DNA of 64,000 bases from an uncultured Psychroserpens sp. GTDB lineage: Bacteria; Bacteroidota; Bacteroidia; Flavobacteriales; Flavobacteriaceae. Below the pieces are notes generated by a model. That model ran no database searches. It saw only the letters and a program-made list of their open reading frames with translations, and was not told the DNA's origin. Position numbers and translations under genes: made by a program. The DNA is taken from NCBI GenBank assembly GCA_947488655.1, contig CANKZZ010000006.1, positions 1 through 64,000 of the forward strand, written 5' to 3'. Below are positions 1 to 64,000 of the stretch, one piece after another (position 1 is the stretch's first letter; every line of letters starts with the position of its first letter).

Positions 1-1353
1 GTATTAACCTTAACAACAGGACCTACATTTGATAGTGCAGATCTTGGAAGTTCAGAAGGTGTATTATTAGTAGGAGAAACAGCAACATACTTAGCAGCTT
101 ACGTTATCACACAAGATGATGTAGATGCAGGAGGCGTAAGTAATACCGTATTAGCATCAGGAGATAGTCCAGATGATTCTAATGTTACCGATGTTAGTGA
201 TGATCCAAACGATACAGAAAATGTAGATCCAGATAACGATGGTGATCCAGATGACCCAACAGATACTGTAATAACTTCAAATCCATTATTGGATATAGTT
301 AAAGTTGCAGATATTGAAGATAATGGAGATGGTGTTATTGGAGTTGATGACGTAATCACTTATACAATTACTGTAAATAACTCAGGAAATGTAACATTAA
401 CTAATGTTTCAATAGTAGACACATTTACAGATGCTAATGGCATTTCACTAACGTTAGATTCAGGACCAACTTATGTAAGTTCAGATCTTGGTAGTGTAGA
501 AGGTAGTTTACTTGTGGGAGAAACTGCGACATATACAGCAACATACACTATAACTCAAGCAGATGTCGATGCAGGTGGATTATTAAATAGTGTAGTTGGA
601 AGTGGTGTTGATCCAGACGGAACTACTACGACAGATACAAGTGATGATGGTGATGATACCGATGGTAATACTGAGGATGATCCAACTGAGACACTAACAG
701 ACTCTGATTTTGAATTATCTATAACTAAAGAATTAGATATATTAGAGCCAGTTATTGGTGATGAAGTTGTATTTACTATCACAATTGCTAATGACGGTTT
801 TGTTACAGCAACAGGAGTTGTAGTTGAGGAAGTTATCCCAAGTGGTTATACATTTGTTTCAGCATTAACAACTCAAGGAACATATTCTGATTTAGATGGC
901 GAGTGGTTAGTTGGACAATTAAACCCAGGTCAAGCCGAAGTATTAGAAATTAGAGTAACAGTGCTAGGGTTTGGAGAGTATTTAAACACTGCATCAATTA
1001 CTGAGTTTGTTGGAGGTGATGATCAAAACGAGGATAATAATACCGATTCAATTGGTGTAAGTCCTATTTGCCTTACAATTTATAATGAATTCTCTCCAAA
1101 TGGAGATGGTGTTAATGATTTCTTCAATATAGATTGTATAGAAACATTCCCAAATAATACATTAGAAATTTATAATAGATGGGGTAACATAGTTTATGAA
1201 GCTAAAGGCTACCGTAATGATTTTGATGGAACTTCTAATGGAAGAGCTGTATTAAATCAAGGAGATAAATTACCAGTAGGAACATATTATTATGTGATTG
1301 ACTTAGGTGATGGTTCTGAGCCAAGAGTAGGCTGGTTATACATTAACAGATAG
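1..1353 (+). CDS. C-terminal part of a large DUF11-repeat surface protein with type B T9SS sorting domain (5' partial)
   Basis: The reading frame is open from base 1 (V-L-T-L-T-T-G), so the Met at 289 is internal and the gene starts upstream of the window. The visible 450 residues hold DUF11-like adhesion repeats of about 148 residues: the block around bases 16-130 recurs around 460-580 with matching T-G-P-T, S-D-L-G-S, V-G-E-T-A-T-Y and D-V-D-A-G-G motifs. Acidic Asp-rich linkers join them. A further DUF11-type domain covers about 715-1045. The last ~90 residues (NEFSPNGDGVNDFF, IYNRWGNIVYEA, GTYYYVI, GWLYI) match the CHU_C / gliding-motility C-terminal domain that directs type B cargo through the type IX secretion system. 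Known of the family: secreted, surface-anchored adhesins. It directly precedes a PorP/SprF gene, the usual type B partner. Confidence 0.9.
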   Translation, partial: VLTLTTGPTFDSADLGSSEGVLLVGETATYLAAYVITQDDVDAGGVSNTVLASGDSPDDSNVTDVSDDPNDTENVDPDNDGDPDDPTDTVITSNPLLDIVKVADIEDNGDGVIGVDDVITYTITVNNSGNVTLTNVSIVDTFTDANGISLTLDSGPTYVSSDLGSVEGSLLVGETATYTATYTITQADVDAGGLLNSVVGSGVDPDGTTTTDTSDDGDDTDGNTEDDPTETLTDSDFELSITKELDILEPVIGDEVVFTITIANDGFVTATGVVVEEVIPSGYTFVSALTTQGTYSDLDGEWLVGQLNPGQAEVLEIRVTVLGFGEYLNTASITEFVGGDDQNEDNNTDSIGVSPICLTIYNEFSPNGDGVNDFFNIDCIETFPNNTLEIYNRWGNIVYEAKGYRNDFDGTSNGRAVLNQGDKLPVGTYYYVIDLGDGSEPRVGWLYINR

Positions 1354-1389
1354 ATAATTAATAAGGCAAGATTATAAAACAATATTAAA

Positions 1390-2322
1390 ATGATACAGAA
1401 AACATCATTATTAAAAGGATTAATACTATTAGTGTTTTGTGCACTGATGTTTAATACTAGTTTTGCGCAGCAAGACCCGCAGTATACTCAGTATATGTAT
1501 AATACTATGAGTGTGAATCCAGCTTATGCAGGACAACGAGAGGTGCTAAGTGTAACTGGCTTACATCGTACACAATGGGTAGGTATAGACGGAGCTCCAC
1601 AAACTCAAACATTGGGTATACATGCACCTTTAAGAAATGATAGAATAGGTCTAGGTCTATCTATTGTTAATGATGCTTTAGGTCCAGTAAACGAGTTTTA
1701 TATTGATGCTAACTTTTCATATACAATACAAGTTAGTGATAATAACACTAAATTATCATTTGGAGCCAAAGCAGGAATGCACGGTTTAACTTCAGATTGG
1801 AGTGAAGGTGTTATTCAACAAATTGGAGATCCTACTTTTGCAGACAATTTGAGTGTCTTTTCTCCTACAGTTGGAGCAGGTTTATACTTGCATAATCGTA
1901 AGTGGTATGTAGGGCTTTCTGTTCCAAATTTTTTGAGAACAGAGCATTTTGATGATAATCAAATATCAATTGCAAAAGAGCGTATGAATTATTATTTAAT
2001 TGCAGGTTATGTATTTGATTTGAGTGAAAAAACTAAGTTAAAACCAGCTGCATTAATAAAAGCGGTTTCAGGAGCTCCAATTATAGCAGATTTATCTGCA
2101 AATTTCTTATTCAATGATAAGTTAACACTTGGACTTGCTTGGAGATGGGATGACTCTGTAAGTGGCTTAGCAGGATTTCAGGTTACAGATGGATTGTACA
2201 TAGGTTATTCTTATGATGCTACCACAACTAATTTGAATAATTATAACAGTGGTTCTCATGAAATCATGTTACGTTTTGAGTTACAAAAAATAGGTAGAAT
2301 ATTATCACCAAGATTCTTCTAA
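1390..2322 (+). CDS. PorP/SprF family type IX secretion system membrane protein
   Basis: 310 residues with a signal peptide (hydrophobic stretch ending FNTSFAQQ) and the family hallmark QDPQYTQYMYN followed by NPAYAG and the LHRTQWVG segment. The remainder alternates as an outer-membrane beta barrel would and ends in a Phe (SPRFF), as barrel proteins usually do. Members of TIGR03519 sit in the outer membrane and are usually paired with one type B T9SS cargo; here the cargo is the protein ending 36 bases upstream and an OmpA protein follows 10 bases downstream, so the three genes look like one transcription unit. The role in attaching or exporting this adhesin is inferred from context. Confidence 0.93.
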   Translation: MIQKTSLLKGLILLVFCALMFNTSFAQQDPQYTQYMYNTMSVNPAYAGQREVLSVTGLHRTQWVGIDGAPQTQTLGIHAPLRNDRIGLGLSIVNDALGPVNEFYIDANFSYTIQVSDNNTKLSFGAKAGMHGLTSDWSEGVIQQIGDPTFADNLSVFSPTVGAGLYLHNRKWYVGLSVPNFLRTEHFDDNQISIAKERMNYYLIAGYVFDLSEKTKLKPAALIKAVSGAPIIADLSANFLFNDKLTLGLAWRWDDSVSGLAGFQVTDGLYIGYSYDATTTNLNNYNSGSHEIMLRFELQKIGRILSPRFF

Positions 2323-2332
2323 AAAAAAGATT

Positions 2333-4303
2333 ATGAAAAGACATAAAATTATATTTATTCTGGCGTTAAGTTTAGTTTTCTCATCAGGTTTTGCGCAAAA
2401 AGGTAAAGTGCGACAAGCAAATGAAGCTTATGACAATTTAGCGTATTTAAAAACCAGTGAGATTCTATTAGAAGTTGCTGAAAAAGGTTATACATCTGTT
2501 GATTTACTTCAAAAGTTAGCTAACTCTTTCTATTTTAATAACCAGATGGAACAGGCTGCTAAATGGTATGGTGAGTTAATGGCTAAAAATGAAATTTTAG
2601 ATCCAGAGTACTATTTTAGATATGCACAAGCTTTAAAATCTGTTGAAAATTATGAAGAGTCAGACAAATGGATGAAAAAGTTTGCCGATGCTGATCGTAG
2701 TGATTTGAGAGGTAGAGCATTTAGTTCAACTGTAGATTATTTAGCAATGATTGACGAAGCTAGTAGAGAACTTGAAGTTAAAAATTTAGACATTAATACT
2801 GATGTTTCAGATTTTGGTACAAATCAATACCAAAATCAATTAATTTTTGCGTCTTCTCGTGGAGGCGGAAAAAAGTATAAATGGAACGAGCAACCTTACT
2901 TAGATCTATTTTCCGCAGAAAAACAAGATAATGGTAGCTACGGGAATGTTGAGAAATTAGACAGTGAAATTAATTCAAAATACCATGAGTCTACAGTAGC
3001 TTTTACTCCAGATGATATGGTAATGTATTTTACAAGAAATAACTATTTCAACAAAAAATATAAAAAGAGTGAAGATGGAACCAATCGTCTAAAATTATTT
3101 AGAGCTACACTAAATGATGATGGTGAGTGGGATGACATAGAGCCTGTGCATTTTAATAGCGATGAGTATAGTGTTGCCCATCCTACTATTAACGTACAAG
3201 GAACAAAATTATATTTTGCGTCAGATATGGAAGGTACTTTAGGCATGTCAGACATTTTTGTTGTAGACATCAATGAAGATGGTACACTTGGTGAGCCAGA
3301 GAATCTTGGTCCAAATCTTAATACAGAAGGACAAGAGACGTTTCCGTTTATTAATTCAGATGGAGATTTATATTTATCATCAAATGGGTTTAACGGTTTA
3401 GGTGGATTAGATGTTTTTGTTATAAGAGACTTTGAAAACAAGAAAGAATTAAGCCAACCAATGGCATTAGAAAATGTTGGACGACCAATAAATAGTCCTA
3501 TGGATGATTTTGGTTACTATGAAAATTTAGGAACTAAAGAAGGTTTCTTCACATCAAACAGAGATGGAGGTAAAGGTGATGATGATATATACACGTTTAC
3601 AGTACCAGAATGTGCACAAGTAGTAGAAGGAACAGTTAAAGATAAAAATACACTAGAATTATTACCTGGTGCAGTAGTAACTTTATTTGATGCAGAAGGT
3701 AATAAATTACAAGAAGTTACTGCAGGAGACGATGCAACTTATAAATTTGAAGATTTAGCATGTGAAACAGAATTTTTAATACGTGGTGAAAAAGCAACTT
3801 ATGCATCAGATGAAAAACGTTTTTCAACACCTAGAAAAAAACAAAAATTAGAGATAGAATTATTGTTGGAGCAAGATGAAGTGGAGTTAGAACCATGTGC
3901 AGATTTAGCTAAGATTTTAGATATTCCTATTATTTATTTCGATTTTGATAAATTTAATATTAGAAGAGATGCAGAGGTAGAGTTACAAAAAGTGTTAGCA
4001 GTACTTAACAAATACCCAACGATGACAATTGATATTCGTAGTCATACAGATTGTAGAGGTACAGCAAGTTATAATGAGCGTCTATCAAACAATAGAGCAC
4101 AATCTACACGTAAATACTTAATAAAGAATGGTGTTGAAGCAGATCGCCTAACAGCTAAAGGTTATGGAGAGTCACGTTTAGTTAACGATTGTGGTTGTGA
4201 ACCAACTAACGATTCTAACTGTAGCGAAGCAGAACACCAATTAAATAGACGTAGTGAATTTATCATCACAGGTATTAATGGTGTAAAATGTCCTGAGAAT
4301 TAA
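2333..4303 (+). CDS. OmpA family protein with TPR-like, PD40 and carboxypeptidase-regulatory-like domains
   Basis: 656 residues. Signal peptide ends at about residue 21 (SSGFAQKG). Residues ~25-150 are helical and TPR-like, ~150-420 contain WD40-like PD40 beta-propeller repeats (FASSRGGG, YFASDMEG, LYLSSNGF, FTSNRDGG), ~430-500 resemble a CarboxypepD_reg domain (VVEGTVKDKNT), and ~535-650 form an OmpA C-terminal domain (IYFDFDKFNIR, RSHTDCRGTASYNERLSNNRA) that binds peptidoglycan. The arrangement is typical of the OmpA proteins that follow PorP/SprF genes in Flavobacteriaceae, where they are thought to link the secretion or surface complex to the cell wall. A strong hairpin terminator follows and closes the three-gene unit. 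Confidence 0.93.
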   Translation: MKRHKIIFILALSLVFSSGFAQKGKVRQANEAYDNLAYLKTSEILLEVAEKGYTSVDLLQKLANSFYFNNQMEQAAKWYGELMAKNEILDPEYYFRYAQALKSVENYEESDKWMKKFADADRSDLRGRAFSSTVDYLAMIDEASRELEVKNLDINTDVSDFGTNQYQNQLIFASSRGGGKKYKWNEQPYLDLFSAEKQDNGSYGNVEKLDSEINSKYHESTVAFTPDDMVMYFTRNNYFNKKYKKSEDGTNRLKLFRATLNDDGEWDDIEPVHFNSDEYSVAHPTINVQGTKLYFASDMEGTLGMSDIFVVDINEDGTLGEPENLGPNLNTEGQETFPFINSDGDLYLSSNGFNGLGGLDVFVIRDFENKKELSQPMALENVGRPINSPMDDFGYYENLGTKEGFFTSNRDGGKGDDDIYTFTVPECAQVVEGTVKDKNTLELLPGAVVTLFDAEGNKLQEVTAGDDATYKFEDLACETEFLIRGEKATYASDEKRFSTPRKKQKLEIELLLEQDEVELEPCADLAKILDIPIIYFDFDKFNIRRDAEVELQKVLAVLNKYPTMTIDIRSHTDCRGTASYNERLSNNRAQSTRKYLIKNGVEADRLTAKGYGESRLVNDCGCEPTNDSNCSEAEHQLNRRSEFIITGINGVKCPEN

Positions 4304-4335
4304 TCAAGACCTTTAAATCCTATTAAATAAAAGTT

Positions 4336-4365
4336 AAAAGCTGTCTTTTTCAAGACAGCTTTTTC
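4336..4365 (+). terminator. intrinsic terminator after the OmpA gene
   Basis: A 12-bp stem AAAAGCTGTCTT / AAGACAGCTTTT with a four-base loop, followed by further T residues, lies 32 bases after the OmpA stop codon. Confidence 0.85.
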
Positions 4366-4409
4366 ATTTGTGATGGTTTTATGAAATTTAGTTGTTATTT
4401 TTGTTAGCT

Positions 4410-4934
4410 ATGATAGAAGAACATGTAATTCTTGTTAATGATAAAGATGAGCAAATAGGTACAATGCCTAAATTAGAAGCTCATGAAAAAGCGTTATTAC
4501 ATCGTGCATTTTCGGTATTTATATTTAATGACCAAAATGAATTGATGTTACAGCAACGCGCTAAGCACAAATACCATTCTCCGTTGTTATGGACCAATAC
4601 ATGCTGTAGCCACCAAAGAGTAGGTGAAAGTAATTTAGAAGCAGGAAAACGTCGTTTAATGGAAGAAATGGGCTTTGTTGTAGATTTAAAAGAAACCATT
4701 TCTTTTATTTATAAAGCTCCCTTTGATAATGGCCTAACAGAGCATGAGTATGATCATGTCATGATTGGTCATTTTAACAAAGAACCTATTATTAATCCAG
4801 ACGAAGTAGAAGCTTGGAAATGGATGCCTTTAGAGAGCGTTAAAGTGGATATAGAATTGCATCCAGATATCTATACAGAGTGGTTTAAAATCATTTTTGA
4901 TAAGTTTTATGAACACATAAATATCACCAAATAA
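4410..4934 (+). CDS. idi: isopentenyl-diphosphate delta-isomerase, type I
   Basis: Nudix-fold isomerase that interconverts isopentenyl and dimethylallyl diphosphate for isoprenoid, quinone and carotenoid synthesis. With the ATG at 4410 the protein has 174 residues, a normal length. The catalytic cysteine lies in WTNTCCSHQR (C66) and the Nudix-like helix in RRLMEEMGF; the acidic metal/catalytic site is in LTEHEYDHV. A longer reading beginning at a TTG (4392) was rejected because family N-termini match MIEEHVILV. A TAnnTTTG-like element (4396-4403) ends seven bases before the ATG, so the mRNA could be nearly leaderless, but a correctly spaced -33 box is not evident. The next gene starts directly after the stop codon, suggesting co-transcription. 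Confidence 0.93.
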   Translation: MIEEHVILVNDKDEQIGTMPKLEAHEKALLHRAFSVFIFNDQNELMLQQRAKHKYHSPLLWTNTCCSHQRVGESNLEAGKRRLMEEMGFVVDLKETISFIYKAPFDNGLTEHEYDHVMIGHFNKEPIINPDEVEAWKWMPLESVKVDIELHPDIYTEWFKIIFDKFYEHINITK

Positions 4935-5345
4935 ATGAGAGTTACAGTTAGTAGAAAAGCCCATTTTAATGCAGCCCATCGATTATATCGTAAAGATTGG
5001 AGCTTTGAAAAGAATGATGAAATCTTCGGAAAATGTAACAATCCAAACTATCATGGTCATAATTATGAACTTATTGTAAGTGTTACAGGAGAAATAAATC
5101 CAGAAACTGGCTATGTCATTGATATGAAAATTTTAAAAGACATAATTAAAGCCGAAGTAGAAGACGCGTTTGATCATAAAAACCTTAATGTAGAAGTTCC
5201 AGAGTTTAAAACTCTTAACCCTACAGCCGAAAACATAGTTGTAGTAATTTATAATAAAATCAAGCCAAAATTGGATAATGATTTAGATGTTGAAGTTACC
5301 CTTTATGAAACACCACGCAACTTTGTAAGCTATACAGGATCATGA
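4935..5345 (+). CDS. 6-pyruvoyl-tetrahydropterin / 6-carboxytetrahydropterin synthase family protein
   Basis: 136 residues, full length for the family. Zinc ligands are visible as H15 (NAAHRL) and the HGH at residues 40-42; the catalytic Cys is C34 in CNNPNYHGHNY and the Asp-His pair is D80-H81 (FDHKNLN). A C-x5-HGH spacing is that of PTPS proper (eukaryotic and some bacterial enzymes), whereas E. coli-type QueD has C-x3-HGH. The substrate is dihydroneopterin triphosphate, leading to a pterin or to queuosine precursors; which one cannot be decided here because no other queuosine or biopterin gene is nearby. It starts directly after the idi stop and overlaps manA by four bases (ATGA), so translation is probably coupled. 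Confidence 0.88.
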   Translation: MRVTVSRKAHFNAAHRLYRKDWSFEKNDEIFGKCNNPNYHGHNYELIVSVTGEINPETGYVIDMKILKDIIKAEVEDAFDHKNLNVEVPEFKTLNPTAENIVVVIYNKIKPKLDNDLDVEVTLYETPRNFVSYTGS

Positions 5346-6313
5346 AAAAGGTTAATTATCCATTAAAATTCCATCCAATATTAAAAGATAAAATTTGGGG
5401 AGGTCAAAAGTTAAAAACACTTTTGAATAAACAATTTAGCTCACCAAATGCTGGCGAAAGTTGGGAGTTAAGTGATGTAGAAGGAGATACATCAATAGTC
5501 TCTAATGGAAGTTTAGAGGGGCTAACTCTGAAAGAATTACTAGAAAAATATAAAGCAGATTTAATAGGTCATAAAAACTATAAAGTCTTTAAAAATAAAT
5601 TTCCACTATTAATAAAATTTATTGACGCTAAGCAAGACTTATCCATACAACTCCATCCTAATGATGAGTTAGCAGCAAAACGTCATAATTCCTTCGGAAA
5701 AACAGAAATGTGGTATGTCATGCAAGCAGATGATGATGCTAATTTGATTGTTGGTTTCAATCAACAAATGACTCAAAAAAAATATTTAGAACACCTCAAA
5801 AATAAGACACTTACAGAAATTTTAAATTTTGATAAAGTAAAAACAGGAGATACTTATTTTATAGAAGTTGGTCGCGTACATGCAATAGGAGCAGGAGTTA
5901 TGCTCGCTGAAATACAGCAAACAAGTGATATAACTTATAGAGTTTATGATTGGGATCGAGTAGATGAGCAAGGCAATGAAAGAGATTTGCACAATGACTT
6001 AGCCATCGATGCTTTTAATTTTGATATGCCAGATAATTATAGAGTTAATTATAATAAAGATCAAAATAGTACTAATAATATGGTAAGCTGTCCATATTTT
6101 ACAACAAATTTTCTCCATATCACTGAGCCTGTTTTAAAATTAAATAATAAAGATTCATTTTTTATTTATATATGTGTAGAAGGAGAAGCTTTGATAGAAA
6201 CAGAAACGTCATCAGAGTTTATAAATAAGGGAGAAACTATATTGCTACCAGCAATAGTAGAAACCTATAAAATAACTTCTTCTAATGCGAAACTATTAGA
6301 AGTTTATGTTTAA
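5342..6313 (+). CDS. manA: mannose-6-phosphate isomerase, class I
   Basis: 323 residues, close to the usual length of short bacterial type I enzymes. It interconverts mannose-6-phosphate and fructose-6-phosphate, feeding GDP-mannose and surface polysaccharide synthesis. Visible signatures: KIWGG near the N-terminus, the cupin metal site in SIQLHPND with the partner Glu in KTEMWYV, and the second metal/active-site segment EVGRVHAIGAG. A C-terminal cupin-like half follows. It overlaps the upstream PTPS-family gene by ATGA. The genes share a transcript rather than an obvious pathway. Confidence 0.92.
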   Translation: MKKVNYPLKFHPILKDKIWGGQKLKTLLNKQFSSPNAGESWELSDVEGDTSIVSNGSLEGLTLKELLEKYKADLIGHKNYKVFKNKFPLLIKFIDAKQDLSIQLHPNDELAAKRHNSFGKTEMWYVMQADDDANLIVGFNQQMTQKKYLEHLKNKTLTEILNFDKVKTGDTYFIEVGRVHAIGAGVMLAEIQQTSDITYRVYDWDRVDEQGNERDLHNDLAIDAFNFDMPDNYRVNYNKDQNSTNNMVSCPYFTTNFLHITEPVLKLNNKDSFFIYICVEGEALIETETSSEFINKGETILLPAIVETYKITSSNAKLLEVYV

Positions 6314-6344
6314 TTTTGTCGCGAATTAATATATAAGTAAGATT

Positions 6345-6614
6345 ATGGCAAATATTAGAGACCTTAAAAAAGACATCAATTTTGTTTTAGGTGATATTAT
6401 AGAAGCAGTTTATGTTTGGGAATATACTAATACAGACAAAGACACTAAAGAAAGTGAGGCTATTATAGATGAGGCTATCGTAACTTTTGACGAATTAATA
6501 GCTAGAGTAAATGATAGAAGTGCAGAAAATAAAAAAGCACATTTTAAAGCGATTAATAACGACCTAGAAACAAAGGGACGTGCATTAATTGAAAAATTGA
6601 ATAAATTAAACTAA
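6345..6614 (+). CDS. small conserved-looking helical protein of unknown function
   Basis: 89 residues beginning MANIRDLKKDINFVLGDII, with no signal peptide, no membrane segment and no Cys. It reads as one or two long amphipathic helices rich in Lys, Glu and Asp. It follows manA by 31 bases on the same strand and could be the last gene of that transcript. I do not recognise a domain. Codon use matches its neighbours, so it looks native and expressed. Confidence 0.75.
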   Translation: MANIRDLKKDINFVLGDIIEAVYVWEYTNTDKDTKESEAIIDEAIVTFDELIARVNDRSAENKKAHFKAINNDLETKGRALIEKLNKLN

Positions 6615-6630
6615 ATTTTTTCAAAGAGTG

Positions 6631-6661
6631 TTTGCAAATTAAAATAGCAATATTATATTTG
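6631..6661 (+). promoter_or_regulatory. Bacteroidota-type promoter of tRNA-Thr
   Basis: TTTG at 6631-6634 is separated by exactly 19 bases from TATATTTG at 6654-6661, a perfect match to the primary sigma-factor consensus TTTG-N19-TAnnTTTG. The tRNA starts 14 bases downstream. Confidence 0.85.
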
Positions 6662-6674
6662 CCGACGCTTAATT

Positions 6675-6748
6675 GCCGATGTAGCTCAGCTGGCTAGAGC
6701 AGCTGATTTGTAATCAGCAGGTCGTGGGTTCGAGTCCCTCCATCGGCT
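6675..6748 (+). tRNA. tRNA-Thr (anticodon TGT)
   Basis: A complete cloverleaf of 74 nt: acceptor GCCGATG pairs with CATCGGC, anticodon stem GCTGA/TCAGC closes the loop TTTGTAA with anticodon TGT (reads ACA), and the T-arm loop contains GGTTCGAGTC. The 3' CCA is not encoded. A consensus promoter precedes it and a terminator follows at once, so it is a single-gene transcript. Confidence 0.97.
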
Positions 6749-6762
6749 CTAAGTTTTTAGAA

Positions 6763-6796
6763 AGTCTCAATCTTTATGATTGGGACTTTTTTTTTT
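6763..6796 (+). terminator. intrinsic terminator after tRNA-Thr
   Basis: Nine-bp stem GTCTCAATC / GATTGGGAC (one G-U pair) with a five-base loop, followed by a run of more than ten T residues. Confidence 0.9.
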
Positions 6797-6821
6797 GGCT
6801 AAGCTTAATTTATAAACAAAA

Positions 6822-6852
6822 AAAAATCCTAAACATTTTGTTTAGGATTTTT
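6822..6852 (-). terminator. terminator of the DUF4369 lipoprotein gene (bidirectional hairpin)
   Basis: Stem AAAAATCCTAAAC / GTTTAGGATTTTT with loop ATTTT lies 22 bases beyond the stop of the minus-strand gene; the T-tracts on both strands let it work in both directions. Confidence 0.85.
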
Positions 6853-6873
6853 GATAGTTATTAGCTTAGATAA

Positions 6874-7563
6874 TTACTCTGCTTTACGTAAATCTATCAA
6901 TTCTTTCAACTTTTTACCATATAAAGAGGATTTTACTTTATCTGTTAAAGCATTATAAATCTCTTCTAAGAATTTTACACTTGTATTTGGTACTTCGCTT
7001 ATTGCTAAATATGGCGATACTTCGCTATCTGGATGATTTACTGCAAAGTTTATTGTATATAAATATTTACGCTTTATGAGCTTATTGTAATTGTCTTCAA
7101 AAGATACAGTTGTATCTTTTGCTTTACTAGCCTCAAGGCTTTCTTGAATGAGTTCTAGATTTTTATCACTAAATTTTGACATCATCACTAAATACTCTTC
7201 TAAGGTTTCTTGTTGTGCAGAACCTTTAATTGTTGCATCGTAGTTAAAGTTTTTTAACGTAGAATTTACTTCAGTTATTCCTTTATCTGCAAAAAACACG
7301 ACTGTTCCCTCATCATTATCATTTTTATCTAGCTTTAAAAATAATATTTCTGGCTCAGTAAGGTTGGCATGTAATTCGAAATTAGGACTACCATTTATTG
7401 CTAATGAATCTATTGTTTCCATTAGAGTATCATTTTGTCTTTGTAAATAAACGGTACCTTTTTTTAATCCCTTGACGTGCCCTTTGAGCGTAAAATCGTG
7501 AGTTTTATCATTTCCGCAGGAAATAAAAATTATTGCGAATAATAGAATGTAAAAATGCTTCAT
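6874..7563 (-). CDS. DUF4369 domain lipoprotein
   Basis: 229 residues. The N-terminus is a lipoprotein signal (hydrophobic run ending FISCGND, acylated Cys at about residue 16). Residues ~24-130 match DUF4369, the beta-rich domain often found at the N-terminus of Bacteroidota periplasmic thioredoxin-like proteins (FTLKGHVKGLKKGTVYLQ, DSLAINGSPNFEL). The C-terminal half is helical and carries no CXXC thioredoxin motif, so this is the stand-alone form. Role unknown; probably anchored to the outer membrane facing the periplasm. It is transcribed alone, with its own terminator. Confidence 0.85.
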   Translation of the reverse strand: MKHFYILLFAIIFISCGNDKTHDFTLKGHVKGLKKGTVYLQRQNDTLMETIDSLAINGSPNFELHANLTEPEILFLKLDKNDNDEGTVVFFADKGITEVNSTLKNFNYDATIKGSAQQETLEEYLVMMSKFSDKNLELIQESLEASKAKDTTVSFEDNYNKLIKRKYLYTINFAVNHPDSEVSPYLAISEVPNTSVKFLEEIYNALTDKVKSSLYGKKLKELIDLRKAE

Positions 7564-7612
7564 TACGTTTTAATTTTGTGAGCGCAAATATGACATAAAT
7601 ATTTTTTAAATA

Positions 7613-9361
7613 CTAGCCAGCTGCAGCTAATTGCATTAAAATTGTGCATCCTATTGCAGCAATTGTACCTACAGCATAACCTAGGACAGCGAGCAATACA
7701 CCAACAGTAGCGAGAGATGGATGAAAAGCTGATGCCACAATAGGAGCAGAGGCTGCGCCACCAACGTTTGCTTGACTGCCAACTGCTAAAAAGAAGTAAG
7801 GTGCTCTAATTAATTTTGCAACTCCAATGAGTAATAAAGCGTGTATAGTCATCCATACAACACCAATAGCAATAAGACCAAGATTGTCAAAGATTAAGGT
7901 TAAATCCATTTTCATACCAATGGTAGCAACTAGGATATAAATAAACACACTTCCAAATTTACTAGCTCCAGCACCTTCATAATTTTTTGCTTTTGTAAAT
8001 GATAATAGTATGGCTATAATTGTAGCTATACTAATCATCCAGAAAAAAGAAGATCCTAAAAATGAAAATATATTTCTTGTGGTGCCAGACTGAATATTTG
8101 CAACTTTAATTTCAAAATATGGCGCTAAGAAGCCAGCACATAAATGAGCAATACTTACGGTGCCAAATGCTATAGCTCCAATAATCATAATATCTGTAAG
8201 GGAAGGGTTTCTTTTTACTTTTTCGGCAAATGTTGATACCTTTTCCTTTAAGTCATCTATAGAAGATGTATCTGCTTTTAGCCATTTATTTATACGATCT
8301 CGTTTTCCTATTCCTAATAATACGATGGCCATCCAAACATTTGCGACAACGATATCTACAAACACCATACCTCCATATAGACGTTGATTATACCCATAGA
8401 TTTCTAACATTGCTGTTTGGTTGGCTCCACCACCAATCCAACTTCCTGCTAATGTTGATAAACCTCTCCATACTGCATCAGGTCCAAAGCCTCCTACAGT
8501 CTCTGGAGAAATCGTAGCTATTAGTAAAATAGCAATGGGACCTCCAATAACGATTCCTACAGTGCCAGTGAAAAACATTACTAATGCTTTCCAGCCCAAA
8601 TTAAAAACCGCTTTTAGATCTATACTTAATGTCATTAAGACTAAAGCTGCTGGTAATAAGTAGCGACTTGCCATATAATATAAACTTGTACCATGCTCTA
8701 TGATTTCTCTGTCTTGTGAAATACTTTCCCAATCTGGAGCAATTAATCCAGTTGTTGTGAGAACAGCTGGTAACATATAGGCTATAAATAAACCTGGTAC
8801 GATTTTATAAAATTTTGACCAAAAACCAGATTTTATAGATTCTGTCAAAAAGACTAACCCTAAGGCTAGCATTAATAGACCAAACACTATTGTGTCTTTT
8901 GTAATAAGAGGAGCCCTAACATAAGCAGTTGATTTTTCATTAATAATATCAACATTAATTTGTTGTCCATTGTTGTAAAATGAAGCTTCTTGGACGTCTA
9001 AAATAGTGTCATCAACAAAACTTTCATCTGGCTTTATAAGTATTTTTAATAAATCACTGTTTTCTAATATATAATCTCCATTAGATTTAAATTCTATTAA
9101 GGTTGCATAATCAGAGAGTTTATTAACTTTAAATCCTGCACCTTCTTTAAAATATACTTCTTTAATCTTGGCAATAGAATCTCTAGTTGCAATTTTAATT
9201 TTAAAAGATGTAAAAGTGGCATTTTTTAATTCTAAAGGGACCTCAAATGCTTTAGTACTGTTTTCATCTACGCTTTTAACGGTGAGCGTTTGCGCATCAA
9301 TTGTATAAGAAAAAGCGAATAGAAATATAAATAGAATACTAAGGTTTAAAATCGTTTTCAT
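7613..9361 (-). CDS. DUF819 family membrane protein with an N-terminal secreted domain
   Basis: 582 residues. A signal peptide (to IDAQ, ~residue 23) and a ~130-residue beta-rich, non-membrane segment precede a DUF819 (YjcL-like) body of roughly ten membrane segments starting near residue 150 (PLITKDTIVFGLLMLALGL). Family features visible in the body: GSWIGGGANQ, the Gly-rich repeat AVGSQANVGGAASAPIVA, and paired hydrophobic helices resembling sodium/solute symporters. DUF819 proteins are usually about 380-400 residues and start directly with the membrane part, so the extra N-terminal domain is unusual. Transport activity is an inference; no substrate is known. No co-transcribed neighbour is apparent. 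Confidence 0.85.
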   Translation of the reverse strand: MKTILNLSILFIFLFAFSYTIDAQTLTVKSVDENSTKAFEVPLELKNATFTSFKIKIATRDSIAKIKEVYFKEGAGFKVNKLSDYATLIEFKSNGDYILENSDLLKILIKPDESFVDDTILDVQEASFYNNGQQINVDIINEKSTAYVRAPLITKDTIVFGLLMLALGLVFLTESIKSGFWSKFYKIVPGLFIAYMLPAVLTTTGLIAPDWESISQDREIIEHGTSLYYMASRYLLPAALVLMTLSIDLKAVFNLGWKALVMFFTGTVGIVIGGPIAILLIATISPETVGGFGPDAVWRGLSTLAGSWIGGGANQTAMLEIYGYNQRLYGGMVFVDIVVANVWMAIVLLGIGKRDRINKWLKADTSSIDDLKEKVSTFAEKVKRNPSLTDIMIIGAIAFGTVSIAHLCAGFLAPYFEIKVANIQSGTTRNIFSFLGSSFFWMISIATIIAILLSFTKAKNYEGAGASKFGSVFIYILVATIGMKMDLTLIFDNLGLIAIGVVWMTIHALLLIGVAKLIRAPYFFLAVGSQANVGGAASAPIVASAFHPSLATVGVLLAVLGYAVGTIAAIGCTILMQLAAAG

Positions 9362-9402
9362 ATTAGAGGTTTAGATATGCAAAATACCAAATTAAACCGC
9401 AT

Positions 9403-9432
9403 AAAAAAAGCGATTCAATTAAGAGTCGCTTT
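9403..9432 (-). terminator. terminator overlapping the end of the Arc-family gene
   Basis: The hairpin AAAAAGCGATTC / GAGTCGCTTTT (one U-G pair) places the stop codon of the Arc-family gene in its loop; the minus-strand transcript then runs into a U tract. Confidence 0.7.
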
Positions 9433-9607
9433 TATTATCGTTATTAGTTTTTTTTGGCTTTGGTGCTCGATTTTGTTCTTTAAGATATTGCATAAGCATC
9501 CATTCAATTTGTCCGTTTGTGCTTCGAAATTCATCTGCAGCCCACTTTTCTATTGCTTTAATCATATCTTCATTGATACGTAATGCGAATGCTTTTTTCT
9601 TAGCCAT
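9419..9607 (-). CDS. Arc-family ribbon-helix-helix DNA-binding protein
   Basis: 62 residues. The N-terminal KKKAFALRINEDMIKAIEKWA is the beta strand and first helix of an Arc/MetJ ribbon-helix-helix fold, followed by the turn and second helix (FRSTNGQIEWMLMQYLKEQ). The last ~14 residues are a Lys/Asn-rich tail. Such proteins bind DNA as dimers of the two-stranded ribbon. In Bacteroidota they are commonly encoded next to an SPFH protein, and here the SPFH/DUF1648 genes lie upstream on the same strand, 109 bases away. It could regulate this group, but no operator is visible. Confidence 0.85.
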   Translation of the reverse strand: MAKKKAFALRINEDMIKAIEKWAADEFRSTNGQIEWMLMQYLKEQNRAPKPKKTNNDNKSDS

Positions 9608-9716
9608 TGTATTATTTTCTAAACGTTTTTAGTGTGTCTAAAGTTTCACTTGATAATAAATATTCACTATATTATAAGATATCATAATTTAATTTTAGGT
9701 CTTTGCTTAACTATGA

Positions 9717-10220
9717 TTACTTATTTATTTTTTGTTGATAGATTAATATAAATACAGGTAAAATAACACTTATGCCAATTATACTAAATGTAAACCATGA
9801 CCCAAACCCTACATCATTACCTTTTCCTTGTTCAACCATCATATACTGAATACATGCAAATATAATTGCAACAAATAGATTTGTAAAACGTACAATCCTA
9901 GTACTAAATCTATAATTTTTTAGCGCATTATCTTCTGTGATATTAACCATGTAATTATGTATATGCGGATATTTATTTAAAACAAACAATAACACAAAAG
10001 TAAATACTCCAATTATTGGAAGCATCCAAACATATACTTTATCTCCAAAACCATCTGCCTCTCCTTGACCATTAAAGTGTGTTGGGATAGTATCTGCCAA
10101 ATCACCATAATTGATTATTGTATAAACAATCATCAAAATATATAATGATACAGATATTAACTCAACCACTATATCCAAAGGTTGAGGAGGCACTTTAATT
10201 TTTGGTCTGTTGGTTTTCAT
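9717..10220 (-). CDS. DUF1648 (SdpI-like) membrane protein
   Basis: 167 residues from the ATG at 10220. The DUF1648 signature DTIPTHFNGQGEADGFGDK lies between the first and second of four membrane segments. A start ten codons further upstream (10250) would overlap the previous gene by 20 bases and adds a sequence (MLLKKNNFKT) not typical of the family, so I prefer the internal ATG. SdpI is an immunity and signalling membrane protein against a peptide toxin in Bacillus; most DUF1648 proteins have no known role. It sits downstream of the SPFH protein and a small Gly-rich membrane protein. Confidence 0.8.
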   Translation of the reverse strand: MKTNRPKIKVPPQPLDIVVELISVSLYILMIVYTIINYGDLADTIPTHFNGQGEADGFGDKVYVWMLPIIGVFTFVLLFVLNKYPHIHNYMVNITEDNALKNYRFSTRIVRFTNLFVAIIFACIQYMMVEQGKGNDVGFGSWFTFSIIGISVILPVFILIYQQKINK

Positions 10221-10230
10221 AGTTTTAAAA

Positions 10231-10416
10231 TTATTCTTTTTTAGAAGCATTATCTTTAAATACTACTAAAGCTAAAATGACACCAATTATTGTTCCTATT
10301 AGAGAACCATAAACTATTCCCATCGCAACATGGCCTATTACAGCGCCAATTGTTGTACCAAAGCTACTTCCCATTGCTACACCAATAGCAATACTATAAG
10401 TTTGCTTTTTATTCAT
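10231..10416 (-). CDS. small glycine-rich two-helix membrane protein
   Basis: 61 residues, nearly all in two hydrophobic helices with a repeating Gly spacing (GVAMGSSFGTTIGAVIGH, YGSLIGTIIGVILALV), a glycine-zipper-like pattern that promotes helix packing. It starts one base after the SPFH stop codon and is followed closely by the DUF1648 gene, so it is almost certainly co-transcribed with both. Function unknown. Confidence 0.75.
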   Translation of the reverse strand: MNKKQTYSIAIGVAMGSSFGTTIGAVIGHVAMGIVYGSLIGTIIGVILALVVFKDNASKKE

Positions 10417-10417
10417 T

Positions 10418-11278
10418 TTAATGATTTAAAGTACCAGTATTTAATACTGGAGAGGCATCTTTATCTCCACAAAGAATAACCATTAAATTACTTACCATTG
10501 CAGCTTTACGTTCGCCATCAAGCTCTATAATTTGTTTTTTCTCAAGTTGCTCAATAGCCATTTCAACCATACTTACAGCACCTTCAACAATTTTATGTCT
10601 TGCTGCAACGATAGCAGTAGCTTGTTGGCGTTTAAGCATAGCGTTTGCAATCTCATTAGAATAAGCTAAATAGCCAATTCGTGCTTCTAGAACTTCTATA
10701 CCAGCAATAGTTAAACGCTCGTCTATTTCTTTTTCTAAGGCATTACTAACCTCGTTCACACTAGATCTTAATGTAATATCCTCATCAACACCTTCATCGG
10801 CAAAATTATCATAAGGATACATACTTGCCAATTTACGTACTGCTGCATCGGTTTGTACGCGTACAAAGTTCTCATATACATCTACATCAAAAGCTGCTTT
10901 GTAGGTGTTTTGAACTCGCCATACCAATATGGTACTTATCATAATAGGATTACCCATTTTGTCATTAACTTTTAAACGCTCACTGTCAAAATTTCTAGCA
11001 CGTAATGAGATTTTCTTTTTTGTATAAAAAGGATTAACCCAATAGAATCCATTTTTTTTAACTGTACCTATATATTTACCAAAAAGCAATAATACACGAG
11101 AGCCATTTGGTTGTACCATAATAAAACCAGGAGCAATAGCAATAGCAATTGGTACTAATAAAATAATCTCTGGGTATTTTGTAGTAATTGCAGCAGCTAT
11201 GCTTCCGAAGAATAAAATAAGGAAAACAAAGAGCATTAGATATCCATTTGCTGGGACGATGATTTTTTCTTCTTTCAT
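10418..11278 (-). CDS. SPFH (stomatin/prohibitin) domain membrane protein
   Basis: 286 residues. Two N-terminal hydrophobic segments (~13-33 and ~38-55) anchor it, followed by an SPFH domain (~55-200: QPNGSRVLLLFGKYIGTVKK, NPIMISTILVWRVQN, VDVYENFVRVQTDAAVRKLA). A helical region typical of flotillin/stomatin oligomers ends the protein (EIANAMLKRQQATAIVAARH). The family scaffolds membrane microdomains and often controls a membrane protease. No NfeD or FtsH-type partner is encoded nearby; instead a Gly-rich small membrane protein, a DUF1648 protein and an Arc regulator follow on the same strand. Confidence 0.9.
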   Translation of the reverse strand: MKEEKIIVPANGYLMLFVFLILFFGSIAAAITTKYPEIILLVPIAIAIAPGFIMVQPNGSRVLLLFGKYIGTVKKNGFYWVNPFYTKKKISLRARNFDSERLKVNDKMGNPIMISTILVWRVQNTYKAAFDVDVYENFVRVQTDAAVRKLASMYPYDNFADEGVDEDITLRSSVNEVSNALEKEIDERLTIAGIEVLEARIGYLAYSNEIANAMLKRQQATAIVAARHKIVEGAVSMVEMAIEQLEKKQIIELDGERKAAMVSNLMVILCGDKDASPVLNTGTLNH

Positions 11279-11364
11279 AAGGTTGATGTTTTAGTTAAAT
11301 AATTTAATATGATATTATTTTGATATCAAATATACATCAAACATTTTTAGCTACCAAATCAAGT

Positions 11365-11381
11365 TTGGCACGCCATTTGCT
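11365..11381 (+). promoter_or_regulatory. sigma-54 (RpoN) type promoter
   Basis: TTGGCACGCCATTTGCT matches the -24/-12 consensus YTGGCACG-N4-TTGCW at every fixed position, with GG (11367-11368) and GC (11379-11380) exactly ten bases apart. It points to the plus strand, where no protein gene follows. Confidence 0.75.
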
Positions 11382-11391
11382 TTATACATAT

Positions 11392-11507
11392 TGTAAATGA
11401 TTATGATGATCTTAGAAGAGGAGTGATTACCTCGCATAAAGGAGTAATATTTACATTGGTTGGTTAGTTAATAAAAACGCATCTCTTTTTTGAGATGCGT
11501 TTTTTAT
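11392..11507 (+). ncRNA. candidate sigma-54-dependent small RNA
   Basis: From the predicted start (12 bases after the -12 GC) to an intrinsic terminator is about 115 nt with no convincing protein gene. The segment can fold: TGTAAAT (11392-11398) pairs with ATTTACA further on, enclosing a GAGG/CCTC hairpin, and the 3' end is a strong terminator. A 9-codon frame MIMMILEEE (11397-11426) exists and could be a translated mini-ORF instead. Expression and function are inferred only from the promoter-terminator pair. Confidence 0.5.
11473..11506 (+). terminator. intrinsic terminator ending the orphan RNA
   Basis: Stem AAAAACGCATCTC / GAGATGCGTTTTT around a six-T loop with a T-tract after it. It can also work on the minus strand for the hydrolase gene that ends at 11528. 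Confidence 0.85.
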
Positions 11508-11527
11508 TTTAATATATGGCGACTTAT

Positions 11528-12454
11528 TTATTTTAATATAAAGCTAGAAATTGTAGTAATGAGTTCTTCGGAAATTTTACGAGATGACTCATTATAGCTT
11601 TTTGAATTTACCAATTGATCACCTTCAATAATAAAGAGCACATGGTTCATTTTATCGATGATTTTAATTTCAGATGTTTCCGAAGCCTCTTTAAGTAATT
11701 GCGCTTCATCAACCGATACCTGAAGATCTTTAGTGCCATTTATAATAAGAATAGGAATGTCTAAAGCTTTTATAATCTCTTGTGGATTGTATTGCATCCA
11801 ATTCATTATAAAGGGTTGTATGTCTGCTCTAAAAACTGGTGCCAGTGGTTGAGGATAATCTGTAGTTGTTTTACCTTCTCTTAAACTTGTAAAGGCCTTT
11901 TTAGTCGCCTCAATGAGAGAAGGATCCATGTTGCCAATTTGCTCTGTAATAACCTTATCTATAGATTGTCCAGCACCAGCGAGCGATATAAAGCCATCGG
12001 CTCCATTTTTTGCAGCAAGCATACCAACCAAACTACCTTGACTATGACCTATTATATAAATTTTAGAATAGAGATTTTGTGTTTTAAAATACTCAATTAC
12101 AGATGTAGCGTCCGTAACAAAATCATCAAATTTTATATTAGGGTCTACATTGTTTTTAAGTATTTGTTTAACAATACGCTTATCATATCTAAAGGTGGCT
12201 ATACCATTATTAGTTAATGATTCGGCTAATTTTTTTAATGAATTGTTTTTCATGAAATTCTGGTTTCCATTTCTATCGGTTGGTCCAGAACCAGCAATAA
12301 TTATAGCAAGATTTGGTGTCTTTATGTCTTTGGGTGTTAAGAGCGTACCGTCAATTAAATTGTTAATGGCAACATCTTGCGTATTAAAAGTTTGCTCTTG
12401 ACTTTGAATATTAAGACTTAAACAAATTAAAAAAAGACTTAAGTAATATTTCAT
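11528..12454 (-). CDS. secreted alpha/beta hydrolase (S33-like)
   Basis: 308 residues with a signal peptide (to ~residue 18, NIQSQEQ). Alpha/beta-hydrolase features: oxyanion segment IIAGSGPTDRNGN, nucleophile elbow GHSQGS (Ser in IIGHSQGSLVGM), Asp after ILIINGTKDLQV and the catalytic His in KMNHVLF. Substrate unknown; related Bacteroidota proteins are annotated as serine aminopeptidase S33 domain or dienelactone-type esterases. It stands alone on the minus strand between two orphan hairpins. Confidence 0.85.
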   Translation of the reverse strand: MKYYLSLFLICLSLNIQSQEQTFNTQDVAINNLIDGTLLTPKDIKTPNLAIIIAGSGPTDRNGNQNFMKNNSLKKLAESLTNNGIATFRYDKRIVKQILKNNVDPNIKFDDFVTDATSVIEYFKTQNLYSKIYIIGHSQGSLVGMLAAKNGADGFISLAGAGQSIDKVITEQIGNMDPSLIEATKKAFTSLREGKTTTDYPQPLAPVFRADIQPFIMNWMQYNPQEIIKALDIPILIINGTKDLQVSVDEAQLLKEASETSEIKIIDKMNHVLFIIEGDQLVNSKSYNESSRKISEELITTISSFILK

Positions 12455-12571
12455 ATGGTGTTGTTTTTATAACGCTTAGCAATTAGTGTATCAAAGTTAA
12501 TCAAAATTAAGGGATGAAATCTCTATCATATTTTAATGATATGAACTTATTTTTAACTTGTTTTAAAATGC

Positions 12572-12633
12572 ATTTCATCGATAAAATGCAATATTTCGTC
12601 TTTAAATGTTAAAATTAAGTGTATTTCATCGAT
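12572..12633. repeat. pair of 11-bp direct repeats ATTTCATCGAT
   Basis: ATTTCATCGAT occurs at 12572-12582 and 12623-12633, 51 bases (about five helical turns) apart, in the long gap between the hydrolase and alkB genes. The first copy is inside an inverted repeat GCATTT...AAATGC. Spacing and exact repetition suggest binding sites upstream of the orphan transcript described next. Confidence 0.45.
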
Positions 12634-12736
12634 TAATAGTGTTTTTAATCGTTCACTTTCAAAAAGGATTATATATTTGAAGTGTACTAAAATTTAGTTT
12701 TTAGTTCAATGGATTAATTAATTAATATTTGCATGT

Positions 12737-12816
12737 GTTAAGAATTAGTGACCCTAAATCTACCACATAGAAAAGCAAATTAAGGAAAACCAAGGTTGAG
12801 GGACCTTGGTTTTTTC
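12737..12816 (+). ncRNA. candidate small RNA ending in an orphan terminator
   Basis: A perfect terminator (AACCAAGGT / ACCTTGGTT, six-base loop, six T) at 12787-12816 has no plus-strand gene before it. A promoter-like AATATTTG (12724-12731, one mismatch to TAnnTTTG) lies about 60 bases upstream, and the intervening sequence can form ATGTG/CACAT. This would give an RNA of about 80 nt. The minus-strand T-tract is poorer, so it is less convincing as the alkB terminator. The rest of the 415-base gap holds only the direct repeats above and no ORF. Confidence 0.4.
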
Positions 12817-12869
12817 GTATGCACTATTTTGAGTTTTATAACTACTATATATTGCTTTACAACATACTT

Positions 12870-13472
12870 TTACATAATGGTTCTAAACGTTAAATTTAAT
12901 CGTTCTCCTATTGGTTTTTTAGTCTTTGCAATTTGATGTAACCAATAATGTTGCATTTCACCTTTCATAATTAATAAACTCCCATGATTAAGATTTATTT
13001 TGTGTCGTTGTTCTTTTATGTGGCGATGTTTAAAATGAAATGGTCTTATAGCACCAAAACTAAGTGAGGCAATTACAGGATTTTTACCTAATTCTTTTTC
13101 ATTATCTGCATGCCAACCATTACTATCATTTCCATCGCGATACAAATTGAGTAATACCGATGTGAATTTATGGTTAATCTCTAATTCTATATCTTGTTTT
13201 ATTTGCTGTAATTCTTGAGTAAAAATTGTGGGTTTCATAGTAATATTAGAATACCTGTAAGGTCTACTATTATTTGCATATAAAGCGGTAAGACGAGGTT
13301 GCTTATAAGTTTTACCAAATAAAGTAATATCATCTTGTTGCCAGTTTGTACATGTTTTTAAAATTTTAAAATAGTGGTTCGCAGTCGTTGCATTATAGAA
13401 GTTTTCTATATATACGAGGTTTGCATTTGGTAGATTAAATTCCGTTTTTTCTTTATAAAACAAGTTCATCAC
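12870..13472 (-). CDS. alkB: AlkB-type 2-oxoglutarate/Fe(II)-dependent dioxygenase
   Basis: 200 residues; the short AlkB form common in Bacteroidota (ALKBH2/3-like). It demethylates 1-methyladenine and 3-methylcytosine in DNA or RNA. Iron ligands: HxD in NGWHADNEKELG, distal His in the MQHYWLHQI segment; the 2-oxoglutarate-binding Arg lies in ERLNLTFR. The nucleotide-flipping part PRLTALYANN...YRYSN precedes. The gene starts with tandem ATG codons. It stands alone, facing away from the D-Ala-D-Ala dipeptidase gene, with a shared 89-base upstream region. Confidence 0.9.
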   Translation of the reverse strand: MMNLFYKEKTEFNLPNANLVYIENFYNATTANHYFKILKTCTNWQQDDITLFGKTYKQPRLTALYANNSRPYRYSNITMKPTIFTQELQQIKQDIELEINHKFTSVLLNLYRDGNDSNGWHADNEKELGKNPVIASLSFGAIRPFHFKHRHIKEQRHKINLNHGSLLIMKGEMQHYWLHQIAKTKKPIGERLNLTFRTIM

Positions 13473-13561
13473 TTAATTTTTTAACTAATTTTAGTGTCTA
13501 GAGGTAATTTCTCAAGTAAAATATTACTAGGTTTTAGACTAAACACTAAAGTAGCTATATC

Positions 13562-14245
13562 ATGAAGATTCACAAAATATTACTTTTTATAAGTGCCTTG
13601 GTGGCTTTTGGTTTTACATTTCAGCAAAAAAATGAGTTACCTCAAGGTTTTGTTTACGTAAAAGATATCATACCAGATTTAAATGTAGAGTTGCGTTATT
13701 TTTCGTCTCATAATTTTGTTGGAGATACTATAACAGGGTACAACGCTAACCGGTTGATTTTAACCAGACAATCTGCAGAGGCATTAAAAAAAGTGCAGGA
13801 TGAGCTGCAGGCTCAAAACCTATGTTTATTAGTGTATGACGGTTATCGTCCGCAACGAGCGGTTAATCATTTTTCGCGCTGGGCAAAAGATTTAAATGAC
13901 ACTTTACAAAAGCAAGAATTTTATCCTAAAGTTAATAAGCGTCACTTGTTTAGAGACGGTTATATAGCCTCTCGCTCTGGTCACAGTCGTGGTAGTACAT
14001 TAGACTTAACAATTATAGATGGCAATACTAATGAGCCTTTAGATATGGGAAGTCCCTATGATTTCTTCGGAAAAGAATCTTGGGTAGACCATCCAGATCT
14101 TACAAAAACACAATTATCTAATAGGCAATTATTGCAAAACGTAATGCTTAAACATAACTTTAGAAATTATCCAAAAGAGTGGTGGCACTTTACACTACGT
14201 TGGGAACCATTTCCTAAAACATTTTTTGACTTTGAGGTTAAGTAA
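13562..14245 (+). CDS. D-alanyl-D-alanine dipeptidase (VanX/DdpX family, peptidase M15)
   Basis: 227 residues with an N-terminal hydrophobic signal or anchor. Zinc site motif SGHSRGSTLDL (SxHxxGxxxD) and the C-terminal EWWHF with the catalytic Glu and last His are both present, as is the substrate Arg region YDGYRPQRA. It cleaves D-Ala-D-Ala, or related dipeptides, outside the cytoplasm, recycling peptidoglycan. No vanH/vanA-like ligase or regulator is nearby, so a role in vancomycin resistance is unlikely. Confidence 0.92.
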   Translation: MKIHKILLFISALVAFGFTFQQKNELPQGFVYVKDIIPDLNVELRYFSSHNFVGDTITGYNANRLILTRQSAEALKKVQDELQAQNLCLLVYDGYRPQRAVNHFSRWAKDLNDTLQKQEFYPKVNKRHLFRDGYIASRSGHSRGSTLDLTIIDGNTNEPLDMGSPYDFFGKESWVDHPDLTKTQLSNRQLLQNVMLKHNFRNYPKEWWHFTLRWEPFPKTFFDFEVK

Positions 14246-14334
14246 AACTATATTGGTTTGAGCTAAAACCTTAAGATATAGCATTAATAACTCCTATAAG
14301 AGTTTACCATATTTGCATCTAGAAAACTAAAACC

Positions 14335-15135
14335 ATGAAAAAAATACTGCAAATAGGCAATGGGATTGCTTTAATAGCGACCATTATAATAAACTATCTT
14401 TCTAATACAGGATTATTAAATAATACAACAATTGGTGAAGTTTCTGGGACGTTAAGAACCTTATTTACTCCTGCAGGTTATGCATTTTCTATTTGGGGTT
14501 TTATCTATTTACTACTCATTACTTTTTGTATATATCAAGGTAGAAGTTTGTTTACAAAGGTTAGAGACGATGATTTTGTTTTAAGAGTAGGTTGGTGGTT
14601 TATGATATCTTGTGCTGCTAATAGTTTTTGGGTTGTAAGTTGGCTTTATGGTTATACAGGATTATCTTGTGTTTTCATCTTTTTACTACTTATCTCACTG
14701 CTTAAAATTGTATGGAATAACCGTATGGAGTTATGGGATGCACCAATCTCTGTAATTGCATTTTTATGGTGGCCATTTGTTTTCTATAGTGGTTGGGTAA
14801 CTGTTGCGAGTATTGCAAATGTATCTGCGTATCTAGTAAAAATTAATTGGGAAGGTTTTGGGCTGTCTCCAATAATCTGGACACTTATTATGATTGTTAT
14901 TGCAACAATCATTAATCTTGCTATAACCTGGCAACGTAATATGCGAGAGTTTGCTTTAGTAGGCGCTTGGGCTCTAATCGCTATAGGAGTTGCTAATTTT
15001 TCTTCGGAAACTTTAATTGCTTACACAGCTTTTGCTGCTGCAGTAATTTTAGTTATTAGTAGTGCTTTGCATGGCGCAAAAAATAAAGAAACAAATCCTT
15101 TTAATAAGTATTTAGAGTATAGAGCGAAAAAGTAA
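14335..15135 (+). CDS. TspO/MBR-like tryptophan-rich membrane protein
   Basis: 266 residues with about eight hydrophobic segments and many Trp residues (AFSIWGFIYLL, WWFMISCAANSFWVVSW, FLWWPFVFYSGWVTVA). The PAGYAFSIWGFIYLL motif resembles the TspO core. TspO itself has five segments and ~160 residues; this longer form is widespread in Bacteroidota and annotated as a tryptophan-rich sensory protein. Tetrapyrrole or sterol binding is known for TspO but not shown for this group. It is a single gene. Confidence 0.75.
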   Translation: MKKILQIGNGIALIATIIINYLSNTGLLNNTTIGEVSGTLRTLFTPAGYAFSIWGFIYLLLITFCIYQGRSLFTKVRDDDFVLRVGWWFMISCAANSFWVVSWLYGYTGLSCVFIFLLLISLLKIVWNNRMELWDAPISVIAFLWWPFVFYSGWVTVASIANVSAYLVKINWEGFGLSPIIWTLIMIVIATIINLAITWQRNMREFALVGAWALIAIGVANFSSETLIAYTAFAAAVILVISSALHGAKNKETNPFNKYLEYRAKK

Positions 15136-15194
15136 AAATTTTGTTATTTTTTTTAGAAAGTCATTGTAAATACTACTATCGCCTAAATTAGCAT

Positions 15195-15271
15195 TACATT
15201 TGCACACAACAGAAAATGACGCTAATTACAATAGAAGGTCATTTAAACACTAATTTGACCAAAATACATAT
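15195..15271 (+). promoter_or_regulatory. promoter -7 element and hairpin leader of the RhlE-like helicase gene
   Basis: TACATTTG (15195-15202) fits TAnnTTTG, although no good -33 box is seen. The leader that follows (~60 bases) contains the hairpin AAATGAC (15214-15220) / GTCATTT (15238-15244). DEAD-box helicase mRNAs are often controlled through structured leaders, so this may tune expression. Confidence 0.4.
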
Positions 15272-16573
15272 ATGTCATTTAAAGATTTAGGCCTATCTGA
15301 GCCTTTACTAAAAGCTATTAGTAAAAAAGGATACACTACACCAAGTCCAATTCAAGAAAAAGCAATTCCACCAGTACTAGATGGTCGCGATGTTTTGGCT
15401 TCGGCACAAACAGGAACAGGTAAAACAGCAGGTTTTACATTACCGCTATTACATTATTTATCTGAAAACCCTAAAGCCAAATTTAGACCCATTCGTGCTT
15501 TGATTTTAACTCCTACTCGAGAGCTTGCAGCGCAAGTTCATGAGAGTGTAAAAGATTATAGTGAGTTTTTAGATATAAGAAGCACTGTAATTTTTGGAGG
15601 TGTAAATCAAAAGCCACAAGCAGCAGCGATTCGTCGAGGCGTAGATATTTTGGTGGCAACACCAGGACGATTATTAGATTTGCATAATCAAAATTTATTA
15701 TCCTTAAAACGTGTAGAGGTTTTTATCTTAGATGAAGCAGATCGTATGTTAGATATGGGATTTCTAAGAGATATAGAAAAGGTAATGAATGTGATGCCTG
15801 CAAAACGTCAAAATTTGATGTTTTCGGCAACGTTTTCAAAAGATATTAAGAAGCTCGCTAACGGGATTTTAAATAATCCTGTACAAGTAGAAGCAACGCC
15901 AGAAAATTCAACTGTAGAGGCTATTTCACAACAAGTATATCGTGTAGCTAAAGGTAAAAAGCCAGGTTTGTTAATAAAGCTCATTTCCGAAGGTAACTGG
16001 AAACAAGCTCTCGTATTTACGAGAACAAAACATGGAGCAAATAAATTAACTAAAAAACTTATTGCATCTGGCATTACAGCAGCAGCTATTCATGGTAATA
16101 AAAGTCAGGCAGCAAGAACAAAAGCATTGGCAGGTTTTAAAAGTGGAAAAGTTAGAGTTATGGTTGCCACAGATATTGCAGCTCGTGGTCTAGATATACC
16201 TTTATTGCCTCATGTTGTTAATTTTGAATTGCCTAACATCTCTGAAGATTACGTACATAGAATTGGTAGAACTGGTAGAGCAGGTGCAAATGGTAAAGCT
16301 ATTTCTTTAGTAAGTGCAGATGAAACGACTTATTTAAGAGATATTGAGAAATTGATTGGAGAGAAAATAGATGTTGAAATCATAGAAGGTTTTGAACCAG
16401 ATCCTAATGCATCTACAGAACCAATAAAGCAAGGTCAAGGTAGACAAGGTGGAGGAAATAGAAACCGAAACTCTAGTTCTAGAAAAACAGGTGGAAACTC
16501 TGGTGGTAATAGAAATAGTTCTAACCGAAATAAGAGTAGTGCGAGTAGAAATAGAAACGATAGACGAAATTAA
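15272..16573 (+). CDS. rhlE: DEAD-box RNA helicase, RhlE-like
   Basis: 433 residues. Q motif (F17-region [14 protein letters not shown]), Walker A AQTGTGKT, motif Ia [13 protein letters not shown] box [12 protein letters not shown], motif III SATFS, motif [13 protein letters not shown] and motif [12 protein letters not shown] are all intact. The last ~50 residues are a basic Arg/Asn/Ser/Gly-rich tail ([13 protein letters not shown]) that probably binds RNA without specificity. Such helicases act in ribosome assembly and RNA decay, often at low temperature. The assignment to RhlE rests on the overall form and tail. Confidence 0.92.
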
Positions 16574-16606
16574 TGTCATTGCAATAAAACTATTTTAATT
16601 AGCAGT

Positions 16607-16819
16607 ATGACAGCTATTCTCAAACAAAAAATTTTAGACGTTTGTAATCAAAAGATTGCTCAAAAAGGTATAAATGTAGGTTTGTCTTTTTATGCTTTTT
16701 TCAAAAATAAAAATGATAATCCAGAGTTATTAATGGAAGCTGCGACTTGGTGGATTAAAACCCATCAATTAAATCATTTTGAGAAGGCAGTAAAAATTAA
16801 AAACATGTTAGAAAAGTAG
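16607..16819 (+). CDS. small conserved protein, probably DUF6500
   Basis: 70 residues, cytoplasmic, with the segments CNQKIAQKGINVGLSFYAFF and ELLMEAATWWIKTHQLNHFEKA. The pattern resembles the short DUF6500 family seen in Flavobacteriia and some gammaproteobacteria; the family name is from memory. It ends two bases before the VF530-type gene, so the two are co-transcribed. Function unknown. Confidence 0.7.
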   Translation: MTAILKQKILDVCNQKIAQKGINVGLSFYAFFKNKNDNPELLMEAATWWIKTHQLNHFEKAVKIKNMLEK

Positions 16820-16821
16820 TA

Positions 16822-17052
16822 ATGGAGACTCAAAAAAACAATCCGCTTCATGGAGTTAAATTAGAACAAATTGTTACAGATTTGGAAGCTCATTATGGTT
16901 GGGAATATATGGGAACAATTATTAATATTAAATGCTTTAATGATAATCCTTCTATTAAATCTAGTTTAAAGTTTTTGAGACGTACACCTTGGGCGAGAAC
17001 CAAAGTAGAAAACATGTACTTAAAAATGCTAAAAAATAACAATAGACTATAA
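16822..17052 (+). CDS. VF530 family (DUF2132) DNA-binding protein
   Basis: 76 residues. The family pattern NPLHGVKLEQIVTDLEAHYG, then CFNDNPSIKSSLKFLRRTPWAR with VENMYL, matches VF530 proteins, a small helical fold shown by structure to resemble DNA-binding proteins. It follows the preceding small gene by two bases and ends in a clear terminator. Confidence 0.88.
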   Translation: METQKNNPLHGVKLEQIVTDLEAHYGWEYMGTIINIKCFNDNPSIKSSLKFLRRTPWARTKVENMYLKMLKNNNRL

Positions 17053-17081
17053 AAAAAGCTCCAATATATGGAGCTTTTTTT
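17051..17081 (+). terminator. intrinsic terminator after the VF530 gene
   Basis: AAAAAGCTCCA / TGGAGCTTTTT around an ATATA loop with a seven-T tail; the minus-strand gene ending at 17116 may use it too. Confidence 0.88.
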
Positions 17082-17115
17082 ATTTAACTATATAATGTTT
17101 TTTCTTATAAGAGAT

Positions 17116-17778
17116 TTAATCTTCATCCTCTTCTACAAATTCAACAATGTTAGCATCAAACTCTGCATCTTTAAATTCATCTCTACTCATCCAATATTCG
17201 GATGTGGTAAGCAAATACGAATTTTCATCTGTGTTAGTTAATATCCAAATTATGTCTTCGGCTTCGTCAAATGATTCTTCTCCTGCTAATTGACTAGAGA
17301 ATAAGCGTTTAATAACATTGTTACCTGCTAAGGTTTTATCAAAAGCTTTCAAAATGACTTCTTTATTAACATTTTTATTAGGGCTAATTTCGAACTCTAT
17401 AAGGGTCGCTTTCGCGTTTGGAAACGTTCCGTTATAAGCTTTATGTAAAAGTTGATTTATATTAAATAATTGATGATGCAAGGAAATGTCTGCGTATTCT
17501 TCAGAAATTTTATCTAGTAGCATTTCATGAGATATTTGATCAATTTGATTCTCATTGAGATGCTCATGTAATTTATAATCTAATATAATAGCTGCAGCTT
17601 CATTTGGTTCAAAATCTGAAATTGCCATATGTAGCAATTCTAGTAATTCGGTAGGTGAGGAGTTTGCAGTATCTTCAAATCCAAATTTATCAAGTAAAGC
17701 AATATAATCCTTATTTGACCAAGCATTTGGTAATTCATTAACGGTTTTAACACTGTTTATAATAATATGATATTTCAT
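17116..17778 (-). CDS. uncharacterised acidic cytoplasmic protein
   Basis: 220 residues without signal peptide or membrane segment, strongly acidic, ending VEFVEEDED. Predicted mostly alpha-helical with a beta-like section (KATLIEFEISPNKNVNKEV). I do not recognise a domain. It stands alone on the minus strand, facing trmL from 61 bases away. Composition matches its surroundings, so it is probably a native lineage-specific gene. Confidence 0.75.
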   Translation of the reverse strand: MKYHIIINSVKTVNELPNAWSNKDYIALLDKFGFEDTANSSPTELLELLHMAISDFEPNEAAAIILDYKLHEHLNENQIDQISHEMLLDKISEEYADISLHHQLFNINQLLHKAYNGTFPNAKATLIEFEISPNKNVNKEVILKAFDKTLAGNNVIKRLFSSQLAGEESFDEAEDIIWILTNTDENSYLLTTSEYWMSRDEFKDAEFDANIVEFVEEDED

Positions 17779-17839
17779 TTATTTTTTTATTGAAATTACT
17801 AAAATGTATCATCAACTAAGCAGGTTTAACAATTAATTA

Positions 17840-18289
17840 TTATAACTGTCTTAAACCTTCATAAACAATTATTGCGACTGCGTTTGCGAGATTTAAACTT
17901 CTAATGTTTTCGTTATGAATAGGTATTTTATAAAGCTGTTCTTTATATGTTTCTAGGATAGATGTTGGTAAACCAGCCGATTCTTTTCCGAAGATCAAAA
18001 AATGATTGTTTTTAAATTTTATATCCCAATGTAGTTGTGTACCATGACTAGAGAAAAATGCAAAAGTTTCGTCTTTATTTTTATTAAAAAAATCCTCTAT
18101 AGATTCATAAATAATAACATCTAGATGTTGCCAATAATCTAATCCAGCACGTTTTAATCTACTATCACTAATTTCAAAACCAAGAGGTTTTACTAAGTGT
18201 AATTTAGAGCCAGAGGCTAATGCTAATCTACCAATATTACCAGTGTTGTTGGGAATTTCTGGTTCAAATAAAACGATGTGTAATGCCAT
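17840..18289 (-). CDS. trmL: tRNA (cytidine/uridine-34-2'-O)-methyltransferase
   Basis: 149 residues, the usual length for TrmL (SPOUT superfamily). Family motifs: LFEPEIPNNTGNIGRLA at the N-terminus, LIFGKESAGLP for the trefoil-knot SAM site, and PIHNENIRSLNLANAVAI at the C-terminus. It methylates the ribose of the wobble base of leucine tRNAs. The gene appears to be monocistronic; a hairpin upstream separates it from the small gene before it. Confidence 0.93.
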   Translation of the reverse strand: MALHIVLFEPEIPNNTGNIGRLALASGSKLHLVKPLGFEISDSRLKRAGLDYWQHLDVIIYESIEDFFNKNKDETFAFFSSHGTQLHWDIKFKNNHFLIFGKESAGLPTSILETYKEQLYKIPIHNENIRSLNLANAVAIIVYEGLRQL

Positions 18290-18296
18290 ATAAAAT

Positions 18297-18332
18297 TAAA
18301 AGCCTAAATTAATTAATAATTTAGGCTTTTAA
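18297..18332 (-). terminator. terminator between the small gene and trmL
   Basis: AAAAGCCTAAATTA / TAATTTAGGCTTTT with a five-base loop lies just after the small gene ending at 18353 and before the trmL start. Confidence 0.8.
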
Positions 18333-18352
18333 GAATAAGTGAACAAAAAAGA

Positions 18353-18499
18353 TTAACTCTTCTTTTGTTGCTCTTTTATAGTTTTACTATCGATATCAAA
18401 TTCGTTAGTTTTTGTTTTACGCGCAATTCCATCTGGATTGGTAGGATTTGTTTGTTTAGTTTTTCTCTCAAATTTTTTATTATCTTTTATAATTCCCAT
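18353..18499 (-). CDS. 48-residue basic small protein
   Basis: ATG at 18499 opens a frame MGIIKDNKKFERKTKQTNPT..., ending ...IKEQQKKS and a TAA at 18353. It is very hydrophilic, with Lys, Asn, Thr and Gln dominant, and lacks membrane or Cys motifs. A strong terminator follows 21 bases later, which supports a real transcript. It is below the length most gene callers accept. Function unknown; it may be disordered or bind nucleic acid. Confidence 0.55.
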   Translation of the reverse strand: MGIIKDNKKFERKTKQTNPTNPDGIARKTKTNEFDIDSKTIKEQQKKS

Positions 18500-18630
18500 G
18501 ATTTCTGTTTTTTTGGTTCATTACTAATGTACCAAAATATACAGCCAAACACTGTTTAATTACTCTTAAAACTTAGATTGTAATCGTTAAAACATGTTAA
18601 TTTTAAAGGGATTACGTGTGTTTTGAGTTA

Positions 18631-19038
18631 TTACTCTTCTAATCTTCCTATCTCATCAATATCTTCAGAGTAATCTAATTTAGGATCTGGACCATAGTTA
18701 TTGACACCAAACTCTCCTTCGGTAGCCACTAATACAATGTACCAAATACGACCAATTACAGGTATTAAATTAATAAAAATATAACCTCCACTTTTACCAA
18801 CATCATGAAGACGTCTAACATTTAGAGCCAACCAAGGAATTAAGGTTGCTAAAAAATACAATCCTAAAATTGAACCCACTATTGGTGTACCAAATAAATC
18901 ATCTAAAAGCGAAGTATATAAAATAGCCAGTATAAATATAATGAGTTGCACCAATACAAACATCCAATATTCTTTACGTCTTGCTCGACCAGAGAAATTT
19001 GCATAATTATATTTCATGACTTGTAAATACCAATACAT
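18631..19038 (-). CDS. DUF805 membrane protein (copy 1)
   Basis: 135 residues. DUF805 hallmarks: NYANFSGRARRKEYWMFVL at the N-terminus, four hydrophobic segments, VRRLHDVGKSGGY in the middle and NNYGPDPK near the acidic C-terminus. It is a paralogue of the gene 110 bases upstream on the same strand. Inner membrane protein of unknown role. Confidence 0.9.
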   Translation of the reverse strand: MYWYLQVMKYNYANFSGRARRKEYWMFVLVQLIIFILAILYTSLLDDLFGTPIVGSILGLYFLATLIPWLALNVRRLHDVGKSGGYIFINLIPVIGRIWYIVLVATEGEFGVNNYGPDPKLDYSEDIDEIGRLEE

Positions 19039-19098
19039 AGTTAAGTTTTAGAATATAAATATTATAAATTATTATAAAAGTTAAGGAGTTTTTAGAAC

Positions 19099-19130
19099 AA
19101 AAAAAACCTACTCTTTTGGGAGTAGGTTTA
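19099..19130 (-). terminator. terminator between the two DUF805 genes
   Basis: AACCTACT / AGTAGGTT with an eight-base loop and a run of eight T on the minus strand, directly after the upstream DUF805 gene. The paralogues are therefore probably separate transcripts. Confidence 0.82.
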
Positions 19131-19147
19131 TATTTAGTACGATTAAA

Positions 19148-19537
19148 TTACTCAATTTCTGTAGTGCCAATCGTGTTGATTTCTTCGTTATCTGCCGATT
19201 TTGGATCAGGACCATATTGGTTAGTTCCTTTTTCACCCTCTGTAATTGCAAGAATAAAACTATAAATAGGTATTAACATATACCATCCACTTTTACCAAC
19301 GTCATGCATTCTTCTAACAGCTACTGCAATTGTAGGAATTAGAACAGCAAATAAATAAATGTGAACTATAAATAAAATAAACGGACTGTCTAATGCTGCT
19401 GCAATAAGTCCCAAAACTATTAAACCTCCATAAGTAAAGATCATGTGAAAAAGAATAAACATCCAATATTCCTTACGTCTAGCTCGTCCATTAAAGTTTG
19501 CGTAATTATCTCTTACGACTTTTAAATACCATTTCAT
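19148..19537 (-). CDS. DUF805 membrane protein (copy 2)
   Basis: 129 residues with the same landmarks as copy 1: NYANFNGRARRKEYWMFIL, VRRMHDVGKSGWYM and NQYGPDPKS. The N-terminal 25 residues of the two copies are nearly identical while the membrane segments differ, which points to an old tandem duplication. Role unknown. Confidence 0.9.
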   Translation of the reverse strand: MKWYLKVVRDNYANFNGRARRKEYWMFILFHMIFTYGGLIVLGLIAAALDSPFILFIVHIYLFAVLIPTIAVAVRRMHDVGKSGWYMLIPIYSFILAITEGEKGTNQYGPDPKSADNEEINTIGTTEIE

Positions 19538-19575
19538 ATTATTAATTTAATTGGTTAGTTAACCAAATATAAAAT

Positions 19576-20340
19576 TTAATATAAGATAGAAGTTGTAAAT
19601 TCTGAAATTTTAGATAAACGGTTTTCAGTTAGATGCTTTATAAACGCACTACCAATAATAGCACCTTTTGCATATTGAGTAGCTTGTTTAAATGTTTCAT
19701 TGTTAGAAATCCCAAACCCAATAATTTGAGGGTTTTTAAGTTTCATATCTGCGATACGTTTAAAATAAGATGTTTGCTCATCTCCAAAACCAGAACTTCC
19801 ACCAGTTACACTTGCACTACTTACCATATAAATAAATCCTTCGGAAATAGAATCAATAAACTCAATACGTTCTATAGATGTTTGGGGAGTGATTAAAAAC
19901 ACATTTATTAAGCCATATTTTTGAAAGATGGACTTATACTGTTCATTATAAACATCTACTGGTAAATCAGGAATTATGAGTCCGTCGATACCGATTTCTT
20001 GGCATTTTTTGCAAAAATCCTCAACACCATATTGAAGCATAGGATTAAAATATCCCATAATAATTAAAGGGATTGAAACCGTTTTACGAATATCTCTTAA
20101 CTGGTCAAAAAGTATATTGGTTGTCATTCCGTTTTTTAAAGCTTGTGTAGAACTTGCTTGTATAGTTGGTCCATCGGCTAGAGGATCACTAAAAGGTAAT
20201 CCTATTTCTATCATATCCACACCGTTTTTTTCTAAGTTTTCAATGATAGTAACTGTATCGTTGAGGTTTGGATATCCTGCAGAAAAGTAAATGGATAATA
20301 ACTTTTTGTCCTCTTTTAGTTTTTGGTTTATTCTATTCAT
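19576..20340 (-). CDS. trpA: tryptophan synthase alpha chain
   Basis: 254 residues, complete. TIM-barrel subunit that releases indole from indole-3-glycerol phosphate. Catalytic Glu in MIEIGLPFSDPLADGPTIQ and catalytic Asp in GIDGLIIPDLPVD; phosphate-binding loops GFGISNN and GAIIGSAF. It is the last gene of the trp operon, separated from trpB by a 344-base gap filled with repeat elements, so it may have lower expression than trpB. Confidence 0.97.
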   Translation of the reverse strand: MNRINQKLKEDKKLLSIYFSAGYPNLNDTVTIIENLEKNGVDMIEIGLPFSDPLADGPTIQASSTQALKNGMTTNILFDQLRDIRKTVSIPLIIMGYFNPMLQYGVEDFCKKCQEIGIDGLIIPDLPVDVYNEQYKSIFQKYGLINVFLITPQTSIERIEFIDSISEGFIYMVSSASVTGGSSGFGDEQTSYFKRIADMKLKNPQIIGFGISNNETFKQATQYAKGAIIGSAFIKHLTENRLSKISEFTTSILY

Positions 20341-20684
20341 GGTTATTCATGGTTATTCATGTGGTTACCCTGAATTTATTTCAGGGTCACATTATTATTT
20401 ACTAGTGTAATGCTCAAACAAGTTGAGCATGACGCTATTCAATTATTCTTCTCTCGTGTGATACTGAAAAGAGTTGAGCATGACGTTGCTTTTTTTTATA
20501 TCGTCAACCTGAATTTATTTCAGGTTCTCATTATTTATGTGTTTTGCGTTAAGGATTGAGGCATTTGTTGAAGCTCTCCCGATAACTATCGGGAAGCGAC
20601 TGCCGAAAGCCTGACTTTTTGCGATCCTTCAAGGTTTTTGAAACCTTGTAGGTATGAGTAAAAAGTAACGCCCAAATTGTCAAT
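20341..20684. repeat. trpB-trpA gap filled with palindromic repeats
   Basis: No gene. It contains ACCCTGAA/TTCAGGGT (20367-20387), TGCTCAA/TTGAGCA followed by TGACG (20411-20434), a degenerate copy of the latter (20461-20485), AACCTGAA/TTCAGGTT (20506-20526), a 70-bp element (20546-20615) found again near ssrA, and CAAGGTTT/AAACCTTG (20623-20641). The units resemble REP/BIME-like elements of Flavobacteriia. All can form hairpins in the trp mRNA. Confidence 0.7.
20546..20615 (+). repeat. 70-bp dispersed repeat, copy 1
   Basis: Begins GCGTTAAGGATTGAGG, has the central palindrome TCCCGATAACTATCGGGA and ends CCGAAAGCCTGAC. It is nearly identical to the complement of 51100-51168. No ORF; probably a MITE- or REP-like sequence moved in trans. 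Confidence 0.75.
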
Positions 20685-21866
20685 CTACAATTTAAAATAA
20701 TCTATATAATTCTGTAAATCTTTATCACCACGACCAGATAAATTAATAACAACAATATCATCTGGTTTAAATGTTTTTTGATCAAAAATGGCAAAGGCAT
20801 GCGAACTTTCAATAGCAGGAATAATGCCTTCTAATTTACTTAATTCTAATCCAGCTTTCATAGCTTCATCATCTGTAATGGCTATAAACTCTGCACGACC
20901 AGATTTGTATAAATGTGCATGCATTGGTCCAACACCTGGATAATCTAATCCTGCCGAAATGGAGTAAGGTTCGGTTATTTGTCCGTCATTGGTTTGCATC
21001 AACAACGTTTTACTACCATGAATAATCCCTTCGTGACCTAAAATAGATGTAGCAGCACTCTCACCACTATGAATCCCTTTTCCTGCAGCTTCTACTGCAA
21101 TTAATTTAACATCTGTATCGTCTAAATAATGATAAAATGCACCTGCAGCATTGCTGCCACCACCAACGCAAGCAATAACATAATCTGGTTTTGTGGTACC
21201 TTCTTTGTCTTTGAGTTGCCATTGTATTTCTTCGGAAACGATTGCTTGAAAACGCGCTACCATATCTGGATAAGGATGAGGGCCAACAACACTACCAATG
21301 ATATAATGTGTATCTACAGGATTGTTAATCCAATCTCTTATGGCTTCATTAGTGGCATCTTTTAAAGTACGACTTCCTGATAAAGCTGGTCGAACTACGG
21401 CACCTAACATTTTCATGCGAGCTACATTTGGAGCCTGACGAGCAATATCTATTTCTCCCATATACACAATACACTCTATTCCCATTAGTGCACAAACGGT
21501 TGCAGTTGCTACACCATGCTGTCCTGCACCAGTTTCGGCAATAATTCTGGTTTTACCTAAGCGTTGTGCCATTAAAATTTGCCCTACAGTATTGTTAACT
21601 TTATGCGCACCTGTATGATTTAAATCTTCTCGTTTAAGATAGATTTTGGTATTGTATTTTTCTGAAAGTCGCTTTGCGAAATAGAGTGGAGAAGGACGAC
21701 CTACATAATCTTTTAATAACTGATCAAATTCTTCTTTAAAAGAAGGTTCTGCCATTATTTTAAGATAGTTTTGTCGTAACTCTTCTACATTTGGATAGAG
21801 CATTTCTGGTATGTATGCTCCTCCAAATTCTCCGTAATAACCTTTGTCGTTGATGTTGTATGTCAT
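20685..21866 (-). CDS. trpB: tryptophan synthase beta chain
   Basis: 393 residues from the ATG at 21866. A GTG six codons upstream is possible but adds MTKQKT, which family N-termini lack. PLP enzyme that joins indole and serine. PLP Lys in [12 protein letters not shown], Glu of the active site in [10 protein letters not shown], phosphate-binding [10 protein letters not shown] and the C-terminal LSGRGDKDL. This is the TrpB1 type that pairs with TrpA. Codon use and length are normal. Confidence 0.97.
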
Positions 21867-21871
21867 AGTTT

Positions 21872-21900
21872 TTTGTTTTGTCACGCAGAGCGAAGCGTGG
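21872..21900. repeat. short hairpin element in the trpF-trpB gap
   Basis: TCACGC AGAGCGAA GCGTGG forms CACGC/GCGTG with an eight-base loop. It nearly fills the 42-base gap between trpF and trpB. GC-rich compared with its surroundings. Confidence 0.5.
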
Positions 21901-21908
21901 CATCTATA

Positions 21909-22544
21909 TTAAAGATTCTTCACTTGGTTTTGAATAACATTTTTAAACGCTTTTAACTTTTCAGCATTTTTTAATCCTTGGTTTGTTTCAAATTTGCTGT
22001 TTAAATCTAAGGAGTGGCAAAATAATGCTTCTGGTCTTTTTAAAAAATCTGACAAATTATCAATTTCATCTGGTCCAATGCCACCACTTAAAAAATAAGG
22101 CTTTATGGACGAGTAATTTTTTAAAACACTCCAATCAAAAACATAGCCATTTCCTCCAGGTTGTTTGCCTTTAGTATCAAATAAATAGTAATCACAAACA
22201 TCTTCGTAAGCTTCTAAACTATTAAAATCGAAAGTATCTTTTATAGAAAATACTTTTATAACTGTACGACCTAAGTCTTGTAATTGCTTACATAATTCTG
22301 GAGATTCATTGCCATGTAATTGTACACCTTGTAAACTGTGTTTATTGACAACCCCTTTTATGTAGTCAAAATTGGCATCGACAAAAACACCAATTTTTTT
22401 AATGTTTTCAGATAATTTTGGAATGACACCATTAAAATAACGTGAGGAGTTTTTATAAAAAATGAAGCCCATAAACTCTGGATTTAGTTTAGCAACATCT
22501 AAGATGTTGTTTGGGTTTTTCATTCCGCAGACTTTTATTTTCAT
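21909..22544 (-). CDS. trpF: phosphoribosylanthranilate isomerase
   Basis: 211 residues. Starts KIKVCGMKNPNNI with the catalytic Cys, and has the catalytic Asp in YYLFDTKGKQPGGNG, QLHGNESPE and the phosphate site FLSGGIGPDEI. It catalyses the Amadori rearrangement of PRA to CdRP. It is a separate gene from trpC, unlike the E. coli fusion. Confidence 0.95.
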   Translation of the reverse strand: MKIKVCGMKNPNNILDVAKLNPEFMGFIFYKNSSRYFNGVIPKLSENIKKIGVFVDANFDYIKGVVNKHSLQGVQLHGNESPELCKQLQDLGRTVIKVFSIKDTFDFNSLEAYEDVCDYYLFDTKGKQPGGNGYVFDWSVLKNYSSIKPYFLSGGIGPDEIDNLSDFLKRPEALFCHSLDLNSKFETNQGLKNAEKLKAFKNVIQNQVKNL

Positions 22545-22550
22545 TTTATT

Positions 22551-22567
22551 TTCGCGAAAGCGGGAAT
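22551..22567. repeat. short palindromic element, copy A (trpC-trpF gap)
   Basis: TTCGCGAAAGCGGGAAT shares AAAGC(G/A)GGAAT with 24445-24463 and 60542-60560, the better copies forming TTCCC..GGGAA hairpins. Confidence 0.5.
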
Positions 22568-22590
22568 CTCACCACGCTTCTCATTTTGTA

Positions 22591-23376
22591 TTACGTATTC
22601 AGTTCTTCTATAAATGTAGTAGCACTTTGTCCAGCATCATCAGTTTTCATAAAATTTTCTCCAATTAAAAATCCTTTGTAACCGTAAGGTTGTAGGGTTT
22701 TAATAGCCTCAATGTTGCTAATACCACTCTCTGATACTTTTACAAATTCGTTTGGAATTAATGCACTTAATTGTTTGCTGGTTTCTAAGTCTACATCAAA
22801 AGTTTTTAGATTTCTATTATTTACACCTAACATATCTAAGCTTGGCATAATAGCTTTATGAAGTTCTTCTTCATTATGAACTTCTAACAAGACATCAAGA
22901 TTTATACGTTTTGCTAATTCTGAGAACAGCTTTATTTCAGTCTTGCTTAAAATAGCAGCAATAAGCAAAATAACGTCTGCTCCATAAGCTTTAGCTTCTA
23001 TGATTTGATATTCGTCAATTATAAATTCTTTACGCAATAAAGGTAAATTGCAACTTGCTCTTGCAGTTAAGAGATCATCAAGACTTCCTCCAAAATATTT
23101 ACCATCTGTTAAAACAGACATTCCGCAAACACCTGCATTTTCATAACCTTTAGCAACATCAAAAACGTTAAGATCGTGATTGATAACTTGCTTTGAAGGC
23201 GATCGTCTTTTGTGCTCTGCGATGATTCCAGTATTACTTTCTCTTAACTTATTAGCTAAGGATATAGTTTCTCTATCAAACAAAATAGATTGCTCTAGTT
23301 GTTTAATTGGGATGAGTTGCTTGCGAAGATTTACTTCGATGCGTTTGTCTCTGGTTATTTTATCTAAGATATTCAT
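22591..23376 (-). CDS. trpC: indole-3-glycerol phosphate synthase
   Basis: 261 residues. Family motifs: IAEHKRRSPSKQ with catalytic Lys, VLTDGKYFGGS, PLLRKEFIIDEYQI, LLEVHNEEEL, GVNNRNLKTF and SESGISN. It converts CdRP to indole-3-glycerol phosphate. It lies between trpD and trpF as in the common EGDCFBA order. Confidence 0.96.
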   Translation of the reverse strand: MNILDKITRDKRIEVNLRKQLIPIKQLEQSILFDRETISLANKLRESNTGIIAEHKRRSPSKQVINHDLNVFDVAKGYENAGVCGMSVLTDGKYFGGSLDDLLTARASCNLPLLRKEFIIDEYQIIEAKAYGADVILLIAAILSKTEIKLFSELAKRINLDVLLEVHNEEELHKAIMPSLDMLGVNNRNLKTFDVDLETSKQLSALIPNEFVKVSESGISNIEAIKTLQPYGYKGFLIGENFMKTDDAGQSATTFIEELNT

Positions 23377-23389
23377 ATATAGCCAACCT

Positions 23390-23445
23390 AACCTTGATTT
23401 AGGTTCTCATTATTTTTGTGATGTTGAACCAAGTTCAGCATGACG
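23390..23445. repeat. REP-like element in the trpD-trpC gap
   Basis: AACCT/AGGTT (23390-23405), then CTCATTATTTTTGTG, then TGTTGAA/TTCAGCA followed by TGACG (23422-23445). Same parts and order as in the trpB-trpA gap. It ends directly against the trpD stop codon. Confidence 0.65.
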
Positions 23446-24444
23446 TTATTTACTTAATTCAATTAATCTATCTAAACTTGCTTTTGCTCTCCCACTTCCC
23501 AAACTGTCTTGTGCTAAATGAAATCCTTCTTCGTGAGAAATCCCATTTACAGTTGCAATTGCTAATCCAGCATTAGCACAAACCACATTATTTTGCGCTT
23601 CTGTGCCTTCACAGTTAATGATTTTCTTAAAAATTTTAGCTGCCTGCTTTACTGTAGTGCCTCCAAAAATTTCAGACTGTTCTATTTGACTTAAATTTAA
23701 GTCACTAGGGCTAAACATGGTTTCAGACGAATTAGAAATAATTTTCGTTTTTCCGGTAAGGGAAATTTCATCATAACCATCAAGCGCATGCACAATACTG
23801 TAATTTTTATCTGTGTTTTGATATAAGTAGCCATAAATACGTTGTAACTCTAAATTAAAAACACCAACCATTTGATTTTTTGGAAACGATGGATTTACCA
23901 TTGGTCCTAACATATTAAAAAAGGTTTTAACACCTAATTCTTTACGAATTGGCGCTACATTTTTCATAGCAGGATGAAATAATGGTGCATGTAAAACGCA
24001 AATACCTGCTTGGTCTATAGAGTATTTTAAAAAATCTGATTTGCTAGAAAAATGGATCCCTAAAGCCTCCATAACGTTAGATGAACCAGAGGCAGAAGAC
24101 ACACCATAATTACCATGTTTTGCTACCTTTACGCCAGCTCCTGCAGTTACAAAAGATGCAATTGTAGAAATGTTAAACGTGTCTTTACCATCACCTCCTG
24201 TACCACATAAATCAATAGCGTTAAAATCTGACAAGTCAACAGGAATACAAAGCTCTAATAACGCATCCCTAAAACCTTGTAGCTCTTCTAATGTGATACT
24301 ACGCATCATATAAATTGTAAGAAAAGATGCAATTTGACTTTGGTTGTATTTTCCTTCGGAAATATTAACCAACACATTTTTTGCTTCTTCACTAGAGATG
24401 CTTTCGTGATTTATTAATCTGTTAAGTATATCTTTCATATTCAT
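23446..24444 (-). CDS. trpD: anthranilate phosphoribosyltransferase
   Basis: 332 residues. PRPP-binding GTGGDGKDTFNIST, KHGNYGVSSASGSSNVMEALG, and HPAMKNVAPIRKELGVKTFFN are intact. It joins anthranilate to PRPP. An alternative ATG two codons in is equally plausible. It is separate from trpG, with an 84-base gap. Confidence 0.96.
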   Translation of the reverse strand: MNMKDILNRLINHESISSEEAKNVLVNISEGKYNQSQIASFLTIYMMRSITLEELQGFRDALLELCIPVDLSDFNAIDLCGTGGDGKDTFNISTIASFVTAGAGVKVAKHGNYGVSSASGSSNVMEALGIHFSSKSDFLKYSIDQAGICVLHAPLFHPAMKNVAPIRKELGVKTFFNMLGPMVNPSFPKNQMVGVFNLELQRIYGYLYQNTDKNYSIVHALDGYDEISLTGKTKIISNSSETMFSPSDLNLSQIEQSEIFGGTTVKQAAKIFKKIINCEGTEAQNNVVCANAGLAIATVNGISHEEGFHLAQDSLGSGRAKASLDRLIELSK

Positions 24445-24463
24445 TTCCCATAAAAGCGGGAAT
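24445..24463. repeat. short palindromic element, copy B (trpG-trpD gap)
   Basis: TTCCCATAAAAGCGGGAAT; the ends TTCCC and GGGAA pair. It overlaps the region where the trpD ribosome would load. Confidence 0.5.
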
Positions 24464-24528
24464 AACTTTAATTAAACTCTAATTTCTTTATGTTTGAGTA
24501 CAAAATTCAAACTGTAACTTAATACTGT

Positions 24529-25092
24529 TTATTGATTTACCCAATTCTCTAAAATTTGTTTTCCATGAGGTGTTAGTACACTTTCAGGATGGTATTGTAC
24601 ACCTTTAACATCATATACGCGATGTCTTAAGGACATTATTTGACCGTTGCTATCAAAAGAAGTCGCTTCTAATGCTTCTGGTAAATTTGGATTTACAACC
24701 CAAGAATGATAACGACCAACTTCTATCGTTTTATCCATGTTCTTAAAAAGTACTTCATCATCAACAGTGATATTTACTTTAGTTGCTACACCATGATAAA
24801 CATCCTCTAAATTAATTAACGTGCCTCCAAAAACTTCGCCAATGGCTTGTTGCCCAAGGCAAACTCCCAATATACTTTTTGTAGGAGCATATCTTTTAAT
24901 GATGGCTTTTAATAAGCCTGCTTCATCTGGTATTCCTGGTCCTGGTGACAAGACAATTTTTTGAAATGCCTCTACATCTTCTAGTGAGAGTTTGTCGTTG
25001 CGCCTTACTGTTACTTCACAATTTAAATCTTCTAAATAATGAACTAAATTATATGTAAAACTGTCGTAGTTATCTATTACTAATACTTTCAT
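24529..25092 (-). CDS. trpG: anthranilate synthase component II (glutamine amidotransferase)
   Basis: 187 residues. Class I amidotransferase triad: Cys78 in GVCLGQQAIG and His-Glu in YHPESVLTP. LSPGPGIPDEAG forms the oxyanion/glutamine loop. It supplies ammonia to TrpE. Its start overlaps the trpE stop (ATGA), so translation is coupled at 1:1. In many Bacteroidota this subunit also serves PabB, which is not ruled out. Confidence 0.95.
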   Translation of the reverse strand: MKVLVIDNYDSFTYNLVHYLEDLNCEVTVRRNDKLSLEDVEAFQKIVLSPGPGIPDEAGLLKAIIKRYAPTKSILGVCLGQQAIGEVFGGTLINLEDVYHGVATKVNITVDDEVLFKNMDKTIEVGRYHSWVVNPNLPEALEATSFDSNGQIMSLRHRVYDVKGVQYHPESVLTPHGKQILENWVNQ

Positions 25093-26489
25093 ATTTCCTC
25101 TGCCATTTCAATCGCCTTTGTTAAGGCACCTAATTTATTATATACTTCTTGTAATTCATTCTCTGGTATTGATTTTGAGACCAATCCTGCACCAGCTTGC
25201 CAATGTAATTTGTGATTTTTACTCATAAAAGTTCTAATCATAATCGCGTGATTGTAATTGCCATTAAAATCCATAAAACCAATAGCTCCACCATAAAATG
25301 CTCTGCTTGTTTTTTCGTATTTTTCTATGAGTTGCATGGCTTTATGTTTTGGTGCTCCACTTAATGTTCCTGCAGGAAAAGTATCTGCAACGACTTGCAT
25401 TGTCGCAGTTTTATCATGTATTTTACCTGTAACTTTACTTACTAAATGAATTACATGAGAAAAAAACTGTGCTTCTCTATAAGTTTCTACCTGTACTTGG
25501 CTACCATGTCTACTCAAATCATTTCGTGCTAAGTCAACCAACATAACATGTTCGGCATTTTCTTTGTCATCTTGAGCCAGTTTTTTTGCTAGTTTTTGAT
25601 CTTCTTCATCATTACCCGTTCTTTTAAAAGTTCCTGCAATAGGATGAATTTCTGCTATAGAGTCATTAACAACAAGTTGTGCTTCTGGCGAGCTCCCAAA
25701 GATTTTAAAATTTCCGTAGTCAAAATAAAAGAGGTATGGAGATGGATTGATACTTCTTAAAGCTCTATAGACATTAAATTCATCGCCTTTAAAGGCTTGA
25801 GAGAATTTTTTTGAAAGTACCAATTGAAAGACATCACCTCTGGCGCAATGCTTTTTTGCCAGCTCAACTTGACTTTTATATTGGTCATCTGTAAGATTTG
25901 ATCTAATTTCAGAATCTGTTTTAAAAGTATATGACGCAAAATTTTTGGAGTCTATAAGTTGTAAGACTTCGTCAATATTATTTTCGGCTTCAAAGCAATG
26001 AGCAAATACGTAAGCTTCGTTTTTAAAGTGATTAATTGCAATAATATTTTGGTAAACAGCATAGTAAATATCTGGTATATCTAATGAGTCTGGTTTTTTG
26101 CTAATTTCTATATCTTCAAAATACTTTACAGCATCATACGCAGTGTAACCAAAAATACCATTATTAATAAATTTAAAATCCTCATCAGAGTTAACTTTAA
26201 ATCGTTTAGTAAACTTATGAATTTCATCTGTGACAGAAATATTTAAGGCATTATTGGTTTTTGTACTACCATCAGGATACGTTTGTTCTATAACATCTTT
26301 ATCAACTTTAATAGATGCGATAGGATTAAAACAGATATATGAAAAACTGTTGTCATTAGCATGATAATCGCTACTCTCAAGTAATATGCTATTAGGAAAT
26401 TTATCTCTAATTTTAAGATAGATGCTTACAGGTGTAATTGTGTCTGCAAGAATTTTTTTATAATGTGTGTAAAGGCTAAACGTCTTCAT
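25089..26489 (-). CDS. trpE: anthranilate synthase component I
   Basis: 466 residues. Chorismate-binding signatures in the C-terminal half: IHPIAGTFKRTG, NDLSRHG, TFPAGTLSGAPK, YGGAIGF and IRTF. The N-terminal LLESS (L36-S39) corresponds to the tryptophan feedback-site motif that distinguishes TrpE from PabB, so allosteric control by Trp is likely in addition to attenuation. First structural gene of the operon. Confidence 0.96.
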   Translation of the reverse strand: MKTFSLYTHYKKILADTITPVSIYLKIRDKFPNSILLESSDYHANDNSFSYICFNPIASIKVDKDVIEQTYPDGSTKTNNALNISVTDEIHKFTKRFKVNSDEDFKFINNGIFGYTAYDAVKYFEDIEISKKPDSLDIPDIYYAVYQNIIAINHFKNEAYVFAHCFEAENNIDEVLQLIDSKNFASYTFKTDSEIRSNLTDDQYKSQVELAKKHCARGDVFQLVLSKKFSQAFKGDEFNVYRALRSINPSPYLFYFDYGNFKIFGSSPEAQLVVNDSIAEIHPIAGTFKRTGNDEEDQKLAKKLAQDDKENAEHVMLVDLARNDLSRHGSQVQVETYREAQFFSHVIHLVSKVTGKIHDKTATMQVVADTFPAGTLSGAPKHKAMQLIEKYEKTSRAFYGGAIGFMDFNGNYNHAIMIRTFMSKNHKLHWQAGAGLVSKSIPENELQEVYNKLGALTKAIEMAEEI

Positions 26490-26506
26490 AAATTGAATTA
26501 AAAATG

Positions 26507-26538
26507 AAAAAGGCTTGTCGTGATTGACAAGCCTTTTT
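26507..26538 (-). terminator. attenuator (leader terminator) of the trp operon
   Basis: On the minus strand, stem AAAAAGGCTTGTC / GACAAGCCTTTTT with a six-base loop and a T-tract lies between the leader peptide and trpE, ending 17 bases before the trpE ATG. UCGUGA in the last codons of the leader peptide can pair with UCACGA of the loop and 3' arm, a possible antiterminator. Confidence 0.85.
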
Positions 26539-26569
26539 TAATATTTTGTTTTTAAATATAACTATAGGA

Positions 26570-26632
26570 TTAGTTCACGAGTTTTGAGTTTCGAGAATTC
26601 CACCACCAAGTAATATTTAAATTTGTGTTCAT
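26570..26632 (-). CDS. trpL: trp operon leader peptide
   Basis: A 20-codon frame reads MNTNLNITWWWNSRNSKLVN and stops at 26570. Three consecutive TGG codons (codons 9-11) are the classic signature of ribosome-stalling control by charged tRNA-Trp. It starts about ten bases after the predicted transcription start and stops 32 bases before the attenuator stem. Too short for standard gene callers. Confidence 0.9.
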   Translation of the reverse strand: MNTNLNITWWWNSRNSKLVN

Positions 26633-26647
26633 AATTATTGTAAAGTT

Positions 26648-26678
26648 CAAATATAGAAATCATAATTTAGTTATCAAA
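26648..26678 (-). promoter_or_regulatory. trp operon promoter
   Basis: Read on the minus strand: TTTG (26678-26675), exactly 19 bases, then TATATTTG (26655-26648). Perfect match to the Bacteroidota primary promoter. Predicted start near 26642. Confidence 0.85.
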
Positions 26679-26696
26679 CTTAATTTGATAAAAATG

Positions 26697-26731
26697 AAAA
26701 AGATTCCCTTAATTTTAGGAATCTTTAACAT
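26697..26731 (-). terminator. terminator of the yceI-like gene
   Basis: AAAGATTCC / GGAATCTTT around a ten-base loop; the minus strand continues into TTTTCATTTTT. It insulates the trp promoter from the upstream gene. Confidence 0.75.
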
Positions 26732-26760
26732 TTTAATTGATTGCTATTAATCAAATATAT

Positions 26761-27333
26761 TTAAAACTTTAATATAACGTTTAAATCAAACTCATCATAA
26801 ATAGCTTTATCTTTTAAGCCATCTATAAAGCTAGCCGAACCATACTTTATGTCGTATTTTGTTCTGTCTACTTTTAAGTTTGCTGTTGCAGTATCATCAG
26901 ATACATTCATATTAAAGGTAATTGGGTTTGTTTTACCTTTTATGCTTAAATCTCCAGTAACTGTGTAATCTCCATTTGTACCTTTAACATCTGTTATATT
27001 AAATGTAGCCTGTTCGTGATTTTCTGTACCAAAGAAATCATCAGATTTTAAATGACCTTCTAATTTTTCTTTTCCCTTTCCAGCTTGTAAATCTGTTACT
27101 GTAATAGAGGTCATATCAATAGTAAAATTTCCACCTACTAATTGATCGTCTTCAAATGACAGTGTACCATCTGTTAAAGATATATTGCCTTCATGAGATC
27201 CTGTAACTTTATGACCTTTCCAGGTAATAGTAGATTCTTTAACTTTCAATTCTTTCTTTAAAATGGTAGTAAATGAAGCAAATGATAATGCTAATACTAC
27301 AATTACTGCTGAGTTTAAAATGTTCTTTTTCAT
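26761..27333 (-). CDS. YceI family periplasmic lipocalin-like protein
   Basis: 190 residues with a signal peptide (to about residue 22). YceI motifs: KESTITWKGHKVTGSHEGNI, GNFTIDMTSITV, LEGHLKSDDFF and LSIKGKTNPITF. The fold is a beta barrel that binds isoprenoid chains. The gene directly follows a MarR regulator on the same strand (31 bases apart), a common pair in Flavobacteriaceae. Confidence 0.93.
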   Translation of the reverse strand: MKKNILNSAVIVVLALSFASFTTILKKELKVKESTITWKGHKVTGSHEGNISLTDGTLSFEDDQLVGGNFTIDMTSITVTDLQAGKGKEKLEGHLKSDDFFGTENHEQATFNITDVKGTNGDYTVTGDLSIKGKTNPITFNMNVSDDTATANLKVDRTKYDIKYGSASFIDGLKDKAIYDEFDLNVILKF

Positions 27334-27364
27334 CGTTGTTTAATTTAAAATTTCTGTTTTTGGT

Positions 27365-27817
27365 TTAATTAATTTTATGTAATAATCTAGTTAATTCATG
27401 TTGTTCATCTAATGTAAGATTAGAGGTTAATTGGTCTTCTGTAGTATTTACAGGTTGATCAATTTCTGCAAGCTTGTCAAGTCCCTTTTGTGTGATGTAA
27501 ATTTCAACTTTACGTCTGTTATTTATACACTCTGTACGTTTTACAAAATCTTTTAAAATCAATTTATCTATTAAACGCGTAGTATTACTCATTTTATTAA
27601 CCATGCGCTCTTGCACATCCTGTAGATTAATAGGGTGTCCTTTTTGACCTCTTAAAATACGCAAAACATTAAATTGTTCTAGCGATAAATCATGAGGTTT
27701 TAAAACGCCTAATAAGCCTGACTTAATAACACTATTAGTAAGAAAAATAGAAATTAAGAGTTGCCTTGATAAAGGTAAATTAGCATTGGTTTTTAATTTT
27801 TTATTTAATTCTTTCAT
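27365..27817 (-). CDS. MarR family transcriptional regulator
   Basis: 150 residues from the ATG at 27817; a TTG seven codons upstream would lie inside the operator and is unlikely. Winged-helix region (LSLEQFNVLRILRGQKGHPI, VNKMSNTTRLIDKLILKDFV, RKVEIYITQKG) is complete. It acts as a dimer on palindromes. A perfect palindrome covers its own start codon, so it most likely represses itself and the co-transcribed yceI-like gene. Confidence 0.9.
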   Translation of the reverse strand: MKELNKKLKTNANLPLSRQLLISIFLTNSVIKSGLLGVLKPHDLSLEQFNVLRILRGQKGHPINLQDVQERMVNKMSNTTRLIDKLILKDFVKRTECINNRRKVEIYITQKGLDKLAEIDQPVNTTEDQLTSNLTLDEQHELTRLLHKIN

Positions 27818-27834
27818 ATACAACTGTTGTATAT
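27816..27834. promoter_or_regulatory. palindromic operator of the MarR gene
   Basis: ATATACAAC-T-GTTGTATAT, nine-base perfect arms around one base. It overlaps the MarR ATG and lies just downstream of a -7 element TACATTTG (minus strand 27843-27836), i.e. across the expected transcription start. Confidence 0.75.
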
Positions 27835-27919
27835 ACAAATGTATTATCTTTTTTCTTATTAGAATTTAATATTATGTTAAATTTATTATGGTCTGTATTT
27901 TGATGATTAACTTTATCTT

Positions 27920-28444
27920 ATGAAATTACGTATTGCCATAATTGCACTTTTATTTTTTTGCTTCGGAAACGTGACCGCTCAAAGCACGACTTCCGTAGAA
28001 CAAAAAGTTAGCGCTGCGTCTACAGCGTTAAAAGTGTTTAACTTTAATGAGCTTGAAGCTTACTTTAAAACTAAAGACGCTAATAAAACCTTTGTTATAA
28101 ATTTTTGGGCAACATGGTGTGCACCATGCGTGAAAGAGTTACCTTATTTTGAAGCGTTAAATGCTAAGTACTCTAATAAAAATGTTGAAGTCATTTTGGT
28201 GAGTTTAGATTTTCCGAAGCAAATAGAATCAAAACTCATTCCGTTTTTAGATAAACATGGTTTACAAAGCGAGGTTGTAGTATTAAATGATGTAGACTCA
28301 AATACATGGATTCCTAAAGTAAACAAAAACTGGTCTGGTGCTATACCAGCAACTATAATATATAATGAAAATAAAACAGCATTTTATGAACGCTCTTTCA
28401 ATTTTAAAGAATTAGAAACCGAAATAAAACAATTTTTAAAATAA
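27920..28444 (+). CDS. TlpA-like periplasmic thioredoxin
   Basis: 174 residues with signal peptide (to FGNVTAQ). Thioredoxin fold with active site WATWCAPC and the cis-Pro segment (GAIPATII). TlpA-type proteins reduce periplasmic disulfides and are kept reduced by a DsbD-type protein, which is encoded 1.6 kb downstream. The next gene, another thioredoxin-like protein, starts five bases after its stop. Confidence 0.92.
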   Translation: MKLRIAIIALLFFCFGNVTAQSTTSVEQKVSAASTALKVFNFNELEAYFKTKDANKTFVINFWATWCAPCVKELPYFEALNAKYSNKNVEVILVSLDFPKQIESKLIPFLDKHGLQSEVVVLNDVDSNTWIPKVNKNWSGAIPATIIYNENKTAFYERSFNFKELETEIKQFLK

Positions 28445-28449
28445 CAATT

Positions 28450-29055
28450 ATGAAAAACACACTTAAAACACTATTGGCACTCGTTGTAGTAATTACAACA
28501 TCTGCTTTTACAGTAGGAACAGGATATGACATTGGTGATATTGCTACAGATTTTGAATTAGAAAATATAGATGGCAATATGGTATCTATGGCAGATTACA
28601 AGGATGCCAAAGGCTTTATTGTCGTATTTACATGTAATACTTGCCCTTACGCAGTAGCTTATGAGGATAGAGTGGAGGCGCTTAATAAAAAGTATGCAGA
28701 TAAAGGTTATCCTGTAATTGCAATTATGCCAAATAATACAGATGTAAAACCAGGTGATAATATGGAAGCTATGCAAGCCAGAGCAAAAGCGAAAGGGTTT
28801 ACGTTCCCTTATTTAATGGATAAAGGACAAAAAATCTATCCGCAATATGGCGCTACAAAAACACCACACGTTTATATTTTACAAAAAACGACAAAAGGAC
28901 CACAAGTAAAGTATATTGGTGCTATTGATGATAATTATCAAGACGCAAGTGCTGTTACCAAAACTTATGTTGAAGATGCTGTAAATGCACTGTTAGAAGG
29001 TAAAGAAGTTAAAGAGACTAAGACTAGAGCTATTGGTTGTTCTATCAAAGTTTAA
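28450..29055 (+). CDS. thioredoxin/redoxin family periplasmic protein
   Basis: 201 residues with a signal peptide (to ~residue 22). AhpC/TSA-like region FELENIDGNMVSMADYKDAK, then VVFTCNTCPYAVAYEDR with a CNTC active site and YGATKTPHVYI with the cis-Pro. A C-terminal RAIGCSIK adds a third Cys. This type is common in Bacteroidota; exact electron partner unknown. Co-transcribed with the TlpA-like gene and closed by a terminator. Confidence 0.9.
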   Translation: MKNTLKTLLALVVVITTSAFTVGTGYDIGDIATDFELENIDGNMVSMADYKDAKGFIVVFTCNTCPYAVAYEDRVEALNKKYADKGYPVIAIMPNNTDVKPGDNMEAMQARAKAKGFTFPYLMDKGQKIYPQYGATKTPHVYILQKTTKGPQVKYIGAIDDNYQDASAVTKTYVEDAVNALLEGKEVKETKTRAIGCSIKV

Positions 29056-29078
29056 ATTATTTTAGATACAAATTTTTA

Positions 29079-29108
29079 ATCCGAAGTGTAACACTTCGGA
29101 TTTTTTTT
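29079..29108 (+). terminator. intrinsic terminator after the thioredoxin pair
   Basis: ATCCGAAGTG / CACTTCGGAT with a three-base loop and more than seven T residues. Confidence 0.92.
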
Positions 29109-29173
29109 CGTCTTTATGTAAAATTATCCTAATGAAACGTTAAATTTGCATGATTATTGATGTATAAAATATT

Positions 29174-29488
29174 ATGGCAGATTTAACACAACACGAATGG
29201 ACTTCTAAATTACAAGCAGATGATAATGCTGTGATTTTAGATGTAAGAACACCCGAAGAAGCAGCAAATGGTATCATACCAAATGCAATTGTTATTGACA
29301 TATACAAAGGTCAAGGTTTTATTTATGAGGTTGAAAAACTAGATGTAACTAAAACTTATTATGTATATTGTAGGTCAGGTGGACGTAGTGCGCAAGCATG
29401 TAGTGTTATGAATCAATTAGGTTTTAAAAATACGTATAATCTTGTTGGAGGCTTCATGGAATGGAAAGGTGAAGTAGCTTCAATTTAA
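29174..29488 (+). CDS. rhodanese-like domain protein
   Basis: 104 residues, cytoplasmic single-domain rhodanese. LDVRTPEEAANGIIPNAI and the active-site loop YCRSGGRS with its Cys, then GG-x-MEWKGE. It transfers sulfane sulfur. A -7-like TAAATTTG lies at 29141-29148. It is followed 13 bases later by a second rhodanese with a lipoprotein signal. Confidence 0.92.
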   Translation: MADLTQHEWTSKLQADDNAVILDVRTPEEAANGIIPNAIVIDIYKGQGFIYEVEKLDVTKTYYVYCRSGGRSAQACSVMNQLGFKNTYNLVGGFMEWKGEVASI

Positions 29489-29501
29489 CAAACCAATTAA
29501 G

Positions 29502-29900
29502 ATGAAAAATAAAATATTAATCTATTGTTTTGCAATTTTTGCTTTTGCATTAAGTTGTACAGATACAACACAAAATGAAGTTATAATGGTCTCTGCAGAA
29601 GAAATGCAGGAACTTTTAGAACTCGAAGATATACAACTAGTAGATGTTAGAACTCCCGAAGAATATAAAACGGGTTATATAGAGCACTCTCAAAATATAG
29701 ATTATACATCTCCTACTTTTGAAGAAGATTTAACAAAATTAGACAAGTCAAAACCTGTAATGGTTTATTGTAAATCTGGTGGACGCAGCGGTAAATGTTC
29801 TAAAAAACTTAAAGAGGCTGGTTTTGAAAAAGTATATGATTTAGAAGGCGGAATTACCGAATGGAAATTCTCTGGTAATGAGATTAAAACTTTTGAATAA
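29502..29900 (+). CDS. rhodanese-like lipoprotein
   Basis: 132 residues. Lipobox FALSC (Cys ~19) followed by a single rhodanese domain: VDVRTPEEYKTGYIE, active-site loop YCKSGGRSGKC and LEGGITEWK. The exported location contrasts with the cytoplasmic copy just upstream, giving a pair of rhodaneses on both sides of the membrane. Confidence 0.92.
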   Translation: MKNKILIYCFAIFAFALSCTDTTQNEVIMVSAEEMQELLELEDIQLVDVRTPEEYKTGYIEHSQNIDYTSPTFEEDLTKLDKSKPVMVYCKSGGRSGKCSKKLKEAGFEKVYDLEGGITEWKFSGNEIKTFE

Positions 29901-29917
29901 CACCTCAATACATATTT

Positions 29918-29946
29918 AAAAACCGAACGTAAAGTTCGGTTTTTTT
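29918..29946 (+). terminator. intrinsic terminator after the rhodanese pair
   Basis: AACCGAAC / GTTCGGTT with a five-base loop and a T-tract. Confidence 0.9.
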
Positions 29947-30049
29947 CGTTCTAATCAAATCTTTCTTCTCGTGTTAGAATCACGTTAATACTATGGTATA
30001 ATACATTGTTTTTCATAAATTAGCGTCTTTCAAAAACTAATCACCTCTA

Positions 30050-32440
30050 ATGAAGAATTTAATCATAACTATTTTTAGTTTTCTACTTGTATCAATTACA
30101 ACAAACGCTCAAGTTTTAGAACCCGTTAAATGGGAAACTTCTGTAGAAAAAATTTCAGAAACCGAGTATGATTTAATTTCTACAGCAACCATAGATAATG
30201 GATGGCATTTGTATTCTCAAAACGTGCCAGATGATGGTCCAATTCCAACAACATTTTTATATGAAGCAAATGCTAATTATGAATTAAGTGGAAGTACTTC
30301 GGAAGAAGAAGGTCACACAGTTGATGATCCTATATTTCAAATGCGAATCAAATATTTTGGAGACAAAGCAGAATTTAGACAACGTATAATAGTTTTAAAT
30401 AAAGAGCTAGCAATTGTAGAAGGTGAAGTAGAGTACATGGCTTGTGATGATGAAAAATGTTTACCTCCAAACTATGTAGATTTAAAGTTTGTTTTAAATG
30501 CAACTGCAACCAATACGACACAAACAAATGTATTAGGTAATGAAAGTTCAGGAATTATAGAGCCTGTAAAGTGGTCTACTTCGGTAGAAAAAATATCTAA
30601 TACAGAGTATGTTTTGGTTTCAACTGCCAAGGTTGATGATCACTGGCATCTATATTCTCAAGAAGTGCCAGAAGGTGGACCAATAGCAACTACTTTTGAG
30701 TATCAAAAAATTGATGGTGTAGAGCTCGTTGGTAATACTGTAGAAGAAAAAGGAATCACTGTTAAAGACAAAGTCTTTGACATGGAAGTGAAGTATTTTG
30801 AAAATTCTGCACAGTTTAGACAAAAAGTTAAGGTTGCCAATACTAATCTTAAAAATATAAAAGCTGAGGTTGGTTTTATGGCTTGTGACGACAAGCAATG
30901 TTTGGCGCCAAGCTATTTAGATTTAGACTTTGATTTTACAAAAACAGTCAAAGCAAAAGAAGGTGTTAATTACGACACTATAAAAAAGGAAGAAGGAAGT
31001 AAAGAAGGCTTATGGACTATTTTTATTTTAGGGCTAGGAGCAGGATTTATTGCGCTATTTACGCCTTGCGTATTTCCTCTCATACCTATGACAGTAAGCT
31101 TTTTTACCAAGCAAAGTAAAACAAAAGCAGAAGGTATTAAAAACGCAATTATTTATGGCTTAAGCATAATTGTAATATATGTGGTTTTAGGTACAGGTGT
31201 GGTTGGTATTTTTGGAGCTAGCGCTATAAATGAGTTTTCTACAAGTGTAGCATTTAATCTCATATTCTTTGCTATACTCATGATTTTTGCCATCTCATTT
31301 TTAGGTGCATTTGAAATTATGTTGCCTAATTCTTGGGCAAATAAAATTGATCGAAAAGCAGATAAAGGCGGTTATACAGGTATATTTTTTATGGCATTAG
31401 CCTTAGCAATTGTTTCATTTTCTTGTACTGGACCATTTGTAGGAAATATTATTGTGCTATCTGCCTCAGAGGGTGGTTTAGCTCCAATGATTGGTATGTT
31501 AGGTTTTTCATTAGCATTAGCTTTGCCATTTGCTTTGTTTGCTGCATTTCCAGGATGGATGAACTCGCTTCCAAAATCTGGAGGATGGTTAAATACGGTA
31601 AAAGTTGTACTCGGGTTTTTAGAGTTAGCATTTGCATTTAAGTTTTTATCAAATGCCGATTTGGTTTCTCAATGGCATATATTAGAAAGAGAAGTATTTA
31701 TAGCAATTTGGATAGCCATATTTGGCGCAATGGCTTTGTATCTCTTCGGAAAAATCCAACTACCTCACGATTCTCCATTAAAGCACATTTCCGTAGGAAG
31801 ATTACTTTTAGGATTATTATCATTATCATTTACGTTTTATATGATACCAGGACTTTGGGGAGCACCATTAAATTTAATTAGTGCTTTTCCGCCACCTTTA
31901 GATTATAGTGAGTCACCTTATGGTGTAGGGAACTCTAGAGGAGGAGCAGCTACAAGTATTGGAGACCATGGCGATTTGCCAGATGGAGGACATTTATTAG
32001 CACCACACGATATTTTAGCATTTAATGATTATGATAAAGGATTGGCATATGCCAAAAAAGTAAATAAACCTGTAATGATTGATTTTACAGGTTGGGCTTG
32101 TGTTAATTGTCGTAAAATGGAACAAAACGTTTGGGTAGAGCCAAAGGTTTTAGAAAAGCTTAAAAACGATGTCGTTTTAATATCCTTGTATGTAGACGAA
32201 AAAGTTAGTTTTCCTGAAGGGGAAGCGCCAGATTCTAAACTCAATCCTGGTAAAAAATTAAGAAATTATGGTCAAAAATGGAGCGAATTTCAAACCATAA
32301 AATATAAAACCAATACACAGCCATACTATGTGTTGATGGATCATGATGAAAATAATTTAAATACACCAGTAGCTTATACACCAGATGCTAATAAGTATTT
32401 TAATTGGTTAAGTGATGGGATTAATAAGTTTAAAAAATAA
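30050..32440 (+). CDS. dsbD: DsbD-type thiol:disulfide interchange protein with duplicated N-terminal domain
   Basis: 796 residues. Signal peptide; two consecutive DsbD-alpha domains, ~22-150 and ~165-300, with matching PVKW-TSVEKIS, WHLYSQ-VP and Cys pairs ([16 protein letters not shown]). A membrane domain of about eight segments follows (~320-600), with the redox Cys in [11 protein letters not shown] and [11 protein letters not shown]-terminal thioredoxin domain has [11 protein letters not shown]. It carries electrons from cytoplasmic thioredoxin to the periplasm. One alpha domain is normal; the duplication accounts for the extra length. Confidence 0.93.
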
Positions 32441-32451
32441 ATAACTAACTC

Positions 32452-32490
32452 AAAAAAAAAAGCAATCTAAAGAGATTGCCTTTTTTTTTT
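32452..32490 (+). terminator. terminator between dsbD and msrA (bidirectional)
   Basis: GCAATCT / AGATTGC with a four-base loop flanked by nine or more A residues on one side and ten T residues on the other. Confidence 0.82.
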
Positions 32491-32500
32491 GAGTTATAAG

Positions 32501-33049
32501 TTAAGCTATTTGTGTTTTTAATTTTTCTGCATGCATTTTTCTAAGTTTTGCTAACTTAGGATCAATCACAATAGTACAATAGTCTGGCCTTTGATTACTA
32601 TTATAGAAATCCTGATGCTCTGCTTCAGCTTCAAAAAATTCGCCTAATTCGCTAATTTCTGTCACGATTGGGTTTTCGTAATATGGAGAAACTTCTTTTA
32701 CAACAACTTCGGCAATGTGCTTTTGATTTTCGTTATGATAAAAAATCACAGATCGATATTGTGTCCCAACATCGGCACCTTGACGATTTAATGTTGTTGG
32801 GTCATGGCTTGTCATAAAAATAACAAGCAAGTCTTCGTAAGAAATAATATTAGCGTCATAGGTAACTTGCACAACTTCGGCATGACCAGTTAACCCAGAG
32901 CAAATTTCTCTGTAGGTTGGTTTTCCAGGAACAGTACCACCAGAATAACCAGAAACAACTTTTTCTACACCTTTAATTTCATTGTAAATGGTTTCTATAC
33001 ACCAAAAACAACCACATCCAACGGTTAATTGTTCTATTTTTTTATTCAT
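32501..33049 (-). CDS. msrA: peptide methionine sulfoxide reductase MsrA
   Basis: 182 residues. Catalytic motif GCGCFWC near residue 11-17, GYSGG and the HAEVVQVTYD segment, and GTQYRS. It reduces the S epimer of methionine sulfoxide. Lacks a signal peptide. Its start codon overlaps the msrB stop by one base (TAATG), so MsrB and MsrA are translated together. Confidence 0.96.
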   Translation of the reverse strand: MNKKIEQLTVGCGCFWCIETIYNEIKGVEKVVSGYSGGTVPGKPTYREICSGLTGHAEVVQVTYDANIISYEDLLVIFMTSHDPTTLNRQGADVGTQYRSVIFYHNENQKHIAEVVVKEVSPYYENPIVTEISELGEFFEAEAEHQDFYNSNQRPDYCTIVIDPKLAKLRKMHAEKLKTQIA

Positions 33050-33510
33050 TATTTTAAACTTTCTACTTGAGAATCTAATTGCATAGATTCAGAATTAATA
33101 CAATAACGCAATCCGCTTGGAGCTGGTCCATCAGGAAAAACATGCCCTAAATGTCCATCACAAGTATTGCACATTACTTCAACCCTTACCATACCTAACG
33201 AAGTATCCTTATGGTATTTAATAGCATTGGTTTTTATTGGCTGTGTAAAACTAGGCCAACCTGATCCAGACTCAAATTTTATGGTAGAATCAAACAGAGG
33301 CGTATTACAACAAATGCAATTGTACTGCCCTTCGTCATAGATGCTACAAAGCGCACCACTGTGAGGTCGCTCGGTTCCTTTTTTACGGGTTATTCTAAAT
33401 TGTTCATCGGTTAATTGTTGACGCCATTCAGTTTCAGTTTTTTCTACTCTACGATCTGGTGTCGGATTCCCATTTACTGAGAAATTAATTACATCTTTCC
33501 ATGTTAACAT
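33049..33510 (-). CDS. msrB: peptide methionine sulfoxide reductase MsrB
   Basis: 153 residues. Two zinc CxxC pairs (CICC, CNTC), the SGSGWPSF and GHLGHVFPDG motifs and the catalytic Cys in RYCINS. Reduces the R epimer. No clear signal peptide. Upstream gene of the msrBA pair; it complements the adjoining envelope thiol-redox genes. Confidence 0.96.
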   Translation of the reverse strand: MLTWKDVINFSVNGNPTPDRRVEKTETEWRQQLTDEQFRITRKKGTERPHSGALCSIYDEGQYNCICCNTPLFDSTIKFESGSGWPSFTQPIKTNAIKYHKDTSLGMVRVEVMCNTCDGHLGHVFPDGPAPSGLRYCINSESMQLDSQVESLK

Positions 33511-33645
33511 AATATATGGTCCTTTCTTTTTTTAATTAATACTATTGACCTCACTTTTGGTCTAAACTTTCATTAAAACCTTACATGAGATGTTCAATAA
33601 AGTTAAAGATTAGTAAATGAAGATTTCTTTAATAAATCATAAAAC

Positions 33646-33885
33646 TTAGGTAAATAGGTTATAAAGTTTAGTGCCTAAAATATATCCAAATCCTAAAACA
33701 AGTGGATATCCAATAAAAAGCCACAAATAATCTATTAAACCAATTTGTTTTAAAGCACTCCAACCATGTTGACCTAATAAATCTATAAAATCATACCAGG
33801 ATTTTAAACCCAGTTTCACAATTAATCCATTAGCAACAATTGCAATGATTAGTATACATATTCCTATGATATATATTTTAAACAT
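33646..33885 (-). CDS. small membrane protein of unknown function
   Basis: 79 residues with two hydrophobic helices (residues ~4-24 and ~52-74) and a short amphipathic section between them (LKSWYDFIDLLGQHGWSAL). I recognise no family. It stands alone between msrB and the PBP gene. Confidence 0.65.
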   Translation of the reverse strand: MFKIYIIGICILIIAIVANGLIVKLGLKSWYDFIDLLGQHGWSALKQIGLIDYLWLFIGYPLVLGFGYILGTKLYNLFT

Positions 33886-33983
33886 ACTATTTTTATGATT
33901 GTATGGTTATAAAGATAATTAATATTAACGTCTATCATATAATTTCGTTCGTATATACGTATAACCAATCATAAACTCTACAC

Positions 33984-36299
33984 ATGAAATTCAACCTTAA
34001 GTCTAAGTGGCTCAAACGTTTTTTAAAAGCCCTAATTGCTGGATTCTCATTATTTATTTTATTTTGGTTTTCGGTATATATTGGTATTTGGGGAAAACTT
34101 CCATCAAAAGATGATTTACGAGATATTAAACAAGCCGAAGCTTCTTTACTTTTAGATGCTGAAAATGAACTTCTTGGTAAATATTTTATTTTTGATAGAC
34201 AGATCGTAACCTTTGAGGAGTTGCCAAAACATTTAGTAGATGCGCTAGTTGCAACCGAAGATTCTCGCTTTTATGAACATGGAGGTGTAGACTATATGAG
34301 TCTTTTACGTGTGTTTTTTAAGTCTATTTTAATGCAAGATAATTCTTCTGGAGGCGGAAGTACTATAAGTCAGCAATTGGCTAAAAATATCTACGGAAGA
34401 GAACGTCATGGCTGGTTTACAATGCCTGTAAATAAGGTCAAAGAGATGATTTTAGCCAAACGTTTTGAAGGCATTTATTCCAAAAAAGAGATAATTGCTT
34501 TGTATTTAAATACAGTACCCTTTAGTGAAAATGTTTTTGGAATAGAAAGTGCGTCTCAACGATTTTTCAGCAAAAAAACAAATGAATTAAATCTTTCTGA
34601 AGCTGCAACACTTATTGGTACTTTAAAAGCACCTCATGGTTACAACCCAAGATTGTTTCCCGAAAGAAGCCAATTGCGTCGAGATGTAGTGTTACAGCAA
34701 ATGGTAAAATACCAATATATTGATGAGGCTACTCAAACAGATACTAACATAATACCATTAGAAACTACTTATAGAAAATTTAATCACAATGATGGTATCG
34801 CACCTTACTTTAGAGAAAAGATAAGATTAGAAGTAAAAACCTTACTTGATAGTTTAAATTCTACAAATGACACTGCATATGATTTGTATAAAGACGGTTT
34901 AAAAATTCATACTACATTAGACATAAGTATGCAACGTTATGCAGAAACTGCTATGCAGCAGCATATGAAAAAACTGCAAAAGCAATTTGAAAATGCCTAC
35001 GGAAAAAATGCACCTTGGTTAGTAAATAAAGCTTTAATAGAAAATCAAATTAAAAATTTACCATTATATAAGTCATTAAAAAAGAAGAATTGGTCTGAAG
35101 AAGCTATAATGGATAGTCTCAATGTTAAGTCAAAATTTACTGGCTTTTCTTGGGATAATGAAGAGGTTATAGAAGGCTCTGTTATTGATAGTTTAAAACA
35201 TTCTCTAAAATTTTTGAATACAGGATTTGTAGCTGTAGATCCACAAACTGGAGCTATAAAAGCATATGTTGGAGGTATAGATTTTGAGCATTTTAAATAC
35301 GACCACGTTTCGGTATCTAAACGTCAAGTAGGTTCAACCTTTAAACCCATTGTGTATGCCACTGCATTAGAAAATGGTATAGAGCCTTGTACATACTATC
35401 CAATTAAAGAGGTTACTTATACAAATCAAAAAGGATGGACTCCTACCAATGGAGGTAAAGAAGAATTAGATAGACATCTCAATTATTCTCTAGAGAAAGC
35501 GTTAAGCGAATCTGTAAATACAATTGCAGTAAAAGTTTTAGAGGATGTGGGCATTGAAGCAGTTATCAATCAAGCACGAAAAATGGGAATTACGACTCAA
35601 TTACCAGAAGTCCCATCTTTAGCTTTAGGAACTGCAGAAATATCTATGTTAGAACTTATTAGCGCTTACACGAGTTTTGCAAATAAAGGTATTGTATCAA
35701 AACCTTTTTATATTACAAAAATTGAAGATAAATTTGGTAATATAATATATGAAAGTCCTATTATAGAAAGTCAACCAGAAGCTTTTTCTGAAAACACTAG
35801 ACAACTTATGGTTGAAATGATGAAATCTACTATAAATTCTGGAACAGCAACTCGTATGAGATCTCAATATGGTCTTAAAAATGATTTGGCAGGTAAAACA
35901 GGCACAACACAAAATAACAAAGATGGTTGGTTTTTAGGTATTAGTCCTAAATTGGTTATGCTATCTTGGGTAGGTAATGATGATCATCGTATTGGTTTTA
36001 GTAACACAGGTATTGGTCAAGGAGCAAATTCTGCATTGCCAATAGTCGCTTTGTTTTTACAGCAAATGAATGCAGATAAAAATTTTAATGCTATTACTAA
36101 AGCTCAATTTGAAAATCCTTCATCAGAGGTCTTAAGTGCGTTAGATTGTGAAACAGAAAAGCGAGATGGTTTTTTAAAACGCCTCTTTAAAAAGGACCAG
36201 AAAGAACGTGAGTTTGATTCTAATTCCGAAGAAAATAAAAAGAAGAAAAAGAAAGGTTTGTTTGGCTTTTTAAAAAAGAAAGACAAAAAAAGTAAGTAA
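33984..36299 (+). CDS. class A penicillin-binding protein (PBP1A-like)
   Basis: 771 residues. One N-terminal membrane segment (~13-33). Glycosyltransferase family 51 domain: catalytic Glu in TEDSRFYEHGGVD, GGSTISQQLAKN, KEIIALYLNTVPF. Transpeptidase domain: SxxK in QVGSTFKP (Ser ~451), SVN in SESVNTIA and KTGTT (~637). The C-terminus is a Lys-rich tail (KKKKKGLFGFLKKKDKKSK). It polymerises and cross-links peptidoglycan. Single gene. Confidence 0.95.
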   Translation: MKFNLKSKWLKRFLKALIAGFSLFILFWFSVYIGIWGKLPSKDDLRDIKQAEASLLLDAENELLGKYFIFDRQIVTFEELPKHLVDALVATEDSRFYEHGGVDYMSLLRVFFKSILMQDNSSGGGSTISQQLAKNIYGRERHGWFTMPVNKVKEMILAKRFEGIYSKKEIIALYLNTVPFSENVFGIESASQRFFSKKTNELNLSEAATLIGTLKAPHGYNPRLFPERSQLRRDVVLQQMVKYQYIDEATQTDTNIIPLETTYRKFNHNDGIAPYFREKIRLEVKTLLDSLNSTNDTAYDLYKDGLKIHTTLDISMQRYAETAMQQHMKKLQKQFENAYGKNAPWLVNKALIENQIKNLPLYKSLKKKNWSEEAIMDSLNVKSKFTGFSWDNEEVIEGSVIDSLKHSLKFLNTGFVAVDPQTGAIKAYVGGIDFEHFKYDHVSVSKRQVGSTFKPIVYATALENGIEPCTYYPIKEVTYTNQKGWTPTNGGKEELDRHLNYSLEKALSESVNTIAVKVLEDVGIEAVINQARKMGITTQLPEVPSLALGTAEISMLELISAYTSFANKGIVSKPFYITKIEDKFGNIIYESPIIESQPEAFSENTRQLMVEMMKSTINSGTATRMRSQYGLKNDLAGKTGTTQNNKDGWFLGISPKLVMLSWVGNDDHRIGFSNTGIGQGANSALPIVALFLQQMNADKNFNAITKAQFENPSSEVLSALDCETEKRDGFLKRLFKKDQKEREFDSNSEENKKKKKKGLFGFLKKKDKKSK

Positions 36300-36463
36300 T
36301 TACCTTTTATAGAAATTTTTATAAAATGATCTTTATAAGGTTAAATAAATTAGCTTGCTTATATACAATAGATTAATTTATTTGATTTGCTTTAATAACT
36401 TATTCATTAGAGCACTATTTTTAAAAATTTAAGTTACAATTTTGCCATTTCAAAAGCTTTTAT

Positions 36464-39400
36464 ATGACAATCAATTTATTTTCAGGACAGAACAAAAATT
36501 TACAACGAGTATGGTTTATTGCTCTACTTTTAGGTTGCTTTTCAAATGGGTATTCTCAAGAGAAAACTAAAGAGATTTCTAAAAGTATTTATATGACTTC
36601 TAATATAGGATTAGAAGACGATAACAACGATAATTTAATCCTTAAAGCCATAGTAGATGCTTCTCAAAACGATAGTGATGCAGCATTTATAGCATTAGGT
36701 AATACTACTAGGTCTGAGGGATATCCTAAAAATTCTGAAGAAAGAAAATTAGAAGAAAAATTTTTAAAGTCTCGAGTTCTCGAGCCACTCTCCAATTTTA
36801 ATGGTCAAGTTATTTTTATTCCCGGAAAGAATGAATGGAATAAAGGAGGACATAAAAATATTGACGATTTAGAGTCTTTTTTACAAGATAATAGCGATTC
36901 AAAATTTTGGCCAAATGATGGTTGCCCAATTGAGCGTGAAACTTTAAGTGATGAGGTTGAGTTGGTGATGGTAGATACACAATGGTATCTTGAAGATTGG
37001 GATCAACATCCTTACATAAATAATGAATGCGAAATTAAAACGCGAGAACAATTTTTTCTAGCCTTTAAAGATGAGCTAAAAGACGAGCAAAATAAAACTA
37101 TTGTTGTAGCCTTGCATCATCCAGTACTTACTGCAACACGACAAGGATTGATTAATAGATTAGGAGGTCTATCTAAACAGACATATTATCATAATGATAT
37201 GCAATATTTAGTAGGTAGATTAGAAACTTTAGCAAGTCAATTTAATGATGTCATTTTTGTTTCTGGAGGCGATAAAAATTTGCAATTTTTGATGGATGAT
37301 GAGATTCCGCAAATAATTAGTGGCGCAATCGGTAAAACAAAGAGGACAAAGCCTAATGAGAAGAAAGGGTATTTTGGATCCAATGAGCAAGGTTATGCAA
37401 AACTAAATGTTTTTAAAGATGGAAGCTCAGAAGTTGAGATATATACAGTTAATAATAATAGTGTAACCAAAGTTTTTACATCATCTATAAAGCTGAAAAA
37501 AGGTTCGTTAGAAGATTTTGATTATCATCAAAATAGCGATTTTAATGCTACTTTTAAAGATGCAATTTATACAAAAGAAGAAGTAAATAAGTCTGGATTT
37601 TATAAGTGGTTTTGGGGAGATCATTACAGAGAAGTTTATGGTAGAGACATTGAAGCTCCTGTTTTATTTCTCGACACTTTACCTAATAATGTTAGAGCAA
37701 TTACCGAAGGTGGAGGAAATCAATCCAGAAGTTTAAGATTAATAGATGATAACGACCATGAATACACCGTTAGAGAGCTTCGTAAAAGTGGTGTGAGATT
37801 TATACAGTCTAAAATTAAAGATCATTATGTGCTAGATTATATGGATGATACAGTTGCCGAAACTATTATTCAAGATTACTATACAACAGCACAACCTTAC
37901 GCTCAATTTGCTATTAATGAACTTTTAGATGCCATAAATATTTCGCATGCTAATCCTAAAATTGTTTATCTCCCAAAACAGGAAAGACTTGGAAGGTTTA
38001 ATGAAAGTTATGGCGATAAGCTTTATATGTTTGAGGAGCATGTTGGAGATGAAAATAAAGATTTCGAGACTTTTGGTAAGGCTGATGATATTATTAGCAC
38101 CAAAGATTTATTATTAGAGCTACAAAATGATAAAGACACTAAAATTGATGAAGAGAGTTATTTAAGAGCTCGATTATTTGATATGCTTATTGGCGATTGG
38201 GACAGACACGAAGATCAATGGCGTTGGGCACTACACGAAGATGATGATGGTACAAAACTTTATAAGCCTATACCACGAGATCGTGATCAAGCATTTCCTA
38301 AGTATGACGGTGTTTTTCCTTTTATATTAAAAGCAGTGTCACCTTTAGCAAGAAATATGCAAACGTATGCACCTAATGTGCAAAATATTAAAACCTTTAA
38401 TAACGCAGTTTACTATTTAGATAAAAGCTTTATTAATGAATTAACATGGGAAGATTGGAAAAAACAAGCCGAAAATTTACAAAATCAACTTACTAACGAT
38501 GTTATAGATAACGCATTTGCAAATCTATTAGATGATACAAAAGATGAAACCATAAATCATATAAAATCAACGTTGAAGTTAAGACGCGAAAATATGGTTT
38601 CTATTGCTAGAGACTACTACGATTATTTTAAGGAGCACGAGGTAATTGTAGCAACCAATAAGGATAATAAGATTGATATTGTGAGACAGCCAAATGGTAT
38701 TACAACAATCTCAATGTTTCAAAAAGATAATATCATCTTTAAAAATACTTATAGTAAAGATGAAACTAAAGAAATTTGGGTTTACGCATTAGATGGTGAC
38801 GATACGATCACAGTCTCAGGTGAAGGCAATGATTTTATTAGACTTAAGATTTTTGGTGGTGAAGAAAACGATATTTATAATATTGAAAACTCTCGTGCAG
38901 TTAAAGTTTATGATTATAAATCTAAAGCAAATACCTTTAATGGGTCTGTAAATAAGATGCTTACAGACTCTTATAATATAAATAATTACGATCCCCAAAA
39001 ACGTAAATTTTCTAATAATATATTACTTCCAACGATTGGGTTTGATCCAGATGCTGGATTTAATGCAGGAATTACAAATACGTATACAACTTATGCATTG
39101 CTAAGAAACCCGTTTACTACACAACATACGTTTAATGCTTCATATTATTCTGCAACACAGGGATTTGAATTCTCATATAATGGCGAATTTGCACACGTAT
39201 TTCATAAATGGAATTTAGCCATAGACACGCGTATTACTAGCGCTAATTTTGCTGTTAATTTCTTCGGAATAGGAAATGAAACACTTTACGATGATGATGC
39301 TGTTGATATGGATTTTAACCGTACAAAAATTAGTCAGTGGCATTTTCAACCTTCATTAATTTATAAAACGAGTGGTAATATAAGTGCTCATGTAGCAGCT

Positions 39401-40060
39401 CGTGTAGAATCACACAAGGTAGAAAATTCTACAAATGATTTTGCTACTATATTTTTTGATGCTAATGATGATGTTTTTGATAATCAAATTTATGCAGGAG
39501 CCGAAATTGGATTTAATTTTAACAACAAAGATGGGTTATTAGCATTTCCTAGACGAGGTATGGAGTTGGGCTTAGTTGCAGGTTATAAACAAACTATAGA
39601 TTCTAATTTTGATAATAAATTTTCTTATATAACACCAACAGCGTCATTTATTTATCCAATTCATGATAGCGGTATGGCAACCTTAGCTACAAAAGCACAA
39701 GCAAATTTTATTTTAGGAGACTCATATGAATTTTATCATGCAGCAACTGTTGGAGGTAATACGAGTTTAAGAGGATTTAGAAATGATAGATTTTTAGGTA
39801 AAACGTCATTTTTTCAAACAACAGATTTAAGAGTATGTTTTATAGAAACACGTACAGGATTTATTCCACTTCGTATTGGAGTAACTGGCGGATTTGATTT
39901 AGGTAGAGTATGGAACGATAATGAAGACTCAAACAAATGGCATAATAGTTATGGAGGTTCTGTATTTATAAATGGATTTCAAGCTTTTACAGCTAACATT
40001 GGGTATTATCAAAGTGTAGAAGATAGTCGTATTCTCTTTACAGCAGGATTTCGATTCTAA
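36464..40060 (+). CDS. three-module outer-membrane protein: degenerate phosphoesterase, kinase-like region, beta barrel
   Basis: 1198 residues with a signal peptide (to SNGYSQ). Residues ~40-350 follow the layout of calcineurin-like phosphoesterases, but most metal-ligand positions are lost: TSNIG where GDxG is expected, GNTTR for GDN, GKNEW for GNHDW; only HHP is kept. Residues ~410-640 have SLRLIDDNDHEYTVRELRK, then LIGDWDRHEDQWRW and PIPRDRDQAF, a pattern like the Lys, catalytic-loop and DFG-like motifs of HipA/Fam20C/CotH-type kinases. Residues ~855-1198 are a BamA/D15-like barrel ending FTAGFRF. Bacteroidota homologues are usually labelled metallophosphoesterase or surface antigen. Function unknown. 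Confidence 0.8.
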   Translation: MTINLFSGQNKNLQRVWFIALLLGCFSNGYSQEKTKEISKSIYMTSNIGLEDDNNDNLILKAIVDASQNDSDAAFIALGNTTRSEGYPKNSEERKLEEKFLKSRVLEPLSNFNGQVIFIPGKNEWNKGGHKNIDDLESFLQDNSDSKFWPNDGCPIERETLSDEVELVMVDTQWYLEDWDQHPYINNECEIKTREQFFLAFKDELKDEQNKTIVVALHHPVLTATRQGLINRLGGLSKQTYYHNDMQYLVGRLETLASQFNDVIFVSGGDKNLQFLMDDEIPQIISGAIGKTKRTKPNEKKGYFGSNEQGYAKLNVFKDGSSEVEIYTVNNNSVTKVFTSSIKLKKGSLEDFDYHQNSDFNATFKDAIYTKEEVNKSGFYKWFWGDHYREVYGRDIEAPVLFLDTLPNNVRAITEGGGNQSRSLRLIDDNDHEYTVRELRKSGVRFIQSKIKDHYVLDYMDDTVAETIIQDYYTTAQPYAQFAINELLDAINISHANPKIVYLPKQERLGRFNESYGDKLYMFEEHVGDENKDFETFGKADDIISTKDLLLELQNDKDTKIDEESYLRARLFDMLIGDWDRHEDQWRWALHEDDDGTKLYKPIPRDRDQAFPKYDGVFPFILKAVSPLARNMQTYAPNVQNIKTFNNAVYYLDKSFINELTWEDWKKQAENLQNQLTNDVIDNAFANLLDDTKDETINHIKSTLKLRRENMVSIARDYYDYFKEHEVIVATNKDNKIDIVRQPNGITTISMFQKDNIIFKNTYSKDETKEIWVYALDGDDTITVSGEGNDFIRLKIFGGEENDIYNIENSRAVKVYDYKSKANTFNGSVNKMLTDSYNINNYDPQKRKFSNNILLPTIGFDPDAGFNAGITNTYTTYALLRNPFTTQHTFNASYYSATQGFEFSYNGEFAHVFHKWNLAIDTRITSANFAVNFFGIGNETLYDDDAVDMDFNRTKISQWHFQPSLIYKTSGNISAHVAARVESHKVENSTNDFATIFFDANDDVFDNQIYAGAEIGFNFNNKDGLLAFPRRGMELGLVAGYKQTIDSNFDNKFSYITPTASFIYPIHDSGMATLATKAQANFILGDSYEFYHAATVGGNTSLRGFRNDRFLGKTSFFQTTDLRVCFIETRTGFIPLRIGVTGGFDLGRVWNDNEDSNKWHNSYGGSVFINGFQAFTANIGYYQSVEDSRILFTAGFRF

Positions 40061-40208
40061 ATATGAATTTTGTTAAGAGAAGAGTATGGTAAAAAACCTT
40101 TAAATCACGTTAAGTTTTTCTTAAATCCCTGTAAAACTACGCGTTTCATTCTTTATTAAGTCATACAATTTATAGCTTTGTAGCTAATTTAATGAAATTA
40201 AGAAATTT

Positions 40209-40637
40209 ATGATTAAAGTAAAAGAAAATGATACCGTAAAAGTACATTATACAGGAAAATTAAAAAACGGAGAAGTCTTTGATAGTTCAGCAGGACGTGA
40301 CCCATTAGAATTTACCTTAGGACAAGGTATGCTTATTCCTGGTTTTGAAAATGCGGTAATTGATATGAAGGTTGATGATAAGAAAACAGTTAACATACCA
40401 GTTAATGAAGCATATGGAGATGTGAAAAAGGAACTTTTTCACAACGTTGAAAAAGCGCAACTTCCTGCTGAGGTAGAGCCAACAGTGGGATTAGGCTTAG
40501 TGTCTAAAGACGCTCAAGGTAACGAACACCAATTTAGAATTGCAGAGGTAAACGAAGACCACGTTATAGTAGATGGTAATCATCCTTTAGCAGGTCAAGA
40601 ATTAGTTTTTGACTTAGAATTAGTAGAGATTAAGTAA
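40209..40637 (+). CDS. FKBP-type peptidyl-prolyl isomerase, SlyD-like
   Basis: 142 residues, cytoplasmic. KVHYTGKLKNGEVFDSS and PLEFTLGQGMLIPGFE form the FKBP core; the ~50-residue insert-in-flap domain (YGDVKKELFHNVEKAQLP) is of the SlyD kind, but the His-rich metal tail of E. coli SlyD is absent. It folds proline-containing proteins. A TAGCTTTG -7 element lies at 40173-40180, and a strong terminator follows. Confidence 0.93.
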   Translation: MIKVKENDTVKVHYTGKLKNGEVFDSSAGRDPLEFTLGQGMLIPGFENAVIDMKVDDKKTVNIPVNEAYGDVKKELFHNVEKAQLPAEVEPTVGLGLVSKDAQGNEHQFRIAEVNEDHVIVDGNHPLAGQELVFDLELVEIK

Positions 40638-40661
40638 ATCTCTATTAATATATTTAAAAAT

Positions 40662-40697
40662 AAAAAAACCTGTAAACATTGTTTACAGGTTTTTTTT
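40662..40697 (+). terminator. intrinsic terminator after the FKBP gene
   Basis: AAAAACCTGTAAAC / GTTTACAGGTTTTT with a three-base loop and a long T-tract. Confidence 0.93.
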
Positions 40698-41050
40698 ATG
40701 GTGCTTTAGAGTCAGAAGTTTAATTATTTTGATAAGGATTAGAGTAACCTTATAAATATGTAAGATTGTTTTAATTAGCAAATAGACGGTAAGTCATGAG
40801 ATGAAAAAAAATGGGTAATTTTTAAACAAAGTTGAAATTGTACTCTCAAGTGGTGTATAAGTAATTTATTATGAAGTAAATGGATATTTAAGTGTAGGAT
40901 TGCATCTAAGTATTAGGTGTTTCTTTTATATAAAATTATACTTGTATGCCTATTTTAAATATTTAATTTAGCAAATACAAACTGATTAGAAAAGGCGAAA
41001 ATATTGTTGAAAGTAGAATAGAATTAGCATTTAAAAATATACATTTTTGC
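40698..41050. other. non-coding AT-rich gap
   Basis: 353 bases without an ORF, promoter pair or hairpin that I can support. It marks the change from conserved chromosomal genes to the accessory region. Confidence 0.6.
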
Positions 41051-41899
41051 CTATGGTTTTTTTGGGTATTTATATTCTATTAAATGACTTCTGGTGATTG
41101 ATAAATTTATTGAATGTGGAAGTTTTTTTTCTAACCGAAAAGCAAATCTCCTAAATTTTCTATTAAATTTCTTGGGAAGAATTCTATGAAACCTTTCAAT
41201 AGAACCTATAGGGACTATATTAATTTCTTCAAAGTAAGTTTTACCAATTTCCTCATAATGTTTAGAGGAATTATCTCTTTCTGGGTGAGGATCATTTAAT
41301 TTCCAATTCTTAAATTTTACCCTTTGAATTTTTGAGGGTCTTCCAGGTACAGGAATTAACCAGCGTAGATTATCTAAAAATATACTATTTACAGCAGGTT
41401 CAAAATACCTTACAATACCATTTGGTTTTAGTATGGAAACAATTTTCTCTGTAAATTCAATTTCTTGTTCATTAGTTAAATGATGAACAAAAGCTTTTCC
41501 AACTACAATGTCATAAAAGTTATTGGTGATCTTTGACTTTAAAAAGTCACCTTCGATAAATTTAATTTCCGATTCAAATTTATAACTTGCATTAAGTTTT
41601 TTGATTATTTCACCAGATTTTTGAGAGATATCGTTTGCATAAACTTGAGCACCATAAGCAGCCATTACTGCTGCATTAGTACAATCTCCACAACCCAACT
41701 CCAGAATTTTTTTGCCCTTTAATTGATTTTGAAAATTATCTTGATATAAGCCAACCCAACTTGTGTCAGTTTTTGTTGCGTCCGCCATAAACTCTTCTAA
41801 GTTCTCGATTTTATTAAGAATAGATTGAATATTAATATCATTATACACCTTATCGTAATGCTTTTCATTTTTTAATGTATTTTTTTCAGAACTACTCAT
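41051..41899 (-). CDS. class I SAM-dependent methyltransferase
   Basis: 282 residues. Rossmann-type motif I in KILELGCGDCTNAAVMAAYG, acidic ribose-binding Asp in VYANDIS, motif II FIEGDF and motif IV YDIVVGKAFVHHL. The C-terminal third is basic and may hold the substrate site (FNRKFRRFAFRLEKKLPHS). Substrate unknown; the form resembles methyltransferases of small metabolites or glycans. It stands in an accessory region next to a cassette-like palindrome. Confidence 0.88.
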   Translation of the reverse strand: MSSSEKNTLKNEKHYDKVYNDINIQSILNKIENLEEFMADATKTDTSWVGLYQDNFQNQLKGKKILELGCGDCTNAAVMAAYGAQVYANDISQKSGEIIKKLNASYKFESEIKFIEGDFLKSKITNNFYDIVVGKAFVHHLTNEQEIEFTEKIVSILKPNGIVRYFEPAVNSIFLDNLRWLIPVPGRPSKIQRVKFKNWKLNDPHPERDNSSKHYEEIGKTYFEEINIVPIGSIERFHRILPKKFNRKFRRFAFRLEKKLPHSINLSITRSHLIEYKYPKKP

Positions 41900-41914
41900 A
41901 TTTTTTAATTATAG

Positions 41915-42000
41915 ATAACGGTCTCGGTTATTAGTAGTTGCAAGGATTTTCAGAAGTAGACTAGAACAAGCAAATACTTATAACCATTGTTGGCACCAGT
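41915..42000. repeat. cassette-like imperfect palindrome
   Basis: GGTTATTAGTA (41926-41936) and TACTTATAACC (41975-41985) pair with one mismatch inside an ~85-base element running from ATAACGGTCTCGG to CCATTGTTGGCACC. Elements of this look recur between unrelated accessory genes in Flavobacteriia. It separates two minus-strand accessory genes. Confidence 0.45.
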
Positions 42001-42002
42001 AT

Positions 42003-42281
42003 TTATTCACACAACATTTTAAGTTTTTTAAAATCTTTATCTGCTTCAAAGTGCTCATCCTTTTCAAGGTCTAATTTAAGTGCCTTTTTGAAGCTTTTGC
42101 ATGCCACTTCTTCCTCACCGAGTTCTAAATAAATACCTGCTCTGTTAAATAGTCCAATGTCATAATTCTTTTTTATCATTAGAGCTTCATTTATTTTTTC
42201 AAGGGCTTCTTTAGGTTCCTCAATTTCTCTATAAAGACTTGCCCAATTATTATAAAGAATATGCAGGTTTAGTGAATGCAA
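42003..42281 (-). pseudogene. TPR-repeat protein, probably 5'-truncated or frameshifted
   Basis: 92 codons with two tetratricopeptide repeats (YNNWASLYREIEEPKEALEKI, LFNRAGIYLELGEEEVACKSF). There is no in-frame ATG before the first repeat; only a TTG at 42281 precedes it. An ATG about 20 bases further upstream opens another frame (MNKFLAIAF) that stops after ~16 codons over the same DNA. This suggests a small frameshift or loss of the 5' part. It could still be translated from TTG. Confidence 0.5.
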
Positions 42282-42930
42282 TTGCTAAAAATTTATTCAT
42301 TTTAATATTTTGGATTTATAGCGACAACTGTATATACACTATTGTCTATATCCATTATATCATAACTCTTAATTTAAGATTATGAACCAGCCAAATTAAC
42401 ACGTAATTTCTAGGCACCTTAATTAGTGGCTAATAACAGGTTTATAGATCTTTTTATGAGCTATTATACAATAGTATAAATTATTCTTAATGAAGTTTTG
42501 CGGTATACCGTAATTGCCTTTTTTTAATTCCGAAACAAGACTATTTAATTTTATTTAAGCTTTGTATTTAAAGATGAATACAAGATGTTCAGTGCTCAAA
42601 TAGTTGCTAAAATTTTAGCTCATATTTGTTTTATATATAGAAAAGCTTAATCTATTTTGAGGGTAGTATTTTTTAATTAATAGACCAAATCAGAGTGATC
42701 TAAAGATTTTATATAGGTTTAATACAAGATCTATAACGAACTAAATATTTAAGCTAATAAATATATGGGGTCTTAGAAATTTCATTATTTCATTTCTTAA
42801 AAATGTAGTGGGATAAGATTTGCAATGATTGCCTTTTTTTTAAATAATAATTAAAATATTTATAGTTGTCAACTAAATTATCAACTTAAAAATAAAACCC
42901 CTGTAATCATTGCTGATACAAGGGTTAATT
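42282..42930. other. non-coding AT-rich gap left of the integrative element
   Basis: 649 bases with no supported gene. The only structure is the hairpin at its right end (next entry); the rest is low-complexity AT-rich sequence without long repeats. Confidence 0.6.
42889..42926 (-). terminator. hairpin, probably the original ssrA terminator
   Basis: On the minus strand AACCCTTGTA / TACAGGGGTT (one mismatch) is followed by TTATTTTT. It lies directly beyond the displaced ssrA 3' end at 42931, in the same position that the present ssrA terminator holds beyond the intact gene. It was presumably the host terminator before integration. Confidence 0.6.
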
Positions 42931-43147
42931 GTGGAGTCGGAGAGAGTGTAACAAATAGGTTTGACTTTAATCACTACCTAAGTATATATTGGTGATTGAT
43001 AGAAAAAATCACTATAACAGTAATATTTCATATTTATTATAATTCTAATGAAATGCAATGATATTGAAAACGGTTGACTAAATGTTGACTAAATGTTGAC
43101 TAAGATGTGCTTTATGTTTATATTTGAGTGTTCAAATTCTCAATATA
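42931..43147. other. left attachment site and left end of the integrative element
   Basis: GTGGAGTCGGAGAGA at 42931-42945 is an exact copy of the 3' end of ssrA (50674-50688). Rightward lie a small hairpin (GGTGATT/AATCACT near 42990) and a triplicate 11-bp repeat, then the integrase gene. Together these mark the chromosome-element junction. Confidence 0.8.
43072..43104 (+). repeat. three tandem 11-bp repeats (integrase arm-type sites, left)
   Basis: GGTTGACTAAA, TGTTGACTAAA and TGTTGACTAAG follow one another without gaps, 44 bases before the integrase ATG. Two further copies lie at the other end of the element in the same orientation. Such repeats are typical arm-binding sites of tyrosine recombinases. 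Confidence 0.7.
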
Positions 43148-44509
43148 ATGGCAACAATTAAATTCCAACTTCAAAGTAAGTCTAAAAACGCACCTATTTA
43201 TCTACGTTTATCGTTAGGTCGTGGCAAATCATTAAAACGAAAAACTTCTTTAAGTATCAATCCCGACAACTGGAGCTTATCAACTGGATTACCTAAGCAG
43301 AATTATGCAGATGAGAAAAATCTAACTTCTAACCTAAGAAAGTTAGGAACTTTTGTTTTAGATGAGGTTAATGATTCTAATAGTAAAGGTGTAGAAATTA
43401 CTGGAGAATGGTTACAAAATAAAATTGATTTTCATTTTAATAAAGTAGAAGCAAAGCAATTGGACTACCTAACAAATTATAGTATTTATTTTATTGATAA
43501 TCTTAAATACAAGGTAAACGAGAAAACCAAGAGTATTGGAGTTTCAAAGGCAACGGAAAAGAAATATAAAACTATTTTAAATAAACTAATTGCATTTGAT
43601 GATTACCAAAGTAAGAAACAAAAGAAAACTATTCAAACTAAACTAACTGACGTTAATTTGTCTTTTAGAAGCAGTTTGATTGATTATTTTAGTAAGATTG
43701 AGAAATTGAGTGATAATACAATTGGTCGTTACCTGAAATTTGTTAAAAGTATTTGTTTAGATGCTAAAAAGAATGGTTTTAAAATTAGTTCACAACTAAA
43801 TGATTTCTCAGGTTTCTCAATTGAAGCACCAAAAGTAATATTATCACTGGCAGAGATTGAGCAAATTAAAAATACAAAGTTTGTAAGTGATGCGCACGAA
43901 ATTTCTAAAGATTGGTTAATAATAGGTTGTTTTACTGGTCAACGTGTGTCGGATTTATTACGAATGAATAAGAAAATGATTGAGCATATTCAAGATTATG
44001 ACTTCATTGTATTGAAACAAGTTAAAACAAAAAAGACTGTCCAAATACCAATACATTTTGAAGTACAAGAAATACTGAATAAAAGAGATGGCGAGTTTCC
44101 CCCAGTATTTTCGAATAATATTGATAGTAATAAGGCAATGTTTAACCGTTATCTTAAGCAACTTTGTAAACTTTCAAAAATTAATAAAGTTGTTAATGGG
44201 AATAAATTTGACGAAAAAAAGAAACGTTATATTAATGGTGACTATCCAAAACATGAACTTGTAGCAAGTCATATTTGCAGACGTTCGTTTGCTTCAAATC
44301 ACTACGCGACTGAATTATATCCAACACCAATTTTAATGAATATAACAGCACACACTACTGAACAAATGTTTTTGACATATATTGGTAAAGAACCAATTGA
44401 TTACAGCTTACAGCTCGCTAAAATATGGCAACAAGAAGGAATGAAAATTAAACGCAAAGAAGAGAATCAAGTAGAACTCAAAGTTGTAAAACAAGTTTCT
44501 AATCAATAA
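43148..44509 (+). CDS. tyrosine recombinase / integrase
   Basis: 453 residues from the ATG at 43148 (a TTG eight codons upstream is less likely). N-terminal arm-binding domain (MATIKFQLQSKSKNAPIYLR) as in Bacteroidota integrases, then a SAM-like core-binding domain (~residues 100-215) and the catalytic domain: Arg in TGQRVSDLLRM (~265), HxxR in HICRRSF (~375-378), His in TAHTT and the nucleophilic Tyr in LTYIGK (~411). It catalyses insertion at the ssrA end. First gene of the element, next to attL. Confidence 0.93.
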   Translation: MATIKFQLQSKSKNAPIYLRLSLGRGKSLKRKTSLSINPDNWSLSTGLPKQNYADEKNLTSNLRKLGTFVLDEVNDSNSKGVEITGEWLQNKIDFHFNKVEAKQLDYLTNYSIYFIDNLKYKVNEKTKSIGVSKATEKKYKTILNKLIAFDDYQSKKQKKTIQTKLTDVNLSFRSSLIDYFSKIEKLSDNTIGRYLKFVKSICLDAKKNGFKISSQLNDFSGFSIEAPKVILSLAEIEQIKNTKFVSDAHEISKDWLIIGCFTGQRVSDLLRMNKKMIEHIQDYDFIVLKQVKTKKTVQIPIHFEVQEILNKRDGEFPPVFSNNIDSNKAMFNRYLKQLCKLSKINKVVNGNKFDEKKKRYINGDYPKHELVASHICRRSFASNHYATELYPTPILMNITAHTTEQMFLTYIGKEPIDYSLQLAKIWQQEGMKIKRKEENQVELKVVKQVSNQ

Positions 44510-44516
44510 TTATAAA

Positions 44517-44702
44517 ATGACAACATATAATATACACGAAGAACTTCTTAAAAAAATTAGCGACTCTATTAAGAATTTGACTATTGAGGAAAGAGTTACA
44601 GTTAGTGATTTTATCAAAAAAAAGATAAAAGAAATCGAAAAGCAACAGGAAATTCAAATCAGTAATAATAAAAATTTTTTAAAGGAAATTTCAGGATTAT
44701 AA
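44517..44702 (+). CDS. small helical protein of the element
   Basis: 61 residues, fully hydrophilic, rich in Lys, Glu and Ile, read as two helices (HEELLKKISDSIKNL, DFIKKKIKEIEKQQ). It begins seven bases after the integrase stop and precedes the next ORF by ten bases, so it is co-transcribed. No family recognised; it may be a regulator or recombination helper. Confidence 0.6.
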   Translation: MTTYNIHEELLKKISDSIKNLTIEERVTVSDFIKKKIKEIEKQQEIQISNNKNFLKEISGL

Positions 44703-44712
44703 TTTATTAGTT

Positions 44713-45612
44713 ATGAAAGAAGAAGAGTTAGAGTTATATCTCAAATCAGCTGGCTATGAGCTAAATAATAAAATTGAATTTCTGAAAGAAGATGGAGACG
44801 TAAACCCTTTTTTTTATGGTAAATTATTAAATGAGTCTAGTAAAGTTTTTCTTGAAGAGGTACAGCAACTAGATTTTTATTCAGAATGTGAAAAAGAATT
44901 GATTCAGTATGCTCATATTATGAAATCTTTTGTTCGTAAAGTTTTTAAACTTTACATTGATTTAGCACGCATAAAGATTTTATTTAAAAATGATATTGAT
45001 TTAATAATGGCTAAAACAAACTGGTTTAGTTTGTATGAGTTAGAGGAGTTTTTTAAAAATTTGAATCATACAGTTATTGTAGTCCGTCATTTGAGTATGA
45101 CAAATAAGAGTCTAGCTAATAAATATAGGGAGTATTGTATTATGAATATTCTAAATAGAATCCAAAGACTACAGCATTATGGTATTAATCTTATGTCTAC
45201 ACCTCTTAAAATTAAGGTAGAAGAAATAATTGATGCATTAAACAATTCAATTGACATTAATAGTGTTCAGTTAGATATTGCTCTCAATCAATTAGTCAAA
45301 ACTGAAATCAATTCAGAGACCGAGCTAATATTTGATTTAAGTGATTCAAATGGAACAGAAAAAATTATTATGTTAGCTAAATTAGGTGTAATAGATTTTC
45401 TCAAAGAAAAAGAACCATTTAACACCTCAATAAATAGTTTGGCTAGTGCTATTAGTGGAATAACAGGAATTAAGCAAGTAAGTGTTTATCCAATGATTAA
45501 TCCAATGATTAATCCATCAAATAATCAAAAAAACAACCCGTTTAATTCACAAAAAACAGTTAGTAAAATTATAACTCAATTAGTCAATTTGGGTTTTAAA
45601 CCATTAAATTAA
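44713..45612 (+). CDS. mobile-element protein of unknown function
   Basis: 299 residues, soluble, mostly helical. The C-terminal part (KIIMLAKLGVIDFL, SASGI-type ISGITGIKQVSVYPMINPM, KNNPFNSQKTVSKI) follows a pattern I associate with uncharacterised ORFs of Bacteroidota integrative elements and loosely with the RteC C-terminus. A short repeated PMINPMINP occurs at ~264-272. Its place between integrase and HTH/Rep genes supports a role in element maintenance, not shown. Confidence 0.65.
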   Translation: MKEEELELYLKSAGYELNNKIEFLKEDGDVNPFFYGKLLNESSKVFLEEVQQLDFYSECEKELIQYAHIMKSFVRKVFKLYIDLARIKILFKNDIDLIMAKTNWFSLYELEEFFKNLNHTVIVVRHLSMTNKSLANKYREYCIMNILNRIQRLQHYGINLMSTPLKIKVEEIIDALNNSIDINSVQLDIALNQLVKTEINSETELIFDLSDSNGTEKIIMLAKLGVIDFLKEKEPFNTSINSLASAISGITGIKQVSVYPMINPMINPSNNQKNNPFNSQKTVSKIITQLVNLGFKPLN

Positions 45613-45690
45613 ATTGAAATAATACGATTTGGGGAATACCTAATTAAACCCTATGCTTTATTAGTTGCATAATTATAGAACTTAAAAGTT

Positions 45691-45969
45691 ATGCAAAACA
45701 TTCAATTCATTCAGGTGACACCTGAGCAACTTCAAGAATCAATTATTCAAGGGGTGAAAACTCAATTAGATGACCTAAAACAACATCTGCAACCCAAAGA
45801 GCCAACTAAGTATTTAACACGACAAGAAGTCGCAAAAATGCTCTCAGTTGACCTCTCGACAATTCATAATTGGACTAAGAAAGGAATACTTTCTGCTCAT
45901 CAAATAGGTGGTAGAGTTTTTTATAAGAGAGTTGAGGTCGAAAATGCAATAGTTAAGCTAGAAAATTAG
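45691..45969 (+). CDS. helix-turn-helix (MerR/excisionase-like) DNA-binding protein
   Basis: 92 residues. The C-terminal half KYLTRQEVAKMLSVDLSTIHNW...GILSAHQIGGRVFYKRVEVENAI is an HTH_17/excisionase fold. Proteins of this kind act as excisionase (directionality factor) or as regulator of the replication genes in Bacteroidota elements. The rep gene begins four bases after its stop, so it is the best candidate for control of Rep or of excision. Confidence 0.87.
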   Translation: MQNIQFIQVTPEQLQESIIQGVKTQLDDLKQHLQPKEPTKYLTRQEVAKMLSVDLSTIHNWTKKGILSAHQIGGRVFYKRVEVENAIVKLEN

Positions 45970-45973
45970 AGGT

Positions 45974-47050
45974 ATGAGAAATCAAAATATACCTCATTTG
46001 AATAAGTCTATCTATACATTAGGACAAAATAGGACAGCTAATAGTAAAATTAAGTCTCAACTTATACAAATATCTGGCACTGGTACTGACTTGATTGATA
46101 ATTCAGCATTGATAAAAAGAGCAAATAAAAAAGTAATAACAAACGCACTAGTTTTGGCTTTAGTTGATATTGCAAAAAAAGACAATGACGAGAGATGGGA
46201 GAAAAAGTATTGGAACACTTTTCATTGCCAAAAAAAGTTTGTTGAATACAATGATAAACTTTATACTAAATATTGTGGTAATAGATGGTGTGCGACATGT
46301 TGTGGAATTAGGAAAGCTGAATTGCTAAATAAATATTATTCAACACTTATAGAATGGAGTGAACCTCATCTGTTGACCCTTACTTTGAAAACAGTTAAAG
46401 CAAATAAATTAAAAAGTAGAATTAATGAAATGATTAAATCATTCAATCGTATAAATGATAGATGTAAAAAAAGACACATAAGAAATAACGCAATGAAAAT
46501 AATGGGTGTAAAATCATTAGAATGTAATTTCAATGCTCAAAGATGTTGGTATAATCCACATTATCATATCATAACACCAAATCGACAGACAGCTCTATAT
46601 TTAAAACAAGAATGGAAAAAAGAATGGAATAAAAATAGTTTTAATGCTTCAGATAAGGCGCAAGATATCAGAGTGATTGAGAGTGTTGAAAAAGGATTAG
46701 TTGAGGTAATTAAATACGGTGCAAAAATGTTGTCAGAACCCGATCCAAACTATAAATATAAAAGAAGTAAAGGTAACTTAGAAGGGTTGAGTATTTATGC
46801 TCGAGGTTTGCATAATATCTATGATGCATTTGATTCACGCCAGTTATTTAAAAGTTTCGGTTTTCAGTTACCTCAAGAAATTGTTAATACTTCATCAACT
46901 CAGGTCATAAGTAAATATGATGTTTACCAATATAGAGTAAAAGATATGGATTGGGTAAATACCGATACGGGTGAATTTCTTACTGAATATGAGATAGACA
47001 ATAATCTCAATTATCTTCTTAAAACCTCAATTGATACTATTTTGTATTAA
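45974..47050 (+). CDS. HUH rolling-circle replication initiator (Rep_1-like)
   Basis: 358 residues. Motif 1 HLLTLTLKT (~135), the HUH metal motif NPHYHIIT (~194-201) and a Tyr motif VEVIKYGAKM (~242-251) occur in the right order. A Cys cluster CGNRWCATCC (~101-110) suggests a zinc knuckle, as in plasmid Rep_1 proteins. It would nick one strand at an origin and allow rolling-circle replication or transfer of the excised circle. No separate relaxase, coupling protein or conjugation genes are in the element. Confidence 0.85.
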   Translation: MRNQNIPHLNKSIYTLGQNRTANSKIKSQLIQISGTGTDLIDNSALIKRANKKVITNALVLALVDIAKKDNDERWEKKYWNTFHCQKKFVEYNDKLYTKYCGNRWCATCCGIRKAELLNKYYSTLIEWSEPHLLTLTLKTVKANKLKSRINEMIKSFNRINDRCKKRHIRNNAMKIMGVKSLECNFNAQRCWYNPHYHIITPNRQTALYLKQEWKKEWNKNSFNASDKAQDIRVIESVEKGLVEVIKYGAKMLSEPDPNYKYKRSKGNLEGLSIYARGLHNIYDAFDSRQLFKSFGFQLPQEIVNTSSTQVISKYDVYQYRVKDMDWVNTDTGEFLTEYEIDNNLNYLLKTSIDTILY

Positions 47051-47118
47051 TTATTTCGATTTTAGATTTATAGGATTCTAAAATTAGTATTTTTAGAGAA
47101 TCAAAAGAAATCTTATAA

Positions 47119-50100
47119 ATGGCGTTATATCAAGTTTCAGTACTAAAAAAACATCTTAAGCTACAAGATAAAGACCACGTAAATAAAGCCTATAAAAAGT
47201 ACTCTAAATACTTTTTAAACCCTACTATACAAGATAATATTAGAGCATCTAAAGAAGAGGAGTATCAAGGAATTTTTCTTACTGAGCTATTTGTAAATAT
47301 TTTAGATTATACATTAAAGCCTAAAGCAGATTATAATATCGTTGCTGAGTATAAAAACGAAACGAACTCACGTAAGGCAGATGGTGCAATTTTACTCAAT
47401 GATAATGCAATTGGTGTAATCGAATTAAAAGGTACAAATACCAAAGATTTAGAGAGTATTAGAAAACAAGCCTTTGATTATAAAGCCAATCAAAAAGGGT
47501 GTGTTTATGTGATTACTTCTAATTTTGAAAAGTTGAGGTTTTATATAAATGATGCAACTGAGTTTGAAGAATTTAATTTATTTGAATTAACACAAGAACG
47601 TTTTCAATTACTGTATCAATGTCTTCAAAAAGATAATATTTTAAACAATATTCCTTTACAAATTAAAGAAGCTTCAATAGTTGTAGAGGAGCAAATCACA
47701 AAACAGTTTTATAAAGACTATTCTCTATTTAAAAGAGAATTATATAGAGATTTAGTTAAGCGTAATGCTAAACGTCTTAAAACCACATTAAGTCAATTAA
47801 CCTCAACTGATAATGTAAGCGATGAACAAAAAGCAGAATTAACACGCTTAGAGAAAAACGTAAAACTCACGCTCTTTAAAAAATCACAAAAATTAATTGA
47901 TAGATTCCTTTTTATATTCTTTGCTGAAGATAGAGGATTGTTACCACCTAATAGTACAGCGCAAATTTTAGATAAATGGAAAGCTGATATTGATTTTGGT
48001 GATGATAGACCTGTTTACGACTTGTTTAAACAGTATTTTATCTTTTTAGACAAAGGAAGACAAGGTACAAATAGTAGACAAGAAATTTATGCGTATAACG
48101 GTGGCTTATTCAAAGCAGATAGCGTTTTAGATTCTTTAGAAGTTGATAGTGAATTGCTATATAAGTACACTTATCAATTAGCGAATTATGATTTTGAAAG
48201 TCAAGTAGATGTTAACATCTTAGGGCATATTTTTGAAAACTCTCTTAATGAGATTGAGAGTGTAAATGCTGAGATTGAAGGTGGTGATTTTGATAAGCAA
48301 AAAAGTAAACGAAAAAAAGATGGTGTTTTCTATACGCCTAAATACATTACAAAATATATAGTTGAAAATACAGTTGGTAAACTTTGTGACGAAAAGAAAT
48401 TACAATTAGGGTTTAAGGAAGAAGAATATTTTAAAGGTCGTAAGAATCGAAATAAAAGCACCATTGAAAAACTAGTGGCAACATTAGATAGTTATAGAGA
48501 TTGGTTGCTGAGGTTAACCATCTGCGACCCAGCGTGTGGCTCAGGTGCATTTTTAAACCAAGCTTTAGATTTTTTAATAAAAGAGCATACCTATATTGAT
48601 GAACTAAAAACCAAAGTTTTGGGAGGAGGTTTACAGTTTCCAGATATTGAAAACACCATATTAGAAAACAATATTTTTGGTGTTGACCTAAATGAGGAAT
48701 CTGTAGAAATAGCAAAGTTATCTTTATGGCTTAGAACAGCGCAACCAAGACGAAAATTAAACGATTTAAGCTCAAATATTAAGTGCGGTAACTCATTAAT
48801 AGATAGCAAAGCAGTTGCAGGAGATAAAGCTTTCAGTTGGGAATCACAATTTCCTAAAGTATTTGAAAATGGTGGTTTTGATGTGGTTATAGGGAATCCG
48901 CCTTATGGTGCTCAAATTTCTAAAATTGACCAAAAATTTTATCTATCAAAATATGAGACACCTTCATATAAATTAGATACTTATTCTATATTTATTGAGA
49001 AAGCTTTTGATTTGGTGAAGCTTGATGGTTTTATCTGTTATATAATACCGTATACTTGGTTAACAATTAATCAGCATCAAAAATTAAGAGAGTTTATATT
49101 GAATTATAATTTAATAGAAGTAATTAATTTACCTCAAAAGATTTTCGATGATGCTGATTTGGATACTGTAATTGTTAATCTTCAAAAGAGTGAAAGTAGT
49201 CCTTTATTACAGTTTGGTAGTATTAAGGATAAAGAAATTGTCATTGAAGGAAATTTAAATCTTAAAAGAATTAAAAAATCAAATGATAAGTTGATTAATT
49301 TATCAATTTCTGAATCCGATATAATTATACTAGATAAATTACAGTCTTTTAGTCCTCTTGATGATGTATTTGAAGTTTCTCAAGGCTATATTCCATATCG
49401 TAGAAGTGATTTAATTAAGGATTTTGGTAAAGAAAAGGGAAATTCTATTGTTGATGGTAGATTATGGCATTCAGAGACTAAGCACTCAGAAGAATGGAAA
49501 CAAGAAATACAAGGTCGTGACCTTTCAAGGTATTATAATAGTGAAAGTTTTCAATATATTAAATATGGAAAGCATTTGGCAGGCTACGTAGATACAAAGT
49601 TTTTTACAAATCCAAGAATTTTAATAATGGAAGTTACTCGTGGTGATTTTTATAAAATCACATCTACATATGTAACTAAGGAATATTATAATACACCATC
49701 AATAATTAATGTTATTCACCCAGAAAATAATATTGAACTACTTAAATCATTAAGTTGTATTATTAATAGTAGGCTTATAACTTGGTATCACTTAAAAGTA
49801 CATCCTAAAGCTAATGCAATTACATCAATTCCGAAAATTTTAATTAAGGATATAAGAAATTTACCAATTTGTTTAAATATCACTGACGTTTCAGAAATAG
49901 CCACAGAAAGATTGGAACAAGGTAGTGCTTTAATTAATTTACTTTCAAAACTACAAAATTACTTATTGCATAAATTCAAATTAGAAAAACTATCTAAAAA
50001 GCTACAAAATTGGTACGAATTAGATTTTGTAGACTTTATCAAAGAACTAAATAAAGCGATTAAAACAGCAAATAAGGAACGTTTAAAAGAAGGTTTGCAA

Positions 50101-50280
50101 GAAATAGCATCATTGACTAAAAAAGATGAGTTTGAGTGGTTAGAACTGTTTGATGAGAATAAACAAAAAGCTCAAGTCCTACAAAACCAAATTAACCAAA
50201 CTGATTCAGAAATTGATGCAATGGTATATGAGTTGTATGGGTTAACAGATGAAGAAATTAAAATTGTTGAGAAAAGTTAG
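47119..50280 (+). CDS. type IIG restriction-modification enzyme (Eco57I/BREX-like MTase form)
   Basis: 1053 residues in one chain. The N-terminus has a PD-(D/E)xK-type nuclease site (ADGAILLNDNAIGVIELKG, ~90-108). The methylase core has DGVFYTPKYITKYIVENT, SAM motif I CDPACGSGAFLN (~470-480) and the adenine-specific NPPY (GNPPYGAQ, ~593). The C-terminal ~400 residues form a TaqI-like target-recognition region and helical tail. This matches single-polypeptide type IIG enzymes that cut and methylate as one protein. It is the cargo of the element and a probable anti-phage function. Confidence 0.92.
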   Translation: MALYQVSVLKKHLKLQDKDHVNKAYKKYSKYFLNPTIQDNIRASKEEEYQGIFLTELFVNILDYTLKPKADYNIVAEYKNETNSRKADGAILLNDNAIGVIELKGTNTKDLESIRKQAFDYKANQKGCVYVITSNFEKLRFYINDATEFEEFNLFELTQERFQLLYQCLQKDNILNNIPLQIKEASIVVEEQITKQFYKDYSLFKRELYRDLVKRNAKRLKTTLSQLTSTDNVSDEQKAELTRLEKNVKLTLFKKSQKLIDRFLFIFFAEDRGLLPPNSTAQILDKWKADIDFGDDRPVYDLFKQYFIFLDKGRQGTNSRQEIYAYNGGLFKADSVLDSLEVDSELLYKYTYQLANYDFESQVDVNILGHIFENSLNEIESVNAEIEGGDFDKQKSKRKKDGVFYTPKYITKYIVENTVGKLCDEKKLQLGFKEEEYFKGRKNRNKSTIEKLVATLDSYRDWLLRLTICDPACGSGAFLNQALDFLIKEHTYIDELKTKVLGGGLQFPDIENTILENNIFGVDLNEESVEIAKLSLWLRTAQPRRKLNDLSSNIKCGNSLIDSKAVAGDKAFSWESQFPKVFENGGFDVVIGNPPYGAQISKIDQKFYLSKYETPSYKLDTYSIFIEKAFDLVKLDGFICYIIPYTWLTINQHQKLREFILNYNLIEVINLPQKIFDDADLDTVIVNLQKSESSPLLQFGSIKDKEIVIEGNLNLKRIKKSNDKLINLSISESDIIILDKLQSFSPLDDVFEVSQGYIPYRRSDLIKDFGKEKGNSIVDGRLWHSETKHSEEWKQEIQGRDLSRYYNSESFQYIKYGKHLAGYVDTKFFTNPRILIMEVTRGDFYKITSTYVTKEYYNTPSIINVIHPENNIELLKSLSCIINSRLITWYHLKVHPKANAITSIPKILIKDIRNLPICLNITDVSEIATERLEQGSALINLLSKLQNYLLHKFKLEKLSKKLQNWYELDFVDFIKELNKAIKTANKERLKEGLQEIASLTKKDEFEWLELFDENKQKAQVLQNQINQTDSEIDAMVYELYGLTDEEIKIVEKS

Positions 50281-50369
50281 TAATAAACTCAATGTTAATA
50301 AGTTGTAATAAGATTATTCATTAAGTCTTAATAGAATTGATTTAACTTTACAGAAATATTTCAAATTTT

Positions 50370-50582
50370 ATGACAAATACAATTTATACAAATAGTTTTT
50401 CAGGATTCTTTAAGCATCTAGCCGAAAACAGTGTTATTAATGATATCGAACTTCAGAATATACTACATGCTCGTGCTTTTGGTAATTCAGATTTTTTAGG
50501 TTCAATCTCAGATATCAAAAGAAAAAAAGTAATTCAAGCGAGTGAGTTAAATAAGGCTCGATTATTAGAGTCTATGCTCTAA
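50370..50582 (+). CDS. small protein of unknown function at the right end of the element
   Basis: 70 residues, soluble and helical (FFKHLAENSVINDIELQNILHARAFGNSD). It follows the restriction enzyme by 89 bases, on the same strand, 25 bases before the right arm repeats. No family recognised. It may be a controller of the adjoining enzyme or a recombination factor; neither is shown. Confidence 0.55.
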   Translation: MTNTIYTNSFSGFFKHLAENSVINDIELQNILHARAFGNSDFLGSISDIKRKKVIQASELNKARLLESML

Positions 50583-50606
50583 CCTAAAAGCAATAGAAAA
50601 TTCATT

Positions 50607-50628
50607 TGTTGACTAAATGTTGACTAAT
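50607..50628 (+). repeat. two tandem 11-bp repeats (integrase arm-type sites, right)
   Basis: TGTTGACTAAA and TGTTGACTAAT, the same unit and orientation as the three copies at 43072-43104, lie 46 bases inside the right attachment site. Confidence 0.7.
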
Positions 50629-50666
50629 AAAAACCTCAACAAATTGAAAAACAATAAGTTGAGGTC
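50627..50666 (-). terminator. terminator of ssrA, supplied by the element
   Basis: ACCTCAAC / GTTGAGGT with a 17-base loop; the minus strand continues TTTTTATTAG. It lies directly beyond the ssrA 3' end. Confidence 0.75.
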
Positions 50667-50673
50667 TTAAAAA

Positions 50674-50688
50674 GTGGAGTCGGAGAGA
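50674..50688. other. right attachment site (attR) within the ssrA 3' end
   Basis: GTGGAGTCGGAGAGA; identical to 42931-42945. The bases are the complement of the tmRNA acceptor strand and part of its T-arm, a known integration target. Confidence 0.8.
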
Positions 50689-51067
50689 ATCGAACTCTCG
50701 TCCAAACAAGCTATTAAAGAGCCTTCTACACGTTTAGTCTTTCATTGGGTTTTCGATTATAAGCTGGCAAAAGACAGCCCACTTATAACTTATCTTTTTA
50801 ATCTCGAAAGTGCATCAAAGCGCTACACGATCTAAGTTAATATTTTCGATGCCTCTAATAAGAACGCCATTAACCAAGGCTTTCTGGAGACATTTAGCAC
50901 TCCTACCTAGTAGGACGAGGCTTAATCTTACTGTAATTCAGATTAGGCAGCTAAAGCGTAGTTATTCTCGCCGATTAAAAAGTTGACCTAGCCTTTTACG
51001 TGATTCAAAGTCATTACACGACGTGCTTACCGTTCAATGAGTCTCGCTGTCAAAACCAGTCGACCCC
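50675..51067 (-). ncRNA. ssrA: transfer-messenger RNA (tmRNA)
   Basis: 393 nt. The 5' end GGGGTCG pairs with CGACTCC at the 3' end to form the tRNA-like acceptor (one G-U pair), next to a T-arm with GTTCGATTC. The tag frame at 50972-50943 reads GENNYALAA followed by TAA, after the Ala added by tmRNA itself; this is close to known Bacteroidota tags. CCA is not encoded. It rescues stalled ribosomes. The 3' end is the integration site of the 7.7-kb element but the gene is intact. Confidence 0.95.
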
Positions 51068-51099
51068 ATTTTAGTAATTATTTTGGCGTTCCCTTTCAG

Positions 51100-51168
51100 G
51101 TCAGGCTTTCGGTAGTCGCTTCCCGATAGCTATCGGGAGAGCTCCAACAATACCTCAATCCTTAACGC
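51100..51168 (-). repeat. 70-bp dispersed repeat, copy 2
   Basis: Complement of the repeat at 20546-20615 with only a few changes and the perfect palindrome TCCCGATAGCTATCGGGA (51121-51138). It lies 33 bases before the ssrA 5' end, so it may contribute to or interrupt the ssrA promoter region. No consensus promoter was found there. Confidence 0.75.
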
Positions 51169-51313
51169 GCTCACCCAAGAAACTGTAATAACAGTAAAAA
51201 GGTGTGCGAAATTACTAAAAATAATAACGCAAAAGCTATACCAAACCCATTTTATAATTCTGTTAAGAAAATTTGTCAGTTCTAATACCTAATTTTAGGT
51301 AAAACACACAATA

Positions 51314-51526
51314 ATGATTAAAAAAGGAACACAAGTTAAATGGAAATGGGGAAATGGTACAGCATCAGGTAAAGTACAAGAAACCTACACAAAGGAAGTC
51401 ACAAAAACCATAAAAGGTAATGAGGTAACTCGTAAAGGAGAAGAAGGTGATAAAGCACTGTACATACAACAAGACGATGGAGATTATGTATTAAAATCTG
51501 AAAGCGAAGTAAATCGCGTAGATTAA
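51314..51526 (+). CDS. DUF2945 (Tudor-like) small protein
   Basis: 70 residues. KKGTQVKWKWGNGTASGKVQ, the TRKGEEGDKALYIQQDDGD segment and the C-terminal SEVNRV match DUF2945, the hypervirulence-associated Tudor-domain family. Cytoplasmic. Role unknown. A single gene. Confidence 0.9.
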   Translation: MIKKGTQVKWKWGNGTASGKVQETYTKEVTKTIKGNEVTRKGEEGDKALYIQQDDGDYVLKSESEVNRVD

Positions 51527-51639
51527 TTTTTTCTAAGATAGAATAGGCTTGCTAAAACCGTAAAATCAGCTTATTTTCGTACTGGAATTAGTATTAATAA
51601 AATTCTCATTTTTATGGGAATGAAAAACGCCATCATTCA

Positions 51640-52845
51640 ATGAAATTCGCCATTATCAAAGAACGTAAAAACCCACCAGATAGACGTGTGGTTTTCTCTC
51701 CCGAAAAGTTAGCTGAAGCACAATTACAATTTCCACAAGCTCAGTTTGTGGTAGAGTCTTCAGATATTCGCGTGTTTTCTGATGAGGCTTATAGAAAAGC
51801 AGGATTTACGGTTACAGATGATGTGTCAGACTGTGATGTAATGATTGGAGTTAAAGAAGTACCGCTAGAGGCACTTCTTCCGAAGAAAAAATACTTTTAT
51901 TTCTCACACACGATTAAGAAACAACCATATAACAGAAAATTATTGGTAGATATGCTCGATAAAAATATTGAGATGTATGACCATGAAACTATCGTAAAAC
52001 AAAATGGAGCAAGACTTATAGGTTTTGGTCGTTATGCAGGTTTAGTTGGTGCTTATAATGGTTTTAGAGCTCTAGGATTAAGAGATGGATTATTTAAACT
52101 TCCTAAGGTAGAAACGCTAGCAGACTTAAACGCTGTAAAAGCAGAGTTAGATAAAATTAAATTACCAAACATTAAAATTTTACTCACAGGCACAGGTAAA
52201 GTAGCACTTGGAGCGAAAGAAATTTTAGATCATCTTAAAATAAAAGAGGTTAGTGATGCCTTATACTTAACATCACAATTTACAGAGCCTGTTTATGTTA
52301 TGGCAGATGTTATGGAATATGCCAAAAGAAAAGACGGTAAAGTAGGAGATAAGTGGGCGTTTTATAAAGACCCAATAGGTTACGAAAGTAACTTTATGCC
52401 ATATGCTAAAGAAACAGATTATTTTATTGCAGGTCATTTTTATGGCAATAATGCTCCATATTTATTTACCAGAGAAGATGCCAAACATCCAGATTTTAAA
52501 ATTAACTTAGTTGCAGATATCTCGTGTGATATTGATGGACCAGTAGCAAGTACAATAAAGCCCTCAACGATTGCAAACCCATTTTATGGTTACGACCCTC
52601 AAACCGAAAAGGAAGTGGCTTACGATGCAGAAGGCGCAATAACTGTAATGGCTGTAGATAATTTACCTTGCGAACTACCAAAAGATGCAAGCGAAGGTTT
52701 TGGAGACATGTTTTTAGAGCACGTCATACCTGCGTTTTTTAATGATGATAATCGCGGAATTTTAAAACGCGCTAAAATAACAACCGCAGATGGGAAGTTG
52801 ACCGAGCGTTTTAAATATTTACAAGATTATGTAGATGGTAAGTAA
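51640..52845 (+). CDS. NAD(P)-dependent oxidoreductase (alanine/saccharopine dehydrogenase-like)
   Basis: 401 residues. The N-terminus KFAIIKERKNPPDRRVVFSP resembles the alanine dehydrogenase/transhydrogenase N-terminal domain with its Arg-Arg. The nucleotide-binding loop is ILLTGTGKVALGA and CDIDGPVAST is typical of the saccharopine dehydrogenase (lysine-forming) relatives. The substrate is an amino acid or opine-like compound; its identity cannot be set from sequence. The gene converges on the xrtN operon with one base between stops. Confidence 0.82.
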   Translation: MKFAIIKERKNPPDRRVVFSPEKLAEAQLQFPQAQFVVESSDIRVFSDEAYRKAGFTVTDDVSDCDVMIGVKEVPLEALLPKKKYFYFSHTIKKQPYNRKLLVDMLDKNIEMYDHETIVKQNGARLIGFGRYAGLVGAYNGFRALGLRDGLFKLPKVETLADLNAVKAELDKIKLPNIKILLTGTGKVALGAKEILDHLKIKEVSDALYLTSQFTEPVYVMADVMEYAKRKDGKVGDKWAFYKDPIGYESNFMPYAKETDYFIAGHFYGNNAPYLFTREDAKHPDFKINLVADISCDIDGPVASTIKPSTIANPFYGYDPQTEKEVAYDAEGAITVMAVDNLPCELPKDASEGFGDMFLEHVIPAFFNDDNRGILKRAKITTADGKLTERFKYLQDYVDGK

Positions 52846-52846
52846 T

Positions 52847-55660
52847 TTAAAATAACGTCACTTTTCTCTTTTTAAATAACATAAATAAACCAAATAATAA
52901 TAACACAAGTAAAAATTCTGGTTCACTCATGCGTTGCGTGTCTTCATTAAGATCTAGAGATTTTTTACCAGAGAGTACATCTTCTTGTTTTTGTTTTAAA
53001 ATCGCTTTTTGCGCCTCGTTCTCTACAACAATGTAAGATGTGAGTGGTGTCATGATACGTGACATGAAACTATATTTAACTAAACTGTTCCAATCATTCT
53101 CGGTATTCTCTGGATGTATAAGATTAGATCTTAGTTGTCCTTGCATAAGTAATCCAGAACTCCAATAGCTATCTATCTCATTACTGTCTATTTTAAAATT
53201 AGTTGATTTTAAAACAATATCGGGAGAACTTGTAATGGGCAAATAAGCTAGTGGTTTAGTTGCATTAGGCCATGCAAGAACAGGTTGATTAAGCGCAATA
53301 GAAGTATCATCATCTATAAATTGTTTTGGGTAAGTTGTTAAATCATGAGATGCTAAATAGCTTAAGGTATTGAGGTGATAAAATAAATCACTCTCAGGGA
53401 AAGCAAATTTAAAATCCTGATAGTTGTTACTTATTACAGCGTTACTTAAAACATCTGTAACAACAACTATTATTGGGTAAGTATCATTTACGTTTTTTTG
53501 TGAATTGTAAAAAATATGTTTAAAAGCTCTATCTAAATAAAAGCCACCTTCAAAAGTTTGCTGTTTTAATATTGTCTCCCAATTGGTGTCATAATTTATC
53601 GTCTCTGTATACGTATTAGTAAAACTAATTTTATGATTAGCATTTAGTTTATTTTTCTTTAAAAATAGGTTTATGGTAGATGCGTAATTATCTTTAAGAT
53701 TTTCTTTTTCTGCGGAAACATCAACTATAAAGTGATAGTATGGAGCTCTATTAACTTGTGTTAAGTTAGATTTAGCTTTTGATGAGATATAGGCTACGTC
53801 ATTTTTTTCTACTAAAGTTACCGTTTCTCTTTGCTGAACACTATCACCTAGCTTAACACTATGATTGTCTATAGTAAGCGTAATAGGCTCTTTATGAATA
53901 AATTTAATTCCTGTTTTTCTTACTTCCTTCCCAGCAAAGGGGAAAACTCTAAACGATACTCTATTACCTGTGAGATAGTGTAATAAACCTGGATCTCTAT
54001 TTTCTCCTCTTATTTGAGAAAACACCCACATTGCAGATTTTTTTTCGGCTAGAATTCCCATTTCTTTTTTATCTCCTACATAGAGGTAATAATCGTTAAT
54101 CCATGTACCATTTGGCAAATCTATAATAGTAGCGTATTCTGAGAAAAAGTTGTTTTGATTGTTATTTGTAATTTCTAAATCTATCCAGCTCGTCCAGTAA
54201 TTATTATCTATGTTATAGGTGCTGGTAGACGATATGTTAGAGATATTAACGTTAGTATTTAAAATATTTTCTTGCCTGAGTTGAAACGATTCAGAATTGA
54301 AAAACACACGCTCAATAGTATTAATTTTTTTATCTGATAAAGTGAGATTATCTAATACTAACCAATTAAAATATTTAGATAAATAAGGTTTGCCTCTGGT
54401 AGATAGAAAACCACTGTCATTTCTGTCTTTATTTTTAGATACAACAGTTAATGTTTTTTGCAATGATAATTTGTCAATCTCATAATGTTTAGAGTAATTA
54501 GGATTATAAATATAATCTAGCGTTTCATGTAGTACCATCCTATCATTTGTATAAGATATTGTTATACATAGGGGAATAAAAAGAAAACCTACCAGAGAAA
54601 TTGATAGTAATAGTTGTTTAGAAAAGTACGTTTTTAAAAATGCAAAATCAGCTGCTAATTGCTGCACATGTATAATAAATAGAACTAAAGGCGTTAACAT
54701 TAAAAAACCTAATCCAATAGCAATTATGGCAACTATAGATAAAGGTAAATATGGCAAAAAGACGATAAAAAAGTAAAATGTATACGCAAACATGATACTT
54801 CTACCTACAAATAGTAATAATCTATAAATTGTATTTGTTTTATTTGGGAGGCAAATTAAAATACCATTTAGTAATGCTAATGCATAAAACCAATAGTTAC
54901 TAAAGTTACCAAACACTCCTGTGTTGTTAAAATTAAGTTCATCAATAATAAAACCATTATTGACAGCAAGTCCCAATATTGGTAGAAGTATAGCTATTGG
55001 GATTTTCCAGAATAATTCATATTTTTTCCAAGCTTTACCTTTTTTTATAGATAGTATGTATATACCTCTAATTATAAGAAACAAGAACAGAAGAACTACA
55101 GTAATTGATAATATAATCATAACGTGAGTTCCAAAATCTGTACCTACAACGCGCCACAAAGGCATTATTATTTGAAAAAATGCATAACAAGCTATCGGTA
55201 CAACAATGGCGCCTAATATGTTTTTCCAGGCTTTGTGATCTTTATCCTTAGGTGTAAATTTTAATACAATTATAAATAATGAGTGTGCTAATGTTGGCAT
55301 TAAAAAGGTGCCTACATATATGAATAAATCTCCAGTTAACATCCAGTCTGGGATTTCCCGAGGTAAAATATCGTTAGAGTATAAACTATAGCTATAAATA
55401 AAAATGATATAAATAACCAAACTTACAGATGCATAATAGATAGATAGATTTTTTCTTTTTACGATAGCGGTAACTGCATATGCTAAATTGATAATTGTTA
55501 ATAGCACCAAAACCAGGCAAAAGGTTTTCCAAAGTGTAATACTATCGTCTGTTAAGAGCGTATGAATTATAGTAAAGTCACTCCAGAAAATAAAAATAAG
55601 AAGTAATACAGGCAGTGTATTTAATATAATGAGCCACTTTGGATTAAGTAAGTTTTGCAT
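52847..55660 (-). CDS. XrtN-system VIT domain membrane protein, probable exosortase target
   Basis: 937 residues. The first ~390 hold about twelve hydrophobic segments. A vault-protein-inter-alpha-trypsin (VIT) domain lies at ~490-590 (SEYATIIDLPNGTWINDYYL, YVGDKKEMGILAEK). The C-terminus is MSEPEFLLVLLLFGLFML then KKRKV: a short S-E-P-E motif, one membrane helix and a basic end, the plan of PEP-CTERM-like exosortase signals. It is the last gene of the operon and overlaps xrtN by 17 bases, so it is the obvious partner of that exosortase. Confidence 0.85.
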   Translation of the reverse strand: MQNLLNPKWLIILNTLPVLLLIFIFWSDFTIIHTLLTDDSITLWKTFCLVLVLLTIINLAYAVTAIVKRKNLSIYYASVSLVIYIIFIYSYSLYSNDILPREIPDWMLTGDLFIYVGTFLMPTLAHSLFIIVLKFTPKDKDHKAWKNILGAIVVPIACYAFFQIIMPLWRVVGTDFGTHVMIILSITVVLLFLFLIIRGIYILSIKKGKAWKKYELFWKIPIAILLPILGLAVNNGFIIDELNFNNTGVFGNFSNYWFYALALLNGILICLPNKTNTIYRLLLFVGRSIMFAYTFYFFIVFLPYLPLSIVAIIAIGLGFLMLTPLVLFIIHVQQLAADFAFLKTYFSKQLLLSISLVGFLFIPLCITISYTNDRMVLHETLDYIYNPNYSKHYEIDKLSLQKTLTVVSKNKDRNDSGFLSTRGKPYLSKYFNWLVLDNLTLSDKKINTIERVFFNSESFQLRQENILNTNVNISNISSTSTYNIDNNYWTSWIDLEITNNNQNNFFSEYATIIDLPNGTWINDYYLYVGDKKEMGILAEKKSAMWVFSQIRGENRDPGLLHYLTGNRVSFRVFPFAGKEVRKTGIKFIHKEPITLTIDNHSVKLGDSVQQRETVTLVEKNDVAYISSKAKSNLTQVNRAPYYHFIVDVSAEKENLKDNYASTINLFLKKNKLNANHKISFTNTYTETINYDTNWETILKQQTFEGGFYLDRAFKHIFYNSQKNVNDTYPIIVVVTDVLSNAVISNNYQDFKFAFPESDLFYHLNTLSYLASHDLTTYPKQFIDDDTSIALNQPVLAWPNATKPLAYLPITSSPDIVLKSTNFKIDSNEIDSYWSSGLLMQGQLRSNLIHPENTENDWNSLVKYSFMSRIMTPLTSYIVVENEAQKAILKQKQEDVLSGKKSLDLNEDTQRMSEPEFLLVLLLFGLFMLFKKRKVTLF

Positions 55661-56162
55661 GATGAGCTTTGGATTTAGAAAGGAGATAGTTAATTAGTAA
55701 ATAGAAAATTATAAGAAAAAAGAGGTAAATAAAAACACCCTGAGCCTGATGTAGCCAAGAGTAGCTAATACTCGTGTTATTCTCAATAAAAATCGACGTT
55801 AGAATTCTAGATGTATTTGCAAATAATGTTAGTATGTAGGACAGTATAAATGCTAAAGGAAATGCAATAATTTTTTTTAAATGTGTGTTTTGTTTAGATA
55901 TCAATGAAAGGACACAAACCATAAAACCAATGAGCCAAAAATTGATGCCAGAACAAGATTTGTCTATTATAATATTTAAATTTCTATGAAAATATCCATC
56001 ATTAAAATCATAAACAGCTTCATTATTGGTAATAAAGGTTATGAGTAAGCTAATTGGTTTTAGCATAAATTGTAGCATCTCATTATCTGCCTTTAAAAAT
56101 GCAAATTTTAAAGTTATAAATAGCATAAACGCTATGCTGTAATAAATACGGTTTCTAAGCAT
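55644..56162 (-). CDS. xrtN: exosortase N
   Basis: 172 residues, polytopic. The exosortase catalytic triad is present: Cys70 in DKSCSGINFW, Arg119 in NTSRILTS and His138 in SWLHQAQG. Exosortases are membrane transpeptidases that cut and process targets with PEP-CTERM-like tails. The short length and the neighbour VIT-domain protein fit the XrtN type of Bacteroidota. It begins directly after the DUF1361 gene stop. Confidence 0.9.
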   Translation of the reverse strand: MLRNRIYYSIAFMLFITLKFAFLKADNEMLQFMLKPISLLITFITNNEAVYDFNDGYFHRNLNIIIDKSCSGINFWLIGFMVCVLSLISKQNTHLKKIIAFPLAFILSYILTLFANTSRILTSIFIENNTSISYSWLHQAQGVFIYLFFLIIFYLLINYLLSKSKAHHAKLT

Positions 56163-56825
56163 TTATGAGTAAATTTTACTATTAGAAAATGCTTTTAGCG
56201 TCCAATAAGAAATTGCTAAGAAGCTGCCAAAAGTTACTGTAAAAACCCAAGCTTCAATATTGGGTTGAAAAATGATGTTAAAAATATCTAGAAATAAGTT
56301 AAATGGATCATTTAAAATCTCCCACGAGTTGTAACGCAAAAAACGACCTAGATATACTCCAAATGCCGAAAGACCAAATATAGAAATCATGAAAGGCATT
56401 ATAAATTTAGAATTTAAGTGTGATTTTATGAGTTTTTCCATATCTAATAACGATAAGAAAAAAAGTATTAATCCATTAAAGGCAAATGACATAATAACTA
56501 AGATGTCTAACCATAAAAAGTTTTGATTTGTTCTTGTTAAGTGAAGCAAATCTGTAACGATATACGGTGCGTTTGGTAAAAAGAGTAACCATATGATAAA
56601 GAAAAACAAAAATATTAGCTTATTGTTATTTTTAGTGCTAATTAGCCCACTGGTTATAGCAAATGGGATTATGGCAAGAAATAAATTCCACACTAAAAAT
56701 AAAAGATAAAACGATTGATTAAGTTTCATTCTAATCATCAATAATATTATACTCAACGCCATAGAAATAGTAAGGAGTGATAATATTTTGAAACGGTTGA
56801 GAATATGAGATTTTATGGTTTCCAT
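56163..56825 (-). CDS. DUF1361 membrane protein
   Basis: 220 residues with about seven hydrophobic segments. The DUF1361 centre LLFLPNAPYIVTDLLHL is exact. Family role unknown; it is often near exosortase or surface-glycan genes. It overlaps the DUF2809 gene by 13 bases and abuts xrtN. Confidence 0.88.
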   Translation of the reverse strand: METIKSHILNRFKILSLLTISMALSIILLMIRMKLNQSFYLLFLVWNLFLAIIPFAITSGLISTKNNNKLIFLFFFIIWLLFLPNAPYIVTDLLHLTRTNQNFLWLDILVIMSFAFNGLILFFLSLLDMEKLIKSHLNSKFIMPFMISIFGLSAFGVYLGRFLRYNSWEILNDPFNLFLDIFNIIFQPNIEAWVFTVTFGSFLAISYWTLKAFSNSKIYS

Positions 56826-57196
56826 TGGTAATTTATTTTTATATCTATTAAAAAAATGGTGATGATGCCAAGACTATATGCAATAAGATCTGAAATTTCA
56901 AAAGTGCTACCTAAAACTATTACTGCTAACTTGTTATCTCTAAGGTTGAGGTAGTCTAAAAGGTTGTAGAGTTGAAGAAACTCAACACCAAAAGCTATTA
57001 TTAATACTACTAGAGCAATTATTAAAGGCTTGGTTTTAATGAAACTTCTAATTGCGCAATACATTAAGATGACCACCAAATAATCTCCAAAAGTATGTCT
57101 AATAAAACCTTTGGTTATAAATGCTGCAATGCAGATTTCTATAGAAAATAGCAGCAGGCTCGAGGCAAAAAAGGGTTTGTTAAATTTGATTATCAT
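56813..57196 (-). CDS. DUF2809 membrane protein
   Basis: 127 residues with four hydrophobic segments. DUF2809 features: TFGDYLVVILMYCAIRSF, GVEFLQLY and GSTFEISDLIAYSLG. Function unknown. Its start overlaps the SanA-like gene by four bases (ATGA). Confidence 0.87.
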   Translation of the reverse strand: MIIKFNKPFFASSLLLFSIEICIAAFITKGFIRHTFGDYLVVILMYCAIRSFIKTKPLIIALVVLIIAFGVEFLQLYNLLDYLNLRDNKLAVIVLGSTFEISDLIAYSLGIITIFLIDIKINYQWKP

Positions 57197-57825
57197 TTTA
57201 TTTCTATTTTATCGCCTAAAAATTTAGGTTCTACATTAAAAAACACATCCATAGATGCTTTTGCTCTGGCTAAATATTCTCTAAGTTGTACTCTAATACC
57301 ATAACGACCAGTTACTTTTTTTGCATTAAATGCAACAGCATCTATATTGTTGTGCTTAGCTAAATATATTGCACGTTCGTTATGAAATTGTTGAGAGATT
57401 ACAGTAATAGAGGGTTGTCCAAAAATTTCTTTTGCTCTAATGACAGAGTCTAAAGTTCTAAATCCAGCGTAATCTAAAAATATATTATTCTCAGGGATAC
57501 CTTGTGCAATCAAATCGTCTTTAAATGTAGTAGGTTCATCATAATTTTTACTTCCATTGTCTCCACTAATGAGCACAAATTCTATTTTACCTGCATTATA
57601 AAGTTCTACTGTAGCTTCAATACGATATTTATAATATAAGTTGATGTTTCCGTTAGGTAAATATTTAATTGTGCCTAATAAGAGTCCCACTTTGTTTTTA
57701 GGGATTTCTTCAACTGTATCATATATGTAGTCTTCTGCTTGTGAGCTTATCATAAAATTTGTAAGCATAAGCCCAAACAGAATGAATACACCAAGTAGAC
57801 ATAGAATTTTTATTTTTTTCATCAT
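57193..57825 (-). CDS. SanA/ElyC/YdcF family (DUF218) envelope protein
   Basis: 210 residues with one N-terminal membrane anchor. DUF218 motifs: VGLLLGTIKYLPNGNIN, YKYRIEATVELYNAGK, FVLISGDNGSKNYDEP, FLDYAGFRTLDSVIRA and ISQQFHNERAIYLA. The E. coli homologue SanA affects envelope barrier function and vancomycin sensitivity at high temperature. Here it is the fourth gene of the operon. Confidence 0.9.
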   Translation of the reverse strand: MMKKIKILCLLGVFILFGLMLTNFMISSQAEDYIYDTVEEIPKNKVGLLLGTIKYLPNGNINLYYKYRIEATVELYNAGKIEFVLISGDNGSKNYDEPTTFKDDLIAQGIPENNIFLDYAGFRTLDSVIRAKEIFGQPSITVISQQFHNERAIYLAKHNNIDAVAFNAKKVTGRYGIRVQLREYLARAKASMDVFFNVEPKFLGDKIEIK

Positions 57826-57826
57826 T

Positions 57827-58327
57827 TTAATTAAAAATTAAGTGTTTTTGCTCTCTCTTTACAAATATTATATCTCTAAAGTCATCAATATTTACATGTA
57901 ATAATTGTTCGTAATCAAATTGATGAAAGGGATTTGCTCGTTTACCAATTGAGTATGAAGCTATATAATATTTGAAATAATCTGGTAAAATAATGATTCC
58001 TAATATCATTGCTCCATATAAATATAAACTTCGTTTACCATTGCCATAGCATAAACATTGCAATGCTATTTCATCTTCTACTTTTGTACCATAACCAGTT
58101 AAGGTATGATAGGCATCATGACGCTCTACTTTTGCAATTAGCTCAAAACCATACAGGTTTAAAAAATCTCCTAAATGTTTACCAAAACTATAATGTGGAT
58201 AGGCGAGGAGCTCTTCTCGTGAAATTCCCCAAGCATCATTAGATTTAAAAAATTTGGTATACACATTTTGGGTGTGCTTAAAGAGCCATGTGATTAAATT
58301 TTTTCTATGTGTTTGTAATATATTCAT
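57827..58327 (-). CDS. Coq4-like protein
   Basis: 166 residues. The Coq4 zinc-binding motif HDxxH-x11-E is present: H70-D71, H74 (RHDAYHTLTGYG) and E86. In mitochondria Coq4 works in ubiquinone biosynthesis. Flavobacteria use menaquinone, so the role of this copy is likely different and unknown. The gene is inside the XrtN operon with one base to the next gene. Confidence 0.82.
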   Translation of the reverse strand: MNILQTHRKNLITWLFKHTQNVYTKFFKSNDAWGISREELLAYPHYSFGKHLGDFLNLYGFELIAKVERHDAYHTLTGYGTKVEDEIALQCLCYGNGKRSLYLYGAMILGIIILPDYFKYYIASYSIGKRANPFHQFDYEQLLHVNIDDFRDIIFVKREQKHLIFN

Positions 58328-58780
58328 TTACATTGACTGTGTTTTGGTAATCGCCTCTTTAAGATTATTAGTTGTTTTTGTTGTGTTGTTAAGCTTATTG
58401 TTATGCATTTTTTTATCTGTCTTAGCAAACCATACCCAAGATTGATTTGTAGTTGAGAAAGCCGATGTACAGAATGCTGTAAAATGTAAGTCAAAGTTTG
58501 AGGTGATAATCCCATAACAGCATAAACCAAAAGCTATACAAGAGTAATATGGAAAACACATTGTAAAAACCTCTTTATGAGTAAATTTATTGTTAGTTGC
58601 TGCCCAAAAAAACGGACAAATACTACCAACAATTACAATAGCTACGCAAATAAATATAGGTATAAACGACAGCATCACATACGGTAGTGCCTCCACCTCA
58701 AAGGATTTGCACCTTATGATTACCCAAAATATCACTAAAGCCATTAAGCTGGATTTTGCGAGGTTCTCTATAACGTTCAT
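58328..58780 (-). CDS. membrane protein of unknown function
   Basis: 150 residues with three or four hydrophobic segments, Cys-rich in the middle (YYSCIAFGLCCYG) and with a polar Asn/Thr/Lys-rich C-terminal tail. It overlaps the upstream DUF4153-like gene by one base and abuts the Coq4-like gene. No domain recognised. Confidence 0.75.
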   Translation of the reverse strand: MNVIENLAKSSLMALVIFWVIIRCKSFEVEALPYVMLSFIPIFICVAIVIVGSICPFFWAATNNKFTHKEVFTMCFPYYSCIAFGLCCYGIITSNFDLHFTAFCTSAFSTTNQSWVWFAKTDKKMHNNKLNNTTKTTNNLKEAITKTQSM

Positions 58781-60183
58781 TAGTGATTCGTTTTTTTGAG
58801 TTTTTCTGAATTAGCAAATGTTTCATAATTCCATTCTTGCCAATCTTTTTGAGATAAACTTGTTATGTGATTTAGATATTTGGTCTCTATACTATCTTTT
58901 TGACGTTGAGAAATCTCAATAGTGTCTTTTAATTCATTTAAGATTATAGCATTTCTATTAGTTAAATTAATGAGGTAACCTACATCAAAAGTTTTAGCTT
59001 TAGTAAGATTATATTTGGTGATGGTTGCATCCCAATTTATTGTGCTACACACGAGTAATACAACAAACGCTATTTGAGTATTTCTCCTAAATAAATACGC
59101 TAAATTTTTAACTTTTAATACTTTTAAAAACGTAGTAATAAGCCCAATAAGGGTAAGTAAAATGTAAATATGTACACCAATTCTTTTATAAGTTAAACCA
59201 AATGATGTGATGTAGATTTGATTTTTTATGGCAATTAAACCAATAAGTAAAACATTAAGAAATATCCATGCAAAGGCGATACTTTTAAGTGTCCTGTTTT
59301 CAGCATAAAAATTTAGATTACCTCTGAAAAAGTAGAGTATAACGCCAATTGCAATAAGAATAGAAGCAATAAGTGTATTAATACCGCTATGCACATGGTT
59401 AGATAGAGCAGATGCTTTTGTAGTTTCTATTGTTGAGAGTGATATTATATCTGTAACGATATAAAAGACTAAAAGCAGGTTTAAAAAACCGAGAAGGGTG
59501 ATACCCAACTGTTTTTCTTTTTTTAATTTTTCTTCGGAAAAATGCTGTCCCTTAAGTAATCTATTATTAGTCTTTAAATCTATTGAAGTAGCTGGATCTA
59601 CTTGCACTGGTTTAGAAATGTTGCTGAACAAATAGTAACCTAAAATGGTAAATAAAACCCATTGTAAATTAATAAAGCTGAAATTGATTTGAGACACAAA
59701 ATCGTTAAAGATTGGGTTTCCGTTTTTGTACAGTAGTATAAATACAGTCACAAATACTAATGGGATACCAATTAGTTTTGCCCAATGCATAACATCTATA
59801 TTTTTTTTCCAATCTATTTTATGGGCAGTTTCATTTACTTCAAAATTTCTATGAAATAAACCAGCAACACTACTATAAATACCATTAAACCATTGTACAT
59901 AAATAGAGTTAGCACTTTGTGATACAGTACCAACCAAGGTAAAAAATGCAGCGCAGTTAGTTATAATTGCCAGAGCGGTATGATTAACAAAAACGAAAAC
60001 AGCACTCAAAACATAAGCAAGTACGTGGAGCAGGATTGTTTTGTTCTTAAATTTATGAGAATTATGTATGTAAAGAAGCAAGATTGTTATTACTGTAAAT
60101 AGAGATAGGTTTAAGCCAATGCCTCTATTGTAAAATAAAATGCTAAAAAGAATTGATGCGATGATTATTACCAGTTGTTTCAT
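58780..60183 (-). CDS. DUF4153/DUF4173-like polytopic membrane protein
   Basis: 467 residues, about twelve hydrophobic segments. The central VTVFILLYKNGNPIF and the late TYKRIGVHIYILLTLIGL match the DUF4153/DUF4173 pattern. First gene of the eight-gene xrtN operon; a palindrome before it (60207-60225) probably controls the whole operon. Function unknown. Confidence 0.8.
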   Translation of the reverse strand: MKQLVIIIASILFSILFYNRGIGLNLSLFTVITILLLYIHNSHKFKNKTILLHVLAYVLSAVFVFVNHTALAIITNCAAFFTLVGTVSQSANSIYVQWFNGIYSSVAGLFHRNFEVNETAHKIDWKKNIDVMHWAKLIGIPLVFVTVFILLYKNGNPIFNDFVSQINFSFINLQWVLFTILGYYLFSNISKPVQVDPATSIDLKTNNRLLKGQHFSEEKLKKEKQLGITLLGFLNLLLVFYIVTDIISLSTIETTKASALSNHVHSGINTLIASILIAIGVILYFFRGNLNFYAENRTLKSIAFAWIFLNVLLIGLIAIKNQIYITSFGLTYKRIGVHIYILLTLIGLITTFLKVLKVKNLAYLFRRNTQIAFVVLLVCSTINWDATITKYNLTKAKTFDVGYLINLTNRNAIILNELKDTIEISQRQKDSIETKYLNHITSLSQKDWQEWNYETFANSEKLKKTNH

Positions 60184-60206
60184 AATATATGTATTATTTT
60201 ATAAAG

Positions 60207-60225
60207 TACTTTGTATTTCAAAGTA
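60207..60225. promoter_or_regulatory. 19-bp palindromic operator of the xrtN operon
   Basis: TACTTTGTATTTCAAAGTA: seven-base arms TACTTTG/CAAAGTA around five bases. It lies 24 bases before the first gene and its minus-strand TTACTTTG could be the -7 box. The same sequence form occurs at 61300-61318. Confidence 0.72.
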
Positions 60226-60241
60226 AGTGATTAAAAAAAAT

Positions 60242-60538
60242 CTATTGTCCTTTGTGTATTAATTTTTCTAGTGCTTCTATATGTTTCTTAAATTCTAATC
60301 TACCTAGTTTTGATGCTGAGTATCGTGTGTTGGGTTTTCGGCCTATAAACTGTTTTTCTACAGTTATATATGCTTCTTTTTCTAATGCTTTTGTATGGCT
60401 GGCTAAGTTGCCATCTGTAGCGCCTAGCAATTCTTTAAGCATATTAAAGTCGGCATATTCATTTACCATAAGTATTGACATAATGCCAAGTCTTATACGA
60501 TGATCAAATGCTTTATTTATGTTATTTATGATGCTCAT
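60242..60538 (-). CDS. winged-helix transcriptional regulator
   Basis: 98 residues. AFDHRIRLGIMSILMVNEYADFN and LLGATDGNLASHTKALEKEAYI make the winged helix (recognition helix TDGNLASHTKALE), RKPNTRYSAS the wing. This ArsR/MarR-like type is small and without a ligand domain. It ends 14 bases before the operator of the eight-gene operon, and is the likely protein that binds TACTTTG-N5-CAAAGTA. Confidence 0.87.
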   Translation of the reverse strand: MSIINNINKAFDHRIRLGIMSILMVNEYADFNMLKELLGATDGNLASHTKALEKEAYITVEKQFIGRKPNTRYSASKLGRLEFKKHIEALEKLIHKGQ

Positions 60539-60541
60539 AAT

Positions 60542-60560
60542 TTCCTGTGAAAGCAGGAAT
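60542..60560. repeat. short palindromic element, copy C
   Basis: TTCCTGTGAAAGCAGGAAT; TTCCTG pairs with CAGGAA. Same family as the elements in the trp gaps. It lies directly before the regulator start codon. Confidence 0.5.
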
Positions 60561-60659
60561 TTCTTATTAATTAATATTCAGTTTCTGCTTTGGTGTTAGA
60601 ACCGTTTGCAAATTTAGTTATTCAAAATTTGCGACGTTATGCGATTTAATTTTTATTCA

Positions 60660-61292
60660 TTACATATTGATTCTATCATATTTAAAATGCATAATTGTTC
60701 CGTAGAAAATATGACAAATACCAAAACCAAAGGCCCAAAATATTAAACCATAGCCTAAAAAGTAAGAGGATACTAAACCAATAACAATCATTGTTAATCC
60801 TAGAGATCTTACATATCCTAAAGTATACTTGCTTGCATTAATCAAAGCCAAACCATAAAATATCATTGTTAAAGGAGCTACATAGGCATAACCACCTTTT
60901 AACATTAAGATTATAATAAATAAACCACCTGTTACTAACGGAATCGCAAAGTTAATCAATAAACGCCTTGAGGTTGAATCCCATAAACTCTCATTTTGTT
61001 TTTTTGCTTTAGAAAAACTTAAAACTACACCAGTTATCATAGCCATGACGACAACGGTGAAGGCAATTATAAAAATTTGGGTAAGGCGATTTTCAGTTAA
61101 TATTAAAGTACGATAACCGTCAATTGAAATAATATTATTGGCGTAAATAATACGATAACCTAAATAAGCACCAATAAGTGCGTATATACCTGCAAGGATT
61201 CCTGAGAGTCCACTAATAGATAAAAACCGTGACGATTTATTCATCATAGATTTGATGTCACTTATATCCTGTAAATAGTTTTTTGATTCCAT
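60660..61292 (-). CDS. membrane protein under the same operator
   Basis: 210 residues from the ATG at 61292; the longer frame (61370) runs through the operator and is rejected. About six hydrophobic segments (SISGLSGILAGIYALIGAYLG first) and a Lys-rich loop (SFSKAKKQNE). No family recognised. The operator copy at 61300-61318 is only seven bases upstream, so it must be co-regulated with the xrtN operon. Confidence 0.78.
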   Translation of the reverse strand: MESKNYLQDISDIKSMMNKSSRFLSISGLSGILAGIYALIGAYLGYRIIYANNIISIDGYRTLILTENRLTQIFIIAFTVVVMAMITGVVLSFSKAKKQNESLWDSTSRRLLINFAIPLVTGGLFIIILMLKGGYAYVAPLTMIFYGLALINASKYTLGYVRSLGLTMIVIGLVSSYFLGYGLIFWAFGFGICHIFYGTIMHFKYDRINM

Positions 61293-61299
61293 TGTAAAG

Positions 61300-61318
61300 T
61301 ACTTTGAATTACAAAGTA
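61300..61318. promoter_or_regulatory. second copy of the 19-bp palindromic operator
   Basis: TACTTTGAATTACAAAGTA; same arms TACTTTG/CAAAGTA, different five-base centre. It overlaps the start region of the minus-strand gene at 61292. Confidence 0.72.
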
Positions 61319-61384
61319 AATAAAATTTATTGAATAATTCAACATAAATTTTTATTAATTTTGAAAACACTCAATGTCTCAATA

Positions 61385-61744
61385 ATGAAACCAGCAGAAG
61401 AATATATCCTTAACCAGCATGAGCCTTTTAAATCTATTCTGTTGCATTTACAAATGTTAATTGAGCATACATTCCCTGAAACTCATTTAGAGTATAAGTG
61501 GAAATTACCATGTTATTATATTGGTAAACGACCAATATGCTACTTAAACCAAAGTAAAAATTATGTAGATGTTGGTTTTTGGCATTCGGCTCATTTGACA
61601 AAATATACAGAGCATATGGTGTCTGAAAACAGGAAAGTGGTCAAATCTATGCGATATAAAGCCTTAGCTGAAATTGATGACCAATTGTTTATCAATATTC
61701 TTAAAGAAGTAGAGAAGCATAAGAACAAGTCATTTTTAAAATGA
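61385..61744 (+). CDS. DUF1801 domain protein
   Basis: 119 residues from the ATG at 61385 (a TTG start 24 bases upstream falls inside the -7 box TAATTTTG at 61356-61363). MKPAEEYILNQHEPFKSIL, EYKWKLPCYYIGKRPICYL and GFWHSAHL match DUF1801 (YdhG-like). Cytoplasmic; role unknown. Confidence 0.87.
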   Translation: MKPAEEYILNQHEPFKSILLHLQMLIEHTFPETHLEYKWKLPCYYIGKRPICYLNQSKNYVDVGFWHSAHLTKYTEHMVSENRKVVKSMRYKALAEIDDQLFINILKEVEKHKNKSFLK

Positions 61745-61748
61745 CAAT

Positions 61749-62222
61749 TTACAGCGTCTTAGAAAAAATAGAATATGCAAATCCTTTCCCTTTATAAGAT
61801 TTTTTTTGCTTTTTTATCTGTTCAAAATAATGAGAATCAAAAAAGTCTACAGAGCTTATGCTAGACTCAGCATTAATAATTTCGTATCCTTCAGACATAA
61901 TTTGAGACTCTGCTATACGAAGAAGTTTAGAGCCAATAGTTCTTCTTTGGTAATCTTTATGTACATATAAACCATCAAGATTACAACCCTTTGTGATGTG
62001 AGCAAAACCAACAATAAAATTATTAATTTCGGCTACAATAAAATAAGCATTTTCAATGCGCTCTTCCCAAACGTCAATATCATCTGCACCAGATGACCAT
62101 ATGTTAATTTGTTTTTCGGAATAATCTTTACCATTAACAGCCCTTACCGTATCTCTAAATAGTGATGTAATTTCTGGAATATCATCTAAAACAGCTTCTC
62201 TAATCTCTATATTTTTTACCAT
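61749..62222 (-). CDS. GNAT family N-acetyltransferase
   Basis: 157 residues. IREAVLDDIPEITSLFRDTV at the N-terminus, acetyl-CoA loop QRRTIGSKLLRIAE (R/Q-x-x-G-x-G/A) and the strand IINAESSISSVDFFDSHYFE. Substrate unknown. It converges with the DUF1801 gene. Confidence 0.9.
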   Translation of the reverse strand: MVKNIEIREAVLDDIPEITSLFRDTVRAVNGKDYSEKQINIWSSGADDIDVWEERIENAYFIVAEINNFIVGFAHITKGCNLDGLYVHKDYQRRTIGSKLLRIAESQIMSEGYEIINAESSISSVDFFDSHYFEQIKKQKKSYKGKGFAYSIFSKTL

Positions 62223-62263
62223 AATACAATGCTATGTTTAGCAAGTTAAACTTATAAAAATTA

Positions 62264-63082
62264 TTAAAATTGATTTATGGTTTTTCTAATGGCTACTAAG
62301 TTTGTTAGCAGTTGCTCTAAATTATCTAAGTGTAGCATATTTGCGCCATCACTTTTAGCATTTGCAGGATCAAAATGAGTTTCAATAAATAATCCGTCTA
62401 CATTATTTACAACACCAGCTCTTGCAATTGTTTCTATCATATCTGGTCTTCCTCCTGTAACGCCAACACTTTGATTAGGTTGTTGTAGAGAGTGGGTGAC
62501 GTCTAGAACTGTAGGAGCATATTTACGCATTGTTGGTATACCTCTAAAATCTACAATCATATCCTGGTATCCAAACATAGTACCTCTGTCTGTAATCCAG
62601 GCATTGTCGCTTCCTGAGTCTTTAACCTTTTGTACTGCATGTTTCATGGCCTCAGGACTCATAAATTGCCCTTTTTTTAGATTCACAATTTTACCAGTTT
62701 TTGCTGCAGCAACAACTAAATCTGTTTGACGCACCAAAAATGCAGGTATTTGTAGTACATCTACGTAAGCTGCAGCCATTTCAGCATCAGAAACTTCATG
62801 AATATCGGTAACCGTTGGTATATCAAAAGTTTGAGAAACTTTTTGAAGAATTTTAAGTGCTTTTTCATCACCAATACCAGTAAAACTATCAATTCTACTT
62901 CGGTTAGCCTTTTTAAAACTACCTTTAAAAACATAAGGGATTTCTAGCTTATCAGTAATTGCTACAACTTTTTCTGCAATACGTAAAGCCATATCTTCAC
63001 CCTCAATGGCACAAGGGCCACAGAGTAAAAAGAAATTATTAGACTTGGTGTGGTTTAATTTAGGTACGTTAGATAATTGCAT
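62264..63082 (-). CDS. kdsA: 3-deoxy-8-phosphooctulonate (KDO-8-P) synthase
   Basis: 272 residues. FFLLCGPCAIEGEDMALR, FKGSFKKANRSR, IPTVTDIHE, NLKKGQFMSP, TDRGTMFGYQ and DVTHSLQQPNQ are all typical. It condenses PEP with arabinose-5-phosphate for lipopolysaccharide core synthesis. The Asn of LKKGQF-type and Cys-free metal site decide metal dependence, which I have not settled. Single gene. Confidence 0.95.
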   Translation of the reverse strand: MQLSNVPKLNHTKSNNFFLLCGPCAIEGEDMALRIAEKVVAITDKLEIPYVFKGSFKKANRSRIDSFTGIGDEKALKILQKVSQTFDIPTVTDIHEVSDAEMAAAYVDVLQIPAFLVRQTDLVVAAAKTGKIVNLKKGQFMSPEAMKHAVQKVKDSGSDNAWITDRGTMFGYQDMIVDFRGIPTMRKYAPTVLDVTHSLQQPNQSVGVTGGRPDMIETIARAGVVNNVDGLFIETHFDPANAKSDGANMLHLDNLEQLLTNLVAIRKTINQF

Positions 63083-63120
63083 GTGCTTAAAATTTCAAAT
63101 TTCAGCAGCAAAGATACATA

Positions 63121-63480
63121 TTAAAAGCTTCTATTGAGACTATTTCTAATCATCCATAATGCCATAACAAAATTCGCAATCACAAATATGCCACCATAAA
63201 CCATAAATTGTTTAACATTATTAGACATATTTATGATATTAAACACATCAGAGAGGTATGCGACTATTAAATATGATGATAGGCATACAAAGGTGATACC
63301 TAATGTAAAGTTGAGTTTTTTATTAGGTTTAAAAATTTGCCATAAAAACGGGATACCAAATAAAAGTATAGGGTAAGCTGTTAAACCATTACTCTGGTTA
63401 ACATCTGTAAACCAATATACGATTACCGCTAAAAAATAGAGGTAAGGCACAAATTTTGAATATTTACTTATTGTTTCCAT
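63121..63480 (-). CDS. small four-helix membrane protein
   Basis: 119 residues with four hydrophobic segments (FVPYLYFLAVIVYWF first). No family recognised. It lies 38 bases before kdsA on the same strand and may share its transcript. Confidence 0.68.
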   Translation of the reverse strand: METISKYSKFVPYLYFLAVIVYWFTDVNQSNGLTAYPILLFGIPFLWQIFKPNKKLNFTLGITFVCLSSYLIVAYLSDVFNIINMSNNVKQFMVYGGIFVIANFVMALWMIRNSLNRSF

Positions 63481-63804
63481 CTGTTCTGAGTTTCAGATGT
63501 AAATCGCCTAAAAATGGTTGGTTTCTAGGAGGCTATTTACTATTAATCTTTATTAGAACGAAAGATAATACCAGAAATTACATTAATTGTACTGTATAAC
63601 ATTTTATTAACTAAAGCTTCTGAAATTTTAACACTTCAAGATTTTAGCTACAAATAGTTTAATTATCAGTTCATTAGCCTGTAGGTGTGCTGTGGTGCCA
63701 TTTTCCGAAGAACTAGAAAAATCGACAATTTTAATAATTTTATAAGTATAATAATTTATACAGAAATTAACGTACCTTTGCACGCTTAAAACAAGGCATC
63801 TATT
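63481..63804. other. non-coding gap before typA
   Basis: 324 bases. A -7 element TACCTTTG (63773-63780), matching TAnnTTTG, lies 24 bases before the typA ATG; the -33 box is weak. I see no other gene, repeat or clear hairpin. Confidence 0.6.
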
Positions 63805-64000
63805 ATGGCTAATATTAAAAACATTGCAATTATTGCACACGTTGATCACGGTAAAACCACGTTGGTTGATAAAATTATGTATCACTGTCAGTTATTTCGT
63901 GAAAACGAAAATACAGGAGATTTAATTCTTGATAATAACGATTTAGAGCGTGAAAGAGGAATTACAATTACATCTAAAAATGTATCTGTAATTTATAAAG
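63805..64000 (+). CDS. typA: translational GTPase TypA/BipA (3' partial)
   Basis: The first 65 codons are present: [20 protein letters not shown] with the P-loop [18 protein letters not shown] (switch I, G2 Thr) and SKNVSV. The gene runs off the window. BipA is an EF-G-like GTPase acting on the ribosome in assembly and stress. Confidence 0.95.

Follow-up and report, generated by a model that had tools for sequence, protein, structure and literature searches.

A predicted small RNA unit headed by a sigma-54 promoter lies in the genome of an uncultured Psychroserpens sp. and, judged by sequence comparison, is one member of an RNA family that extends across Flavobacteriaceae. It was found in positions 1 to 64,000 of the forward strand of contig CANKZZ010000006.1 (assembly GCA_947488655.1), and this whole stretch of 64,000 nucleotides is called the window below. 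The comparative evidence supports the promoter, the family and the fold well, while transcription, pairing and targets are what we infer. We lean towards reading the unit as a sigma-54-dependent trans-acting sRNA of about 117 nt that would pair through a conserved tail with the leaders of a few mRNAs; as such, it is probably a regulator of gene expression that occurs widely yet has hardly been described.

A sigma-54 promoter heads the predicted small RNA unit

The unit occupies the plus strand of a 311-base gap that separates a Band-7/SPFH gene from an alpha/beta hydrolase gene, both on the minus strand. The features of this region are as follows.

10418 to 11278, minus strand: left neighbour, gene for a Band-7/SPFH protein (Pfam PF01145)
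11327 to 11358, minus strand: sigma-A-type promoter that serves the Band-7 gene and points away from the small RNA (by eye)
11365 to 11381, plus strand: sigma-54 (-24/-12) promoter TTGGCACGCCATTTGCT (pattern match and alignment of copies)
11391 to 11508, plus strand: predicted small RNA of about 117 nt, its start (about 11392) placed from the promoter
11392 to 11455, plus strand: predicted 5′ domain, a closing stem (11392 to 11404 with 11444 to 11455) around the hairpin GAGG-CCUC at 11418 to 11433 (fold; covariation in relatives)
11456 to 11472, plus strand: predicted exposed tail UUGGUUGGUUAGUUAAU, the proposed seed (alignments; nine invariant columns here)
11473 to 11508, plus strand: terminator hairpin that probably serves both directions (sequence and fold)
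11528 to 12454, minus strand: right, convergent neighbour, alpha/beta hydrolase gene (Pfam PF12146)

The pattern TTGGCACG-N4-TTGCT has its sole exact match in the 3.6-Mb genome at 11365-11381, where ten bases separate the GG (11367-68) from the GC (11379-80) of TTGGCACGCCATTTGCT, bearing out the full RpoN consensus match with exact GG-N10-GC spacing claimed in the first-pass annotation. No second match was found in the window even when up to two mismatches were allowed (0.81 expected in shuffles), and with one mismatch the pattern occurred at six further places in the genome, against none for a reversed-pattern control. The gene for sigma-54 itself, rpoN (PF04552), is present in the same genome and in 394 of 397 genomes of the family; because it is nearly universal, we discarded its co-occurrence with the RNA as uninformative.

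Back to back with the sigma-54 site, inspection by eye placed the elements of the Band-7 promoter on the minus strand, namely, TATATTTG at 11327-11334 and TTTG at 11355-11358, the latter of which we take to be the -33 element of a sigma-A-type promoter. The -7 consensus given in PMC9723704 is TAnnTTTG. A TGATAT...TGATATCA repeat or palindrome at 11312-11330 of the window overlaps this promoter, and GATAT-N7-ATATC or a similar arrangement was present in 21 of 91 upstream regions versus about none in shuffles, making an operator of the Band-7 gene a possible role. As regards a conserved activator site of the sigma-54 unit, this palindrome was all that the upstream regions showed, and it may belong to the Band-7 promoter. 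Elsewhere in the window, a Bacteroid-trp leader RNA (RF01692, 54.3 bits) lies on the minus strand at 26526-26655.

The predicted fold is conserved and covaries

Along the unit, the sigma-54 promoter is followed by the closing stem with its apical hairpin, the tail UUGGUUGGUUAG and the terminator. The segment 11391-11508 was predicted to fold at -29.5 kcal/mol (z-score -3.70; as low in none of 200 shuffles), and the minimum-energy fold pairs TGTAAAT with ATTTACA, the self-closure proposed in the first-pass annotation. Near 11508 the unit closes, as was also claimed, with a strong hairpin and a T run. The description of this terminator as the RNA's own probably holds only in part: since it lies about 20 bases beyond the stop codon of the hydrolase gene (minus strand, gene end 11528) and has a T run both ways (by eye), it is probably common to the small RNA and this convergent gene.

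The gap was matched in 30 of the 57 genomes searched, our own included, and among these in all 22 same-genus relatives (Psychroserpens). All 22 carry the promoter and the RNA in that same gap, one copy (L029) being cut at a contig end. When the window copy was aligned with those of the 22 relatives and of genomes G027 and G031, the -24 GG and the -12 TTG stood at exact spacing in 25 of 25 copies, with TTGC in 21. Copies within the genus keep the closing stem, the GAGG-CCUC hairpin, the tail and the terminator, with small changes in the tail of three of them (L019, L029 and L031). The copies of G027 and G031 and one of Winogradskyella differ in a rebuilt middle part and retain the promoter, closing stem, tail and terminator. 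Conservation of promoter, closing stem and terminator with other parts free to vary had been predicted from the window alone, and this is the pattern found in relatives.

For covariation, we derived a 27-pair structure from the summed pair probabilities of 24 copies and read it against a free MAFFT alignment of the same copies. This alignment holds 57 doubly changed cells compared to 20.8 ± 4.5 in shuffles, of which none in 500 reached 57, and slid versions of the structure gave at most 22. A second subgroup of 27 copies yielded 25 doubly changed cells versus 16.1 ± 2.8 (1 of 500 shuffles), a weaker signal because its hairpin hardly varies; on two of its five measures, 55 and 161 of 500 shuffles did as well. 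RNAalifold applied to a 74-copy alignment and to the genus alignment recovered the terminator and not the closing stem, which was recovered from the subgroup alignments when the structure was taken from summed pair probabilities. A model built from the 24 copies of the first subgroup, none of them a Psychroserpens copy, finds the window copy (45.9 bits, E 2.4e-6; locus L008). In a 93-copy alignment, which was made with this model and is hence fitted to it, double changes occur at 25 of 27 pairs, with 495 cells versus 166.5 ± 11.1. The model termed R2 matched 77 of the 98 loci given to it, its misses including G027, G031 and Winogradskyella copies. On this comparative evidence, the RNA fold covaries and is well supported.

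The unit belongs to a family of predicted RNAs across Flavobacteriaceae

A pattern combining promoter and tail was found in 98 of 397 Flavobacteriaceae genomes, representing 67 of 237 genera, with no match for the reversed control; one of the matches (L187) was rejected by eye as a coincidence inside a coding gene. A second search used the model R3, which covers only the RNA from its start to the tail and leaves the promoter out. It also matched 98 of the 397 genomes, 25 of them missed by the pattern (hand comparison), so that pattern or model matched 123 genomes and neither did in 274 (by hand). Twenty of the pattern-missed R3 places were fetched; 19 of these genomes are represented, and G192 contributes an extra place. 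A sigma-54-like site (at least 9 of 12 positions matched, 20 to 26 bases upstream of the model start) precedes 18 of these 20 places, compared to 176 of 10000 random 50-base windows from the same loci. One of the 18 (L383) lacks the first G of the GG, and the two places without such a site are those of G131 and the extra one in G192. Besides these 20 places, G351 also carries the promoter; the inspection thereby covered all but the short or weak R3 matches in G060, G073, G132, G244 and G299.

From the fetched loci, we drew 128 distinct units, comprising 112 of class 1, 15 of class 2 and L187, the class-1 set excluding the latter two groups. The terminator test applied to them was permissive, as 127 of the 128 units passed, including L187; the one that failed, L215 of class 2, was left out of folding. 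In 104 of the 128 units (82 of 106 outside the genus group, within which the G027 copy was counted), at least one neighbour is homologous to genes around the window copy, and most copies can therefore be placed at one syntenic locus. A Band-7 homologue is the left neighbour in 45 of the 128 units and a hydrolase homologue the right neighbour in 60. The word "orphan" in the first-pass annotation consequently had to be dropped, the unit being one copy of a large RNA family found mostly at a syntenic locus. Tandem arrays of two to four pattern-matched copies occur at ten loci, and the model adds further copies in L196, L197, L198 and L200.

The class-2 units share the tail, have other folds and mostly carry CCGTC-type terminators. 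All fifteen come from 14 loci, 13 of which adjoin one kind of secreted-protein gene.

Class-2 loci: L176, L182, L201, L210, L211, L215, L216, L220, L221, L224, L225, L226, L229, L234

Folding separated the two classes. A closing stem of at least five pairs between the 5′ end and the segment before the tail was predicted in 83 of 112 class-1 copies, the z-score of the 5′ domain was below -2 in 54 of 112, and the unpaired probability of the tail had a median of 0.73, exceeding 0.7 in 59 of 112. Among the class-2 units, the closing stem was predicted in 8 of 14; since their median tail value was 0.45 and only 1 of 14 exceeded 0.7, the class-2 tail is not clearly exposed in these models. Predicted tail accessibility is thus only moderate in class 1 and poor in class 2.

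At the level of the order, a slightly wider pattern matched 12 of 395 genomes, all belonging to the 76 of our own family (hand count), and none of the 319 genomes of other families; the reversed control gave one match, in G046. In genus g146, this pattern matched 1 of 36 genomes (G644; hand count). At L397:1500-1776 of G644, a divergent sigma-54 unit with two tail-like repeats adjoins a Flavo-1 RNA (RF01705), and this unit could be a Flavobacterium counterpart.

The tail recurs at the ends of sigma-54-promoted genes

In the genome of the window, three genes that begin with a sigma-54 promoter have TTGGTTGGTTA and then a terminator at their ends.

L333:1924-2740 and 3530-4770 (own genome, C5): a pair of neighbouring genes whose products look secreted, each with sigma-54 promoter and tail
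L502:3476-4500 (own genome, C1): gene for a lipoprotein-like protein, with sigma-54 promoter and tail

None of the three had a Pfam or NCBIfam match. Orthologues of the 383-residue gene showed both the tail and a promoter matched at 10 or 11 of 12 positions in 10 of 10 judgeable Psychroserpens loci, namely, those long enough, and the exact 12-mer follows this gene in 22 genomes. A tail with one mismatch also follows a gene that is presumably clpB, with a weaker promoter-like site upstream. In F. psychrophilum, clpB belongs to the sigma-54 regulon, which PMC9723704 describes as covering protein quality control, envelope stress, gliding and exported proteins. Among the seven promoter-like places that match best in the genome, three lead to the tail, and no tail was found within about 1.5 kb of the strong promoter-like site at L002, L003, L004 and L007. 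Since this tail also closes several sigma-54 mRNAs of the genome, the small RNA is probably a non-coding arm of the sigma-54 regulon.

Complements of the tail point to candidate targets

The exact complement of the tail, CTAACCAACCAA, occurs 82 times in the 23 genomes of the genus (reversed control, 50). By context, 21 of these places are small RNA tails, 22 are tails of the secreted-protein mRNA, 5 lie in the frame of an ECF sigma factor and 34 are elsewhere, the last comprising 17 leaders, 13 coding regions and 4 other mRNA 3′ ends; L468, L493 and L498 were reassigned by eye to orthologous leaders, against the script label. The 17 leader places form nine groups, and 9 of 26, where leaders make up 5.5% of the positions on each strand of the window, gives a binomial probability of 6e-6, which is only rough because the groups were made by eye. 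Counted in our own genome alone, the complement shows no excess: with up to one mismatch it occurs at 47 places, and the reversed control likewise at 47.

Several of these leaders recur between species. That of an SSF symporter gene shows the complement in a hairpin loop in 4 species, and that of an AraC-type regulator carries it exactly in 4 species and with one change in our own genome, where a wobble pair is still possible. Two further leaders, of genes that we take to encode a response regulator and a MutS-like protein, carry the complement in 2 species each. A fifth candidate lies between genes.

L501:8503-10499 (own genome, C4): PspC-DUF4440-DUF2807 cluster, with an intercistronic hairpin in the gap 8998-9087

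The loop of the PspC-DUF4440 hairpin shows AACUAACCAACCA, a complement of the tail, and a duplex of 15 pairs at -22.2 kcal/mol was predicted between the two. In the 20 genus genomes read (16 in the alignment and four more), the ten-base core is exact in 14, although in G017 only in the second copy, and has one or two changes in 2; the site is lost in the other 4, in which hairpin and small RNA are kept. The G013 match misses the site, and G003 and G021 had no match. Two other candidates were rejected: the site in the ECF sigma factor mRNA lies inside the reading frame (TTG start, by eye) and varies at the third codon position, and the site in the leader of a presumed M14 peptidase gene is not conserved. 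The PspC-DUF4440 hairpin and the AraC-type regulator leader would be the best candidate targets in our own genome.

Proposed mechanism and alternative explanations

We propose that RNA polymerase with sigma-54 and an enhancer-binding activator would transcribe approximately 11392-11508 under some stress, with start, activator and signal all part of the proposal. Covariation and folding support a structure in which a long closed stem, topped by a single apical hairpin, is separated from the terminator by single-stranded UUGGUUGGUUAG. Sigma-54 would fire the small RNA together with the mRNAs of its regulon. The tail could then pair with CUAACCAACC where a small number of mRNAs expose it, in a leader or an intercistronic loop, and alter the translation or stability of these mRNAs. 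A broader version, which we put forward tentatively and regard as doubtful, is that a common UUGGUUGGUUAG tail often precedes the terminator of sigma-54 transcripts in marine flavobacteria, whether these code for protein or not. The sRNAs and fragments released from mRNA 3′ ends would then make up one seed pool with joint targets (the leaders of the PspC operon, AraC-type regulator, response regulator and SSF symporter), and the regulon would speak through a common 3′ word.

The main rival keeps the sigma-54-dependent RNA and changes its function: tail and GGUU apical loop would bind a protein and sequester it, or the tail would stabilise the 3′ end of some sigma-54 transcripts, with the leader matches being secondary. 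Such a role would suit the position of the tail directly before the terminators of both the small RNA and the mRNAs, the occurrence of UGGUU in both the apical loop and the tail, the tandem copies and the lack of excess complements in our own genome. It accounts less well for complements located in exposed parts of repeated, orthologous leaders, and we judge it rather unlikely, if a serious competitor to pairing in trans.

Two further explanations fare far worse. The first-pass annotation had noted a mini-ORF, MIMMILEEE, as an alternative product, and the unit might accordingly be an mRNA for this nine-residue peptide or a dual-function RNA. The frame does exist: from its start codon (ATG, or GTG in three copies) it runs open to TGA in 21 of the 23 copies within the genus. 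In L018 and L025, however, it is interrupted, and the rebuilt copies of other genera lack it while keeping the RNA fold; the constancy of the TGA is explained by its position within the conserved hairpin. A peptide product is therefore very improbable. Slighter still is the chance that the promoter is a fortuitous motif, conserved because the gap holds the Band-7 promoter and the hydrolase terminator. Although a sigma-A-type promoter and a two-way terminator are indeed there, the promoter turns up together with fold and tail next to different neighbours as well as in tandem arrays, and it reappears at the 18 of 20 places that had been picked without it (176 of 10000 in random windows).

Flavobacteriaceae are a major family of marine and soil bacteria in which regulatory RNAs have hardly been described. 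The widespread candidate sRNA offers a defined sigma factor, a fold, a mutable tail and named candidate targets, which makes the role of sigma-54 in these bacteria directly testable. A 3′ tail common to an sRNA and the mRNAs of one regulon would be unusual.

Comparison with known systems

A search of the 4227 Rfam families gave no match in the gap, the best match of a further search staying below the gathering score, and across 18 loci Rfam matched only the neighbouring Flavo-1 RNA (in L397). Rfam includes a model for the Qrr sRNAs, which are Hfq-dependent, and no Qrr match came from the Rfam searches of the window RNA. We found no account of this RNA in the open-licence literature, where the papers containing the tail string bore titles on other organisms.

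Among flavobacterial RNAs, Flavo-1 (RF01705) is in Rfam and adjoins the divergent unit of G644, without a match to the window RNA. Another flavobacterial small RNA, Rfp36 (THC0290_N_0510; start site 840245) of Flavobacterium psychrophilum, is listed with a sigma-54 (SM4) promoter (PMC9723704, Table 2). It could be compared by description only, as the main text of that paper gives no sequence, fold or function for it, and it may be related to the window RNA. Rfp18 of the same species resembles the unit as a conserved, structured flavobacterial sRNA, and its deletion lowers two protease mRNAs; it differs in being absent from the selection of sigma-54 promoters in Table 2 and in a predicted pairing via its third stem-loop (PMC9723704).

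Outside the phylum, Qrr1-5 of Vibrio are likewise sigma-54-driven, multi-copy, trans-acting sRNAs, but they serve a quorum-sensing circuit with LuxO as activator (PMC8043402), and their sequences were compared with ours via Rfam only. The sRNAs of the sigma-E arm (MicA, RybB and MicL, and FoxI and FoxJ of Fusobacterium) similarly form a non-coding arm, there of an envelope response under an alternative sigma factor (PMC11005410). That arm depends on another sigma factor in other phyla, whereas in our case the tail of the predicted sRNA is found on mRNAs of the regulon as well.
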